The notes below the pieces were generated by a model that ran no database searches, was not told where the DNA came from, and worked only from the letters and a program-made list of their open reading frames with translations. From Clostridia bacterium (lineage in GTDB: Bacteria; Bacillota; Clostridia; TANB77; CAG-465): 55,526 nt of DNA. The translations under genes were made by a program, and so were the position numbers. Of this stretch, positions 1 through 55,526 are shown one piece after another (within the stretch, counting starts at the first letter, position 1; the number at the start of each line of letters is the position of its first letter). The stretch spans positions 1 to 55,526 of the forward strand of contig JAFXHJ010000013.1 of NCBI GenBank assembly GCA_017536445.1, in the 5' to 3' direction.

Positions 1-562
1 ATTGCGACATTACAAGCAAAACTAGTAGATGTAGGATTGACAGAACAAGAGTCATATGGTGCAATAATAAATTATGCAATAGGAAATGGAAATTATTTTA
101 GGGCTTTGGGTGGATTGATAAAGTATGATAGAGATACTAAAGATGATATAGAAACAAGTATAAGTGAAAATGATATTAACTGGTTTACAGGGAAAACACA
201 AAAAAGAAATAGTGAAATATTGCAAGAACTGGGTGTATATGCACCGGATGTAGATGACAGGAATATAGATTATGCATTAAGAATAGTAAGTGAATATGAC
301 TTTGAAGGGGTAGTGGGACGAGAATTAACAGATGAAGAAAAGAAAGCCTTATTAGAAGCACTCGTTGGCAATAAAAGTTTAAATAAAGGTAGAAACATTT
401 GCATTGCGACATTACAAGCAAAACTAGTAGATGTAGGATTGACAGAACAAGAGTCATATGGTGCAATAATAAATTATGCAATAGGAAATGGAAATTATTC
501 TAAAGCTTTGGGTGGATTGATAAAGTATGATAGAGACATAAAAGATGATATAGAAACAGAAA
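1..562 (+). repeat. Direct repeat inside the first gene (period 402 bp)
   Basis: Bases 1-97 are identical to 403-499. Similarity continues, with a few substitutions, to about 160 and 562. The period of 402 is a multiple of three, so the reading frame is kept. The left end of the first copy lies outside the window. Confidence 0.9.
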
Positions 563-726
563 TAATAGAAGAAAGCATAACAAAAGCAGTTATTAAATAC
601 CAAAAGAAGGCTGCTAAATTAGCAAAGAGTTCGGTGTCAAAAGAAACAATAACACAAATAGATGATACACTATCTGCTATAGATGAAATGGTTGCTACAA
701 GAGAGCAACAAAAAACAATTGAATAA
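1..726 (+). CDS. 5'-truncated repeat-containing protein of unknown function
   Basis: The reading frame is open from the first base, so the gene starts outside the window; a Met at 37 is internal. The visible 241 residues hold two copies of a module (bases 1-~160 and 403-~562) joined by a spacer, with a unit length of 402 bases (134 residues). The module is helical and charged, with LTEQESYGAIINYAIGNGNY as its core. The linker carries a TDEEKKALLEALVG segment. The C-terminus is Lys/Glu/Thr-rich and probably helical. No transmembrane segment is visible. A rho-independent terminator follows directly. I do not recognise the family. The near identity of the two copies at DNA level suggests recent tandem duplication, possibly with more copies upstream. 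Confidence 0.8.
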   Translation: MATLQAKLVDVGLTEQESYGAIINYAIGNGNYFRALGGLIKYDRDTKDDIETSISENDINWFTGKTQKRNSEILQELGVYAPDVDDRNIDYALRIVSEYDFEGVVGRELTDEEKKALLEALVGNKSLNKGRNICIATLQAKLVDVGLTEQESYGAIINYAIGNGNYSKALGGLIKYDRDIKDDIETEIIEESITKAVIKYQKKAAKLAKSSVSKETITQIDDTLSAIDEMVATREQQKTIE

Positions 727-733
727 AATTAGT

Positions 734-764
734 TAAAAGTCAGCAGTTTGCTGGCTTTTAATTT
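734..764 (+). terminator. Rho-independent terminator of the repeat gene
   Basis: A 12-bp stem (TAAAAGTCAGCA with TGCTGGCTTTTA, one G-T wobble) closes a 3-nt loop and is followed by a T-rich run. It lies 8 bases after the stop codon. Confidence 0.8.
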
Positions 765-823
765 TGTAAAAACAGATTAATATAAAATTGTGATTGTATT
801 TGTTATGTTACACACTTCTTTTT

Positions 824-853
824 TGCATACATAGAAATATTTAGTAAATAATA
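824..853 (+). promoter_or_regulatory. Candidate sigma-G-like promoter of the ger operon
   Basis: TGCATA (824-829), a 17-base spacer and AATAATA (847-853) resemble the forespore sigma-G consensus, with one mismatch in the -10 element. Germinant-receptor operons are known to be sigma-G controlled in other spore formers. The assignment rests on motif reading only. Confidence 0.45.
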
Positions 854-868
854 TATTTAGGTGAAATT

Positions 869-2317
869 ATGCAGTTTAGTAAAAAGAAAATAGAAAACAA
901 ATCAAAACTTATGGAAAGCATTGCAGATACTCTCAAAAACTGCAGTGATTTTACTATGCAAAAAATAATATCAGAAAACTCTAATACGGAAATATATAAA
1001 CTGTATTTTAATATGTTAATAAATGTTCAAATTATAGACGAAGAGATATTAAAACCTTTAGCAAACAATTTAGGAGATATAAATAACACCCAAGATTTAC
1101 AAAAGCTAATAACCGAAGGAAAGATTTATCATTCAGATATAAAGGTTGAAACAGATAAAGATAAAATAATTGAAGCAATGTTAGATGGATGCTTTGCACT
1201 TGTTTGTGAGGAACAAGGTTATGTTTTTGATACTCGTAATTACAGTAGAAGAAGCATAGATGAACCACAAAACGAAAGTGTTGTATTAGGTCCACGTGAA
1301 GGCTTTATTGAAGCAAGAACAACCAATATTTCATTAATTAGAAGAAGGTTACAAACACCTAAACTTAAAGTAATAGATGAAGATGTAGGAACAGAAACTA
1401 AAACAAAAGTATCTGTTTTGTATATGGAAGGTACAGCAAACCAAGAACTAGTTAATGATGTGCTTGAAAGAATACGAAGTATAGACATTCCTGCATTAAT
1501 ATCCATAACAGACTTTGAAGAAAATATGGTAGAAAGAAAATATTCCGTATTTCCGCAACTCGTATCTACGGAAAAACCAGATAAAGTTGCAGCTAATATT
1601 ATAGAAGGAAAAGTTGCAGTAATAATTGACGGATTCCCTATGGTGTATATAATGCCTGCGGTATTTGCTATGTTTATGCAAGCACCAGAAGAATATAATA
1701 TTAATTATTTTGTAAGTTCATTTATTAGGCTACTTCGTTATTTATCTACATTCATAACTCTAACTCTACCCGGGTTATACATATCTGTTATAACATTCCA
1801 TCAAGAGATGTTACCAACCACACTTGCTAAAAGTATTATAGCAAGCAAACAGGATGTGCCACTACCGGCTTATCTTGAGATAATAATAATGTTACTCGCA
1901 TTTGAGATACTGCTTGAGGCGGGAAATAGGATGCCTAAAACCGCTGGCCAAACAGTATCTATAGTAGGCGCGCTAATAGTTGGTGAAGCTGCTGTTAATG
2001 CAAAGTTTGTATCACCAGCAGTTGTAGTTATAGTAGCAGCATCTGCAATATGCGGTTTTGTAATACCAAGTCCAGATATGTCTAATGCAGTAAGACTGGG
2101 TAGAATGTTTTTAGTAGTAACAGCATCCTTAGCAGGACTCTATGGAATGTCTTTAGCATTAATAACAGCAATATATTATCTAAGTGGAATGACTTCATTT
2201 AAAACAGCATACTTAAAACCTTTTGCAGATAATGGTGGTAAAGCACTTCTTGCAGATACATTAATTAGGACGCCGAGTACAAAGAGAAAAGATAAAATGG
2301 TTAGGTGGAAAGTATGA
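869..2317 (+). CDS. gerA: Spore germination protein, GerA family (A subunit)
   Basis: This is the A subunit of an inner-membrane germinant receptor that senses nutrients in dormant spores. At 482 residues it has the usual family length. Residues 1 to about 280 form the soluble N-terminal part, and about 285-445 hold the membrane segments. Family hallmarks are visible: PAVFAMFMQAPEEYN, LPGLYISVITFHQEMLP, ILLEAGNRMPKTAGQTVSIV and GFVIPSPDMSNAVRLGR. The start has AGGTGA 6 bases upstream. The gene heads a four-gene operon (A, C, small protein, B) and overlaps the next start in an ATGA junction. The family is certain; the germinant cannot be read from sequence. Confidence 0.95.
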   Translation: MQFSKKKIENKSKLMESIADTLKNCSDFTMQKIISENSNTEIYKLYFNMLINVQIIDEEILKPLANNLGDINNTQDLQKLITEGKIYHSDIKVETDKDKIIEAMLDGCFALVCEEQGYVFDTRNYSRRSIDEPQNESVVLGPREGFIEARTTNISLIRRRLQTPKLKVIDEDVGTETKTKVSVLYMEGTANQELVNDVLERIRSIDIPALISITDFEENMVERKYSVFPQLVSTEKPDKVAANIIEGKVAVIIDGFPMVYIMPAVFAMFMQAPEEYNINYFVSSFIRLLRYLSTFITLTLPGLYISVITFHQEMLPTTLAKSIIASKQDVPLPAYLEIIIMLLAFEILLEAGNRMPKTAGQTVSIVGALIVGEAAVNAKFVSPAVVVIVAASAICGFVIPSPDMSNAVRLGRMFLVVTASLAGLYGMSLALITAIYYLSGMTSFKTAYLKPFADNGGKALLADTLIRTPSTKRKDKMVRWKV

Positions 2318-3579
2318 GAGCAAAAATTATAACAATTGTAACAATTGTACTTTTAGTTACGGTAACTTTGTTTAACATAGATTTAATTCCATTAAGACGT
2401 GAAATTTCGGATATAGAAGTGGTGATGGTAGCAGGATTAGATAAAACAGATACTGGTTATGAAATGTCTTATCTAAAAGGCGATGAAATAACTATGGGAA
2501 GTAATGGTGAAAGTGGCAGCGAAACACTAAAAGTTATATCCATAGATGCAGACAACTATAACTTTGATATGCGTCATATACAAACAACAACAGACAAATA
2601 TATTACATCAAGTCATATTCAATATTATTTCATAGGAGAAGAAACAGCTAAAACAGATTTTTATCATGCGATAGATGCAATAGTTAGAGGCTACCAAACA
2701 AGACTTAATGCAAGAATATATGTAGTTAAAGGTGCAACTGCAAAAGAGTTTTTGGAAAAGGCAGCATCTTCAGATTACAAGTTAGAAGATAAACTAGAAC
2801 TTATGCAAAATGACTTTTGGGCTCAGAGAGTAAGTATGGATATTGAAGTTTTAGATGTAGTAAAAACTTTGTTTACTAAAGAGGAAATAGGAATGATCCC
2901 TTTAATAGAATTTACAGATTATCTAGGTGCCTTTGATGAAAAAGTGGAAGAGTACGATAGTATGCATAGTGGGGAAAGTGTGGATAATATATCCACGGAA
3001 CATAGTGGAATAGAAGAAACACACGTGCCTTTTAGTTATGCTGGTGTTGGAATAATTAAAGATATGCAAATGGTAGACATGTTAACAGAAAAAGAAACAA
3101 TGGTAGCCAATTATATTTTAACTAAAAACAATGCATCTGAAATAAATATAGAAAAAGGGGACACTTTTGTTTCTTTTGGAATAGATACACTAAATGTAAA
3201 AGAAAAATTTAAATTTGATGAAAACGACATATTAAATGAAATAATATTTACGGTTACATTTGATGCTAACTATGAAGAAGTAAAGGCATTAGAACCAGTA
3301 TTTACACTAGCTAAAGTAGAAGAATACGAGAAAGCATTAAATGAGACTGTAAAGAAACAAATAGAAGATATAATTAAGTTAGAGATAGACAAAGATATGG
3401 ATTTTTTAGCCTTAAAAGGGAAACTAGAATTTAAAAATCCATATAAGTATAAAAAGAATGAAGAAAATTTTAGTGAAATACTTAAGAAATGTAAAATAAC
3501 AGTAGAAGCAAAAGGTCAAATAGAAGCAACATATGATGTAGTTGAAAGTAATTATAAACAGAAGGGAAATAGCAAATGA
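2314..3579 (+). CDS. gerC: Germination protein, Ger(x)C family, lacking a lipobox
   Basis: This is the C subunit of the germinant receptor, 421 residues. I chose the ATG at 2314 over a GTG at 2305 because AGGTGG lies at proper spacing and the ATG overlaps the gerA stop (ATGA). The N-terminus has one hydrophobic helix (residues 5-20), followed by IPLRREISDIEVVMVAGLD, the typical start of the Ger(x)C domain. GerC proteins are normally lipoproteins, but here no cysteine occurs near the N-terminus; the only Cys of the protein is near the C-terminus. The protein is therefore probably held by its N-terminal helix. Residues about 25-180 and 235-400 match the two Ger(x)C domains by position. Confidence 0.9.
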   Translation: MRAKIITIVTIVLLVTVTLFNIDLIPLRREISDIEVVMVAGLDKTDTGYEMSYLKGDEITMGSNGESGSETLKVISIDADNYNFDMRHIQTTTDKYITSSHIQYYFIGEETAKTDFYHAIDAIVRGYQTRLNARIYVVKGATAKEFLEKAASSDYKLEDKLELMQNDFWAQRVSMDIEVLDVVKTLFTKEEIGMIPLIEFTDYLGAFDEKVEEYDSMHSGESVDNISTEHSGIEETHVPFSYAGVGIIKDMQMVDMLTEKETMVANYILTKNNASEINIEKGDTFVSFGIDTLNVKEKFKFDENDILNEIIFTVTFDANYEEVKALEPVFTLAKVEEYEKALNETVKKQIEDIIKLEIDKDMDFLALKGKLEFKNPYKYKKNEENFSEILKKCKITVEAKGQIEATYDVVESNYKQKGNSK

Positions 3580-3779
3580 TATATTATGTATTAGTACTTG
3601 CAGCAGGAATATTAATAGATGTAAAAGATTTAAAAGAGTCAAATAATAAAAGTGACTTAATATTTTACATTTTACTAACAATACTAGCATTAGGACTAGG
3701 TATATATTATTACTTAGATCCAACAAGACATGGAATTTCAGAATATGTAATAAAGATGCTAAATATGGAAGGAGTGTAG
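3576..3779 (+). CDS. Small two-helix membrane protein of the ger operon (D-subunit-like)
   Basis: This 67-residue protein has two hydrophobic stretches (about residues 1-15 and 29-47) joined by a charged loop (VKDLKESNNKSD). Its ATG overlaps the stop of the C gene, and the B gene starts 3 bases after its stop, so it is translated within the ger operon. Some ger operons of Bacillus and Clostridia are known to encode a small 2-TM 'D' subunit that modulates receptor function. Assignment to that role rests on size, topology and position, not on recognised sequence similarity. Confidence 0.7.
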   Translation: MIYYVLVLAAGILIDVKDLKESNNKSDLIFYILLTILALGLGIYYYLDPTRHGISEYVIKMLNMEGV

Positions 3780-3781
3780 GT

Positions 3782-4891
3782 ATGAGTAAGAATAAAATAT
3801 CTATGTTCCAAGTAACAGCTATGTTTATGCTTTTAGTTATAGCACCAATAGTAAGAGGATTCCCTGTAAGAGCAGCGGGTATTGGTGGTAAAGCTGCATG
3901 GGTAGCTGCTTTAGTCAGTATAATTCCAAACATATTAATTGTACTCATAGTACATAACTTAATGAATAATGTAAAAAGGAAAGATGGAAAAATATTAGAA
4001 AGTTTAACAGATGTATTTGATGCTGTATTTGGCAAAGTAATAGGGAGTATACTTGCTGTAGTTTATGTAGTTTGGTTAATACTTTGGGCTGCGATAGAAA
4101 TAAGACTTGTAGCAGAAAGACTTACTTCAACTATGTTAATATATACGCCATATAGATTTTTCTTAATTACAATGTTAATAGTAATATTCTTCTTTGTAAG
4201 AGGAAATATAAAAAGCTATGGTAGATTTGCAGAAGTAATGTTAGAACTATTTGGACTAGTTTTAGTATTTATTTGTTTTACTGTACTGCCAAATATAGAG
4301 ATAAAAAACTTATGGCCAGTTACAACTTATGACACAAAAAACATACTTTTAGCAAGCACACAAAGCACAGGACTTTTTAGTATATTTACATTCTCGATGT
4401 TTATAGGGAACAAGATAGAAGACAAAGAAAAAATAAAGAAGTTTGGAATAGGCGCAGCAATAGCAACAGGTGTAGTTGGTGCTATTGGAACTGCAATAAC
4501 AATAGGAATATTTAGTCCAGAGGTAGTAGCTTCTTTATCTCAACCATTCTTTATGGCACTTAAAGTAATAAATGTATTTGGAGTACTAGAAAGAATAGAA
4601 GCAATATTTATAACTTTCTGGATAGTAGCAGACTTTATGGCAGTATCTTATTGTATACTAATGGCAACAAATATATGCAAGATAAAATGTAAGCTAAGTA
4701 ACAGAAGAATAACAGTAACACCAATAATGTTAATACTATATATACTTTCAATTATGATAGCAAACAGTTACTTTTCACTTCAAGTATTTTCAGCAGATAT
4801 ATGTTTAACGTTACATCTAGTATTTGGCCTAGCAATTCCATTCATTGCATATATTATAGCTAGGACAAGGAAGATGATAGTACAAAGATAA
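3782..4891 (+). CDS. gerB: Spore germination permease, GerB family
   Basis: This is the B subunit of the germinant receptor, 369 residues, related to amino-acid/polyamine permeases (APC superfamily), and probably the ligand-binding subunit. About ten hydrophobic helices span the protein. The N-terminus reads ISMFQVTAMFMLLVIAPIVR, followed by a Gly-rich loop (AAGIGGKAAWVA) typical of the family. A GGAGTG ribosome binding site lies at the end of the preceding small gene. It is the last gene of the operon and is followed by a terminator hairpin. Confidence 0.93.
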   Translation: MSKNKISMFQVTAMFMLLVIAPIVRGFPVRAAGIGGKAAWVAALVSIIPNILIVLIVHNLMNNVKRKDGKILESLTDVFDAVFGKVIGSILAVVYVVWLILWAAIEIRLVAERLTSTMLIYTPYRFFLITMLIVIFFFVRGNIKSYGRFAEVMLELFGLVLVFICFTVLPNIEIKNLWPVTTYDTKNILLASTQSTGLFSIFTFSMFIGNKIEDKEKIKKFGIGAAIATGVVGAIGTAITIGIFSPEVVASLSQPFFMALKVINVFGVLERIEAIFITFWIVADFMAVSYCILMATNICKIKCKLSNRRITVTPIMLILYILSIMIANSYFSLQVFSADICLTLHLVFGLAIPFIAYIIARTRKMIVQR

Positions 4892-4903
4892 AGTTATAAA
4901 ATA

Positions 4904-4938
4904 GAGTAGTAGATATAATAAATCTGCTACTTTTATTT
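4904..4938 (+). terminator. Terminator of the ger operon
   Basis: GTAGTAGAT pairs with ATCTGCTAC (one wobble) around an A/T loop, flanked by A- and T-rich arms and a T tract. It lies just after the gerB stop. Confidence 0.75.
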
Positions 4939-4991
4939 TATTTACACTTATAGTATAATGTAGTCTGGAAACAAGAGAAATGGAGAATAGC

Positions 4992-5732
4992 ATGTTATTA
5001 TATAGAGATTTAGGTGGAATAAAAAACAAAGAAGGTAAGACTATAAAACCCAATATGATTGTAAGAGGAAAAAGTCTATACAAGATAAATAGAAAAGAAA
5101 TAGAACAAATAAGAAAATATAAATTATCTAAAGTAATAGATTTAAGAACAGCAGTAGAAGCAGATGAGAAGCCAAATACAATAATAGATAATATAAAATA
5201 TTTACATATGCCAATATTCAAAGAAAAGACAGCGGGTATAACTCACGAAAAAGAGGAAAACAAATTAAAAATGCTAAAGAATATGGTGAGCATAGAAAAT
5301 CTATATAAATTAATGGTTACAGATGAGTATTCAATAGGGCAATTAAAAAATATAATTCACGAAATAATTAATTCAGATACATATCCAGTACTTTTCCATT
5401 GCACAGCTGGGAAAGACAGAACGGGTGTAGTAGCAATGTTGTTACTAAATATATTAGATGTAGATGAAAAGATAATAATGAACAACTATTTAGAAATAAA
5501 CAAAACACATAAACCTAAAGCAAATTTATTCTATGTATTAATAAATATTCTAATGTGGAATAAAGAATTAGCTGTAAAAGCTAGAAGTTATTATATGGTA
5601 CATGAATCATATTTACAAACTGCAATAGAAGCAATAAAAGAAACATACGGAACAATAGACAACTATATAAAAGAAGCACTAGGAGTTACAGATGAAATGA
5701 AACAAGCATTTAAGAATAAGGTGTTAGCATAG
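4992..5732 (+). CDS. Tyrosine/dual-specificity phosphatase, Y_phosphatase3 type
   Basis: This 246-residue protein has the HCTAGKDRTGVV phosphatase loop (HCX5R), with nucleophile Cys at about residue 137 and Arg at 143. The N-terminal LYRDLGGI and the VIDLRTAVEADEKPN segment are hallmarks of the bacterial family that resembles lipid/tyrosine phosphatases. I prefer the ATG at 4992 because GGAGA sits 5 bases upstream; an in-frame ATG at 4980 has no comparable site. It is a single-gene unit or co-transcribed with the next small gene 17 bases downstream. The physiological substrate is unknown; phosphotyrosine or phosphoinositide are family possibilities. Confidence 0.88.
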   Translation: MLLYRDLGGIKNKEGKTIKPNMIVRGKSLYKINRKEIEQIRKYKLSKVIDLRTAVEADEKPNTIIDNIKYLHMPIFKEKTAGITHEKEENKLKMLKNMVSIENLYKLMVTDEYSIGQLKNIIHEIINSDTYPVLFHCTAGKDRTGVVAMLLLNILDVDEKIIMNNYLEINKTHKPKANLFYVLINILMWNKELAVKARSYYMVHESYLQTAIEAIKETYGTIDNYIKEALGVTDEMKQAFKNKVLA

Positions 5733-5749
5733 TAAATATAGGAGGTAAG

Positions 5750-6130
5750 ATGAAAAAGGCAGTAAAGATATTAGAAGTAATAGTAAGATATATACTTGCG
5801 GCAATGTGTCTCCTAGTCGCAGCATTATTTATAGATAAAAGTGACTGTGTAATATTTTTTGCTCTTGCTTTTATGCTACTTCCAACATTTAAGATACTGT
5901 GTAAAATAACAAACAAAAAATTTACTGGCTGGAGAGAAGATTTGTTAGGAATAGGTACATTAATAATACCAATACTTCTTTGTGAATTACCTGAAAAAGC
6001 TGTGTTTGAAGATTACCTAGAGGTTATTATAGTAATTATATGGTATTGGGCAACAATGTTTGCGTTTAATGAACAAGAATATGAAAGCAAAGAAATAAAA
6101 GAAGTAGATGAAGAAAATAAAACTTGCTAG
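5750..6130 (+). CDS. Small membrane protein of unknown function
   Basis: This 126-residue protein has about four hydrophobic segments (residues ~7-25, 29-47, 64-80, 88-104), a KKFTGWREDLLG loop and an acidic C-terminal tail (EQEYESKEIKEVDEENK). It has a very strong ribosome binding site (AGGAGG), and its stop codon lies inside the left arm of its own terminator. I do not recognise the family. It probably shares a transcript with the phosphatase gene. Confidence 0.75.
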   Translation: MKKAVKILEVIVRYILAAMCLLVAALFIDKSDCVIFFALAFMLLPTFKILCKITNKKFTGWREDLLGIGTLIIPILLCELPEKAVFEDYLEVIIVIIWYWATMFAFNEQEYESKEIKEVDEENKTC

Positions 6131-6150
6131 ATAAACTGGCAAGTTTTTTC
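6120..6150 (+). terminator. Terminator overlapping the stop codon of the small membrane protein gene
   Basis: AAACTTGC pairs with GCAAGTTT around an 11-base loop and is followed by a T run. The left arm includes the last codons. Confidence 0.8.
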
Positions 6151-6173
6151 TTTGTGAAATTATGTAAAACTAG

Positions 6174-6202
6174 TTAACAAATAGCCTTAAATATGGTATA
6201 AT
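6174..6202 (+). promoter_or_regulatory. Sigma-A promoter of the metal ABC transporter operon
   Basis: TTAACA (6174-6179), a 17-base spacer and a perfect TATAAT (6197-6202) with an extended TG at 6194-6195. No clear Zur or MntR operator is readable around it. Confidence 0.8.
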
Positions 6203-6220
6203 TAAAGATAGGTGACTTTA

Positions 6221-7138
6221 ATGAAAAAGAATATTGTTATACCAGCTATTCTTGCTATATGGGTAATCATAGTATTAGTTATAGCAAGTATGGTAGAAAC
6301 TAAGAGAGATGAAAAATTAAATATTACAACATCATTTTATCCAATGTATGTTGCTACTTTAAATATAACTGATGGGGTAGAAGATGTAGAGGTGACTAAC
6401 CTAACAAAAGGAACAACATCATGTCTTCACGAGTATTCCCTTACTACAGAGGAGATGGTATCGTTAGTAGATAGTGATGCTCTTGTTATAAACGGTGCAG
6501 GAATGGAAGGATTCCTTTCTAATGTTATATCTAATTATTCCAATTTAGAGATAATAGATTCTTCTAAAGGAATAGAGTTAATAGAGATGGAATGCCATCA
6601 TAATCACAATCATGAAGGGGAAGAGGAAGAACATAACTCACATATATTTGTAAGTGTATCAAATTATATTAGACAAATAGAAAACATTACAGAAGGATTA
6701 GTTAGAATAGATAGTAAAAATGCAGAAGTGTATTTAAATAATTCTAGAGAATATATAAAAGAACTTGAAGAATTAAAGAAAGAAATAGAAAATACAATTA
6801 AATCTTTACCTAATAAAAACATAGTAACATTTCATGAATCTTTTGATTATTTTGCTCATGAATTTGGACTTAATGTAGTAACTAAAATAGAAAAAGAGCA
6901 TGGTGAGGCAGCTAGTGCTAGTGAAATAGTACATATAGTAAAAGAAATAAAAGAACATAATGTAAAATGTATAGTTGTTGAAGCTGGATATAATGTAAAC
7001 ATAGCAGCTACAGTTGCTAAAGAGGCAGGCGTTAAGATATATGAATTAAATCCAGTAACATCAGGCAAGAATAATAAGGATGAATATATAAAGATAATGA
7101 GAGAAAACTTAGAAGTTATTAAAGAGGCTTTAAAGTAG
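6221..7138 (+). CDS. znuA: Zn/Mn ABC transporter substrate-binding protein (ZnuA/TroA type)
   Basis: This extracellular metal-binding protein of a cluster A-I importer has 305 residues. The ATG at 6221 is chosen because AGGTGA lies 5 bases upstream; the GTG at 6212 overlaps that site. The N-terminus has an uncleaved-looking hydrophobic helix (residues 5-24) and no lipobox cysteine, so it appears membrane-anchored. Likely metal ligands are the His in CLHEYS, the His in HNSHIF and the His in VTFHESFDYFAHEFG. A His/Glu-rich loop (HHNHNHEGEEEEHNSH) sits before the second ligand, as in zinc-specific ZnuA proteins. It is followed 11 bases later by the ATPase gene. Zinc is the best guess; manganese is not excluded. 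Confidence 0.9.
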   Translation: MKKNIVIPAILAIWVIIVLVIASMVETKRDEKLNITTSFYPMYVATLNITDGVEDVEVTNLTKGTTSCLHEYSLTTEEMVSLVDSDALVINGAGMEGFLSNVISNYSNLEIIDSSKGIELIEMECHHNHNHEGEEEEHNSHIFVSVSNYIRQIENITEGLVRIDSKNAEVYLNNSREYIKELEELKKEIENTIKSLPNKNIVTFHESFDYFAHEFGLNVVTKIEKEHGEAASASEIVHIVKEIKEHNVKCIVVEAGYNVNIAATVAKEAGVKIYELNPVTSGKNNKDEYIKIMRENLEVIKEALK

Positions 7139-7149
7139 GAGGGAAGACG

Positions 7150-7878
7150 TTGGAAAGAAACGATTGTAAACATTGTTGTACAAAAGTAGATAAATTAACT
7201 GTAAAAATAGAAGATAATACAATACTAGATGAAATATCAATGCATATGCATTGTAACGAAACAACAATGCTAGTTGGTAAAAATGGTGCAGGTAAATCTA
7301 CTTTAGTTAGAGCAATTCTAAATGAAGTACCATATACAGGTAACATCAGCTTTTCTAGTAAACACAACAATAGTACAAAACTAACAATAGGTTATGTACC
7401 ACAAAAAATAGAAATAGAAGCATCGCCAATGAGCGTGTATGATTTTATAGCAAGCGTAACAGGTCGTGGACCAGTTTGCTTCTATAAATCTAAAAAGCAA
7501 TATGCAAAGATTAAGGAACACTTAAAAGAATTTGGTGCAGATAGTCTTATAGATAAAAGAATATGTGATCTATCTGGTGGACAAGTCCAAAGAGTGTTAA
7601 TAGCAGCAGCTACAATGCCTTATCCAGAATTGTTAATAATGGACGAGCCTGTATCTGGAATAGATGCTAGCGGTAAGCAAGAGTTTTATAAACTAATTAA
7701 TGAAATAAAGAACACAAAAGATATTGCAATACTAATAATATCTCATGACTTTGAATATGTAAGACAGTATGCAGATAAAGTAGTACTAATAAACAAGAAA
7801 GTATTAAAATCTGGAACACCAGAACAAGTACTAACAAGTTCTGAATTTAAGAATGAGTTTGGAATGGAGGTAGTATAA
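7150..7878 (+). CDS. znuC: Metal ABC transporter ATP-binding protein (ZnuC type)
   Basis: This 242-residue ATPase starts at a TTG, which I accept because AGGAGG lies 6 bases upstream and no ATG follows near the N-terminus. Walker A is GKNGAGKST (~43-51), the Q-loop is VPQK, the signature is LSGGQ (~140), Walker B is LLIMDEP (~161-168), and the switch His is in ISHDFEY. The N-terminus has an unusual C-x2-CC cluster (Cys 6, 9, 10) before the ABC fold, which could bind metal; that role is speculation. It lies between the binding-protein and permease genes. Confidence 0.93.
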   Translation: MERNDCKHCCTKVDKLTVKIEDNTILDEISMHMHCNETTMLVGKNGAGKSTLVRAILNEVPYTGNISFSSKHNNSTKLTIGYVPQKIEIEASPMSVYDFIASVTGRGPVCFYKSKKQYAKIKEHLKEFGADSLIDKRICDLSGGQVQRVLIAAATMPYPELLIMDEPVSGIDASGKQEFYKLINEIKNTKDIAILIISHDFEYVRQYADKVVLINKKVLKSGTPEQVLTSSEFKNEFGMEVV

Positions 7879-7879
7879 T

Positions 7880-8713
7880 ATGGAATTAATATATAACATA
7901 ATAGAATTTATATTACCTTTGGAGTTCATGGAATATGACTTTATGAAAAATGCATTACTTGCAATATTCATAATTTCACCATTATTTGGTCTTGTTGGAA
8001 GTATGATAGTAAACAACAAAATGTCATTCTTCTCGGATGCATTAGGACATTCTGCTTTAACAGGAATAGCAATAGGCGCAATACTTGGAATAAGTAATTA
8101 TTCTTTATCTATGGTAATATTTGCAGTAATATTTGCAATACTACTTAATTATATAAAGAACAAAAAGACAGCATCAACAGATACAATAATAAGCGTATTT
8201 TCATCTGTATCTATTGCATTAGGGTTAGTTCTTTTATCTAAGTATGGTGGAATAAATAAATATTCTCAGTACTTAGTAGGAGATATTCTAAGCGTAACAG
8301 CAAGTGAGATATTAATGCTGTTAATAATGTTAATAATTACACTGCTTATTTGGTGCAAATTATCTAACGAGTTAATAACTATAAGCACAGACGTATCTTT
8401 AGCAAGAGCTAAAGGAATAAAAGTACAAGTTATTGAAAATGTATTTGGAGTGCTTATTGCAGTACTTGTAATGCTAACTATTAAATGGGTAGGTATCCTT
8501 TTAATAAATGCGCTTCTAATATTACCGGCTGCAGCAGCAAGAAACATTTCAGGAAATATGAGAGAATACACAATATATTCAATATTATTCTCATTAGTAG
8601 CTGGATTTACAGGATTAATTCTTTCATATATATTTGCAGTAGCAACAGGTCCAACTATAGTTGTTATATCTGGAATAATGTATGCAGTAACATTTGTATT
8701 TAGAAAGAAATAG
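7880..8713 (+). CDS. znuB: Metal ABC transporter permease (ZnuB/TroC type)
   Basis: This 277-residue ABC-3 family permease has about eight hydrophobic helices. The FFSDALGHSALTGIAIG motif is diagnostic for this permease family. A second hallmark is the late LINALLILPAAAARNIS segment. The gene starts two bases after the ATPase stop, indicating translational coupling. It completes the importer and ends before a strong bidirectional terminator. Confidence 0.93.
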   Translation: MELIYNIIEFILPLEFMEYDFMKNALLAIFIISPLFGLVGSMIVNNKMSFFSDALGHSALTGIAIGAILGISNYSLSMVIFAVIFAILLNYIKNKKTASTDTIISVFSSVSIALGLVLLSKYGGINKYSQYLVGDILSVTASEILMLLIMLIITLLIWCKLSNELITISTDVSLARAKGIKVQVIENVFGVLIAVLVMLTIKWVGILLINALLILPAAAARNISGNMREYTIYSILFSLVAGFTGLILSYIFAVATGPTIVVISGIMYAVTFVFRKK

Positions 8714-8753
8714 TAAGAAATCAACATAAAGAAAAAATAATATAAAAATAGGC

Positions 8754-8787
8754 AAAACCGTGTAGGAAATATCCTACACGGTTTTTA
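8754..8787. terminator. Bidirectional terminator between converging operons
   Basis: A perfect 14-bp stem (AAAACCGTGTAGGA) with an AATA loop and T or A runs on both sides. It can end the metal-transporter transcript (+) and the MazF-type operon (-). Confidence 0.9.
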
Positions 8788-8825
8788 GTATAAGTTTTAG
8801 TTTAGCAAAATTGTATTAACAATGT

Positions 8826-10316
8826 TTAACCGTTAACTGCCTTAGCAAAGAGCTTAAGCAGAGAGGTTATAGCGAGTCTGTTGTAAGGGGCAAGTGTTGC
8901 GTTAGAAGCTACCCAACTTCTGAAGACTTCCTTAAGCCCATCCTTTACGGTATCTTCGGTAAGTTCAGAATTTGTTTTCATAACTTCAGCGATGATATTT
9001 TCGTAAGTGATTCGCTTAATAGAAGTAGAAGCGAGGAAGGCTTCATTAATAATCGGATTGTCCGTAGGCAAACCAATTGCAGTAAGGAAGTTGCGGGTGT
9101 TCGCAAGAATAGAACCGCCTACTTCAATATCCTTCAAGGCATCGCCGACTACCGTAAGAAGAACATCTTCTGCGGTTTGGCCTTTAGGAAGGGTAGAGGA
9201 AACTACTTCAGAAGAAGCTGCTTTAGGTGTACTTTCACTTGATGCACCTGCAACTTCATCGACAGAAGTAGTGGTATCTTCTTCGGAATCGTCTGTGAAA
9301 ATCATTTCCGGTTCGCTGTCATCGATATCCTCGAAAAGATGCTCAAAGTTTGCACTGTAATCTCTCGCTTTAGGAAGTAAGGTTACCAAGTTGTACAAGA
9401 AGTTTGGCTTAGCCTTACCAACAACAGATTGAAGTCTTTCTGCACGAAGGTAGCGACCTTTGTCAAGAAGCGCTGTGCCGCCGTAGTACTGCTCGTAGTA
9501 GTAATCTACATCAATATCTCTGTGGAAGGTAATGTATACCTTTGCATCGATATCTTCGAGGGCTTTGGTAATCGGAACAACGTATACCATCTTATCTGCG
9601 GTGATATCGAGTACGATACCAAGAACGTGGCTGCCGTTGATTTCGCGGGGAAGATGTGTACCAAAGTAACAGTCGACAACATCGCCGATAGAAAATTCAA
9701 TGATGTTAGGGTCGGTGAACTTGAGGCTCATCTCACGAATCGCGGTCCAGATATGGTTTACGATTTCTTTCTCGCTACTGCACTGCTTGTACATTGCCCA
9801 ATAGGCAGTGCGAAGCAGCTTGTTCATTGCTGCCTCAATAGCAGGATTCTGGAATTCAATCTTCTTGATAATGAGGTCATCTTCACTTTGAGGGCCAACT
9901 TCTTTGGGCGCGGGCGGGAATTCCTCAACAGAAACGATAACAGTGTCATCAGCAACTTCTGATTGGTATTCCTCGGCTGGGACATCGCGTCCTTCAGGAC
10001 ATTCCTCAGAAAACTCTGTAACAGAAACTACAACACGTTCTTCGCTAGGTTCCTGAACAGCTTCTTCTTCGCAAGTTTTTTCTTCGAATACTTCTTCATC
10101 TTCTACGAGATTGTCCACCTCTACACCAAGAAGTACGTAGTACTCGTTGATGAGGTCGATAACGGAGTCGATAAGTTCATCATGAACATTTTCGACGGTT
10201 ACGAAGCCGTTTTCTACATCGAGGTAGATTCTGCAGCGGATTTTTGTAACCGCTTTGAGAAGTGGAGATATGTTTCCATCTTTGGGGCCATTTACTTTAA
10301 ATGTGAGTCTATTCAT
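8826..10316 (-). CDS. Multidomain protein with degenerate MazF/PemK-like barrel
   Basis: This 496-residue protein of unknown function appears paralogous in architecture to the adjacent upstream gene. Residues 1-70 form a small alpha/beta domain and 70-150 an acidic linker with two related motifs (VVVSVTEF and VIVSVEEF). Residues 207-317 look like a MazF/PemK SH3-type barrel (IGDVVDCYFG, HVLGIVLD, YVVPITK, LRAERLQSVVG). Residues 330-380 are Ser/Thr/Glu-rich and 380-496 helical. The arginine that is catalytic in MazF is Leu in my alignment, so this copy is probably inactive. Its start overlaps the stop of the upstream gene by 8 bases, with GGAGA upstream. Base composition is clearly richer in G+C than neighbours (for example 30 of 60 at 9421-9480). 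The barrel assignment is inference. Confidence 0.8.
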   Translation of the reverse strand: MNRLTFKVNGPKDGNISPLLKAVTKIRCRIYLDVENGFVTVENVHDELIDSVIDLINEYYVLLGVEVDNLVEDEEVFEEKTCEEEAVQEPSEERVVVSVTEFSEECPEGRDVPAEEYQSEVADDTVIVSVEEFPPAPKEVGPQSEDDLIIKKIEFQNPAIEAAMNKLLRTAYWAMYKQCSSEKEIVNHIWTAIREMSLKFTDPNIIEFSIGDVVDCYFGTHLPREINGSHVLGIVLDITADKMVYVVPITKALEDIDAKVYITFHRDIDVDYYYEQYYGGTALLDKGRYLRAERLQSVVGKAKPNFLYNLVTLLPKARDYSANFEHLFEDIDDSEPEMIFTDDSEEDTTTSVDEVAGASSESTPKAASSEVVSSTLPKGQTAEDVLLTVVGDALKDIEVGGSILANTRNFLTAIGLPTDNPIINEAFLASTSIKRITYENIIAEVMKTNSELTEDTVKDGLKEVFRSWVASNATLAPYNRLAITSLLKLFAKAVNG

Positions 10317-11805
10317 TAACTAATTCTCCTTTGGTCTTTATTAAGTTGTTGATTAAGCGAATGAAATCGCTAGTGGGAGCTTTTTTCATCTTGAAGTTTT
10401 CCTTAACTCTTGCAACGATTAATCTTTGGATTTCAGAAGGAACAATTTCAGAATGAATCTTATGAATAAGATTTGAAAGTGTTTCCAAATTGTAATACTG
10501 ACATCTAAGACTTGCAAAAATTGCATCGTTCAAAAGGTCTACACCTCGTCTTGTGGAATCAAAACCGAAAATCTCAAGCAGAATCTTTACCTTATCTTTG
10601 TCCGACATAGCATCGCTACAAATGTTATATACATCTGTAAGATTAGCAAACTTTAAGAGCTCGCGTTGAACATCATTAAGTTCCTCAATGCTTTGTACGA
10701 CCGGGACAGGTTTAGGTGGTTCTTGCTTGATTTTAGAGATTTGTTTTTCACGCGGGTCGTAATCCGAGTCCTTCCTAAAAGTACTTTTTTTCTTCTTTTT
10801 AGGAGTAGGAGGTGGAGTAGGTTGAACCTTTGGCACTGCTACGGGTTTTGCAGGCTGAACGACAGGGGCTTTAACAGGTGCTGAAACAGGTTGTTCCTTT
10901 GTGGCTGCAGGTTTTGTTTCCTTAACAGGTGCGATAGCTTCCGAGGCCTCATTTTTTTCTTCAGTCGTAAGACTTAAAGAAGTACAAATGAAACTTGAAA
11001 GTTCGTCCATAAAGGAATCTGTCATTGTACCCAAATACTGCATAAAGCGAGTTTTGTCTACTGTTTGGATTTGTTCTGCAAGAGCAGTACTGTAACCAGA
11101 AGTAAGACCGGGATGAGCCTTGGTATAATCCGCCATTGTTTCTTCTGTGAATTTGAAAGTGAAATGGGTGGGAAGATACTTGGGCTTATACTTTGTGGTG
11201 AAAGGAATTACAATTGTGGTAGGGGAGTATTTATTACCCTTATCGTTTTGGATAACAATAACAGGTCTAATGCCTCCCTGCTCAGAGCCAACTGCATCTC
11301 CTAAATCACAACGATATACTTCGCCGCGTTTTACTCTCCTTACTTTACGAGAAGGTTCGGGAGTTTCGACTATAACTTCATCTGTTTCCGCGTTCGCTGC
11401 TGCAGTACTTTCTGATTCGTCGGTAGTTTCAATCACTTCTTCTGTAGTTTCAATTGTGCCAGATTCTGTGGAAACTTCATTGCGTTTTTCTAAAGCAGGA
11501 GATTCTTCCTTTACAGAAGCTTCTACTACTTGTTTGGGTTTGGTTACTTTAGCTATAAACATTGGTGTGTGTGTAAATCTGTTACTTGAGTAATTGGTAA
11601 AGCAAGTTTTACTAGTATAGTTCTGCACACCAACAACAGTTACCATACTAGACAGGGTGTCTAAAAGTTCATCGGGTAATGTGCCATCAAGGTAAATGGT
11701 GTCTCCATCAATACGTGCTTTGATTTTATACTTTACAAGCACTTTAGAGATTTCGCACACATTTACATCCTTTGAAAGTAATAGTAACAAAATCTGTTCC
11801 TCCAT
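10309..11805 (-). CDS. Multidomain protein with intact MazF/PemK endoribonuclease domain
   Basis: This 498-residue protein has a full MazF domain in its middle (about residues 157-280): VKRGEVYRCDLGDAVGSEQG, IRPVIVIQND, SPTTIVIPFT and ALAEQIQTVDKTR follow Bacillus subtilis MazF closely. The catalytic Arg and Thr of MazF correspond to R180 and T203. Around it lie a small alpha/beta N-terminal domain (1-65), a Thr/Glu-rich linker (95-155), a Pro/Lys-rich linker (285-370) and a helical C-terminal domain (372-498). MazF toxins are normally about 115 residues and paired with MazE; no MazE is seen. The ATG at 11803-11805 has no ribosome binding site. A good site instead precedes an upstream in-frame ATG at 11848-11850 that is followed by TTG and a TAG stop. 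G+C is raised relative to neighbours. Function is inferred, not known. Confidence 0.87.
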   Translation of the reverse strand: MEEQILLLLLSKDVNVCEISKVLVKYKIKARIDGDTIYLDGTLPDELLDTLSSMVTVVGVQNYTSKTCFTNYSSNRFTHTPMFIAKVTKPKQVVEASVKEESPALEKRNEVSTESGTIETTEEVIETTDESESTAAANAETDEVIVETPEPSRKVRRVKRGEVYRCDLGDAVGSEQGGIRPVIVIQNDKGNKYSPTTIVIPFTTKYKPKYLPTHFTFKFTEETMADYTKAHPGLTSGYSTALAEQIQTVDKTRFMQYLGTMTDSFMDELSSFICTSLSLTTEEKNEASEAIAPVKETKPAATKEQPVSAPVKAPVVQPAKPVAVPKVQPTPPPTPKKKKKSTFRKDSDYDPREKQISKIKQEPPKPVPVVQSIEELNDVQRELLKFANLTDVYNICSDAMSDKDKVKILLEIFGFDSTRRGVDLLNDAIFASLRCQYYNLETLSNLIHKIHSEIVPSEIQRLIVARVKENFKMKKAPTSDFIRLINNLIKTKGELVNE

Positions 11806-11841
11806 GATTTTATTTGGTCGTCTTGTTTGTTTTTGCTTCTG

Positions 11842-11869
11842 CTACAACATAATATTTTTTCTCCTTTTA
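11842..11869 (-). promoter_or_regulatory. Ribosome binding site plus Met-Leu-stop mini-ORF before the MazF-type gene
   Basis: On the minus strand AAAAGGAG is followed after ten bases by ATG TTG TAG (11850-11842). The triplets continue in frame through twelve sense codons to the ATG at 11805. The spacing equals that of the acidic-protein gene at 20015. This is either a regulatory mini-ORF or a nonsense mutation near the true start. Confidence 0.6.
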
Positions 11870-11885
11870 ATATATATTTTTTGCT

Positions 11886-11906
11886 GTCTAACATAGTAAG
11901 TTAGAC
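11886..11906. promoter_or_regulatory. Palindrome in the leader of the MazF-type operon
   Basis: GTCTAAC (11886-11892) and GTTAGAC (11900-11906) form a perfect 7-bp inverted repeat with a 7-base spacer, about 15-35 bases after the predicted transcription start. It could be an operator or a leader hairpin. Confidence 0.5.
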
Positions 11907-11927
11907 CAAAGACAAAATTGCTTATAT

Positions 11928-11956
11928 ATTATACCACAAAGTTATGTAAAATACAA
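11928..11956 (-). promoter_or_regulatory. Promoter of the MazF-type operon
   Basis: On the minus strand TTGTAT (11956-11951), a 17-base spacer and a perfect TATAAT (11933-11928) with an extended TGG. Confidence 0.7.
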
Positions 11957-11986
11957 CAAAAACGCATACTGTAAAGTATGCGTTTA
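11956..11986 (-). terminator. Terminator of tyrS
   Basis: A perfect 10-bp stem (AACGCATACT with AGTATGCGTT) and a 4-base loop, followed on the minus strand by a T run. It sits immediately upstream of the MazF-type operon promoter. Confidence 0.85.
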
Positions 11987-12007
11987 AAATCTCATATAAA
12001 TTATTTG

Positions 12008-13240
12008 TTATTTAATAACTAATTTAATAAATACTTTTTTGCCTTTTTTAAGGACAACATATCCTTTTTCAAAGTCTGCTAAGTCTAATTTCTTAAATAT
12101 GTCTGTAACTTTTTCGTCATCTAATGAAACACCGCCACCAGCGATTAATGTTTTACCTTCACCTTTAGATTTAGCAACATTTGCAACAACCATAACATCT
12201 AATAATCCTATAACTCCATCAACAAATGAGTCTTTTGCTAATTCTACTGTTGGCATATTATCTGCATTTTGTCTGTTTTCAAATAACTCTTCTGCAGTTT
12301 GTTTAGCTTTTAAAGCTTCTTCTTCGCCGTGTATAAGCTTAGTTATTTCAAATGCAGCTATTTTTTTAGCTTCGTTAATCTGTTCATCTTTTAAGCTAGA
12401 TAGTCTATTAACTTCATCCATTGGAAGGTAAGTTAAAGATCTAAGTACTTGGTTAACTGATGCATCTTCAATGTTTCTCCAGTATTGGTAGAACTCATAT
12501 GGAGTAGTTTTTTCTGGATCTAACCATAAAGCACCTTTAACTGTTTTACCCATCTTAGTACCATCTGAGTTAAGTAGAAGTGGGCAAGTTACACAGAAGC
12601 TTCCGCTTTTATGTATCTTTCTAATTAGGTCTACACCTGCTAGCATATTAGACCATTGGTCATCGCCACCAATTTGTACTCTACAATTTTCTGTTTCAAA
12701 TAACTTTAAGAAATCGTAGCTTTGCATTAACATGTAGTTAAGTTCAAAGAATGTAAGACCTTTTTCCATTCTCATCTTGAAACATTCAGCATCAAGCATT
12801 CTATTTACATTAAAATGAACTCCATAAGTACGAATGAAATCCATGTAGTTTAGATTTAATATCCAGTCAGCATTGTTAACTATTATTGCACCGTTTTCTC
12901 CTTCGAAAGAAACGAATTTGCTAACTTGTTTTTTAATTTTCTCCACATTGTTATCTATGTCTTCTTTTGTAAGCATTTTTCTCATATCAGACTTACCAGA
13001 TGGGTCTCCTATTAAAGCAGTACCACCACCCATTAAAAGTATTGGTCTATGACCATGTTTTTGGAAGTATGACATAATCATTAAAGGCATAAAGTGACCA
13101 ATGTGAATACTGTCAGCAGTTGGATCAATGCCTAGATATACTGAAAACTTCTCCTCCTTTGCTAATTTTTCAAATTCATCCTCGAAAGCTATTTGCTTTA
13201 TAAGGTCACGAGATTTTAATTCTTCGTAAACTGTATTCAA
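12008..13240 (-). CDS. tyrS: Tyrosyl-tRNA synthetase
   Basis: This class I synthetase charges tRNA-Tyr. I start it at a TTG (13240), which has AAAGGAG seven bases upstream and gives 410 residues, the normal bacterial length; ATG codons further upstream have no site. The catalytic HIGH motif is at 46-49 (SIHIGHF), the KMSKS loop appears as KMGKT near 228-232, and ADW, QIGGDDQWSN and GGTALIGDPSGK are typical. The C-terminal 65 residues carry the S4 RNA-binding domain. Only about 90 bases separate it from the divergent gene, leaving no room for a T-box leader. Confidence 0.95.
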   Translation of the reverse strand: MNTVYEELKSRDLIKQIAFEDEFEKLAKEEKFSVYLGIDPTADSIHIGHFMPLMIMSYFQKHGHRPILLMGGGTALIGDPSGKSDMRKMLTKEDIDNNVEKIKKQVSKFVSFEGENGAIIVNNADWILNLNYMDFIRTYGVHFNVNRMLDAECFKMRMEKGLTFFELNYMLMQSYDFLKLFETENCRVQIGGDDQWSNMLAGVDLIRKIHKSGSFCVTCPLLLNSDGTKMGKTVKGALWLDPEKTTPYEFYQYWRNIEDASVNQVLRSLTYLPMDEVNRLSSLKDEQINEAKKIAAFEITKLIHGEEEALKAKQTAEELFENRQNADNMPTVELAKDSFVDGVIGLLDVMVVANVAKSKGEGKTLIAGGGVSLDDEKVTDIFKKLDLADFEKGYVVLKKGKKVFIKLVIK

Positions 13241-13292
13241 ATGTATCACTCCTTTCATATAATTGTACATATCTGTAACAATTTACTTAAAG

Positions 13293-13320
13293 AGTATATC
13301 ACATTTTGCTTTTTTTTCAA
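13293..13320 (-). promoter_or_regulatory. Promoter of tyrS
   Basis: On the minus strand TTGAAA (13320-13315), a 16-base spacer and TATACT (13298-13293), preceded by TGTGA. Confidence 0.65.
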
Positions 13321-13382
13321 CGATTTAATTGAAAAATACCTATATAAATGATAATATATACAAAGTTAAGGGAGGGCTAATC

Positions 13383-13886
13383 TTGAAAAGATTTAAACCA
13401 ACATACAAAATAGACAAAGTTTCAAACATACCTTTTGTTTTGCTTGAAAGAGATAATATAAAAGGCATTATGTTTGATGTAGATAATACACTTACAACAC
13501 TTGGTAAAGGCATAACTGAAGAAAACAGAAAATGGATAGAGGAAGCAAAAACATTAGGATACAAAATATGTCTTGTAAGTAACACATTAAATGTAAAGAA
13601 AGTTAAAAAAATAATGACAGATTTAGATATTTACGGATTATACTTTGCTAGAAAGCCAGGTACAAAAGCTATGGCTATGGCTTTAAATATAATGGATGTA
13701 AAAAAAGAAGAAGTTGTTTTAGTTGGTGACCAATTATTTACTGATGTATGGGGAGCAAATAGATTTGGAATAAAATCTATTTTAGTAAATCCATTAAGTA
13801 AAAAAGAAGGAATATACACATCATTTAAAAGACCATTTGAAAGAATGGTAATGAAGAAACTTGAAAAGGAGAGTGCAAATGATTAA
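13383..13886 (+). CDS. yqeG: YqeG-family HAD phosphatase
   Basis: This 167-residue HAD-IIIA hydrolase starts at a TTG (13383), supported by GGGAGG 8 bases upstream; a frame-compatible ATG at 13329 has no site. HAD motif I is DVDNT (D32, D34), motif II is LVSNT and motif IV is GDQLFTD (D116, D121). This follows the YqeG pattern, a family related to mitochondrial PGP phosphatase Gep4. The native substrate in Firmicutes is uncertain; phosphatidylglycerol phosphate is a possibility. It overlaps the next gene by 8 bases. Confidence 0.9.
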   Translation: MKRFKPTYKIDKVSNIPFVLLERDNIKGIMFDVDNTLTTLGKGITEENRKWIEEAKTLGYKICLVSNTLNVKKVKKIMTDLDIYGLYFARKPGTKAMAMALNIMDVKKEEVVLVGDQLFTDVWGANRFGIKSILVNPLSKKEGIYTSFKRPFERMVMKKLEKESAND

Positions 13887-14646
13887 CTATATCATAGCAA
13901 CGATACTAGCGCTAATACTTGGACAAGTAACGGCGCATTTAATTTATAGACTACCAGAAATAATAGTAGACGAAGATGAATTGAAGAAAGTGATACCAAC
14001 GCTTAAAACAGGATTTAAGTGGAATATTAAATATTCAATATTATTTGTAATTTTGTTTAATCTAGTAGCATACTTTGTACAAGCTACATTTCTAAAATAC
14101 TTGTATATGATTGTCATTTCAATGCTTATGGTAGCGTTAGTATTAGATTTTAAGATGCAACTAATACCAGATACTGTACAAGTGGTGTTACTTCTATTAG
14201 GAATAATAGCAACAGCGGTAGATCATACAAATTGGTTAGGACATATAATAGGACTTATAACAGGTGGAGGAATATATCTTTTAATTGCGCTATTCTCAAT
14301 TTTAGTATTTAGAAAAGAAGGTATGGGAATGGGAGATGTTAAACTTATGGCATGCCTTGGTTTAATATTTGGAATAAAAGGACTTCCAACAGGATTCTTA
14401 GATTTCTTTGCTCAGGCAGATATAATCTTTACTATTACAATACTTGCTTTCTTTATGGCAGCTATTGTAGCAATTATATTAATAGTATTAAAAAAGACAG
14501 AACACACCTCATATATGGCATTTGGACCATATATAGTAATTGGAACAATACTTGTAATGTTGTTTGGTACAGAACCATTCTTAAATGGATATTTAAGTCT
14601 TTGTACAGGGCTTTCAGATTTGCTTTTAGGATGGATGTATAAATAA
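13879..14646 (+). CDS. A24-family prepilin peptidase-like membrane protease
   Basis: This 255-residue membrane protein has about seven hydrophobic helices. The aspartyl protease residues are visible: D90 in LVLDFKMQLIPD and D153 in the GMGD motif of EGMGMGDVKLMACLG. Type IV prepilin peptidases cleave the leader of class III signal peptides. The N-terminal cytoplasmic CxxC domain of classical methylating peptidases is absent. The ATG at 13879 has AAGGAG and overlaps the yqeG stop. No pilin-like gene is present in the window, so its substrate lies elsewhere. Confidence 0.87.
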   Translation: MINYIIATILALILGQVTAHLIYRLPEIIVDEDELKKVIPTLKTGFKWNIKYSILFVILFNLVAYFVQATFLKYLYMIVISMLMVALVLDFKMQLIPDTVQVVLLLLGIIATAVDHTNWLGHIIGLITGGGIYLLIALFSILVFRKEGMGMGDVKLMACLGLIFGIKGLPTGFLDFFAQADIIFTITILAFFMAAIVAIILIVLKKTEHTSYMAFGPYIVIGTILVMLFGTEPFLNGYLSLCTGLSDLLLGWMYK

Positions 14647-14691
14647 CAACTAATAATGAAAGATAAAAAATAATTAAAGAAGGAATATATA

Positions 14692-15483
14692 ATGAACGAA
14701 AGATATTTAAAATTTGCTTTAGAAATAGCAGAAAAAGCAAAAGAAATAATGCTTGGATACTATGGATATAAAATAGATTCAGAATATAAAGTAGATCAAA
14801 CAATAGTAACTAAAGCAGACCAAGAAATAAACCGTTATTTAATAGAAAGAGTAAGAGAAGAATTTCCAACTCATTCAGTAGATGGAGAAGAAGAAAAAAT
14901 GGGACATAGCAACTATGTTTGGGTGTGTGACCCAGTAGATGGAACAGCTATGTATGCGAGACATATACCAGTAGCAGTGTTTTCACTTGCACTTGTAGTA
15001 GATGGTAAATCAGTAGTTGGAGTAATATGTGATCCGTTTAATAGTAGAACATATTATGCTGCTAAGAATAAAGGTGCATATGTAAATGGAAATAGAATAC
15101 ATGTAAATGATATAACTTTAGAAGATAAAAGATGTATAGGCAACTATGATATGTGGAGTCTTTCTAAATACGATATCTATGACTGTATGAGAGAATTAAG
15201 TAAGAAAACATATTATACAAGTATTGGTAGTGTGGCAAGAGCTTGTACATGTGTTGCAAGTGGAGAATATACAGTAGTAATATTCCCAGGAAGCAAAGGT
15301 AAAAACTGTGATGTTGCAGCAGCTAAAGTAATAGTTGAAGAAGCAGGCGGTAAATTTACAGATTTATTTGGTGAAGACCAAAGATATGATGAAGATATAA
15401 ACGGAGCTATTGCAACAAATGGAATAGTTCACGATGAAATAGTAAAAGTAATGAAAGAAAAAGTAAGAGGTATGGAGGAATAA
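14692..15483 (+). CDS. Inositol monophosphatase family protein
   Basis: This 263-residue sugar/inositol phosphatase has the metal-binding motifs GEE (65-67) and DPVDGT (80-85), plus GAYVNG and a late NCDVAAAKVIVEEAGG, equivalent to the family WDxAAG motif. Such enzymes hydrolyse inositol phosphates, fructose-1,6-bisphosphate or PAP; the substrate cannot be told from sequence. It starts after AAGGA and is directly followed by the Nfo-type gene (1 base between), so the two are co-translated. Confidence 0.9.
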   Translation: MNERYLKFALEIAEKAKEIMLGYYGYKIDSEYKVDQTIVTKADQEINRYLIERVREEFPTHSVDGEEEKMGHSNYVWVCDPVDGTAMYARHIPVAVFSLALVVDGKSVVGVICDPFNSRTYYAAKNKGAYVNGNRIHVNDITLEDKRCIGNYDMWSLSKYDIYDCMRELSKKTYYTSIGSVARACTCVASGEYTVVIFPGSKGKNCDVAAAKVIVEEAGGKFTDLFGEDQRYDEDINGAIATNGIVHDEIVKVMKEKVRGMEE

Positions 15484-15484
15484 T

Positions 15485-16330
15485 ATGAAATTTGGACCAG
15501 CAGGAAATGATGATGCATTCTATAATGCAGGATATAAAAACTCAGAAGAGATGCCAAAGTATTTAGCAGAAATGGGACTTGATGCGTATGAGTATCAATG
15601 CTCAAGGGGTGTTAGAATATCTGATGAGAAAGCAGCAAAACTAAAAGAAGCAGCAGAGAAATACAACATTTCTTTAAGTGTTCATTCGCCATATTATATT
15701 TCGCTTTCTACACAAGAAGAAGCAAAGAAAATATCTACAATAAAATATATAACAGATTCTATGGCAGCAGCTAAGAAAATGGGTGCAACTAAAGTTGTAG
15801 TTCACGCAGGAGCACTTCTAGGACTAGAAAGAGAATATGCTGTAGATAGTGCAAGTGCACTTCTTAAAAGGGCATTAGAAGAAGCAGACAAGCTAGGCCT
15901 AGGAGATATAACATTATGTCCAGAAACAATGGGTAAGATAAACCAACTAGGAGATAGCAAAGAAATAATAAAGATGTGTAAAGTAGATGATAGACTAATA
16001 CCAACAATAGACTTTGGTCATCTTTATTGCAGACATATAGGAGCACTTAGAACAGAAGAAGATTTCACAAAAGAACTTCAAATGTACATAGATGAACTAG
16101 GATATGAAAGAATGAAACACTTCCACAGCCACTTTAGTAAAATGGAATACACAGAAAACGGTGGAGAAAAACAACATGTAACATTTGCAGATGAAGGTTT
16201 TGGACCAGACTACAAAGCGGTAATAAATGCAATAAAGAAACTTAAACTAGAACCAACAATAATCTGTGAATCTGCAGGAACACAAAGCCTAGATGCAAAA
16301 GAAATGAAGGACTATTCGGAGAGTATATAA
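15485..16330 (+). CDS. nfo: Endonuclease IV-type AP endonuclease
   Basis: This 281-residue TIM-barrel enzyme is of the AP endonuclease 2 (Nfo) family, which incises abasic sites in base-excision repair. Zinc ligand positions are recognisable: SVHSPYY, VVVHAGA, CPETMGK, IDFGH, HFHSHFS and ICESAG. GGAGG precedes the ATG inside the end of the previous gene. It follows an inositol-phosphatase-family gene without a gap. A related sugar isomerase-like TIM barrel is the alternative, but length and motifs fit Nfo best. Confidence 0.87.
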   Translation: MKFGPAGNDDAFYNAGYKNSEEMPKYLAEMGLDAYEYQCSRGVRISDEKAAKLKEAAEKYNISLSVHSPYYISLSTQEEAKKISTIKYITDSMAAAKKMGATKVVVHAGALLGLEREYAVDSASALLKRALEEADKLGLGDITLCPETMGKINQLGDSKEIIKMCKVDDRLIPTIDFGHLYCRHIGALRTEEDFTKELQMYIDELGYERMKHFHSHFSKMEYTENGGEKQHVTFADEGFGPDYKAVINAIKKLKLEPTIICESAGTQSLDAKEMKDYSESI

Positions 16331-16356
16331 AATGTAAATAAAGGAGAAAAAGTTTT

Positions 16357-16806
16357 ATGAGTGAGAATAACAAAAATATTGAAAAGAAAAATAAATACGT
16401 AAATTTAATGTCAAAATTAACAAGAGCTACAAATAATGAGTATTATTATGAAGCAATATTTATAGTGTATTCGATACTAGAAGATAGAACAGAATCTCTA
16501 TTAAAACATGCAAAGATAAACTATGTAGATGATAAAGGGCATAATTATAAATTATCTAAAAAGTTAAATATGATAAATAGTAGGGAAGAATTCCAAGATA
16601 AATATATCAGAAAACATATTACAACTGAACTAATAGAAGGCATTGTAGAATGGAAAAGAAAAAGAGATAAGATAATGCACGATATAATCAAAATAGAATA
16701 TGACAATGAAGATATAAAAAATATTGCATTAGCAGGAGAATGTTTGGTTAAAAAACTAAATAATAAAACTAATTTTGTAAACAAGTATTTAGATAGAAAG
16801 ATTTAA
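16357..16806 (+). CDS. HEPN-like protein of unknown function
   Basis: This 149-residue, all-helical, Lys/Glu-rich protein has no membrane segments. It carries R103-DKIM-H108, matching the Rx4-6H motif of HEPN ribonuclease domains, near the C-terminus of a four-helix-type sequence, as expected for HEPN. A good ribosome binding site (AAAGGAG) precedes the ATG. It lies 11 bases before a SHOCT-domain gene. HEPN proteins often act as RNases in toxin-antitoxin or defence systems, but others are non-catalytic. The assignment is by motif and helix pattern only. Confidence 0.7.
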   Translation: MSENNKNIEKKNKYVNLMSKLTRATNNEYYYEAIFIVYSILEDRTESLLKHAKINYVDDKGHNYKLSKKLNMINSREEFQDKYIRKHITTELIEGIVEWKRKRDKIMHDIIKIEYDNEDIKNIALAGECLVKKLNNKTNFVNKYLDRKI

Positions 16807-16817
16807 AAGGTGATGTT

Positions 16818-17750
16818 ATGTCTAACGGTGAATTTGAAAGCACAAACTTGGATGAGCTTGAAAAATTAGAAGGTGTTAACTTAATAGCAGAATGGACAGA
16901 AAAGGACAAATCAGATGAGTTAAGGAGTAGATTAATGCTATTAGAATTGAATCGAATATATGGCTCAATCTGCTATTCAGGCTATTTAATAATCTGCAGG
17001 ACTGCGAAAGTATTACCTTTTTCGAGGGCTATAGGGTATTCTCGTCTCCACATTGATATTAATGATATTGAAAAAATAACAAAAAAATATAATACATTGA
17101 TGATTGAAACGAAAGATTTATTTGGTATGAATGCAATATTGGTAGCAGTAGATTTGGTTGATGAAGCATATGAAGAGATTAATAAATATATTTCGATTGC
17201 TAAAAAAGCGGTAGAACAACATAAAGAGAAAAGAATACAGCTTATGAAGAAGTATGGTTGGAATGATCAAGAATATTATATTACAACTAAAAAAGATGAA
17301 AGATTTAGTTGTTGGAAAAATGACGGTATCTTCTATATGGTTGAGCAACCTAGAGAATGCGAAAAAGATTATGTTCAAAACGAAATAAAAATAAATGAAA
17401 TTAAAATCGACAACATATTGTTTTATAGAGTACACTATCAACATGATTATAAAGCAAATATGTATGATGTTGTTAGCGAAAATTCTATTAAATCAGTGGA
17501 TAATAGTTTTATCGTATTAAAGACTAAAACCGAAACGATTGAACTTAAAATTAGTTCATTAGAAGCGCTAGAAGCTTTAATTCCAGAGAAAGATTATGAT
17601 AGAATCGAACAATCAAAGGAGAATAATACAGTTATAGATGCTCAAGTAGATGAAATTGCAGAAATAAAAAAGTATAAAGCATTATTAGATGAAGGAATTA
17701 TTACTGAAGAAGACTTTGAAAAAAAGAAGAAAAAGCTTATGGGGATATAA
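16818..17750 (+). CDS. SHOCT domain-containing protein
   Basis: This 310-residue protein has a C-terminal SHOCT (short C-terminal) motif at about 280-310: EIKKYKALLDEGIITEEDFE followed by KKKKKLMGI. The central part (about 35-140) mixes beta strands and helices. Residues 200-275 (ILFYRVHYQHDYK...FIVLKTKTETIELKI) may be a PH-like or membrane-protein-interaction domain; I cannot name it. There is no signal peptide. It appears co-transcribed with the HEPN-like gene and is followed by a shared terminator. The role is unknown. Confidence 0.75.
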   Translation: MSNGEFESTNLDELEKLEGVNLIAEWTEKDKSDELRSRLMLLELNRIYGSICYSGYLIICRTAKVLPFSRAIGYSRLHIDINDIEKITKKYNTLMIETKDLFGMNAILVAVDLVDEAYEEINKYISIAKKAVEQHKEKRIQLMKKYGWNDQEYYITTKKDERFSCWKNDGIFYMVEQPRECEKDYVQNEIKINEIKIDNILFYRVHYQHDYKANMYDVVSENSIKSVDNSFIVLKTKTETIELKISSLEALEALIPEKDYDRIEQSKENNTVIDAQVDEIAEIKKYKALLDEGIITEEDFEKKKKKLMGI

Positions 17751-17753
17751 TAA

Positions 17754-17788
17754 AAAAGAAGAGTAAATATTATTTACTCTTCTTTTTC
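17754..17788. terminator. Bidirectional terminator
   Basis: AAGAAGAGTAAAT and ATTTACTCTTCTT form a 13-bp stem with a 3-base loop and A/T runs on both sides. It serves the SHOCT operon (+) and the flavin reductase gene (-), and the latter's stop codon lies within the stem. Confidence 0.85.
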
Positions 17789-18339
17789 TCTACACTAAAT
17801 CCAAACTTGCCTAGTTCTTCACCAAGACTGTAATAATGTCCGTGAGAATATGCTAAAAGGTTGCAAGCACGCATATCAAAACGACCTGTTTCATCTAGAT
17901 ATTTTTCGTCTACATTTACAGCAAGTATATCTGCCATAAACATATCGTGTGTACCTAGTTCTTTTATTTCTTTAACTCTACATTCAATAGATATTGGACA
18001 CTCTTTAATCATTGGGACATTTGTTTCAGTTCCTTGCTCTTTAGTAAAGTTACATTCTTTAAATTTATCTACTAACTTGCCAGATTTAACGCCGCAGTAA
18101 TCTACATATTTAGCAAGGTCTGCACTTGCTAGGTTAATTACAAATTCTCCGCTTTCTTTAATAATATTGTATGAATATCTTTCTTTACGTATAGACACAT
18201 ATGTCATTGCTGGATCTGTACATATTATTCCAGTCCATGCAACAGTTAATATATTACTTTTATCCATTGTACCACAAGATACTAAAACTGGTGGTAGGGG
18301 ATATACCATTGTTCCTGGTTTCCATTTCAATTTACTCAT
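17770..18339 (-). CDS. Flavin reductase family protein (flavoredoxin-like)
   Basis: This 189-residue protein has a flavin-binding split-barrel fold. It begins WKPGTMVYPLPPVLVSCGT, followed by NILTVAWTGIICTDPAMTYVSIR and SGEFVINLAS, all typical of the flavin reductase/flavoredoxin family that binds FMN non-covalently. AGAGGTG precedes the ATG. The Cys-rich middle (VDYCGVKSGKLVDKF) is conserved in clostridial members. The physiological electron partner is not indicated by the neighbours. Confidence 0.9.
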   Translation of the reverse strand: MSKLKWKPGTMVYPLPPVLVSCGTMDKSNILTVAWTGIICTDPAMTYVSIRKERYSYNIIKESGEFVINLASADLAKYVDYCGVKSGKLVDKFKECNFTKEQGTETNVPMIKECPISIECRVKEIKELGTHDMFMADILAVNVDEKYLDETGRFDMRACNLLAYSHGHYYSLGEELGKFGFSVEKKKSK

Positions 18340-18399
18340 AAAACACCTCTATATATTTATTTCTTTAAAAAGTATACCACAAATATTTTAGATTGTATA

Positions 18400-18885
18400 C
18401 TAAAGATTATCTGGTGCTTTTACAAATGTATTTGCTGGTGCTGCAATCTTTTTAATTTTATCTACCTTTATTACGGGCATATCTCCCATATAATAGCCTT
18501 TTGTTATTACACCGGAGATTTCTATCCACTCTCCTTGTGCAAGGTCTAAATCTCCGTTGTATTCGCAAAGAAAACCAACTACTTTTTCTTCGCCGTCTAA
18601 CATCATATTTCTACCACAAACAAAGTTATTTTGTTTGAAATCATAAAGAGTAAATACAAAACCAGACGCTTTTACAGTTTTACCAACACAGCCATCGATA
18701 TTGTTATGTGCCTGTTTTAGAATAGTTGTAAAGTTATCTTCGTTTAGTTCATAGTCATATGTTTGAGCAGGAAGTGGAGTAGAAGAATTGCCACCAAGCT
18801 CTAAAACTAATGCTATTCCTATTGCTATTATTAAGCAGATTATTAGAATCTTTTTAGGATTTAATTTTATATTTTTAACGTACAT
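18400..18885 (-). CDS. Membrane-anchored OB-fold-like protein (DUF1980/YcgQ-like C-terminal domain)
   Basis: This 161-residue protein has an N-terminal transmembrane helix (about 13-30). Its external domain contains GKTVKASGFVF, FVCGRNMM, VVGFLCEYNG and GEWIEISGVI. The pattern resembles the C-terminal domain of DUF1980 (TIGR03943) membrane proteins, which look like small beta barrels. The helix is followed by no lipobox. The partner permease of the two-component TIGR03943 system is not adjacent. It has a weak GAGGTG site before ATG. Identification is tentative. Confidence 0.65.
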   Translation of the reverse strand: MYVKNIKLNPKKILIICLIIAIGIALVLELGGNSSTPLPAQTYDYELNEDNFTTILKQAHNNIDGCVGKTVKASGFVFTLYDFKQNNFVCGRNMMLDGEEKVVGFLCEYNGDLDLAQGEWIEISGVITKGYYMGDMPVIKVDKIKKIAAPANTFVKAPDNL

Positions 18886-18954
18886 AATTCACCTCTAAAA
18901 TATATTACATATTATTCTTAACATTCAATTTTATGCATGGATTTAACGTATGTA

Positions 18955-18990
18955 AAAGAAAGCCACCCCTAAAATTAATTAGGGGTGGCC
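18955..18990 (-). terminator. Terminator of the 148-residue acidic-protein gene
   Basis: GCCACCCCTAA (18962-18972) and TTAGGGGTGGC (18979-18989) form a perfect 11-bp stem with a 6-base loop, followed on the minus strand by a T-rich run. Confidence 0.85.
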
Positions 18991-18998
18991 AGAGTTGT

Positions 18999-19445
18999 TT
19001 AGTTAGAATGACGCTTGCGATATTCTTTTATTGCTTTTCCGTGTCTTGACCAAAACTGTCCGTACTTTTCTTCGTCTGAAAGATTCTCCGTGCCATCGGT
19101 GAACAAGAGAGTGGCGTTAAAAGCCATATATTTGTTTTTGATATACACTGTGGGGACATCAAGGAGTAGGATTTCAGGAACGAAATCGCAGTCCATAGTA
19201 AGGTTGTAGGGATATTCGCTACCAACACCTTTAAAGTGACAGGGGTTGATATACCAATCCGTCTGTTCTGGTGCATCATCTTCTTCCCCCATACATATAA
19301 CAAATTTGATACATATGATGGAAGTATCGGCGAAATCCGGACGAATTTCATTTTCGGTAAATTTCAACATCTCGTCGTAGGAAGATTCTATGGTTATCCG
19401 CTTATCTTCCTTTGCGACTATTTTCTTTACAACATAGTCTAACAT
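18999..19445 (-). CDS. Acidic protein of unknown family (paralog 1)
   Basis: This 148-residue soluble acidic protein is a paralog of the gene at 19593-20015. Both start with an M-x-x-Y-x-x-KK-x-x-A pattern, then an Asp/Glu-rich stretch, WYxNP (WYINP here), a conserved FxPE(I/L)L segment and a late F-x-A-x-(L/M)-L. It is monocistronic: it has its own promoter (TTGACT, 17, TATAAT), an AGGAGA ribosome binding site and a terminator. Composition is richer in G+C than neighbours, as for the MazF-type pair. I do not recognise the family; an immunity, inhibitor or regulatory role is possible but not shown. Confidence 0.75.
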   Translation of the reverse strand: MLDYVVKKIVAKEDKRITIESSYDEMLKFTENEIRPDFADTSIICIKFVICMGEEDDAPEQTDWYINPCHFKGVGSEYPYNLTMDCDFVPEILLLDVPTVYIKNKYMAFNATLLFTDGTENLSDEEKYGQFWSRHGKAIKEYRKRHSN

Positions 19446-19498
19446 TTAGGTTCTCCTATAAAAATTATTTTGAGGTACTAACGTACTACAATGCATAT

Positions 19499-19527
19499 AT
19501 TATACCAAGGAAAAGACTTGTAGTCAA
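19499..19527 (-). promoter_or_regulatory. Promoter of acidic paralog 1
   Basis: On the minus strand TTGACT (19527-19522), a 17-base spacer and TATAAT (19504-19499) with an extended TGG. A GTAC-TAAC-GTAC motif lies just after the predicted start. Confidence 0.8.
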
Positions 19528-19534
19528 CATAAAG

Positions 19535-19562
19535 AAAAGAACCCCGAAATTACTCGGGGTTA
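19535..19562 (-). terminator. Terminator of acidic paralog 2
   Basis: AACCCCGA (19540-19547) and TCGGGGTT (19554-19561) form a perfect 8-bp stem, followed on the minus strand by a T-rich run. It separates the two paralogs into independent units. Confidence 0.8.
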
Positions 19563-19592
19563 TTGTTAAAATGTTGGTACTAAGGATTGTGC

Positions 19593-20015
19593 TTAATCGA
19601 TACTTTTAATCTTCCTTAAGAAAAGTTCAAGTCTTTCGCGGTCTGTTAATCCATTTAAACCTTCAATAAGCATAGAGGCGTGGAATGATTCGAATTTTTT
19701 GAAGACATCTGTTTCAGGCAGGTTGATGATTAAGAGCTCGGGAATAAATGAAGAATCCATCCGTGGACCATACGCAGAATAACCAGAAAAGTATGGGGCG
19801 GAGCAGTAGTATGGATTAACATACCAAACACTTTCTTCGGGGTCATCATCATCCTCGCAAACGCAGTATAGAAACTTGACTGCAAGTACGGCTGTATCGT
19901 CAAAGCAGGGCCGTATACCCTCTACAATAAACCGATGCATTTCTTCTTGGTCAGATTCAACCACTTCTCTTTCGCCATCATAAGCGATGACTTTTTTTAT
20001 TAAGTACTCATTCAT
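19593..20015 (-). CDS. Acidic protein of unknown family (paralog 2)
   Basis: This 140-residue protein is related to the 148-residue neighbour downstream. The N-terminus MNEYLIKKVIAYDGEREVVE parallels MLDYVVKKIVAKEDKRITIE. An acidic stretch (EDDDDPEESVWYVNP) aligns with the corresponding EEDDAPEQTDWYINP. There is no signal peptide or membrane helix. AAAGGAG lies ten bases before the ATG. Promoter strength and monocistronic structure suggest high expression. G+C is raised relative to the surrounding genes, hinting at a shared origin with the MazF-type operon. Function unknown. Confidence 0.75.
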   Translation of the reverse strand: MNEYLIKKVIAYDGEREVVESDQEEMHRFIVEGIRPCFDDTAVLAVKFLYCVCEDDDDPEESVWYVNPYYCSAPYFSGYSAYGPRMDSSFIPELLIINLPETDVFKKFESFHASMLIEGLNGLTDRERLELFLRKIKSID

Positions 20016-20075
20016 GCTAAATACACTCCTTTTAAATTATTTTTGTTGGACTATGGTACTTTACTATGTCCAAAT

Positions 20076-20104
20076 ATTATATCATCCGTACACATTAAAG
20101 TCAA
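20076..20104 (-). promoter_or_regulatory. Promoter of acidic paralog 2
   Basis: On the minus strand TTGACT (20104-20099), a 17-base spacer and TATAAT (20081-20076). A TTGGAC...GTCCAA inverted repeat (20046-20073) covers the predicted start and early leader. Confidence 0.8.
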
Positions 20105-20111
20105 CATAAAA

Positions 20112-20197
20112 TTTTAAACGGTGGGAGATTAAGGATATTTTACACTTTTACTTTAAAAATTTATATTCCTGTGATATAATAACACCACCGTTTAAAA
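20112..20197. promoter_or_regulatory. 13-bp inverted repeat bracketing the secA promoter
   Basis: TTTTAAACGGTGG (20112-20124) and CCACCGTTTAAAA (20185-20197) are perfect inverted copies, 60 bases apart. The left arm lies between the divergent promoters; the right arm begins just after the secA -10 element. This could be a paired operator for DNA looping or a leader structure. Confidence 0.65.
20172..20180 (+). promoter_or_regulatory. Extended -10 promoter of secA
   Basis: TGATATAAT (20172-20180), with only a weak TTTAAA at the -35 position 17 bases upstream. Confidence 0.65.
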
Positions 20198-20221
20198 GGG
20201 CAGAATTAAGAGGAGAATAAA

Positions 20222-22996
20222 ATGGGAATAATTAAGAAAATATTTGGTTCATACAGCGAAAAAGAAATAAAGAGAATAATGCCACTTGTAGACAAAATCG
20301 AAGCGTTAGAAGAAGACTACAAGAAACTTTCAGATGATGAACTAAGAGCAAAAACAGATGAGTTTAAGAAAAGATTAAATGATGGTGAAACATTAGAAGA
20401 TATATTACCAGAAGCTTTTGCAACTGTTAGAGAAGCTTCAAGTAGAGTGTTAGGAATGAGACACTTTAAGGTGCAATTAATAGGTGGAATTATACTTCAC
20501 CAAGGAAGAATTGCAGAAATGAAAACAGGTGAGGGGAAAACGCTTGTTGTTACACTTCCTGCATACTTAAATGCACTTACTGGAAAAGGTGTTCACATTA
20601 TCACAGTAAACGATTACCTAGCTACATACCATAGTGCGTGGATGGGTAAATTATATAAATTCTTAGGATTAACAGTAGGACTTGTTGTACCTAATATGCC
20701 ACCACATGCTAAACAAGCGGCATATGCAGCAGATATTACATATGGTACAAACAATGAATTTGGTTTTGATTACTTAAGAGATAATATGTGCTTATCTAAA
20801 GATGAGATGGTACAAAGAGAGCTAAACTATGCAGTTGTGGATGAAGTGGATAGTATCCTTATAGATGAAGCTAGAACTCCATTAATCATCTCAGGAATGG
20901 GGAAAGAAGCAACAGATTTATACACAAAAGCAGATAAGTTAGTAAAAAGGATGAAAGCAAAAGTTATTGTAGAATCAGACAACAAAACTTTTGATGAATC
21001 AGATGAAGAATACGATTACGTAATAGATGAAAAAGCAAAAACTACAGCATTAACAGAAAAAGGTACTAAGAAATGTGAAGAGTATTTTGGAATAGAATCT
21101 TTATCTGATGTAGACAATATGGAAATATCTCATACAATAAACCAAGCATTACGTGCTAATGGTATTATGAAAAAAGATACAGACTATATTGAAAAGAATG
21201 GTGAAATATTAATTGTAGATGAATTTACTGGACGTATAATGGAAGGTAGAAGATATAGCGATGGATTACACCAAGCTATTGAAGCTAAAGAGGGGGTTAA
21301 AATTGCAAGAGAATCTAAAACTCTAGCAACAATAACATTCCAAAACTACTTTAGATTATATAATAAGCTTGCTGGTATGACTGGTACTGCTAAAACAGAA
21401 GAAGCAGAGTTCAAAGGTATATTTGGACTAGATGTTGTAGAAATACCAACAAACAAACCAGTAGTAAGAATAGATACAAATGACCAAGTATATAAAAATG
21501 AAATGGGTAAATACAATGCTATAGTAAGAGATGTTAAAGCTTGCTATGAAAAAGGTCAACCGGTTCTAGTTGGTACAGTATCTATAGAGAAATCTGAGTT
21601 AATTAGTAAACTTCTTAAAGCAGAAAGAATACCTCATGAAGTACTTAATGCAAAGCACCATGAAAGAGAAGCAGAAATAGTAGCGCAAGCAGGTAAATTT
21701 AAAGCAGTAACAATTGCTACAAATATGGCTGGTCGTGGTACAGACATACTTCTTGGTGGTAACCCAGAGTTTATGGCTAGACGTGCTCTTGAAAAAAGAG
21801 GAGAAGAACTAGAAAAAGTAGAGTTTGCAATGAGCCCTCTTCCAACAGAAGACGCAGAAATACTAAAACTTAGAGAAGAGTATAAAGCGTTAGAGCAAGA
21901 ATATAAAGCTAAACTTAAAGATGAAAAAGATAAAGTTATAGCTGCAGGTGGTCTTAAAATCATAGGTAGTGAAAGACACGAATCTAGACGTATAGATGAT
22001 CAGTTAAGAGGTCGTGCTGGACGTCAAGGAGACGTGGGTGAATCTACATTCTATATTTCTCTTGAAGATGATCTTATGAGATTATTTGGTACAGATAAAG
22101 TGCAATATTTAGCAAATATGCTAGGCATACCAGACGATATGCCAATAGAACAAAAAATGCTAACAGGTGCTATTGAGACTGCTCAAAAGAGAGTTGAAGG
22201 ACGTAACTATAGCATAAGAAAGAATGTCTTAGAATATGACGATGTTATGAACAAACAACGTAATATAATCTATGATCAAAGAAGACAAATATTAGATAGT
22301 GATAGTATAGAGTTAATTGTTAAAAATATGGCTACAAATAAGGTTTATGAAATTGTAGATATGTATACATCAAATCTATCTAAAAAAGAAGATATAGATA
22401 AAGAAAGTCTTAATACAACTTTACAAAGTATATTTGGTTTTGAATTAGAGGATAATGAAATATCTAAAGATACATTAGAACAAACATTATTAGATAAAGT
22501 GTTTGATGTATATAATGAAAAGAGAAACGTATTCAAAGAACAAGGTATTGAGGAACAATACAATATAATAGAAAAACTTATGATGCTAAGAACAGTAGAT
22601 GAAAAATGGCAAGAACATATGGATAATATGACTCAACTTAAAGAGGGCATCTACTTAAGAGGATATGGCCAAACAAATCCAGTTGAAGCATACAAACAAG
22701 AAAGCTATGATATATTCTCTGAAATGACTCACAGTATCAAAGAAGATACTATAAAAGCAATATTTAGAACAAGTTATAATACAAGCAACACTAAAAACAC
22801 AGTGAATAAATTAGGCCAAAGTATAAACAGAATAGATGATGCGTCTAAAGCAAGTATTAATGTAATGAACACAGGAAATCCAGAAGTGGTACAAAAAAGA
22901 GAACCTGTAAGAGTAGAAAAAACAGTTGGTAGAAACGAACCATGCCCATGTGGAAGTGGTAAGAAATACAAACAATGTTGCGGTAGAAATCAGTAA
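20222..22996 (+). CDS. secA: Preprotein translocase ATPase SecA
   Basis: SecA is the motor that drives secretory proteins through SecYEG. The gene encodes 924 residues, somewhat longer than the Bacillus subtilis protein and close to the proteobacterial length. Walker A is MKTGEGKTLV (~100-109) and the DEAD-type box is DEVDSILIDEARTPLIISG. ILLGGNPE, GSERHESRRIDDQLRGRAGR and QGDVGESTFYISLEDDLMR are conserved. The C-terminus ends in a zinc-binding SEC-C motif (CPCGSGKKYKQCCG) that contacts SecB or ribosomes in other species. AGGAG precedes the ATG. It is followed after 10 bases by a gene with the same tail motif. Confidence 0.97.
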   Translation: MGIIKKIFGSYSEKEIKRIMPLVDKIEALEEDYKKLSDDELRAKTDEFKKRLNDGETLEDILPEAFATVREASSRVLGMRHFKVQLIGGIILHQGRIAEMKTGEGKTLVVTLPAYLNALTGKGVHIITVNDYLATYHSAWMGKLYKFLGLTVGLVVPNMPPHAKQAAYAADITYGTNNEFGFDYLRDNMCLSKDEMVQRELNYAVVDEVDSILIDEARTPLIISGMGKEATDLYTKADKLVKRMKAKVIVESDNKTFDESDEEYDYVIDEKAKTTALTEKGTKKCEEYFGIESLSDVDNMEISHTINQALRANGIMKKDTDYIEKNGEILIVDEFTGRIMEGRRYSDGLHQAIEAKEGVKIARESKTLATITFQNYFRLYNKLAGMTGTAKTEEAEFKGIFGLDVVEIPTNKPVVRIDTNDQVYKNEMGKYNAIVRDVKACYEKGQPVLVGTVSIEKSELISKLLKAERIPHEVLNAKHHEREAEIVAQAGKFKAVTIATNMAGRGTDILLGGNPEFMARRALEKRGEELEKVEFAMSPLPTEDAEILKLREEYKALEQEYKAKLKDEKDKVIAAGGLKIIGSERHESRRIDDQLRGRAGRQGDVGESTFYISLEDDLMRLFGTDKVQYLANMLGIPDDMPIEQKMLTGAIETAQKRVEGRNYSIRKNVLEYDDVMNKQRNIIYDQRRQILDSDSIELIVKNMATNKVYEIVDMYTSNLSKKEDIDKESLNTTLQSIFGFELEDNEISKDTLEQTLLDKVFDVYNEKRNVFKEQGIEEQYNIIEKLMMLRTVDEKWQEHMDNMTQLKEGIYLRGYGQTNPVEAYKQESYDIFSEMTHSIKEDTIKAIFRTSYNTSNTKNTVNKLGQSINRIDDASKASINVMNTGNPEVVQKREPVRVEKTVGRNEPCPCGSGKKYKQCCGRNQ

Positions 22997-23006
22997 AGGG
23001 AACAAT

Positions 23007-24626
23007 ATGAAGAAAAATTATATATACAAAGAGTTAGAAGCAATAACAAGCACATTTCAAAATAAAACGAATGTATTATTAGCAAAAATAGAAATGTTAT
23101 TAGCATATGCATACGATATGTGCAACTCAGCTAACGATAATGAATTGGAGAATATGAGCGAACTAGTAATTGGAGATGCTTTTAGCAAAGCAATTGCATT
23201 TAGGTATGCTTATGAAAAGCAACAAACATATAATAAGAGTTTAGATGATGTAAAAAGTATGTTAGTAAAAGCTATAGGTTCATATATTATGGTGTGTTTT
23301 TATAACTGGTTTTCAAATACTACTAATTTAAACGTAGAATTTGTTCAAAAACAATCTTCTATAGAACTTACAGATTTAGTTTTGAAAGTAGGTAATGAAA
23401 TACTTGATTGTTTTGAAATTACTAGAAAAATGATAGAAAACGATTTGGATTTTTCTAGCGAAGAGTCATTAGATATGAATTTTGAGAATTTTTGCGAAGA
23501 ATTAATAGCTTTTCAAAACAATGTAGATAAATCTATTGAAACGAAAACATACAGATGCATTACAGAAGAAGCTAAAACTATATATTTAGCAAATTATGAG
23601 GAAGTTAAAAATAACTGTGAACTTATTACTGAAGAAATAAAACTAGTCAATAATACAGAAGAAAGTAAGAAATTTGCATCAGTAATAAAAGAATATATTG
23701 CAAGAATATTAGAAGCAGCAAATAATAAAGTATATGGTTCAGACGAGCAAATTGTAATGCGTTCAGAAAAAGATGAAATTGGTCTATTTGAAATTAAATT
23801 ACATATAGATGATAATTCATATGAAAAAGATTTTAGGAATAATAGATTTTCAACAGTTATATCATATAAAACAGCTAACTCATTAAAAGAGGAATACGAA
23901 AAAATCAACAATATTATTGCTGAAATAGAAAATGCAAAGAACATTAATATTTATTTAGATTATGAGATTGAAGGTAATATAAAAAACTATTCATTAAAAC
24001 ATTTTATTAAATATTTGGATAATACTCTAGAAAATAATTTAGTATATAAAGTAAACAATTATAATTTGGATTTGGAAATGGGCGATGTTTATTGCTATAA
24101 CAAGTTTGAAAAAGATTTGTTTAATAATTTTGTAAAAAGAGAATGGTTTGTTACAAATACTAGTAATAAAGAATATGCAATATCAGATTGGGATTTAAGA
24201 AATGTAATATTCAATCTTAAAAATACGCCGGAAATTGTATCGAAGCAAGTAGAAAATCAAATCAAAACATATCTTGATACTATGAGAAACTTACATACAT
24301 TAACTGGATTTGAGAGCGTAATAAAAAAGCTATTGTTAATTCTAAATAATAATAAATTAGAGTTAAATAATTTAACACTTCAATTGTTATCAAAGAGTAC
24401 ATATTCTCAGACGGAGTATTCTTATGATTTTGGAACAGATAACATTGTATATAATATTAGAAGCGCATTTTATGATGGTTATACTAAAGAGGCAAAAGAA
24501 ATTAAAGAAAATAAAATTTCTAAAGTTCAAATGGATAATGAAAATGCAATAACAATTGGCAGAAATGATTTGTGCTCATGTGGAAGCGGTAAGAAATATA
24601 AAAAATGCTGTGGAAAAAACAATTAA
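23007..24626 (+). CDS. SEC-C motif protein of unknown function, downstream of secA
   Basis: This 539-residue, mostly helical, acidic protein has no membrane segment or signal peptide. It ends in a SEC-C zinc motif (CSCGSGKKYKKCCGKNN) almost identical to the SecA tail, including at DNA level. I start it at the ATG at 23007, ten bases after the secA stop with AAAGGGA upstream; frame-compatible upstream codons lie inside secA. The body contains no motif I recognise. Position and shared tail suggest it could act with SecA or compete for the tail's partner; that is inference. A terminator follows. Confidence 0.85.
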   Translation: MKKNYIYKELEAITSTFQNKTNVLLAKIEMLLAYAYDMCNSANDNELENMSELVIGDAFSKAIAFRYAYEKQQTYNKSLDDVKSMLVKAIGSYIMVCFYNWFSNTTNLNVEFVQKQSSIELTDLVLKVGNEILDCFEITRKMIENDLDFSSEESLDMNFENFCEELIAFQNNVDKSIETKTYRCITEEAKTIYLANYEEVKNNCELITEEIKLVNNTEESKKFASVIKEYIARILEAANNKVYGSDEQIVMRSEKDEIGLFEIKLHIDDNSYEKDFRNNRFSTVISYKTANSLKEEYEKINNIIAEIENAKNINIYLDYEIEGNIKNYSLKHFIKYLDNTLENNLVYKVNNYNLDLEMGDVYCYNKFEKDLFNNFVKREWFVTNTSNKEYAISDWDLRNVIFNLKNTPEIVSKQVENQIKTYLDTMRNLHTLTGFESVIKKLLLILNNNKLELNNLTLQLLSKSTYSQTEYSYDFGTDNIVYNIRSAFYDGYTKEAKEIKENKISKVQMDNENAITIGRNDLCSCGSGKKYKKCCGKNN

Positions 24627-24631
24627 AGATT

Positions 24632-24666
24632 AAGGAGCAAAACACATAATTTTGCTCCTTTTGTCG
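24632..24666 (+). terminator. Terminator of the secA operon
   Basis: AAGGAGCAAAA (24632-24642) pairs with TTTTGCTCCTT (24650-24660), followed by T-rich sequence. Nearly the same stem recurs at 25876-25905. Confidence 0.85.
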
Positions 24667-24727
24667 TTATTGTGTGAATGTGTGTAAAGGACTTGCAAGA
24701 AATAGTTTAGTATGATAATATCTAGCT

Positions 24728-24748
24728 AATAAGTGTCACACACTTATT
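24728..24748. promoter_or_regulatory. Palindromic operator candidate before the dehydrogenase gene
   Basis: AATAAGTGT and ACACTTATT form a perfect 9-bp inverted repeat with a 3-base spacer, between a likely promoter (TTGCAA at 24693) and the ribosome binding site. Short spacing and symmetry fit a dimeric repressor site. Confidence 0.55.
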
Positions 24749-24764
24749 TTAGGAGGTTTTATAT

Positions 24765-25841
24765 ATGGAAAGAAAACTAAGAGTTGCCCAAATAGGCACA
24801 GGAAAAATGTCTGTATACACAATGAGATATGTATACGAGAAAGGTGCTGAAATAGTAGCAGCATTAGATGTTAATCCAAATGTTATAGGAAAAGACATTG
24901 GAGAAATAATAGGTTCAGATAATAAAGGTGTTGTTATAGGACACATGGACAATGCTAGAGAAATATTAACAGCTGCAAAACCAGATGTAGCTATTGTTAC
25001 AACAATGAGTTTAATTGCAGATCTAGATAATCCATTAACACTATGTGCTGAACTTGGAATAAATGCAATCACAACTTGTGAAGAAGCATTTTATCCTGCA
25101 AACTCAAATCCAGCGTTAACAAATAAATTAGATGAAATAGCAAAAAGAACTAACTGTACAATAACAGGAAGTGGATACCAAGATATATATTGGGGACAAT
25201 TAATTTCTTCAATAGCTGGTTCTACACAAAGTATTACAAAAATAAAAGGAAGCTCTAGCTACAACGTAGAAGATTACGGTATAGCTTTAGCTAAAGCACA
25301 TGGTGCTGGTTTAACACTAGAAGATTTTGATAAAGAAGTTGCAGCAGCAGATAGAATATCTGACGAAGCAAGACAAGAACTTATTAACAAAGGAGAATTC
25401 TTACCTTCATATATGTGGAATGTAAATGGATGGTTAGCAGATAAATTAGGCTTACATATTACTGCACAATCTCAAAAATGTGTTCCTCAAACATATCATA
25501 CAGACTTAGAATCTTCAACATTAGGTATGACTGTAAAAGCAGGAGATGCAACTGGTATGAGTGCGGTTGTTACATCTGAAACAGCAGAAGGAATAGTTAT
25601 AGAAAGTGAATGTATTGGTAAAGTTTATGGCCCAGATGAATTCGATAAAAACGAATGGACAGTAATTGGTGAACCAGAAACAACAATAGTTGTAGAAAAA
25701 CCTGCAACAGTTGAACTTACATGTGCATCTATAGTAAACAGATTACCAGATGTAGTAAATGCAAGAGCTGGTTATGTACCAACAGCTGAAATTGGAGAAT
25801 TAAACTTCAAAGTTAGACCTTTAAATGAATATGTAAAATAA
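24765..25841 (+). CDS. NAD(P)-dependent amine dehydrogenase-like protein (2,4-diaminopentanoate dehydrogenase family)
   Basis: This 358-residue oxidoreductase has an N-terminal Rossmann fold (LRVAQIGTGKMS) and a dihydrodipicolinate reductase-like core (ALDVNPNVIGKDIGEIIG; VAIVTTMSLIADLD; CEEAFYPANSNP). The later SGYQDIYWGQL and KAHGAGLTLEDF segments resemble 2,4-diaminopentanoate dehydrogenase (Ord) of ornithine-fermenting clostridia. AGGAGG lies before the ATG. It is a single-gene unit between two near-identical terminators. No ornithine fermentation gene adjoins it, so the substrate stays open. Confidence 0.8.
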   Translation: MERKLRVAQIGTGKMSVYTMRYVYEKGAEIVAALDVNPNVIGKDIGEIIGSDNKGVVIGHMDNAREILTAAKPDVAIVTTMSLIADLDNPLTLCAELGINAITTCEEAFYPANSNPALTNKLDEIAKRTNCTITGSGYQDIYWGQLISSIAGSTQSITKIKGSSSYNVEDYGIALAKAHGAGLTLEDFDKEVAAADRISDEARQELINKGEFLPSYMWNVNGWLADKLGLHITAQSQKCVPQTYHTDLESSTLGMTVKAGDATGMSAVVTSETAEGIVIESECIGKVYGPDEFDKNEWTVIGEPETTIVVEKPATVELTCASIVNRLPDVVNARAGYVPTAEIGELNFKVRPLNEYVK

Positions 25842-25875
25842 TATTTCAATTAAATGTATCAACAGTTAAATATTT

Positions 25876-25910
25876 AAGGAGCAAAATATATAAATTTTGC
25901 TCCTTTTGTT
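25876..25910 (+). terminator. Terminator of the dehydrogenase gene
   Basis: AAGGAGCAAAAT pairs with ATTTTGCTCCTT, followed by T-rich sequence. A TATAAT (25912-25917) for the next gene begins right after it. Confidence 0.85.
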
Positions 25911-25963
25911 GTATAATAGAGGAAATTAATTAAAACATAAATGTAAGGGTAAAAGGTGAGGGT

Positions 25964-28057
25964 ATGTCTAAAATAACAGTAGAGTTAGAAAATAATATAG
26001 ATAGTTTTTTAGATTTGCTTTATGTTGTTAACAAAGAAAATAAACTAAATACAATAGAATCTAAATTGGATGCTATAAAAAATATTATAGAAAGCAAAGA
26101 AAAGAATGAATATATTCTAGATTGTAAAAGAATAATAGATGAGAATATTGGCATAGAAAAGCTTTTAACATTTATAGAAGAAATACAACAGGCATCAAAA
26201 GATAAGAACGAAGATGAACTTAATAAACTAAATAATGTACTAGGAGAGTATATAAATAGGATAAAAGATAACAACACTCAGCTCTCTGTAAAAACAAAAT
26301 GGTCGGCTATAGACAACTTATTAAAGAATGAAGAATTAAATCCTAACAACCTTTTAAGGAGTGAACTATTTGATGAGCCAACATCAGATACTTACAAAGC
26401 GATAACTGCTTATGACATATTAAATCCAACTATAATATTTACAGATGAATATGATCCATATTATGCGTTTGAGGGCAGCTATGATATTCTAGAAACTATT
26501 AGTGAGAATCAAATATATACCTCAACGCCAGTATTGGAATTTCTGCTAAATATGCGTGAGGGGCTATTAAAAACAGATAATGTATTAGAAAACTTTAAAT
26601 ATTTATATATAAGAAGACATCGAGTATATTTTGATGAATTAGATTATTACAAAATGGCAGAAAATATGTTCAATATGTCTAAAGAAGAATCAAAAAACAT
26701 GTTCACGGAATACGCGGATGACTTCTTAAAGAATAAAAGATATAAAGAGATATACAAGGGACTAATAATATCTGAAGAAGAGATAGCAGAAATATTTCAT
26801 CAAGACATATCAGATGAACTTAAGCATAACAAAGAATTCATATTGTCTATACTTGAAGACTGTGCGGTAATATATAGTGATTATTTAGAAATAGAAGAAC
26901 AAAATGATAAAGATATAGTCTTAGCTTATATAAATAATGTTAATACAGAGAAGACATCTATAACACTACCAGAATATTTAGATAATAAGCTTTTTGAAGA
27001 TAAAGAATTGGTTATGAAATGTATAAGTAAAAACTATATGGAAGCATATAATAGATCTTCGCTCAAGTTGTTATCAGATAAAGAGATGCTAAAACTTGTC
27101 TTTGAAAAAGCACCACAAAAAATATCAAAAATAGCTTGGGAAGATAATAAGGAATATTTAGAGGCGTTGCAAATAAGAGATGTTAAAGAAGCAGAAAAAA
27201 TCTTAGGAAATGCAGAATATGAAACTGTTGTAAGACCAACATCCTTGCTACATTTTAGTGAAGAGCTAAGAGATAATAAAGAGTTTATGCTTAAATATTT
27301 ATATCTTTATCCTAATGATTACAAATACTTAAGTAAAAGGCTACAAGTAGATATAGATATGGTAATTCTAGCTCTGAATAATGAAATGATACCGTCATGT
27401 GATGCGCATTATTACATATCTTGTCTTGCAGAAGAAGAACTTGCTGATGAAAAGATAATAAGAAAATTATTAGAAACGCCACAACTTGTGAATAACAATA
27501 AATTTTTATCTTTAGTATTAGATTTACCTAATGATGTATTCAAAAAGTATATGCTTAATGCAAAAATTGTAGAAAGCATATTAGCTATCAATAAGCAGGG
27601 ATGGTGCTGGCCACAGATTGAAGATATCGTTTCTAAAGTTTATGAGGTTTTTGAAGGAGTCCCAGATGATGAATTCTTAATAAAAGCATTAATAAAAATG
27701 TTACCAGGAGATTTTTTAATTACAGGAGAAGATTTAAAAGCACAAGGTGGTTTTGAAGGAAGTATTTATGAGAAGATAGAAAAGAACGAAAAGTGCAAGA
27801 AATTATTAAAATCAGTACTATCTAATAAGGAAGATATAGAATATATAATTATAGAAAATCCATGGGTATTTAGATATATAGATGAGAAACTAAAATATGA
27901 TGTTAAGTTTATAGTAGAATGTATGAAAATAAATAGAAATGTATATCAAAATATTCCAAATGAATTATTAGAAAACGAAGAAATAAAAAATGCTAATAAA
28001 GTAAATCCAGAAGACGAATGGTTTGACTTTGAAGTTGATGAAGAGTTACCGTTTTAG
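25964..28057 (+). CDS. DUF4116-repeat protein with SSB-like C-terminal tail (1)
   Basis: This 697-residue, all-helical, acidic protein has recurring units of the DUF4116 type: a D/N-K-E-hydrophobic start, a helix, and a hydrophobic-x-x-L-S-K/D-x-L end. Examples are LKHNKEFILSIL, LFEDKELVMKCI and LRDNKEFMLKYL. It has no signal peptide. The extreme C-terminus reads EWFDFEVDEELPF. An acidic tail ending in Leu-Pro-Phe is the signature by which bacterial single-stranded DNA-binding proteins recruit repair enzymes. The next gene is a larger relative with the same ending. Function unknown. Confidence 0.85.
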   Translation: MSKITVELENNIDSFLDLLYVVNKENKLNTIESKLDAIKNIIESKEKNEYILDCKRIIDENIGIEKLLTFIEEIQQASKDKNEDELNKLNNVLGEYINRIKDNNTQLSVKTKWSAIDNLLKNEELNPNNLLRSELFDEPTSDTYKAITAYDILNPTIIFTDEYDPYYAFEGSYDILETISENQIYTSTPVLEFLLNMREGLLKTDNVLENFKYLYIRRHRVYFDELDYYKMAENMFNMSKEESKNMFTEYADDFLKNKRYKEIYKGLIISEEEIAEIFHQDISDELKHNKEFILSILEDCAVIYSDYLEIEEQNDKDIVLAYINNVNTEKTSITLPEYLDNKLFEDKELVMKCISKNYMEAYNRSSLKLLSDKEMLKLVFEKAPQKISKIAWEDNKEYLEALQIRDVKEAEKILGNAEYETVVRPTSLLHFSEELRDNKEFMLKYLYLYPNDYKYLSKRLQVDIDMVILALNNEMIPSCDAHYYISCLAEEELADEKIIRKLLETPQLVNNNKFLSLVLDLPNDVFKKYMLNAKIVESILAINKQGWCWPQIEDIVSKVYEVFEGVPDDEFLIKALIKMLPGDFLITGEDLKAQGGFEGSIYEKIEKNEKCKKLLKSVLSNKEDIEYIIIENPWVFRYIDEKLKYDVKFIVECMKINRNVYQNIPNELLENEEIKNANKVNPEDEWFDFEVDEELPF

Positions 28058-28081
28058 CTTAATATAAACAGGAGGTGTGTT

Positions 28082-31000
28082 ATGAGTTGGGATGAAACCT
28101 CACGAGATTATAGGGTGTATGGGAAAATATCAGAAAATAAGAAAAATGAATTATTAGACTATTTAGAAGAATTAAATGAAACTTTAGGAGAAGCTTTGGA
28201 AATCGACACAACATATTTACCGGAAGGTGCTATAGTAGAAATAATAGAGGAAGGATTATATAAATATGGTTGCTTTAGAGGAGTAATAAATGATGAACAA
28301 AAATTCATCAAGAATATTCTAAATATAGATAAAGAAAATATTGAAGTTGAAATGACGACTAATGGTTGGTGTGAAACGGATTCTGAAATATATTATTATA
28401 AAGATGGAGAAATAAGACGCACAACAAGACAAACAAGGGAATTTGAAAAAGTTAAAAATAATAGAGAAGAACTCATTAAAAAAATAAAAAAAGATATAAG
28501 TTATTTTGAAAGCTTGTCTAAAGAAGAAAGAAAAGATATAGAGTATCAAAAAGCATCGATGTACGCGGATTACCCAAGTATTACTTTGGAATTTGGAACA
28601 GATGGATATGATAAAATGTATTCTGAAGAATTTGTAAAAAGTGAAGATGCATTAAGACTTGCTTTTAAGTTAGGAACAAGAGATAGGCTTCTTAAGAAAA
28701 GAATATTACCGAATTTTATAAATAATACAAAATTACTTAAAGAACTATTACCATTAAAACCAAGATATATTAGATATATGCCTGATGAATTAAAGAAAGA
28801 CAAAGAGCTTATATTAGAGCTAATAGAAAAAGATAAGACAACAAGAGGCACCAAAATGGATGCCGAGGACATAGATTCTAGTTTATATAAAGATAAAGAT
28901 GTAATGCTTAAATTTTTAGATATATCTACGCATTCATTTGAGTATGCAAGCGAAGAATTAAAGAAAGATTATGATTACTGTAGTAAAGCTGCTAAAAAAG
29001 ATATGTTTAATATGTTTGCTAGTATAAATAATGAAAAGGTACTAAATGAAAATATAGTTAAAGTAATTTCTAGTGTAGGTGTATTATTAAATGATACTAA
29101 ATTACCTAATATAAAAATAACGGATGAATTAAGAAATAATCTAGATATGCATAAAGAATTATTTAAGAATTTTATAAACAGATATGATTGGAGCTTATCT
29201 AAGGAAAAAATAAACAAGAAAGAACAAGAAATAGATAATATAAATAGCATAGAAGAATTGTTTTTGCTTTGCTATAGAAAAAAAGAATTTAACATCTCCG
29301 ATTTATATTATGCTATGTTACCAAATTCATTAATAAAAGATGAAAACTTTATTAAAAATGTACAAGAACTAAATAAAACAAGACGTCCAAAGATGCGCTA
29401 TGGAGGAGAATTTGGAGATAAATTAAAAGTTATATTAAATGATGAACTTTTGCAGGATGAAAACGCTATTGAGCTGCTAAAGAAGAATAAAGTTGAGATT
29501 GTATTTAGGCCGGAATTTATTACAACTAAGGAAGCAGTAGTAGCAATGTTAAAAAATAAAAGCGGAGACAAGTGGAATAAAATTGCACTTAGAAATCTAA
29601 ACGAGAATTTAAGAAATGATTTGGAAGTTCAAAAAGAATACATTTTACAAGATGGAGCTTATTCAATTGAAGAAATAAATCCCGAGCTATTAAAAGATAG
29701 AAAAATAAGAGAAATTGCTTTTGGAAATCTATCTTTATTCTTAGAGGGATTGTTAGATGGAGGTTACGGCTACTTTACGGATGAAGAATATTCATTGGAG
29801 ACATTGAAAGAGCTGCTGTACATAAAGGAATTAACTAATTTTAATTATGAAGATTTGTTAATCTTAGTAAGAAACAATCCGTTAATACTGTTATACACAA
29901 AAGAGAACTATTTTGGCGACAAAAAAATGATATTAGAAGCAGTTAAAAGTAATATGGGTATACTTAGATTTGCAAATAAAGAGCTTCTAAAAGATAAAGA
30001 TATTCTTAATGCTGCTATAGAATCTGAATTTATTAATCATAGTGTATTAAAGTTATTTGATAACACCGTATTTACAGATAAAAACGTAGCACTAAAAATA
30101 ATAAAAAAAGCGCCAGATATGTATGAAAAGCTAAGTGACGAATTAAAACAAGACAAAGAGATAATACAATATGCTAAAGCTTATTTTTATAACTTAAGAT
30201 ATTTTCCAGAAAAATATAAAGAAGACGAAAAATTTGTATTTGGGATCTTAAATAAAAATATTAGTACAGAATGGATAATTCAAAATTTCTATAAAATAGA
30301 ATATAAAGATAATGAAGAAAATAAGATACCATTGTTTTCAGAAAAGTTATTAAACAATAAAGAATTTATGCTTAAACTCTGCAAAATAAATTCAGGTGCA
30401 TATGAAGCTAACGAATTACATATGTTAAGTGGAGATGACCTTATTAAAGATCCAGACTATCTAAAGGAAGTTATAAACATAAGAGCTGAAAGATATAAAA
30501 AGAAAAAAGCAGAATATATACGTCTCCCTAAAGATTGTATGAAAACTATAGGTGAAGATGAAAAGTTATTTTTAGAAGAAATGTATTTTATGTTATTAAA
30601 TCAAGACATGAGAAGAGTATACTTTGCAGAATATATGAATAACAATATAGAGTATTATAAAAAATATCTTGCAAAACAGGAAATAATAAATAGTGAATTG
30701 GACTTGGAAAACTGTAATACATTTGAAGAAATTATAGATAATATAAAAGGTGTAAGATATATATACGCCGGACAAGCATTTCCAGCAAATCTTCTTAAGA
30801 ATGAAAGAGTAGCAAATTATGTTTTATCTAAATACGATAACTATGTAATAGAAAATGGTGAAATTGTAATAAAGTTAAAGAATGAATTAAAATACACACC
30901 AACACCCATAAAAGATACAGGAAACGACGAGAATAACGAAGAAAACGAAACATATCAAAAATATCTAAAGCAAAAAGAGCTTATACTTGCTGGTGAAACG

Positions 31001-31183
31001 GATGTAGATAAAATTGTATTCAAAAGGAGTAAAATTGATTGTGAAGATGATGAATGCGAAGACGAAGAATATGAAGAAAATATATCAGAATACTTTGATG
31101 AAGATTGGAAATCTGCAGATATAGATGAAAATGATGATTGGCGCTCTATAGATATAGATGAGGATGATGAATTGCCATTCTAA
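28082..31183 (+). CDS. DUF4116-repeat protein with SSB-like C-terminal tail (2)
   Basis: This 1033-residue protein is related to the preceding one. Residues 1-150 form a distinct N-terminal domain (VYGKISENKKNELLDYLEEL; TTNGWCETDSEIYYYKDGE) that I do not recognise. Residues about 190-950 hold many helical repeats of the DUF4116 kind (LKKDKELILELI, LYKDKDVMLKFL, LLKDKDILNAAI, LKQDKEIIQYAK). The last 60 residues are strongly acidic and end IDIDEDDELPF, like an SSB tip. AGGAGG lies upstream, 24 bases after the previous stop. DUF4116 proteins are common in some eukaryotes and giant viruses and scattered in bacteria, with no known role. Confidence 0.85.
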   Translation: MSWDETSRDYRVYGKISENKKNELLDYLEELNETLGEALEIDTTYLPEGAIVEIIEEGLYKYGCFRGVINDEQKFIKNILNIDKENIEVEMTTNGWCETDSEIYYYKDGEIRRTTRQTREFEKVKNNREELIKKIKKDISYFESLSKEERKDIEYQKASMYADYPSITLEFGTDGYDKMYSEEFVKSEDALRLAFKLGTRDRLLKKRILPNFINNTKLLKELLPLKPRYIRYMPDELKKDKELILELIEKDKTTRGTKMDAEDIDSSLYKDKDVMLKFLDISTHSFEYASEELKKDYDYCSKAAKKDMFNMFASINNEKVLNENIVKVISSVGVLLNDTKLPNIKITDELRNNLDMHKELFKNFINRYDWSLSKEKINKKEQEIDNINSIEELFLLCYRKKEFNISDLYYAMLPNSLIKDENFIKNVQELNKTRRPKMRYGGEFGDKLKVILNDELLQDENAIELLKKNKVEIVFRPEFITTKEAVVAMLKNKSGDKWNKIALRNLNENLRNDLEVQKEYILQDGAYSIEEINPELLKDRKIREIAFGNLSLFLEGLLDGGYGYFTDEEYSLETLKELLYIKELTNFNYEDLLILVRNNPLILLYTKENYFGDKKMILEAVKSNMGILRFANKELLKDKDILNAAIESEFINHSVLKLFDNTVFTDKNVALKIIKKAPDMYEKLSDELKQDKEIIQYAKAYFYNLRYFPEKYKEDEKFVFGILNKNISTEWIIQNFYKIEYKDNEENKIPLFSEKLLNNKEFMLKLCKINSGAYEANELHMLSGDDLIKDPDYLKEVINIRAERYKKKKAEYIRLPKDCMKTIGEDEKLFLEEMYFMLLNQDMRRVYFAEYMNNNIEYYKKYLAKQEIINSELDLENCNTFEEIIDNIKGVRYIYAGQAFPANLLKNERVANYVLSKYDNYVIENGEIVIKLKNELKYTPTPIKDTGNDENNEENETYQKYLKQKELILAGETDVDKIVFKRSKIDCEDDECEDEEYEENISEYFDEDWKSADIDENDDWRSIDIDEDDELPF

Positions 31184-31196
31184 AAACTAAATATAT

Positions 31197-31238
31197 AAAA
31201 GACATATTGTTAATAGTTAAGACAATATGTCTTTTTAT
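31197..31238 (+). terminator. Terminator of the DUF4116 operon
   Basis: AAAAGACATATTGT (31197-31210) pairs with ACAATATGTCTTTT (31222-31235) and leads into a T run. Confidence 0.85.
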
Positions 31239-31317
31239 GTGTTATATATAAAAACATCTTGCAGTTTTTTTAATTATTAGATAATATAATAGTATTGAAA
31301 ACATATAGGAGGAAGCT

Positions 31318-33957
31318 ATGTACTATAACAAGGGTGTAGAAGAAGTAGAAAAAGAACTTAAAACTAGTTCAAAGGGACTAACTAGTAAAGAAGTAGCTAA
31401 AAGACAAGAAAAGTACGGAATGAATGTGTTACCTAAAAAAGAATCAGATAGCATAATAAAAATATTCTTTAGTGAATTTAAAGATCCTATGGTAATATTA
31501 CTACTATTTGCTATTGTAGCTTCGTTAATAGCAGGAGAAGTTGTCGATGCAATAGCAATATTTGTAATTGTATTAATAGATGCTGCTATGGGTGCATATC
31601 AAGAAAATAAAGCAAATAATACAGCAGAAGCATTGGCAAAGCTTGTAACAACTAAAGTAAAAGTTGTAAGAGATGACGAAGTAATATCTATAGATGCAAA
31701 AGATTTAACAATAGGAGATTATGTACTATTAGAATCTGGAGATAAGATTAGTGCAGATATGAGAATTGTAGAAGCACATAACTTAACTATAGATGAATCA
31801 ATATTAACAGGAGAAAGTGTACAAGTATCTAAAAATAGTGATACTGTAAATAAAGAAAATGTTCTAATAGCAGAACAAAGCAACATGGCTTTCTCTGGTA
31901 CAACTGTTGTAACAGGAAGAGCAAAAGCTATTGTTGTAAGCATTGGATTACAAACAGAAATAGGTAAGATTGCAGATAGCATAAATAATGCAGAAGAAGA
32001 AAAATCTCCTCTAACAATAAGAGTAGAAAAATTATCTAAACAAATTAGTATGTTAGTATTAGCAGTTGCTGTTTTAATAACAGTACTATTAATAATAAAA
32101 CAAGTACCAGCAAATGAAATATTCTTATCTGTAATAGCACTTGCTGTGTCAGCAATGCCAGAAGGATTACCTTTAGCACTTACTATGGCTTTAACTATAG
32201 CATCAAATAAGATGGCTAAGAAAAATGTAATTGTTAGAAAATTAAAATCAGCTGAGTCACTTGGAAGCTGCACTGTTATAGCATCAGATAAAACTGGAAC
32301 ATTAACAGTTAATGAACAAACAGCAAAGAAAATACTTTTACCTAATGGTGAAGAATACAATGTTTCTGGAACAGGATTTAGTTTTGATGGTAAAGTAACA
32401 GGAAATAATTTAGAACTTGCAAAAGAAATATCAATGCTAGGTGTTATAAACAACGAAGCAACTGTAAATGAGACACAAGTTATAGGGGACTCAATAGATA
32501 TAGCATTTAAGGTATTAGGAAAGAAATTAAAAGTTGAAACACATACAATAAAAACATTAGAAACAATACCTTACGAATCAGAAAATAAATTCTCTGCAGT
32601 ATTCTATGAAAGAGACGGGGAAACATATTGTACAGTTAAAGGTTCTTTAGAAGTTGTTAAGTCTTTCTGTAAAGATATTAATCTTGTTAAAGAAAAACTT
32701 ACATCAACAATATTAGAAGACCAAAACGAAGGAATGGCAAAAGACGGCTATCGTGTTATAGCGCTTGCTAATGGAAAAATTAAAAAACAAGAACATTATA
32801 CAATAGACGATATAAAATCATTAACATTTATGGGAATGGTTGGATTTATAGATCCAATAAGAAAAGAGGCAGTAGCTTCAATTAAAGAATGTCGTGGTGC
32901 TGGAATTAAAGTTCTAATGATTACAGGTGACCATCCTTTAACAGCATTCTCAATAGCAAAAGACTTAAAATTAACAGATAAATTTGAACAAGTAGCAACA
33001 GGTCATGAAGTAGACGAAGAATTTAACAAAGGCGAAGAAAGCTTTGATAAATTCGTAAGTAACAAAGTAGTTTACGCTAGAGTTACACCACTTCAAAAAT
33101 TAAAAATAGTAGAATCGTTAAAAAGACAAGGCGAGTTTGTTGCGGTTACAGGTGATGGAGTAAACGACGCACCGGCTCTTAAAGCAGCTAACATCGGTGT
33201 TGCAATGGGAAGCGGAACAGATATCGCTCGTGAAACAGCAGATATGATAATAGTAGACGATAACTTTACATCAATAGTTGATGGTATTAAAGAGGGACGC
33301 GTAGCTTATGCTAATATTCGTAAGATAATACTATTCTTAATATCTTGCGGTCTTGCAGAGGTTGCATTCTTCTGCCTATCTATAGTATTAAATCTACCAA
33401 TGCCACTAGTTGCAATCCAACTTTTATGGTTAAACGTTGTAACAGATGGTGTACAAGACTTTGCTTTATCTTTTGAAAAAGCGGAAAAAGGAATACTAAA
33501 AGAAAAACCACGTGATCCTAAGGAATCAATATTTAACAAAGAATTATTACAAGAAATATTGGTTTCAGGAGCAGTTATAGGTTCAGTTGTATTTGCAGTA
33601 TGGTATTTATTATTAAATAAATTAAATATGGAAGTAGATATGGCTCGTGGATATATAATGGCACTTATGGTATTTATACAAAACATACATGTATTCAATT
33701 GTAGAAGTGAACATAGATCGGCGTTTGCCACACCTTTAAGCAATAACTGGTTCATATTATGTGGTGTTGCTGCATCTGTTCTATTACAAATAATAGTTAT
33801 GGAAGTTCCATTCTTCTCAGCATTCTTACAAACAGTATCTATTCCAGTAGGACATTTAGCATACTTGTTTGCAACAGCGGCATTAATACTAATTGTTATG
33901 GAATTCTATAAGCTAATAAACAATGCCATTAGAGGAAAGAAGTTAAAGAAAGCATAA
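31318..33957 (+). CDS. P-type calcium-transporting ATPase (P2 family)
   Basis: This 879-residue cation pump has an N-terminal cation-ATPase domain (1-70) and a TGES motif (~163). The phosphorylated Asp lies in DKTGTLT (D324) and the hinge is GDGVNDAPALKAANIGVAMG (~611-630). The PEGLPLALTMAL segment in M4 and NVVTDGVQDFALSFEKAE in M6 place it with SERCA/PMCA-like Ca2+ pumps. The C-terminal cation-ATPase domain has four helices. AGGAGG precedes the ATG, and a TATAAT lies nearby. It is monocistronic and ends before a strong terminator. Confidence 0.94.
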   Translation: MYYNKGVEEVEKELKTSSKGLTSKEVAKRQEKYGMNVLPKKESDSIIKIFFSEFKDPMVILLLFAIVASLIAGEVVDAIAIFVIVLIDAAMGAYQENKANNTAEALAKLVTTKVKVVRDDEVISIDAKDLTIGDYVLLESGDKISADMRIVEAHNLTIDESILTGESVQVSKNSDTVNKENVLIAEQSNMAFSGTTVVTGRAKAIVVSIGLQTEIGKIADSINNAEEEKSPLTIRVEKLSKQISMLVLAVAVLITVLLIIKQVPANEIFLSVIALAVSAMPEGLPLALTMALTIASNKMAKKNVIVRKLKSAESLGSCTVIASDKTGTLTVNEQTAKKILLPNGEEYNVSGTGFSFDGKVTGNNLELAKEISMLGVINNEATVNETQVIGDSIDIAFKVLGKKLKVETHTIKTLETIPYESENKFSAVFYERDGETYCTVKGSLEVVKSFCKDINLVKEKLTSTILEDQNEGMAKDGYRVIALANGKIKKQEHYTIDDIKSLTFMGMVGFIDPIRKEAVASIKECRGAGIKVLMITGDHPLTAFSIAKDLKLTDKFEQVATGHEVDEEFNKGEESFDKFVSNKVVYARVTPLQKLKIVESLKRQGEFVAVTGDGVNDAPALKAANIGVAMGSGTDIARETADMIIVDDNFTSIVDGIKEGRVAYANIRKIILFLISCGLAEVAFFCLSIVLNLPMPLVAIQLLWLNVVTDGVQDFALSFEKAEKGILKEKPRDPKESIFNKELLQEILVSGAVIGSVVFAVWYLLLNKLNMEVDMARGYIMALMVFIQNIHVFNCRSEHRSAFATPLSNNWFILCGVAASVLLQIIVMEVPFFSAFLQTVSIPVGHLAYLFATAALILIVMEFYKLINNAIRGKKLKKA

Positions 33958-33975
33958 AATGTAAATAAAAAATAA

Positions 33976-34012
33976 AGAGACTTAGTTTATATACTAAGTC
34001 TTTTCTTTTTAT
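33976..34012 (+). terminator. Terminator of the P-type ATPase gene
   Basis: AGACTTAGT pairs with ACTAAGTCT around a 6-base loop, followed by a T-rich run. Confidence 0.85.
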
Positions 34013-34062
34013 ATATTTATATATGTGATATAATGAGATTAATAATAAAGAGGAGATGGAGT

Positions 34063-34695
34063 ATGATAAATTTTGTAAAAGGGTGCAGTATAAAAAATGC
34101 AAATAATCTATATGAAGAATATGAAATAAAAGATAATATGATACTTGCGAATGTAAATGCGGAAAAAATATTAAATCTAATATTTGAATTTATTGATATG
34201 CAAAAAGATGATGAAGATTTGTTTTTCTTTTTAGAAGTTCCGTGTAATGAAGAAGATGAGAGTGTAATAAAAGAAGCTACGGAAACGGGCGTAGGGGTAA
34301 TATCAGAATTCCATAAGGATGTATATTATTTAGATTATGTTTCAAAACAAGATATGAAAAAACTCATTGAGCCTATTAAAGAAATATTAATAAATGATGG
34401 TATGACTGGATTTGGCGTGGGTAATCTTGATATGGGAGATGAAATAGGTAAGTACAAATATAATCAAGTAGTGTTATATTTTAAGGATAAAATAAAAGAA
34501 TATGAAAATATTTTTATTGAAAATGGTATAAAGAAAAATCAAGAAAGAATAGCTCCGGAAAAAATAATAAATGAAGAAAATTTTGGCGTGTGCGAAATTT
34601 ACACTTCAGAAAATGGAGAAAATATTTATAGTATTATAGAAAACTTTAAGAAAATGTTTAAAGGTTTTTACAAAGCAGAAACGAGGGTAGAATGA
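34063..34695 (+). CDS. Unknown soluble protein, first gene of a four-gene operon
   Basis: This 210-residue alpha/beta protein has no membrane segment or recognised motif. The ATG at 34063 is preceded by AGGAG. An in-frame ATG at 34033 coincides with the -10 element (TATAAT at 34029-34034) and cannot be the start. Visible segments are FFFLEVPCNEEDESVIKEA and YYLDYVSKQDMKKLIEPIKE, followed by a Gly-rich GMTGFGVGNLDMGDEIGKYK. Its stop overlaps the next start (ATGA). Because the operon also encodes a DUF2185/Imm33-like protein, a link to toxin immunity is conceivable but not shown. Confidence 0.75.
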   Translation: MINFVKGCSIKNANNLYEEYEIKDNMILANVNAEKILNLIFEFIDMQKDDEDLFFFLEVPCNEEDESVIKEATETGVGVISEFHKDVYYLDYVSKQDMKKLIEPIKEILINDGMTGFGVGNLDMGDEIGKYKYNQVVLYFKDKIKEYENIFIENGIKKNQERIAPEKIINEENFGVCEIYTSENGENIYSIIENFKKMFKGFYKAETRVE

Positions 34696-35327
34696 AAAAT
34701 ATAGGAAATAGATATGATTGGCAAGCGCTAGTTATAGTAACAGTTTTAATGCTAATAGGAGTAGGTATATTATGGGGCGCGGGACTATTTAAGATAACCA
34801 GTATAAGTATGTTTATAGAATGGTTTTGGCAGTTTGGGATGGTGTTAATATTTGCTGGATTTTTTATAGGTGTTGGAATATATTGTTGGTGGTTATATAT
34901 ATGTAATGTATTAATAAAACCAAAAGAAAGAACATTGTATTTAAAAAATATAGAAGATGAGATGTGTACTTTTGTAGACAAAAGAGGAAAAGTATTTTAT
35001 TTTTCAAACGATAACTACACAGTTGATACATATTACGCGGTACTAAAAACAAAAGACCATATACATAGTATAGTTGGGCCAGCTATAGATAATTTTGAAA
35101 TAAAAAAAGAAAGACCAAGTTATTGGTTAAACTTTTACTCACCAATAGGAGATTTCGAAAATATATTTTTACTTCCTATAGTGTATGTTATTGCGTTACC
35201 AGGTATATGTATACTGTTTTATCCTGGATTAATAGAAAAAATAATTGGAACACTTATGTCTTTACCATGTGTTTTAATAATACTGTATGATTTAAAAGAA
35301 AAGATAAGAAGGAGTAAAGATAAATGA
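34692..35327 (+). CDS. Membrane protein of unknown function
   Basis: This 211-residue protein has two N-terminal helices (about 10-28 and 38-62). A cytosolic beta-rich middle follows (YLKNIEDEMCTFVDKRGKVF; DNYTVDTYYAVLKTKDH). Two C-terminal helices (about 155-195) precede a basic tail (KEKIRRSKDK). Its start overlaps the previous stop (ATGA) and its stop overlaps the next start, so it is tightly coupled in the operon. Family not recognised. Confidence 0.78.
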   Translation: MKNIGNRYDWQALVIVTVLMLIGVGILWGAGLFKITSISMFIEWFWQFGMVLIFAGFFIGVGIYCWWLYICNVLIKPKERTLYLKNIEDEMCTFVDKRGKVFYFSNDNYTVDTYYAVLKTKDHIHSIVGPAIDNFEIKKERPSYWLNFYSPIGDFENIFLLPIVYVIALPGICILFYPGLIEKIIGTLMSLPCVLIILYDLKEKIRRSKDK

Positions 35328-36109
35328 TAGATATAACTAAGGCAAAGAAAGCATTCAAATTGTTTTTAGAAAGATATAAAACAGATGAAGATGTGCTAGG
35401 CTTTGAACTTAAAATAGTACATACATATCATGTGGTGGACAACGCAAGATTAATAGCAGAAAAGTTGAAACTTAGTGATGAAGATATAAAACTTGCAGAA
35501 CTTATAGCATTACTTCATGACACGGGCAGATTTGAAGAGATAACATATCTAAAACAATTTGATAACGCTACATTTAATCATGCAGAACATGGAGTGAAAA
35601 TGCTTTTTGAACAAGGTTTAATTCGTGAATTTATAAAAGATGATTCGTACGATGAAATAATTAAAGTAGCAATAGCAAATCACAACAGATTAGCTATAGA
35701 AGATGGTTTAGATGAAAGAGCGTTACTACACGCGAAGATTATTAGAGATGCAGATAAATTAGACAATTTTAGGGTAAAGAAAGAAGAAAAAATAGAAGCA
35801 ATATTCCCTGGTAGAGTAAAAGATAAAGAGCATATTGAAACTTCTACTGTTTCAGACAAGGTATACGAAACTGTATTAAATAAAGAGTGCGTAAATATAT
35901 ATGATAGACAAACAGCACTAGATTGTTGGGTATGTGTACTAGCATTTGTATATGACTTAAACTTCAAAGAGACATTTGAAATAATTAAGGAAAATAACTA
36001 TATAGATGTATTAATAGACAGATTTGCATATGTTAAAGCCAAAACAAAAGAAAGAATGGAAACTATACGTGGAGTAATAAAAGAATATATAGAAGAAGGA
36101 TTAAAATAG
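35324..36109 (+). CDS. HD-domain phosphohydrolase
   Basis: This 261-residue HD-superfamily metal-dependent phosphohydrolase has metal ligands in HTYHV (~33-36), LLHDTGRF (H65, D66), FNHAEHG, ANHNR and IIRDADKLDN. That is the full H...HD...D layout. Such proteins hydrolyse nucleotides or phosphate esters; the exact substrate is unknown. It overlaps the preceding membrane-protein gene by four bases and is followed 9 bases later by the DUF2185 gene. Confidence 0.9.
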   Translation: MIDITKAKKAFKLFLERYKTDEDVLGFELKIVHTYHVVDNARLIAEKLKLSDEDIKLAELIALLHDTGRFEEITYLKQFDNATFNHAEHGVKMLFEQGLIREFIKDDSYDEIIKVAIANHNRLAIEDGLDERALLHAKIIRDADKLDNFRVKKEEKIEAIFPGRVKDKEHIETSTVSDKVYETVLNKECVNIYDRQTALDCWVCVLAFVYDLNFKETFEIIKENNYIDVLIDRFAYVKAKTKERMETIRGVIKEYIEEGLK

Positions 36110-36118
36110 AGGTGTATT

Positions 36119-36493
36119 ATGGAATTAAATGAAAATGGATTTATTAAAATAGAAGTAGAGAATCTTATAGATTGGAAAGAACCAAATGGCGAAGGTTGTA
36201 TGGTATCAGATAAAATCACAAAAGAAGGATGGAAAGTAGGATATATGTATAGAGAAGAACCAAGTCCTAATAATCCAGATAGTGGTTGGAGATTTTTTAA
36301 GGGTGATGAGGATGAAGAATATACATCTAATCCAGATAATGTACATATATTTGCATTAAATACAATTTGTAATTATGATAAAGATATAATACCATATTTA
36401 AATTCTAAAATAGGAAGTGCATACATAAGAGTAAATGAAAATACATTTGAACTAGATGACGGAACAAAAGAAATATATTTTGTAAAACAATAA
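36119..36493 (+). CDS. DUF2185 / Imm33-like immunity-type protein
   Basis: This 124-residue protein carries the DUF2185 signature: GCMVSDKITKEGWKVGYMYR, PDSGWRFFKGDEDEEYTSNP and LNTICNYDKDIIPYLNSKIG. The family contains predicted immunity proteins of polymorphic toxin systems (Imm33), but many members are orphans. No toxin gene is adjacent. GAGGTG precedes the ATG. It is the last gene of the four-gene operon and is followed by a long hairpin terminator. Confidence 0.85.
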   Translation: MELNENGFIKIEVENLIDWKEPNGEGCMVSDKITKEGWKVGYMYREEPSPNNPDSGWRFFKGDEDEEYTSNPDNVHIFALNTICNYDKDIIPYLNSKIGSAYIRVNENTFELDDGTKEIYFVKQ

Positions 36494-36505
36494 TATATAT
36501 GATGT

Positions 36506-36567
36506 TTAAATACTAATTTGAGTATATATGAAGCAAATTAAATTATATACTTGAGTTAGTATTTTTT
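36506..36567 (+). terminator. Long-stem terminator
   Basis: The arm at 36508-36528 pairs with 36544-36563 in a stem of about 20 bp with a few wobbles and an AT-rich loop, ending in six Ts. It is longer than the other terminators in the window. Confidence 0.75.
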
Positions 36568-36602
36568 CGGGTGTATAATACACATATAAAGGGGGAAAGG
36601 GT

Positions 36603-39600
36603 ATGAAAAAACTAATAGTAATACTTTTAGTATTTGTATGTACTATTACTACTGTTTTTGCGGCTGAAGTGGATATCATAAAAGACACAAACTTAAGAAA
36701 CGCATTAATAGATATAGGCATAGATACAAATAATGATGGAAAGATAACAGCCAAAGAAGCAGCAAGTTGCACATGGGGGTTAGCTCTTCATTCAAAAGGA
36801 ATAGAGTCGATAGAAGGACTTGAATATTTTGATAATGTAGATACGCTACACCTAGATAAAAACAACATTTCAAATATCGAGCCTTTATTTGGTATGGATA
36901 GTTTAGCTTATGTATCGTTAGGTGCTAATAGAATAAATGATACTTTTATGAGAGATCATTCATATCATGACAAAGTAGAAGAATTAAGAGCAAAAGATGT
37001 GACTTTATATGTTGGAAATCAACAAGTGGATTGGGATGGTACAAAGATAACATCTAACACACCAAAATACAGAGTGCTATTTGTTATAGCAAAAGAAACA
37101 GACTTTACAGTACCAACAGTAGATGGAGGTACAGTTAGTCAAAAATATACAATGTCAGAAACGGATATTGCATTTTTAAAAGAATGCGCAAGACTTTTTG
37201 AAAGATATACAGAAAAGTTAAGTGATTATGCAATAGATGTTGTAGTAGATGTCTATGTAACAAAGAACAAAATAACAGAACCTAGTGAACCTGGAATTGC
37301 ATATTCAGGAATGTACACATATCCACTTTGGGGAAGTGATATAGAGGAAATTGCAAGTATATATTCACATTATGATTCTACAATAGTAAATGCATATATG
37401 AATGATAAAATGCACGATTCTTCAGGTGTTACATTTTGGAATGCAGAAACTAATAGAGGGGACATATTTATACCATATGATAGCACAATATACCCAATTG
37501 AATTAAATAACGAGTCTTTAGAAACATATTTAGAAGAATATAAAAAAGATATGGTAAATGGCGCAGAAATAGATACTTTTGTTCATGAGTTTATACATGT
37601 ATTAGAAGGATATGGTACAGCAAGTGGACTAAAAATGTGGGAATTCCATGATGCGTTAAATCACGAATTCAAAGAAGTAGACAGTGTTTACGAAGATACT
37701 TTTGATAGAATGGGAATGTATCTAAGAGGCGCTGAACATCCAGAGCATCCTGGTGAAACAGGCATAACACCTTGGATATATGAAAATTCACCAATAAAAG
37801 TAGAAGCTGGCAGTACAGCAAAACCAACAATACCAGAATTAAGTGTAGAATTAGATGTACCAACATCTAAAGTAACATTAAGTTGGACAGCATCAGATTC
37901 AGTAAGCTATTATAGAGTTTATCGCTCTACAAAGCCTACAACAGAATTTGAATTAATAAACAAACTTCCAACGACTACATATTATGAATATCGTACAGAA
38001 GGAACATATTATTATAAAGTAGAACCAGTATTATCTTATCCAGATAAGGTAATATACGGAGATGAGTCAAATGTGGTTAGTGTTACAGTAAGAGCAATGG
38101 TACCACCTCAAGCACCAACTATAGCAATTAAACAAGGTGAAAGAAGAACATTAGAGATAAGTTGGGAAAAAGATGTATATGCATCAGGATATTATTTATA
38201 TAGATCAACAAGTAAAAACGGAACATATACAAAGATAGCAACAATAACAGATGAGAGCAGCTATATAGATAGAAGCTTAACATCAGGAACAACATATTAT
38301 TACAAATTAATAGCATACAATGGATATGGCTGGAGTGAAGAATCTAATATTGTCTCTGAAATAGCAGGTGTATTAGATGCACCGGTATTATCTATAGAAA
38401 AACAAGGAGAAAATACTTTCAAATTAACTTGGAATGCAGTAGAAAATGCTACAAATTATGCAGTACTTAGATCAAGATATAAAGATGGTGAATACGAATG
38501 TTTATGTAGTCATACAACGTTAGAATATATTGAACAAGATGTACCAAAAGGCACAAGATATTATTATAAAGTTCAAGCAAGTAACGCTAACGAATTATAT
38601 GATCCGAGTGAGTATTCTAATATTGTTACCGAGGCAGTCCCTGGAGATAAAGTTGAAGGAAAACCATTAGTAATAATATTAAGAGATGGTCCAAACTCAG
38701 TTAAACTTATGTGGAACTGGATTGTAGGTGCAGAAGGATATGTTGTAAAAAGATCAACATCAGAAAATGGAACATATGTAAACATAGGAACAGCTACTCA
38801 ACAACAACTTGTTACATTTATAGATGAAGGATTAAAAACAGGAACAACATATTACTATAAAGTACACGCATATAACGAATGGGGTGTAAGTGAAGATTCG
38901 GATGTTGTATATAGGTTAATACAACCATTACCTGCTCCAAATGCATACATAGAAGTGTATGAAGAAAATAACTTTAGAGTATATTGGGATACGGCAGATG
39001 GTACAGCAGGATATAAAGTATATAGATCAACAAGTAAAAATGGAACATATAAATTAGTAGCGACAACACCTGATACAGTTCAAGAATATATAGAAGAAGC
39101 GGTTCCAAAAGGAACTACATATTATTATAAAGTGGTAGCATATACAGACAAAGAAACAAGTGCATATTCAAATATAGTATCAGCTTCTGTAGAAAGAGAT
39201 AAAATACCAGGAGCACCAGCGGTAGAGATTACTAAAGGAAATAATAATTCTTTAGTAGTATCTTGGGAAGCGGTAGACTTTACAGATGGATACTATGTGT
39301 ATTATGCAACAAGTAAAACAGGCAAATATACAAAACTTGCTACAGTAGAAGGAACAAGTTATACACATAAGAAATTAACTTATGGTAAAACATATTATTA
39401 TAAAGTGGTAGCATACAATGCATACGAAAAAACAGGTTACTCAAATGTGGTATCTATGAAAGTAGTACCAAATGAGGTAACAGGATTAAAACTAGTACCA
39501 TCAGGTTCAACATCTGTTAAACTTTCTTGGAATAAATTATCCAATACAGGTTATGCAATATATTATTCTACAGATGGAGAAACTTGGACATATATAACAA

Positions 39601-41378
39601 GAACTACAAGCAATAGTTATACACACAGTGGACTAAAATCTAACAAAGACTATTATTACAGAGTTAGAGCATATCAAACGGTAAGTGGAACAAAACACTA
39701 TGGTGCATATTCTGATGTGGTAAGTGTTAAAACCGCACCTGGAAAGACAAAATTAACAGTAGGAACAACAACAAACAAAACATTGAATATAACACTTACT
39801 GAAGTAAGTGGCGCAGATGTATATGAGATATACAGAGCTACAAGTAAATCTGGAACATACACTAAAATAGTTACTTTAGATGAACCGGGCACATATAACG
39901 ATAAAGATGTAAAAGTAGGAAAAACATATTATTACAAAGTAAGAGTAAAAAATGAAGCGGGAATAGCAGGATCATATACATCAATAGTTTCTAAAACAGT
40001 AATTCCTGCAAAAGTAGAAAATGTTCAAATGACAAGTGCGAACTCATCTACAATAAAAATTAAATGGGATCAAACAGAAGCATCAGGCTATGAAGTATAT
40101 AGATCTACGAATAATAAAAAATGGACTAAAATCAAAACAATAACTAAAGGAACAACGTTAACTAATTCAGAAAGCGGACTAAGTTCAAATAAAACATATT
40201 ATTATAAGGTTAGAGCGTATAAAACTGTAGGAAGAACAAAAATATACGGATCATATTCTACAGTAATTGCTGCTAAAACAGCTCCGGCAAAGCCTAAGTT
40301 AACAGTGAGCACAACATCTAATAAAACATTAAAAATAAGCGTTGGAGCTACAGGTGGAGCAACGATTTATGAAATATATAGATCAACAAGTAAGAATGGA
40401 ACATATACATTAATATCTACTTCAAATGTAGCAGGAACTTATATAGACGAAGATGTAATAGTTGGTAAAACATATTATTATAAAGCAAGAGCTATAAATA
40501 ACCAAAATATGAAGGGATCATACACATCGGTTGTATCAAAAACGGTTATTCCTGCCAAAGTAGCAAATGTACAAATGACAACTGCTAACACATCTAGTAT
40601 TAAAATTTCTTGGGATGAAACAGAAGCAACTGGTTATGAAGTATATATGTCTACAAATAATAAAAGATGGACAAAAGTAAAAACAATAACTTCAGGCTCA
40701 ACATTAAGTTATACAAACAAGAAATTAAGCGCTAACAAGACATATTATTATAAGGTTAGAGCATATAAGACAGTAGGTAAAACTAAGGTGTATGGTTCAT
40801 ATTCTAATGTACTAAAAACAAAAACAGCGCCAAAGGCACCATCATTATCAATATCTAATAGAGACTATATTTCTTTAAATATAAAAGTTGCTGAAACAAA
40901 AGGCGCAACTAAATATGAGATTTATAGAGCAACAGAGAAAAACGGTGAATATGAATTAATAGCAACATTAAATAAAGCAGGAACATATGTAGATACAGAA
41001 TTATTAACAGCAACTACATATTATTATAAAGTAAGAGCTATTAATTCAAATGGAAGTGCAAGTTCATATAGCAGTATAATAAGTAAAAAAGTTGTACCAA
41101 ATGCTCCTAAGTTAACACTTTCTACAACAAGTAAAAAAGTAAAAGTTGTAGTAGGAGAGGTTAATGGCGCTATAGGTTATGAAATATATAGAGCAACATC
41201 TAAATCAGGAAAATACAGCAAAATAGGAGAACTAACAGATTTAGAAGCAGCATTAGAATTAATGAATTCTACAAAGAAAGGTAGATATTATTACTATAAA
41301 GTAAGATGTTATACATTAGTAGAAGGAATAAAGGTATATAGCAGTTATTCTAGTGTAAAGTATATTAAATCAAAATAA
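36603..41378 (+). CDS. Secreted zincin-like protein with LRR segment and 13 Fn3 repeats
   Basis: This 1591-residue exported protein has a signal peptide at residues 1-21 (AXA-type end VFAAEV). Residues 22-150 have an EF-hand-like DTNNDGKIT and a short leucine-rich segment (IEGLEYF, LHLDKNNISNIEPL). Residues ~155-405 form a putative metalloprotease domain with HEFIH (H328, E329, H332) after DTFV; I cannot place the third zinc ligand. From ~410 to the end lie 13 fibronectin type III-like repeats, each with a T-Y-Y-Y-K-V strand. Repeats 8/9 and 10/11 are near duplicates as two-domain units. No LPxTG or transmembrane anchor is seen at the C-terminus. GGGGGAAAGGG precedes the ATG. Probably it acts at the cell surface or outside; substrate unknown. 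Confidence 0.88.
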   Translation: MKKLIVILLVFVCTITTVFAAEVDIIKDTNLRNALIDIGIDTNNDGKITAKEAASCTWGLALHSKGIESIEGLEYFDNVDTLHLDKNNISNIEPLFGMDSLAYVSLGANRINDTFMRDHSYHDKVEELRAKDVTLYVGNQQVDWDGTKITSNTPKYRVLFVIAKETDFTVPTVDGGTVSQKYTMSETDIAFLKECARLFERYTEKLSDYAIDVVVDVYVTKNKITEPSEPGIAYSGMYTYPLWGSDIEEIASIYSHYDSTIVNAYMNDKMHDSSGVTFWNAETNRGDIFIPYDSTIYPIELNNESLETYLEEYKKDMVNGAEIDTFVHEFIHVLEGYGTASGLKMWEFHDALNHEFKEVDSVYEDTFDRMGMYLRGAEHPEHPGETGITPWIYENSPIKVEAGSTAKPTIPELSVELDVPTSKVTLSWTASDSVSYYRVYRSTKPTTEFELINKLPTTTYYEYRTEGTYYYKVEPVLSYPDKVIYGDESNVVSVTVRAMVPPQAPTIAIKQGERRTLEISWEKDVYASGYYLYRSTSKNGTYTKIATITDESSYIDRSLTSGTTYYYKLIAYNGYGWSEESNIVSEIAGVLDAPVLSIEKQGENTFKLTWNAVENATNYAVLRSRYKDGEYECLCSHTTLEYIEQDVPKGTRYYYKVQASNANELYDPSEYSNIVTEAVPGDKVEGKPLVIILRDGPNSVKLMWNWIVGAEGYVVKRSTSENGTYVNIGTATQQQLVTFIDEGLKTGTTYYYKVHAYNEWGVSEDSDVVYRLIQPLPAPNAYIEVYEENNFRVYWDTADGTAGYKVYRSTSKNGTYKLVATTPDTVQEYIEEAVPKGTTYYYKVVAYTDKETSAYSNIVSASVERDKIPGAPAVEITKGNNNSLVVSWEAVDFTDGYYVYYATSKTGKYTKLATVEGTSYTHKKLTYGKTYYYKVVAYNAYEKTGYSNVVSMKVVPNEVTGLKLVPSGSTSVKLSWNKLSNTGYAIYYSTDGETWTYITRTTSNSYTHSGLKSNKDYYYRVRAYQTVSGTKHYGAYSDVVSVKTAPGKTKLTVGTTTNKTLNITLTEVSGADVYEIYRATSKSGTYTKIVTLDEPGTYNDKDVKVGKTYYYKVRVKNEAGIAGSYTSIVSKTVIPAKVENVQMTSANSSTIKIKWDQTEASGYEVYRSTNNKKWTKIKTITKGTTLTNSESGLSSNKTYYYKVRAYKTVGRTKIYGSYSTVIAAKTAPAKPKLTVSTTSNKTLKISVGATGGATIYEIYRSTSKNGTYTLISTSNVAGTYIDEDVIVGKTYYYKARAINNQNMKGSYTSVVSKTVIPAKVANVQMTTANTSSIKISWDETEATGYEVYMSTNNKRWTKVKTITSGSTLSYTNKKLSANKTYYYKVRAYKTVGKTKVYGSYSNVLKTKTAPKAPSLSISNRDYISLNIKVAETKGATKYEIYRATEKNGEYELIATLNKAGTYVDTELLTATTYYYKVRAINSNGSASSYSSIISKKVVPNAPKLTLSTTSKKVKVVVGEVNGAIGYEIYRATSKSGKYSKIGELTDLEAALELMNSTKKGRYYYYKVRCYTLVEGIKVYSSYSSVKYIKSK
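37820..41370 (+). repeat. Thirteen tandem Fn3-coding repeats
   Basis: Each unit is about 85-100 codons and carries a TATTATTATAAAGT-like segment encoding YYYKV. The later units show the greatest mutual similarity, indicating recent duplication within the gene. Confidence 0.85.
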
Positions 41379-41384
41379 TAAACA

Positions 41385-41416
41385 AAAAAGCAGATGGTTT
41401 CCCATCTGCTTTTTGT
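41385..41416 (+). terminator. Terminator of the Fn3 protein gene
   Basis: AAAAAGCAGATGG and CCATCTGCTTTTT form a perfect 13-bp stem with a TTTC loop. It may also act on the minus strand for the XRE gene. Confidence 0.9.
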
Positions 41417-41465
41417 AGTGTAAAATTATGTTTAAATATACTAACAAAACTATTATGTACTATTC

Positions 41466-41783
41466 TTAATCTTCTTTGTTTAAGAATAAAGCTAGCTCTT
41501 TTAGCATATTACAACCGTGTTTAATTTGCTTATCTGTTAGCTTGGTTAAATGAATCTTGGTATTAGAAATTAGATTTGGATCTTTGCCAAATAGAATATA
41601 GTCCGCAGATGTATTTGTATATTCACAAAGAAGCTTTAACTTTTCTAAAGACAACATACATTTACCCTTTTCTACTTGTCCTAAATATTGTGGAGTAATA
41701 CTTAGTTCTTTTGAAAAAGCTTCTTTAGTCATTCCTAAATTTTCGCGGATTATGGTAATTCTTTTACCAATTTCTTCTTTCAT
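41466..41783 (-). CDS. XRE-family helix-turn-helix regulator
   Basis: This 105-residue DNA-binding protein has an N-terminal Cro/CI-type HTH (residues ~5-60): GKRITIIRENLGMTKEAFSK, then LSITPQYLGQVEKGKCMLSL with the recognition helix at TPQYLGQVE. ADYILFGKD follows, a common end of this class. The C-terminal part is a helical segment, perhaps for dimerisation. I chose the ATG at 41783, which has AGAGGG upstream, over upstream codons in frame. It is divergent from the Spo0A-like gene and shares the 129-base intergenic region with its iteron repeats. Confidence 0.88.
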   Translation of the reverse strand: MKEEIGKRITIIRENLGMTKEAFSKELSITPQYLGQVEKGKCMLSLEKLKLLCEYTNTSADYILFGKDPNLISNTKIHLTKLTDKQIKHGCNMLKELALFLNKED

Positions 41784-41850
41784 AATATACCCTCTTGTTA
41801 ACCCCATTGTAAAACAAATGTATATTTAAGGAATGAAAAAACACACAGGC

Positions 41851-41880
41851 AAAATGTGGTAAAATGTGACAATTTGTGAT
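41851..41880. promoter_or_regulatory. Three 10-bp iterons between the XRE and Spo0A-like genes
   Basis: AAAATGTGGT, AAAATGTGAC and AATTTGTGAT lie head to tail with a period of exactly 10 bases (about one DNA turn). They could be a binding array for either neighbouring regulator. The complementary strand reads TTGTCACA, which shares 6 of 8 bases with the 0A box. Confidence 0.55.
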
Positions 41881-41912
41881 ATATATTAAATATATTGAGG
41901 TGGAGGGGTAAT

Positions 41913-42698
41913 ATGGTTACAAAACATGTAAATATAATGTTAATAGAAGATGATGTAAGTGAAGTTGCTAAATTTAAAGAAGTTTTTGGGGATAGAAAAG
42001 ATGTATCTTTGGTTGCTGTCACTAACTCATCAAGTGTAGCTATAGATGAGTTTAAGAAATATAAACCGGATGGGATAATTATAGATTTAGAATTAACTGA
42101 CGGAGAAGGTAGTGGATTTGAGTTTATGGAACAAATAAACGATATGAATCTAGTTACATTGCCTAAAATGGTAGTAACAACGAATGTGCATTCGGATGCT
42201 GTTTATGATTATTGCCACAAGAATAATGTGGATTTTGTGTATTACAAGAAACAAAACAACTATTCTCCAGAGAAGATTGTTAATACTTTAGTAATGCTTA
42301 GTGGATATCAAAGCAAGAAAAAGAAAGAAGATCCAAATGAAAGTAATGGAAGTACAGTAGATAATATTAAGTTTAAGATAGAGAAAGAATTAGACAAAAT
42401 AGGTATAGGTAATCATTTACAAGGAAGAAAATATCTTCGTGATGCAGTAGTATATATTTTAACTTTTGATGAGGGAAGAGTATCTATTGCACAACACCTA
42501 GCAAGTGTATATAAAAGGTCACCAAGTACAATAAGTAGAGCAATGCAAAATGCAATAATACACGCTTGGCGTGTAACACCAATAGAAGATTTAACAAAAT
42601 ATTATACAGCAAGAATAAACTACGAAACAGGTGTACCAACACCAACTGAAATGATATATTATTATGCAGATAGAATAAGAAAGGAAATGTGGGTATAA
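41913..42698 (+). CDS. Spo0A-like response regulator
   Basis: This 261-residue regulator has an N-terminal receiver domain (1-120) with acidic pocket E12-D13-D14 and phosphoacceptor D58 in GIIIDLELTDG. The switch Thr is in MVVTTN and the Lys in YYKKQ. The C-terminal half (~150-261) resembles the Spo0A DNA-binding domain: GNHLQGRKYLRDAVVYIL, a variant of HIKGYxYLREA, and the recognition segment STISRAMQNAIIHAWR. The receiver is divergent from canonical Spo0A, so this may be a paralog rather than the main sporulation switch. I start it at the ATG at 41913, with GGAGGGG upstream. Confidence 0.83.
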   Translation: MVTKHVNIMLIEDDVSEVAKFKEVFGDRKDVSLVAVTNSSSVAIDEFKKYKPDGIIIDLELTDGEGSGFEFMEQINDMNLVTLPKMVVTTNVHSDAVYDYCHKNNVDFVYYKKQNNYSPEKIVNTLVMLSGYQSKKKKEDPNESNGSTVDNIKFKIEKELDKIGIGNHLQGRKYLRDAVVYILTFDEGRVSIAQHLASVYKRSPSTISRAMQNAIIHAWRVTPIEDLTKYYTARINYETGVPTPTEMIYYYADRIRKEMWV

Positions 42699-42700
42699 TT

Positions 42701-42731
42701 AAAGGGCGAACTATATATGTTCGCTCTTTAT
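42701..42731 (+). terminator. Terminator of the Spo0A-like gene
   Basis: AAAGGGCGAAC pairs with GTTCGCTCTTT (one mismatch) around a 7-base loop. Confidence 0.75.
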
Positions 42732-42733
42732 GT

Positions 42734-42761
42734 TTGCACAATATAATTATTGTGATATAAT
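42734..42761 (+). promoter_or_regulatory. Promoter of the NUDIX-polyprenyl synthase unit
   Basis: TTGCAC (42734-42739), a 16-base spacer and TATAAT (42756-42761) with an extended TGA. Confidence 0.75.
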
Positions 42762-42783
42762 CTAAAAGTATTTGGAGGTAAAT

Positions 42784-43347
42784 ATGGATATAAAAGAAAT
42801 GTTATTAAATTTTGTTCCATCTTGTGAACAAGAAGAAAGAGATAGGGAATTTTTATTAAAGTATGTAGATACATATGAAGATGTATTAACTAGAGAAAAT
42901 GTAGTTGGACACTTCACATCTTCTGGTTTTATAGTAAACAAAGATAGAACAAAATGTCTTATGATACATCACAACATATATAATGCCTGGGCTTGGACAG
43001 GTGGACATGCAGATGGAGATTCGGATTTTCTTCATGTAGCAGTTAAAGAAGCTGAGGAAGAAACAGGTATTCCTAAAGAAAAAATAAAAGTGTTAACAGA
43101 AACACCGGCTACTTTAGAAATATTAACAGTAGATGGACATGTTAAAAGAGGTAAATATGTATCAAGCCATCTTCATTTAAATGTTGCATATTTACTAGAA
43201 GTAGATGAATCTGAAGAAATAAGAATAAAACCAGACGAAAATAGCGGTATAAAATGGATAGAATTAGATAAGCTAGAAGAGGCAGGCATAGAAACAAAGA
43301 TGATACATACATATAGAAAATTAATAGCTAAGGCTAAGAATATATAG
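42784..43347 (+). CDS. NUDIX hydrolase
   Basis: This 187-residue hydrolase of nucleoside diphosphate derivatives has its Nudix box at about 74-96 (GHADGDSDFLHVAVKEAEEE), ending TGI; the REUXEEXGU core is present as KEAEEETGI. Residues 1-40 form an N-terminal extension. The ATG at 42784 is chosen because GGAGG precedes it; an upstream in-frame TTG overlaps that site. The substrate is unknown. It is followed 9 bases later by a polyprenyl synthase gene, so a role with isoprenoid diphosphates is conceivable but unsupported by motif. Confidence 0.88.
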   Translation: MDIKEMLLNFVPSCEQEERDREFLLKYVDTYEDVLTRENVVGHFTSSGFIVNKDRTKCLMIHHNIYNAWAWTGGHADGDSDFLHVAVKEAEEETGIPKEKIKVLTETPATLEILTVDGHVKRGKYVSSHLHLNVAYLLEVDESEEIRIKPDENSGIKWIELDKLEEAGIETKMIHTYRKLIAKAKNI

Positions 43348-43356
43348 GGGAAAAAT

Positions 43357-44577
43357 ATGATAGAGGTAATATCAGATAAGAAATATTCTTTTACTAATTT
43401 GCCAGATTTCTTTAAGTGGTTAATGAAAGAAAAGAATATAGAGAGTATTAAATTAAATGGAACAGAAGAAGCAAACAATGTATATCAGTTTGTTAAATAT
43501 TATAAAGCTACTAAAAAAGAATGTGAGCAAGCTCTGGCAGATGCAAATAAAACTTTTGGAGATGAAAAAGATAACGATTTAGTAAAAGAAAGTGTAAATG
43601 AGTTAATTAGAGTTAATTCTGATGGCAAATTCTTAAGAGCAATGTTAATTGCACTTGGATATACTACATTTGCTAGTAAGAAAGATAATGCATATTTACC
43701 GCTTGCTGCGGCTTATGAAACATTCCAAACAGCAATTCTTATTCATGATGATATAATAGACAACGCTGTATTAAGAAGAGGAAAAGAGACTATACCAGTA
43801 GCATATAAAGATAAATTTAATGAATATAAAAATAAAGGAAAAGAAACATTTGAATCAAAGAAAAATCACATAGCAGATTCATTAGGAATATGTATTGGAG
43901 ATTTAGGATTCTATCTTGCTAACAAAATAATAATAGACAATTATAAAGATAATGCTAAATTAGCGGAAGTGTTAAGCTTATACAACAAAATAGTAATTAA
44001 TACAATTAAAGGCGAAATAATAGATGTAAAGCTACCTTTTGATGCAGAGTATCTTGGTGAAAATGTAACACATGAGAAATCTGTAATGGAGATATATCAT
44101 TTAAAGACATCGTGGTATTCTGTAGTAGGACCATATCTTTTAGGAATGACACTTGCAGGTGCTAAAAAAGAAGATATGGATAAAATGGAAAATATATTAA
44201 ATAATCTAGGTATAGCTTTCCAAATAAAAGATGATATCTTAGGAATATATGGAGATGAAGAGGAACTAGGTAAATCCGCGTCTTCAGATATATCTGAGTT
44301 TAAGCAAACAATACTATATGCATATTTAGCAGAAAAAACGCCAGAATATTTGGCTGAAATAAACAAATACTATGGTAAGGAGAATCTAGATATAGAAGAA
44401 CGAAATGTTGTTAAAGAAATATTTGATAAAAGTGGTGCAAAAGCTTATGCGGAAAACACTATGAATAATCTTTTTGTAAACGCAGTTAATTCTATTAAAG
44501 AAGAAAAAATATTAGATGAAGAATATAAAGAAATATTATTAGGATTAGTAGAGTACTTAAGGTTAAGGACTAAATAA
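43357..44577 (+). CDS. Polyprenyl diphosphate synthase family protein
   Basis: This 406-residue trans-isoprenyl diphosphate synthase elongates allylic diphosphates with isopentenyl diphosphate. The first aspartate-rich motif is HDDIID (D131, D132, D135), followed by LRRGKETIPV; the second is KDDILGIYGD (D292, D293). The N-terminus carries about 75 extra residues (YSFTNLPDFFKWLMKEKNIE) compared with usual family members of about 300. FQIKDDILG is intact, so it is probably active. Product chain length cannot be predicted with confidence. Confidence 0.88.
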   Translation: MIEVISDKKYSFTNLPDFFKWLMKEKNIESIKLNGTEEANNVYQFVKYYKATKKECEQALADANKTFGDEKDNDLVKESVNELIRVNSDGKFLRAMLIALGYTTFASKKDNAYLPLAAAYETFQTAILIHDDIIDNAVLRRGKETIPVAYKDKFNEYKNKGKETFESKKNHIADSLGICIGDLGFYLANKIIIDNYKDNAKLAEVLSLYNKIVINTIKGEIIDVKLPFDAEYLGENVTHEKSVMEIYHLKTSWYSVVGPYLLGMTLAGAKKEDMDKMENILNNLGIAFQIKDDILGIYGDEEELGKSASSDISEFKQTILYAYLAEKTPEYLAEINKYYGKENLDIEERNVVKEIFDKSGAKAYAENTMNNLFVNAVNSIKEEKILDEEYKEILLGLVEYLRLRTK

Positions 44578-44590
44578 TTTTACATAATAC

Positions 44591-44619
44591 TTGAAAAAAC
44601 GGCTTAAATGTTGTAATAT
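44591..44619 (+). promoter_or_regulatory. Promoter of the IscU-type gene
   Basis: TTGAAA (44591-44596), a 17-base spacer and TAATAT (44614-44619) with TTG just upstream. Confidence 0.55.
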
Positions 44620-44640
44620 ATTTAAGGAAGGAGGCAGAAA

Positions 44641-45075
44641 ATGCAATATACAAAAAAAGTAATGGATCATTTCTCTAATCCAAGAAATGTAGGAGAATTA
44701 GAAAAATATAACGCAGTTGCAGAAGTAGGAAATGCAAAATGCGGAGATATCATGAAAATGTATCTATATATAGAAGATGATATAATAAAAGATATATCAT
44801 TCAAAACTTTTGGTTGTGGAGCTGCTATAGCAACAAGCTCTATGGCTACAGAGTTAATAAAAGGTAAATCGATTAAAGAGGCATTAAAACTAACTAATAA
44901 AGCAGTTGTTGAAGCGTTAGAAGGTTTACCACCAGTAAAACTTCACTGTTCAGTTCTAGCAGAAGAAGCCGTAAGAGCAGCTATTTTAGATTATCTAAAA
45001 AAGAATGGTAGAGAAGAAGAATTTGAAATTAAAAAGTGTAATGGTTGCTGCAAAGCGTGTGACCACGCACACTAG
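44641..45075 (+). CDS. iscU: Fe-S cluster assembly scaffold, IscU/NifU N-terminal type
   Basis: This 144-residue scaffold assembles iron-sulphur clusters. Conserved ligands are C34 and D36 (AKCGD), C59 (FGCGAAIATSS) and C103 (LHCSVLAEEA). The C-terminus adds an unusual cysteine/histidine cluster (C133, C136, C137, C140, H142, H144) that is not part of the canonical fold. GGAGG lies before the ATG. The usual partner cysteine desulfurase (IscS/NifS) is not adjacent; instead a NUDIX gene follows after 10 bases. Confidence 0.93.
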   Translation: MQYTKKVMDHFSNPRNVGELEKYNAVAEVGNAKCGDIMKMYLYIEDDIIKDISFKTFGCGAAIATSSMATELIKGKSIKEALKLTNKAVVEALEGLPPVKLHCSVLAEEAVRAAILDYLKKNGREEEFEIKKCNGCCKACDHAH

Positions 45076-45085
45076 AAGGTGAAAT

Positions 45086-45508
45086 ATGAGACAAGCAACA
45101 AGATTAATTATTGAAGATGGTGAGGATATAATCTTCATAAAAAGAACTAAAAAAGTTAGTGGTAGTCCAAAGGTGTTTTATGTATTACCAGGTGGATTTA
45201 TAGATGAAGGAGAAACTCCAGAACAAGCAGGAATACGTGAAGCAAAAGAAGAGCTTACATTAGATGTTGTTCTTGATGGGTTCTTTACTAAAGAATATGT
45301 AGAAGAATTAGACAAAGAAGAATTTTATTATTTTGCTAAAATATTAAATGGTAGACCAAGACCTGGAAAAGGTGAAGAATTTAAGAATATGAGTATAGAT
45401 AGTCCTTATGGATTATATGAAATAGCAAAAATAAATAGAAAAGAAATTGCTGCTTACGATATACTACCAATAACAATTAAAGATAAATTAGTTGCAACAT
45501 ATGTATAA
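45086..45508 (+). CDS. NUDIX hydrolase (MutT-like)
   Basis: This 140-residue protein has a near-canonical Nudix box at 36-60 (GGFIDEGETPEQAGIREAKE, then ELTLDV). Short length and an N-terminal strand (RQATRLIIEDGEDIIFIKR) fit MutT/ADP-ribose-type enzymes. An AAGGTGA site precedes the ATG. It is co-transcribed with iscU. Substrate unknown. Confidence 0.9.
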   Translation: MRQATRLIIEDGEDIIFIKRTKKVSGSPKVFYVLPGGFIDEGETPEQAGIREAKEELTLDVVLDGFFTKEYVEELDKEEFYYFAKILNGRPRPGKGEEFKNMSIDSPYGLYEIAKINRKEIAAYDILPITIKDKLVATYV

Positions 45509-45521
45509 ATTAAAACATATT

Positions 45522-45562
45522 AAAAGATATTATTTGTATAACAAATAGTATCTTTTATTTTT
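45522..45562 (+). terminator. Terminator of the iscU-NUDIX unit
   Basis: AAAAGATATTATTTGT pairs with ACAAATAGTATCTTTT (central mismatch) around a 3-base loop, followed by a long T-rich run. Confidence 0.85.
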
Positions 45563-45602
45563 TTACAAATAGTATATAATATACGGTATAGAAGGTAAGG
45601 AT

Positions 45603-46460
45603 ATGGTAAAGGAGATAATAATAAAAACAATGTGGATAGTGTTAATATTAGTAGTTATTATTTTGCTTGGTTGGTATTTATACCATGAAAACACAGCATT
45701 ACAAGTAGATAAAAAGATAATAATAAATAGCAAGTTGCCAGAAACTTTTGATGGATACAAAATAGCACATATATCAGACTTTCATAATACAACATCTAAA
45801 AAGCTTGCAAGTAGTATTATAAACAAAATAAAGGATAGTAAAGTGGATATAGTAGTTATAACTGGAGATTTAATAGATTCTAGAAGAACAAATACTAAAG
45901 TTGCGATGGAATTTGTTAAAGAACTACTTAAATCTAATGTTGTATATTATGTACCAGGAAATCATGAATCTAGAATACAAGAGTATGAAGAATTTAAGAA
46001 AGAAATTGAAAAATTAGGTGTAAATGTTTTAGATAACAAAGCAGAACTAGTTATAAAAAATGGAGATAAGATTAATTTGTTAGGCATAAAGGATCCAGCC
46101 TTTTCTTATGAGTACTCTTTAGACGAACATTTAATATTAAAACAAGAAATAGAAAGCCTAGAATATGATAAAAGTATTTATACAATACTGCTTTCGCATA
46201 GACCGGAACAATTTGCAACATATGTAGAACAAAATATAGATTTAGTACTTACAGGTCACGCGCACGGCGGCCAAATAAGACTACCGTTTATAGGCGGAAT
46301 AATAGCACCAGTGCAAGGATTTTTTCCTAAATATACAGAAGGAATTCATAAAGAAAACAATACCACTATGGTAATAAGTAGAGGAATAGGGAATAGTATA
46401 TTTCCGTTTAGGATAAATAACAGACCGGAATTGTTATTAATTGAACTTAAGAATAAATAA
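45603..46460 (+). CDS. Membrane-anchored metallophosphoesterase
   Basis: This 285-residue calcineurin-like phosphoesterase has an N-terminal transmembrane helix (8-26), so the catalytic domain is probably outside. Metal-binding motifs are SDFHN (D59, H61), GDLID (88-92), GNHES (119-123), LSHRPEQF and GHAHGGQ. This is the YkuE/YaeI type, whose members have been linked to lipid or phosphoester hydrolysis. The ATG is preceded by AAGGTAAGG. The gene is monocistronic. Confidence 0.92.
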   Translation: MVKEIIIKTMWIVLILVVIILLGWYLYHENTALQVDKKIIINSKLPETFDGYKIAHISDFHNTTSKKLASSIINKIKDSKVDIVVITGDLIDSRRTNTKVAMEFVKELLKSNVVYYVPGNHESRIQEYEEFKKEIEKLGVNVLDNKAELVIKNGDKINLLGIKDPAFSYEYSLDEHLILKQEIESLEYDKSIYTILLSHRPEQFATYVEQNIDLVLTGHAHGGQIRLPFIGGIIAPVQGFFPKYTEGIHKENNTTMVISRGIGNSIFPFRINNRPELLLIELKNK

Positions 46461-46488
46461 AATGTATATAAAAAAACAAATATATGTG

Positions 46489-46524
46489 ATATAATAAACA
46501 GACTAGAAGCTAGTCTGTTTTTTG
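46489..46524 (+). terminator. Terminator overlapping the promoter of the next gene
   Basis: TATAAT (46489-46494) lies two bases before a hairpin with arms AACAGACTAG (46497-46506) and CTAGTCTGTT (46510-46519), followed by a T run. The predicted start of the downstream transcript falls inside the left arm, so full-length hairpin formation is possible only for read-through from upstream. Confidence 0.8.
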
Positions 46525-46545
46525 TACAAACAAGGGTGGTATAAA

Positions 46546-47562
46546 ATGAGTACGGTAATAGTTCCGGCATATAATCCGGATGAGAAATTGTTGGAAGTTA
46601 TAAAAGACATAAAATCGTATAATATAGATAGAATTATTGTTGTTAATGACGGCAGTAAAAAAGAATGCGATGAAATATTTAATTCTATAAAAAGCGAGGT
46701 AATACTTTTAATCCATGAGATAAACAAAGGTAAAGGTGTTGCTCTTAAAACAGCAATGAAATATATAAAAGAACTAGGAATAGAAGATAAGGTTTTGACG
46801 ATTGATGCAGATGGCCAACACAAAATAGAAGATGGTATTAAATTGTTAGAAAATTTAGAATCCGGTAAGAAAGAGTTTGTTACAGGAAGTAGAACTTTTA
46901 AAGAAAAAATTCCGCTAAAGAATAGAATTGGCAATGTAATAAATTCATATACTTTTATGCTATTAAGTGGCAAGAAAGTAAAGGACACATTAAACGGCCT
47001 TAGGGCGTTTAATACAAATTTAATAGAATTTTTACTAGAAGTAGAAGGCGAAAGATATGAATACGAAATGAATGTAATTATTCAATGTGCAAAAAACAAA
47101 ATAAATATAAAAGAAGTACCTATAGATGTTGTTTATCACGAAGGCGAAAACACATCGCACTTTAGAGCAATAATTGATTCTATAAGAATATATGGAACAA
47201 TGCTTGTATATTTAGGTAGTTCATTTATAAGTTTTATTATAGACTACATAGTGTTTATTTTAACTATGGCTGTAACAAAAGAATTAATAATATCTAATGT
47301 TATAGCAAGAGTAATAAGTGCAACATGCAATTTTTTACTAAATAGTAAGATTGTCTTTAGGCAAAAGAAAATAACAATAAAACAAGTAGTACAATATGCT
47401 TTTTTAGCAATATTTGTGCTTGTAATAAATACTACGTTGTTACAAATAATAACAAATAAATTGCCGTTGCCTGCTTTAACAAAGGTTATAACAGAAGTAA
47501 TAATATTGGCATTTAATTATATAATTCAAAAGAAATTAATATTTAAGAATAAAAATAAATAA
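46546..47562 (+). CDS. Family 2 glycosyltransferase fused to GtrA-like membrane domain
   Basis: This 338-residue protein has a GT2 domain (1-~220) of the dolichyl-phosphate mannosyltransferase type: VIVPAYNPDEKLLE, VVNDGSKKE and TIDADGQH with the DXD motif D87-A-D89. A GtrA domain with four helices follows (~225-335; LGSSFISFIIDYIVFI; SATCNFLLNSKIVF). Such fusions load or flip polyprenyl-linked sugars at the membrane. I start it at the ATG at 46546, with AGGGTGG upstream. Next come a small anchored protein and a polytopic membrane protein, apparently one cluster. Confidence 0.92.
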   Translation: MSTVIVPAYNPDEKLLEVIKDIKSYNIDRIIVVNDGSKKECDEIFNSIKSEVILLIHEINKGKGVALKTAMKYIKELGIEDKVLTIDADGQHKIEDGIKLLENLESGKKEFVTGSRTFKEKIPLKNRIGNVINSYTFMLLSGKKVKDTLNGLRAFNTNLIEFLLEVEGERYEYEMNVIIQCAKNKINIKEVPIDVVYHEGENTSHFRAIIDSIRIYGTMLVYLGSSFISFIIDYIVFILTMAVTKELIISNVIARVISATCNFLLNSKIVFRQKKITIKQVVQYAFLAIFVLVINTTLLQIITNKLPLPALTKVITEVIILAFNYIIQKKLIFKNKNK

Positions 47563-47580
47563 TAAGAATAAAGAGGGTAT

Positions 47581-47988
47581 ATGAATAGAAATAAGTTTAG
47601 AAAAATAACATATCTTTGTTTAGTGTTGGTTGCAATTATAATTGCATTAATACTAATATTGATAGTAACAAAACAATATGGTAAAAATGGTGCGATACAA
47701 ACTGCTAAATCAGAAAATGTTAGAATAATTAATAACAGATATCTTACGCAAGGAGATATTGTTACGTTTAAGATATATGATGAAGAAATTTTATCTCTTA
47801 TAAACGAAAGTCGTGTAGAAGTAGTAAATACAGCTGGTGTTAAAGTGAGTGATGCTGTTATAGATGGTGATGAAATATTAGTAGACACATCGTTTATAAT
47901 GCCTGGAAAATATAATATAAGGATAATAAATAGTAGAGACTCTATAGTTGTAGAAGATCAATTTAAGGTAATGTTAATAAGTTTGTAA
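47581..47988 (+). CDS. Membrane-anchored protein of unknown function
   Basis: This 135-residue protein has one N-terminal hydrophobic helix (about 12-30). The external domain of about 100 residues is probably beta-rich (GDIVTFKIYDEEILSLINES; GKYNIRIINSRDSIVVEDQF). AGAGGGT precedes the ATG. It lies between the GT2-GtrA gene and the polytopic glycosyltransferase-like gene and is likely co-expressed with them. Family not recognised. Confidence 0.75.
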   Translation: MNRNKFRKITYLCLVLVAIIIALILILIVTKQYGKNGAIQTAKSENVRIINNRYLTQGDIVTFKIYDEEILSLINESRVEVVNTAGVKVSDAVIDGDEILVDTSFIMPGKYNIRIINSRDSIVVEDQFKVMLISL

Positions 47989-47998
47989 GAGGTGAAAT

Positions 47999-49849
47999 GT
48001 GGGTTATATATGGATGTATTTAGTTTTGATGACTATAGCTTTTGCGTTGGGTATCAAAACTGAGAAGAAAGTAGATTTTACAATATTTTTAAGTATTGCA
48101 GGAATTGCGTTAATAGAATATGTTTGTGGTTTGTTAATAAACCTAATTGTGGCAAATATAATTATATATATATTAGCTGGCATTTGCTTGATATATCTAA
48201 CATCAAAATGTATTAGAGAAAAAAGTATAAAATGTATATTAAACAAAATAACACCTGGAAGTATATTGCTAACAGTTATATATATAGTTGCAATAATTTT
48301 ATATAAGGAGAAACTAGTAACACAACACAATGAAGTTGGTGCGTGGGCGCTACTAGTAAAGTATCTAAGGGATACACATGAATTGCCAAAGTATGGTTCT
48401 AGCATGATATATACAGGTTATGTTCCTTTAGCTGGTTTGTGGCATTATTTTGTATCTACATTTTTTAGGACATTTAGTGATGGGAATGTATATATTTCAA
48501 GTGCACTTATGCAATATAGCATGGCTATAGCAACAATGAGCTTTATTAAATTTAAGGATTGGAAAGAAAATATATTAGCTAATCTATTAAATATATTTAG
48601 TTTATTTATGGTTTGCTATTTAATATTCACATCGTTATATGTAGATACAATGTTAGGACTTGCTTTCTCATTAGGATTAATATACATATATAACATAGAC
48701 AAGTTAAAACTTTCAGATATGATAGCTTTCAGTTTTATTAATTTGTTTTTAGTTTTAATAAAAGATTCGGGAATATTATTTAGTGTAATTTTAATTGTGC
48801 TTTTAGGTATAAACGAAATATTTAAGAATAGAGATGAAGAAAAGAAAAATACAAAAAAGATAGTTGTATATTTTGTGGTGCTTATACTACTTATAGTTAT
48901 GAGTAGAACTGTTTGGGGAATTTATTTAGATGTAAACAATCTAAATAGTTCTGGAGATACTAGCCAAGTAAATATAACAAATGTATTAGATTTAATAACA
49001 GGAGAAGCGCCTAAGTATAGATATGAAACACTTAAGCAGTTTGGTAAATATTTATTAACAGGAAAAAACTTTGAGCTGTTTGGAGTAAATATATCAATTG
49101 CTTTGTGGACATTAATAAATGTTGTCATTATGTTAGTAACATACATAGTAAAGAAAGATAAAAATATATTAAAAATATTAATAGGAATATTAGTAGCTAA
49201 CATAGCGTTTTTGATAGGAACACTAACAACATATTTATTTGTGTTTGCGCAATGGGAAGCGGAAGTTTTAGCTGCTTTTAACAGATATACAAGAACACTT
49301 GTAATAATAAATACAATTGCTATGATATATGTAATAGTAAATTATTATGAACATAAGAAACTAATTAGTGTAGCAATGATAATAGCTGTTCTAATTGCTT
49401 CGGATAAAAGAGTTATAAATGAAATAATACAAAACAAAGAGAAGATTCAAACATATAAGGAAATCCGAGAAGAATATATGGGAATAGAAAAATATAGAGA
49501 AGTATTAACAGAAAAAGATAAGATTTGGGTTGTTGTTTCTTATGAAGAAGATGTCAATAATAGAATAATTAGAGAGAGAGATCTTTTAAGGTTTAAGTAT
49601 CAAATATTTCCACATAAAGTAGGAATGCTTTTTGAGTTGCACGCAACAGAAGAACAAATAATAGATAAGTTTAAGGTTGGATATACATATATATACTTCC
49701 TAAAAGGAACAAAAGATGTATATGATAGATTTAACTTCTTGCTAGATGAAGGCAGAGAAATTGAACAAGATAAATTATATAAAGTAATAAATGAAAATAA
49801 TAATTGGAAAATAGAACTAGTAGAAATAAATGGAGGAAAAAGTGAGTAA
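47999..49849 (+). CDS. Polytopic membrane protein, putative GT-C-type glycosyltransferase
   Basis: This 616-residue protein has about 12 hydrophobic helices in its first 460 residues and a soluble C-terminal domain of about 150 residues. The GTG start at 47999 has AGAGGTGA just upstream; an ATG five codons later is the alternative. The segment NEVGAWALLVKYLRDTHELP in an early external loop resembles the acidic loop of GT-C glycosyltransferases, which use lipid-linked sugars. With the GT2-GtrA gene two places upstream, this suggests surface-polymer glycosylation. The class assignment is inference from topology and context. Confidence 0.72.
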   Translation: MGYIWMYLVLMTIAFALGIKTEKKVDFTIFLSIAGIALIEYVCGLLINLIVANIIIYILAGICLIYLTSKCIREKSIKCILNKITPGSILLTVIYIVAIILYKEKLVTQHNEVGAWALLVKYLRDTHELPKYGSSMIYTGYVPLAGLWHYFVSTFFRTFSDGNVYISSALMQYSMAIATMSFIKFKDWKENILANLLNIFSLFMVCYLIFTSLYVDTMLGLAFSLGLIYIYNIDKLKLSDMIAFSFINLFLVLIKDSGILFSVILIVLLGINEIFKNRDEEKKNTKKIVVYFVVLILLIVMSRTVWGIYLDVNNLNSSGDTSQVNITNVLDLITGEAPKYRYETLKQFGKYLLTGKNFELFGVNISIALWTLINVVIMLVTYIVKKDKNILKILIGILVANIAFLIGTLTTYLFVFAQWEAEVLAAFNRYTRTLVIINTIAMIYVIVNYYEHKKLISVAMIIAVLIASDKRVINEIIQNKEKIQTYKEIREEYMGIEKYREVLTEKDKIWVVVSYEEDVNNRIIRERDLLRFKYQIFPHKVGMLFELHATEEQIIDKFKVGYTYIYFLKGTKDVYDRFNFLLDEGREIEQDKLYKVINENNNWKIELVEINGGKSE

Positions 49850-51617
49850 AAAATATACAGAAGCTCCAATAGACATATTAGAAATGTCTATTTTAGAAAT
49901 ACAAAATGCGGTAGATTTAGGGTTAATCGACTATGAAACTATAGCTAGAATATATTTAGAGAGAATAGAAGAATATAATGACGAATTTAAGGCTGTAATA
50001 TCCGTAAATGAAAATATAGTAGAACAAGCTAAAAAGTGTGATGAAGAGTACGCTAAAAACGGAAGAAAATCTGAACTTTTTGGTATACCAATAATACTTA
50101 AAGATAATATAGATTATGTAGGATTGCCGACAACAGCAGGGGCTAAGGGCCTTGCAGATAATTATCCTAAAACTAATGCAAAGATTACGCAAAACTTAGT
50201 AGATGTAGGAGCATTAATAATAGGGAAAGCAAATATGAGTGAATTCGCCTTTAGTGCTGCTATATCTAAAAGCTCATATGGGACTGTAAAAAATGCATAT
50301 AACAAAGCATATACAACATATGGTTCGTCAGGTGGAACAGCAGTTGCGGTAAGTACAGGCATGGCAGTTGCAGGAGTTGGAACAGATACTAACTCGTCAA
50401 TAAGAGTGCCATCATCTGCTGCTAATCTATTCGGATTAAGACCAACATATGGTCTTTTAAGTGGAGATGGAATAATTAAGTATGATGCATCAAGAGATAC
50501 TGCTGGACCGATGACTAAATACGCTGAAGACAACGAAATAATGTTAGATGCGATGTCAAATAACGACAAAGAATATACTAAAAATGAAATAGACGTATCT
50601 ACATTAAAAGTTGGAGTGTTAACTCAATTTGTAAATGGAGATTCTAAAATAAATCTTCCAGCAGTTTCTAGTACATCTACTGTGGTTTTAGACTTGTTTA
50701 ATAAAAAGATAGATGAGTTGGAAGAACTGGGAATAGAAGTAGTTGAAATAAAAGACTTCTATAGTTATACAGTATATAACTATTATTACAACACAATAGG
50801 CGGATGGACGATGTGCTATTTCTTTAATAAATATATAAAGAATACAAATAGCAGCGTTAGATCATTTCAACAATTGGTAAACAAAGGTGGATACATACAG
50901 GCGCTAGGCCCATATGCAGGATGTTGTAATGATTCTCTTGCAAAGTTTAACACATATGAAGCAACACATAAGAAATTTGCAGACTATGTAGAATCTAAAA
51001 TGGACAAGTATGATGTGGATGTACTTGTGTATCCAACAACAAAGAATGTAATAACAAAAGTATCTAATGCATCGATTAAATCACCAAGTTCAACAATATC
51101 TCCACCAACAGGATATCCCGCTATTTCTATACCAATGGGATTTAAGAATGGTTTGCCTTATGGAATAGAATTTGTTGCAAAATATAATGAAGAACATCTG
51201 CTTTATGCAATAACAGAAGCTTTGGAAAATAAAGATGAAGTTAAGATATCTGAATTAACACCAGATTTATATGAAATAAGCGATGAGGTAGAAACGTTAG
51301 TAGACTTTTATAAAGAAAATCTAGAGACGCTAAATACAAAAAGATATAAAGAAGTTAAAGAGGATATGTTAGACTTCTTTGATGAGTACAATGCTATAGA
51401 GAATAAAGAAGAGACCGCAACGGCACTAATTGGTAAGTATAATACAGTGACAGAAACGATACTTCTAGAACAAGCAAAGAAAGAGCAAATGATAAAAATG
51501 ACAAAAGGTGTTGGAATTGGCGTAGGAGTACTGTTTACATTGCTAGTAATAGTATCAGCTATTAAGAAAAAGAAGAGAAAAAAGAGAAGAAAATATAGTA
51601 GAAGAGTAGGTAAATAA
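49842..51617 (+). CDS. Amidase-signature enzyme with C-terminal membrane anchor
   Basis: This 591-residue protein is of the amidase signature (AS) family. The Ser-cisSer-Lys triad is K87 (ILKDNID), S163 (TYGSSGGTA) and S186 in GVGTDTNSSIRVPSS; the usual Gly-Gly before the nucleophile is replaced by Asn-Ser. I start it at the GTG at 49842, with GGAGG five bases upstream and overlapping the previous stop. After the AS domain (~1-475) come a helical linker, one transmembrane helix (~552-572) and a polybasic tail (KKKKRKKRRKYSRR). The tail is therefore probably cytosolic and the enzyme faces outward. It is not GatA, as GatB/GatC are absent and the anchor is foreign to it. Confidence 0.88.
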   Translation: MSKKYTEAPIDILEMSILEIQNAVDLGLIDYETIARIYLERIEEYNDEFKAVISVNENIVEQAKKCDEEYAKNGRKSELFGIPIILKDNIDYVGLPTTAGAKGLADNYPKTNAKITQNLVDVGALIIGKANMSEFAFSAAISKSSYGTVKNAYNKAYTTYGSSGGTAVAVSTGMAVAGVGTDTNSSIRVPSSAANLFGLRPTYGLLSGDGIIKYDASRDTAGPMTKYAEDNEIMLDAMSNNDKEYTKNEIDVSTLKVGVLTQFVNGDSKINLPAVSSTSTVVLDLFNKKIDELEELGIEVVEIKDFYSYTVYNYYYNTIGGWTMCYFFNKYIKNTNSSVRSFQQLVNKGGYIQALGPYAGCCNDSLAKFNTYEATHKKFADYVESKMDKYDVDVLVYPTTKNVITKVSNASIKSPSSTISPPTGYPAISIPMGFKNGLPYGIEFVAKYNEEHLLYAITEALENKDEVKISELTPDLYEISDEVETLVDFYKENLETLNTKRYKEVKEDMLDFFDEYNAIENKEETATALIGKYNTVTETILLEQAKKEQMIKMTKGVGIGVGVLFTLLVIVSAIKKKKRKKRRKYSRRVGK

Positions 51618-51649
51618 CACTTATTGTTAAATATAAATATTAAATTTTG

Positions 51650-51690
51650 AAAAAAGTCAATAAAAAGTTTTAGTTTTGTTGACTTTTTTC
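51650..51690 (+). terminator. Terminator of the glycosyltransferase-amidase cluster
   Basis: AAAAAAGTCAA (51650-51660) pairs with TTGACTTTTTT (51679-51689). The right arm doubles as the -35 region of the next promoter. Confidence 0.75.
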
Positions 51691-51707
51691 TGCGTTTATG
51701 GTAAACT
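51679..51707 (+). promoter_or_regulatory. Promoter of the rpmG-secE-nusG-rplKA operon
   Basis: TTGACT (51679-51684), a 17-base spacer and TAAACT (51702-51707) with an extended TGG. The -35 is embedded in the upstream terminator stem. Confidence 0.65.
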
Positions 51708-51748
51708 TGTATAGCATATGTAAATGGCAAAACACGGAGGTGCGAATT

Positions 51749-51898
51749 ATGAGAGAAAATATAACACTAGCATGTACTGAATGCAAACAAAGAAATTACG
51801 AAACTAGCAAAAACAAGAGAAATACTACTGAAAGAGTAGAATTAACTAAGTTCTGTAAATTCTGTAAGAAACACACAGCACATAAAGAAACAAAATAA
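51749..51898 (+). CDS. rpmG: Ribosomal protein L33
   Basis: This 49-residue 50S subunit protein has two CxxC pairs (C9/C12 and C36/C39), so it is the zinc-binding (C+) form. Sequence hallmarks are [25 protein letters not shown] and [16 protein letters not shown] lies before the ATG at 51749; the frame is open further upstream, but this start matches the family. It is first in the secE-nusG operon, the usual order in Firmicutes. Confidence 0.96.
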
Positions 51899-51918
51899 TT
51901 GAATAGGATGTGAACGTA

Positions 51919-52110
51919 ATGGCATTTTTTAAAGATACAAGGGCTGAACTAAAGAAAGTTGTATGGCCTACTGGTAAACAAGTAGTAAACAACACAGTAT
52001 GGGTAGTAATACTTGTTGCAGTTATATCAGCTATAGTACTTGGATTTGACCTTTTATTAGAAAAAGGCGATCATGCTCTATGGCAAATGATATCTAAATG
52101 GATAGGTTAG
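51919..52110 (+). CDS. secE: Preprotein translocase subunit SecE
   Basis: This 63-residue essential subunit of the SecYEG channel has an amphipathic N-terminal helix (FKDTRAELKKVVWPTGKQV) with the conserved KVxWPT motif and one transmembrane helix (VWVVILVAVISAIVLGFDLL). I start it at the ATG at 51919; a GTG nine bases earlier is less likely. It is between rpmG and nusG, the standard arrangement. Confidence 0.95.
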   Translation: MAFFKDTRAELKKVVWPTGKQVVNNTVWVVILVAVISAIVLGFDLLLEKGDHALWQMISKWIG

Positions 52111-52122
52111 GAGTGATAAGTT

Positions 52123-52665
52123 ATGTCAGAGAATACACCTGATATAAATGAAAATGTTTCAAACTGGTATGTAGTTTATACATATTCTGGTTATGAAAAT
52201 AAAGTAAAGAGCACACTTGAGAAAGTTGTTGCCAATCGTGGCCTTGAAGATAAGATAGAAGAAGTTATCATACCAATGGAAGAAGAAATCGAAATAAAAG
52301 ATGGTAAACAAAAGACGTCTATCAAGAAAGTATTCCCAGGTTACGTATTAGTTAAAATGATAATGACTGACGAAACTTGGTATGTTATTAAAAGCATTAA
52401 AGGAGTATTTAGTTTCGTAGGAACAGGAGACAAACCTTTACCTCTTACAGAAAAAGAGATGATAAGTCTTGGAATCGGAGATGAAGTGTTAAATCTTGAT
52501 TTTGAAGAAGGCGATTCTGTAACTATAATAACAGAACCTTTCTACAACTACCCAGGAATAATCGAAACAATCGACAAGGAAAAACAAAGAGTGGTTGTAA
52601 AAGTTAATATGTTTAACAGAGAAACAACTGTTGAACTAGGCTTTGAACAAATACAAAAAATATAA
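52123..52665 (+). CDS. nusG: Transcription termination/antitermination factor NusG
   Basis: This 180-residue elongation factor has an N-terminal NGN domain (NWYVVYTYSGYENKVKSTLE; KVFPGYVLVKMIMTDETWYV) and a C-terminal KOW domain (FEEGDSVTIITEPFYNYPGI). It binds RNA polymerase and, in Firmicutes, modulates pausing. AGGAG precedes the ATG. It has normal length. Confidence 0.97.
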   Translation: MSENTPDINENVSNWYVVYTYSGYENKVKSTLEKVVANRGLEDKIEEVIIPMEEEIEIKDGKQKTSIKKVFPGYVLVKMIMTDETWYVIKSIKGVFSFVGTGDKPLPLTEKEMISLGIGDEVLNLDFEEGDSVTIITEPFYNYPGIIETIDKEKQRVVVKVNMFNRETTVELGFEQIQKI

Positions 52666-52706
52666 CTTAAATAATATAGTTAATATATTTTAAGGAGGTG
52701 AAAAAG

Positions 52707-53135
52707 ATGGCAGAGAAAAAAGTAACACATGTTATAAAACTTCAAATTGAAGCAGGTAAAGCTAACCCAGCACCACCAGTAGGACCAGCATTAGGACCAG
52801 CAGGTATCAACATTATGGCATTCTGTAAAGAATTCAATGAAAGAACTGCAAAAGACGCTGGAATGATATTCCCAGTAGTGCTTACTGTTTACCAAGACAA
52901 ATCATTTGAATTTATAATCAAAACTGCACCAGCAGCAGTATTATTAAAGAAAGCAGCTGGTATAGCAAGTGGTTCAGCAAAACCACACAAAGACAAAGTT
53001 GCAAAAGTAACACGCGCTCAAGTCGAAGAAATAGCTAAAACTAAAATGCAAGACTTAAACGCAGCCTCTTTAGACGCAGCAGCTTCTATGATCAAAGGAA
53101 CTGCAAGATCAATGGGGATCGTTGTTACTGAATAA
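52707..53135 (+). CDS. rplK: Ribosomal protein L11
   Basis: This 142-residue 50S protein is in the GTPase-associated centre. The proline-rich [20 protein letters not shown] and the C-terminal RNA-binding domain ([20 protein letters not shown]) are intact. AAGGAGGTG precedes the ATG at 52707; the GTG at 52698 is part of the ribosome binding site. It follows nusG and precedes rplA. Confidence 0.97.
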
Positions 53136-53182
53136 TTATGGGAGAGTAAAAACTCGCTAAAACCAAAGGAGGGAAATGAATC

Positions 53183-53866
53183 GTGAAAAATAGCAAGAGA
53201 ATGAATGAAGCAAAAGCCCAAGTAGAATCAAGAGTATATGATATTGAAGAAGCTTTAGAATTAATGGCTAAATTACCAAAAGCTAAATTTGACGAAAGCG
53301 TTGAATTACACATTAAATTAGGTGTTGATTCTAAACAAGCAGACCAACAAGTTAGAGGTACAATAGTACTTCCACACGGAACTGGTAAATCTAAAAAAGT
53401 ATTAGTACTTGCAAAAGGCGATAAAGCAGCAGCAGCTGAAGCAGCTGGAGCAGATTACGTTGGAGACGACGATATGATCGCTAAAATCGCTAACGAAGGC
53501 TGGTTAGATTTCGATGCTGTTGTAGCAACTCCAGACATGATGCCTACATTAGGTAGAGTGGCTAAAATATTAGGACCTAAAGGTCTTATGCCAAACCCTA
53601 AAGCTGGTACAGTTACAGTTGATACAGCTAAAGCAGTAAACGATATCAAAGCTGGTAAAGTAGAATACAGATTAGACAAAAACAATATTATACATACATC
53701 AATTGGTAAAGTATCATTCGGTACTGCAAAAATAAAAGAAAACTATGAAGTATTATTAGATGCTATAGTTAAAGCAAAACCTGCAGCAGCTAAAGGTACT
53801 TACTTAAAATCAATTGCAATATCTACAACAATGGGACCTGGAATCAAGATTTCAGCAAAAGCTTAA
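53183..53866 (+). CDS. rplA: Ribosomal protein L1
   Basis: This 227-residue L1-stalk protein has [17 protein letters not shown] and [20 protein letters not shown] as its hallmarks. It starts at a GTG (53183) with GGAGGG upstream; a nearby ATG in another frame stops after five codons. A hairpin terminator follows instead of rplJ-rplL, which normally come next. Confidence 0.96.
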
Positions 53867-53883
53867 TTATTAAAGAGATATAC

Positions 53884-53912
53884 AAAGTGCCGCTTCAAGC
53901 GGTACTTTTTGT
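53884..53912 (+). terminator. Terminator after rplA
   Basis: AAGTGCCGCTT pairs with AAGCGGTACTT (one wobble), followed by a T run. It ends the ribosomal protein operon. Confidence 0.85.
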
Positions 53913-53924
53913 TTAGGAGAAAAG

Positions 53925-55373
53925 ATGGAAGAACAAGAAAAAATCGAAGAATTATCATTAACAGATAAAATAGTAGAAACTTTTAAGAATAAAACGGAAG
54001 AATATAGTAAGACATTAAATGCGGAAAATTTTCATTACGAAGAATTATACCTTAAAGGTAAAAAAGAAAATGGAAAAGCTTTTGCAATGTCGGTATTAGA
54101 ATTTAAAGACTTTTTCTTAAAGATAAATTATAGAGTACATGCTCCAATGCTACTTCCAAGTAGTACATTAGAGATGAGAATATTATTTAAGGGCGGAAAG
54201 TTCCCAGTAGAATATTCAATATATGATTTGTTAAACATTATAGATGAAACGAATTTTATATGTTATACAATACCATATATAACTACTGAAGAATTAATGG
54301 AACAAGCATTAGCACACTTAATGGATTGTTTTAATATATATAAACTTCAAATAGAAGAATTGTTTCATGACAAAGAGAAATTTGCTATACTTGAAGAGAA
54401 TATAGAGACACAAATACAAAAAACAATAGGTGGTAAGGTTTTTGAATCAGGAAGCATAGAATATATGATTCGTATGTTAGAAGTATACTATTTATTTGAT
54501 ACATCAAAATTTACTACGGAAATATATACTGAAGAAGTACTTACAGGAAAATATAAAAAGGCAGTAAAACATTATAAGAAAAAAGGTGAGAAAGCTACTA
54601 TTTATGAGAGTAGACTAGCAGAATTCTTATGGCAAAGAAAAGAAGAATATTCTTTTATACCAGAAAACTTGCACACAAATAAAGTAGTTAAGAAGTACCA
54701 AAAAGTAGGAATAAAAGGAACATTCCTTTCAGGACTAGCCTTCTTTATACTTATGCCTTTATGGACGTTTGCTTATGGATTAATATATGCTTTAACACAT
54801 TTTAAGATATCTGAAGGTTCCCTTTATATGACAAATTCAGAATATCCATTGTTAATAATAGCTGGGTTTGTAACAGCCATTGTTAATATGTATTTTGTAA
54901 GAAAGATACTTGCTAAAATAACTTATGGAACGAGATTTGAGGAATACAACAGAATAGACGCTATACAAAATCCAGCGTCAACTAATAACAATATGTCTAA
55001 ATTCTTTCAGTTTGTAATAGCAGCAGGTATTGCGGTAGCTATGCTTACAGCAAATACATATATTAAGTTTAACGAGAACAACATAATAGTAAACACAGAT
55101 ATATTACAAATAAATGGAACAGAGATTCCATATACAATGGTAGATAGCGTATACAAGACAGAAAAAATAAAAGGATTTAAGGAATATGTAGAAGTAGATA
55201 ACTATGTAATTGTGCTAAAAGACAATACAAAGATAGAATTATATATGTATATGACTAATGAAGAATTTGAACAATATGTTCTTCCAATATTAAATAAAAA
55301 GGAAATAGAAATTAAAAACATTGATCTTTTAGAAAACATACCTAAAGTAGAAGATAAAGAAGTAGTAGAATAA
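53925..55373 (+). CDS. Membrane protein of unknown function
   Basis: This 482-residue protein has a long cytosolic N-terminal part (1-~255, acidic and helical). Hydrophobic helices follow (about 268-290, 303-325 and 355-375), and then a beta-rich C-terminal domain (NTDILQINGTEIPYTMVDSV; VEVDNYVIVLKDNTKIELYM). That last part resembles a PH-like or YcxB-type domain in pattern, but I cannot assign it. TAGGAG precedes the ATG. It stands where rplJ would be expected. Confidence 0.8.
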   Translation: MEEQEKIEELSLTDKIVETFKNKTEEYSKTLNAENFHYEELYLKGKKENGKAFAMSVLEFKDFFLKINYRVHAPMLLPSSTLEMRILFKGGKFPVEYSIYDLLNIIDETNFICYTIPYITTEELMEQALAHLMDCFNIYKLQIEELFHDKEKFAILEENIETQIQKTIGGKVFESGSIEYMIRMLEVYYLFDTSKFTTEIYTEEVLTGKYKKAVKHYKKKGEKATIYESRLAEFLWQRKEEYSFIPENLHTNKVVKKYQKVGIKGTFLSGLAFFILMPLWTFAYGLIYALTHFKISEGSLYMTNSEYPLLIIAGFVTAIVNMYFVRKILAKITYGTRFEEYNRIDAIQNPASTNNNMSKFFQFVIAAGIAVAMLTANTYIKFNENNIIVNTDILQINGTEIPYTMVDSVYKTEKIKGFKEYVEVDNYVIVLKDNTKIELYMYMTNEEFEQYVLPILNKKEIEIKNIDLLENIPKVEDKEVVE

Positions 55374-55374
55374 T

Positions 55375-55405
55375 AAAAGCAGGATAGGTAACTATTCTGC
55401 TTTTC
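55375..55405 (+). terminator. Terminator of the unknown membrane protein gene
   Basis: AAAGCAGGATAG pairs with CTATTCTGCTTT (one wobble) around a short loop, followed by Ts. Confidence 0.8.
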
Positions 55406-55451
55406 ATATAGGAAATATCATAAAACACTAATATATCTTTATTAAAACCAC

Positions 55452-55480
55452 TTGAATAAAAACAACATATGTTATACAAT
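55452..55480 (+). promoter_or_regulatory. Candidate promoter of the last gene
   Basis: TTGAAT (55452-55457), a 17-base spacer and TACAAT (55475-55480). An AGAGGGG ribosome binding site follows. Confidence 0.5.
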
Positions 55481-55504
55481 AAAAGCATAAAGAGGGGTAA
55501 ACAA

Positions 55505-55526
55505 ATGATAAAAAACGCTGAAAGCC
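55505..55526 (+). CDS. Start of a gene cut by the window end
   Basis: An ATG with AGAGGGG upstream opens a frame (MIKNAES) that runs out of the window. Too short to identify. Confidence 0.5.

Follow-up and report, generated by a model that had tools for sequence, protein, structure and literature searches.

The window is the whole stretch of DNA that was analysed, 55,526 nucleotides from a Clostridia bacterium (contig JAFXHJ010000013.1). It contains two adjacent genes, here called P1 and P2, that encode DUF4116-repeat proteins with an SSB-like C-terminal tip. The features of the locus, in window positions, are as follows.

25876..25905, forward strand: terminator-like hairpin that separates P1 from the dehydrogenase gene upstream (z -4.8)
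25964..28057, forward strand: P1, DUF4116-repeat protein of 697 aa with an SSB-like C-terminal tip (intact ORF, Pfam), with a AAGGTGAGGG-type ribosome site ahead of its start
26801..27967, forward strand: DUF4116 repeats of P1 (26801-26863, 26999-27106, 27236-27346 and 27824-27967)
28004..28054, forward strand: acidic C-terminal tail of P1, NPEDEWFDFEVDEELPF
28037-28054, forward strand: P1 tip DEELPF, followed by a TAG stop
28070..28077, forward strand: strong ribosome site of P2, AGGAGGTG, within the 24-base gap between P1 and P2
28082..31183, forward strand: P2, DUF4116-repeat protein of 1033 aa with an SSB-like C-terminal tip (intact ORF, Pfam)
28739..30406, forward strand: DUF4116 repeats of P2 (28739-28837, 28892-29002, 29576-29689, 29855-29986, 30077-30175 and 30329-30406)
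31103..31168, forward strand: tandem 11-residue duplication in the acidic tail of P2, DWKSADIDEND / DWRSIDIDEDD
31157..31180, forward strand: P2 tip DEDDELPF, followed by a TAA stop
31190..31243, forward strand: terminator-like hairpin 3' of P2 (z -6.5)

P1 and P2 likely form one co-transcribed two-gene unit, because the gap between them is short, the ribosome site of P2 is strong and terminator-like hairpins flank the pair. An earlier sequence-only reading had placed an acidic stretch closing in ELPF at 28037-28054 and at 31157-31180, and both were confirmed to the base. P1 ends in ...FEVDEELPF and P2 in ...DIDEDDELPF (C-terminal sequence DDWRSIDIDEDDELPF). The ELPF of P2 is reached from the second copy of the duplication only (DWRSIDIDEDD).

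The same reading had called both proteins DUF4116 proteins, and Pfam agrees. PF13475 matched P1 with an E value of 1.2e-18 (66.8 bits) and P2 with 2.1e-28 (98 bits), both above the family cut-off (24.9 bits). DUF4116 was the only family found in Pfam scans of either protein. An OB-fold ssDNA-binding domain was absent from both in these scans, and the PF00436 search of the genome misses both. The bodies of P1 and P2 are weakly similar, in the repeats only (BLASTP, best pairwise E 4e-4). Single-sequence structure models of the two are mostly helical with very low confidence (pLDDT 41 and 38). The C-terminal residues appear without helix in these models, again at a confidence that makes them weak evidence. 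An alpha-solenoid has been modelled for DUF4116 (PMC8078820).

Next to P1 and P2, the genes tested encode SecA, a SEC-C protein, an enzyme like 2,4-diaminopentanoate dehydrogenase, and a cation ATPase. Comparison of the neighbouring genes indicates metabolic and secretion surroundings and no defence island. PADLOC defence models matched neither P1 nor P2, and no phage genes flank the pair. In a search for an empty insertion site, the flanks by the dehydrogenase gene were not syntenic within the family. At 20222-24626, SecA precedes a protein of 566 aa whose C-terminus is a SEC-C motif of its own. On the reverse strand at 10309-11805, a protein of 498 aa contains a PemK/MazF domain internally, and the local G+C content, about 38%, is above the rest of the window. 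The protein encoded at 36603-41378 has 1591 aa and numerous fibronectin type III domains.

An acidic tip ending in (L/I)PF is a feature of bacterial SSB (PF00436), and it is present on P1 and P2. More than 14 enzymes have a conserved pocket for the SSB tip, in which an arginine contacts the carboxylate of the terminal Phe and a basic rim contacts the acidic residues (PMC5872125). The host genome contained 1,307,204 bases (1.31 Mb) in 21 contigs and was 100% complete by tool estimate. It encodes one canonical SSB, which ends in DFITVDETEELPF (...TVDETEELPF). The last five residues, EELPF, are identical in this SSB and P1, and P2 has DELPF. Two further PF00436 matches were retrieved from the host genome: an open frame without the tip that ends in FEEYKKED, and one sub-threshold match. 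The tip is kept in nearly all SSBs of the host's taxonomic family; therefore, these cells must possess receptors that fit it. The SSB tails of the family comprise 13 distinct variants of (G/S)(D/E)F(I/V)T(V/I)(D/E)xx(D/E)(D/E)LPF.

The pattern GAN-NTN-CCN-TTY-stop, which encodes [DE][FLIMV]PF at a C-terminus, occurs 5 times in the whole host genome. Four of these are the ends of SSB, P1, P2 and a prophage protein, and the fifth lies antisense to a ferredoxin gene. Only four real host genes thus end in [DE][hydrophobic]PF. The prophage carrier is an ssDNA/replication protein of the NGO0469 replication family and ends in VPEDDLPF. Other genomes of the family mostly have one tip match, their SSB. 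From composition, about 0.0005 gene ends of the form [DE]3-LPF are expected per genome, or 0.08 per about 222,000 genes (153 genomes, assuming 1,450 genes per genome). P1 and P2 thus have tips that are significant beyond chance. Their codons differ from each other (GAAGAGTTACCGTTT and GATGAATTGCCATTC) and from those of the SSB. Fresh copying of the tail between P1 and P2 is ruled out by the different tip codons and the diverged bodies. For the same two reasons, the tip was either kept by selection or acquired twice. The proposal in the sequence-only reading that the tips have the SSB form is thus supported: they match the SSB of the same genome, whose end is DETEELPF, they are not random, and two diverged proteins of one transcription unit keep them with different codons.

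The tips might instead be general acidic C-termini, with the likeness to SSB arising by chance or from a turnover signal. Asp and Glu are abundant in the C-termini of both proteins. Upstream of the acidic tip, the likeness to family SSB tails is weak for P1 (p about 0.13-0.32) and marginal for P2 (p about 0.03-0.04). Extended SSB-tail homology beyond the tip is thus not significant for P1, in favour of a general acidic end, and is marginal for P2. Against this explanation, two adjacent genes have [DE]3+LPF ends where so few are expected, the EELPF is exactly that of the host SSB, and the remaining DUF4116 proteins compared end without the tip. We regard a general acidic end as very improbable. 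P1 and P2 are likely SSB-tip mimics, judging from their terminal residues. The mimicry claim is confined to the tip because of the weak upstream match.

A C-terminus could be read in 76 DUF4116-like ORFs, which we compared; 30 of them have 300 aa or more. The tip occurs on P1 and P2 alone (2/76). The tip is a feature of the P1-P2 pair and not of the DUF4116 family. The tail as a family trait was rejected, since 74/76 lack it, including others in the host genome. The earlier description of SSB-like tails on DUF4116 proteins therefore holds for P1 and P2 and fails as a family property. The sequence-only reading had named homologues with similar bodies and no tail as evidence against it. The result is ambiguous: the tail is missing from the 74 other proteins, and no orthologue resembling P1 or P2 in its body is among them.

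Searches for orthologues of P1 and P2 gave none in genomes of the genus, the family and a class sample, in genome contigs, or among viral contigs, phages and plasmids. The searches were peptide scans for the genome and viral collections, tblastn for phages and plasmids, and class-wide genome searches. Neither a P1 copy nor a further tip-bearing DUF4116 protein was present in the sister species or other sampled family members. DUF4116 itself was found in 278/385 sampled genomes of the host's order and was nearly missing from the rest of the phylum (3/398 genomes, the window's own genome aside). A small DUF4116 protein of 170-190 aa occurs in many genomes of the order.

The host genome encodes two more DUF4116 proteins, both without the tip. 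One is a HIRAN-DUF4116 protein, and the other is an integrase-like/ankyrin/DUF4116 fusion. They lie in a row with a radical-SAM/SPASM gene, near DUF6339 (L034:4027-9561, contig C8 of the same genome). The HIRAN and integrase-like fusions fit a DNA-related setting. They also favour a housekeeping repair scaffold, in which P1 and P2 would bring SSB partners to damage for host repair and have no conflict role. SSB-tip docking chemistry would serve such a scaffold equally well. The lack of a P1 copy or another tip-bearing DUF4116 protein in the sister species and other sampled family members would be unusual for core repair, and we consider this account unlikely.

Other tip carriers in the order were surveyed with GAN-GAN-HTN-CCN-TTY-stop across 153 genomes. 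A single match in a genome was taken as its SSB, not all of these being read, and the extra matches were read; the resulting counts are lower bounds and are small. About 20 matches were in ORFs of <45 aa and are noise. Beyond SSBs, the carriers are mostly phage replication proteins: DUF669-like, NGO0469, small ssb-like and DUF927 primase/helicase proteins. The small ssb-like label and most DUF669-like labels come from reading the sequences, as Pfam gave one marginal DUF669 match only. The DUF927 primase/helicase tip is MEDLPF. Proteins of this phage type with the MEDLPF end were retrieved at L210:137-2044 (reverse strand) and also at L184 and L191. The MEDLPF DUF927-like protein adjoins a DUF669-like protein with DDLPF, which gives two tips in one phage replication module.

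P1 and P2 could thus be leftover or domesticated genes of a phage or mobile element, with tips that load host replication enzymes for the element. The predominance of phage replication proteins among non-SSB carriers is in line with this origin, as are the tipped protein of the host prophage and a DUF4116 protein encoded by a Fusobacterium phage. The Fusobacterium phage protein lacks the tip, however, and the flanks of P1 and P2 contain no phage genes. Viral homologues of P1 and P2 were searched for and none was found. An origin of this kind has a low probability in our estimate.

Few carriers in the order are neither phage proteins nor SSBs. The first is a TIGR02391/Hypoth_Ymh HEPN protein that ends in KIEEDELPF (L157:7240-8370, G031:C1). 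Its gene has a type II restriction-modification pair on one side and a (GIY-YIG/)helicase plus PARIS (AriA, AriB) on the other. A full-length homologue from an Alkalihalophilus pseudofirmus plasmid is 29% identical, lies by type I restriction genes and ends in EYVDLPF. A homologue in a P2-like Escherichia phage has no tip. The tip is therefore not universal in the HEPN family, with DLPF in the Alkalihalophilus homologue and none in that of the phage.

The second is a PD-T4-6-like protein kinase that ends in ALEDDDLPF (L228:6617-7753, G062:C10). Type I restriction, UvrD and DUF262-like genes share its island. The HEPN protein and the kinase are thus both encoded inside defence islands. The third is a small, very acidic protein that ends in NDEDLPF and is 70% identical across two genera (L229:4137-4544 and L217:2442-2858). 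In one of these genera, a TOTE primase-helicase is encoded 1.4 kb away. A protein with the variant end DDDDFPF lies between CRISPR-Cas genes (by sequence reading) and DUF2397/DUF2398, which we take to be Wadjet components.

We think it rather probable, by analogy with SSB, that P1 and P2 are accessory alpha-solenoids that dock through an SSB-tip mimic into the SSB-tail pockets of genome-maintenance enzymes. They would be co-transcribed DUF4116 proteins, each ending in a mimic of the host SSB tip. We infer docking because of the known chemistry of the SSB tip. The tip would most likely dock into the basic SSB pocket of RecO, PriA, RecG, DnaG or others, of host or phage. Docking would carry the solenoids to sites of replication or repair, or would allow them to compete with SSB there. 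Decoy or diversion may be one of several options for their function. Speculatively, their purpose is anti-phage or anti-mobile-element conflict and not housekeeping repair. This role draws on analogy with the tipped HEPN, kinase, small acidic and DDDDFPF proteins and on the patchy distribution, because the neighbours of P1 and P2 are no defence island.

More tentatively, and with some doubt, the tip could be a portable docking module that the order and its relatives graft onto proteins of anti-phage defence or conflict whose folds are unrelated. DUF4116 solenoids, HEPN, the PD-T4-6-like kinase and the small acidic protein would then be parked on replication and repair enzymes. Docking through the SSB tip is central to genome maintenance in bacteria, a hub at which tipped host proteins other than SSB would compete or ride. 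If the tip recurs on defence proteins, it would be a simple route for them to active replication forks. For DUF4116, which has no known function, the tips of P1 and P2 would offer an initial clue to mechanism. The sequence-only reading had considered such mimicry new for DUF4116, and among the titles, abstracts and term matches that we searched there was no prior account of DUF4116 with an SSB tip, of SSB-tip mimics or of SSB-tipped defence proteins.

Four known groups resemble P1 and P2 in part. The SSB C-terminus (DDDIPF in E. coli) shares the acidic run and (L/I)PF at the extreme C-terminus, but P1 and P2 contain DUF4116 repeats in place of an OB fold or a match to an ssDNA-binding family. 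Other DUF4116 proteins (PF13475) share multiple repeats over the cut-off, whereas 74/76 members compared lack the tip. The phage DUF669, NGO0469 and DUF927 proteins come from the same order and, like P1 and P2, end in an acidic LPF tip without being the host SSB. P1 and P2 match none of these families and lie outside a phage region. The TIGR02391/Hypoth_Ymh HEPN protein, encoded beside restriction-modification genes, resembles P1 and P2 as an accessory protein that is not from a phage and has LPF at its C-terminus. It differs from them in its HEPN fold and in having an Escherichia phage homologue without the tip.
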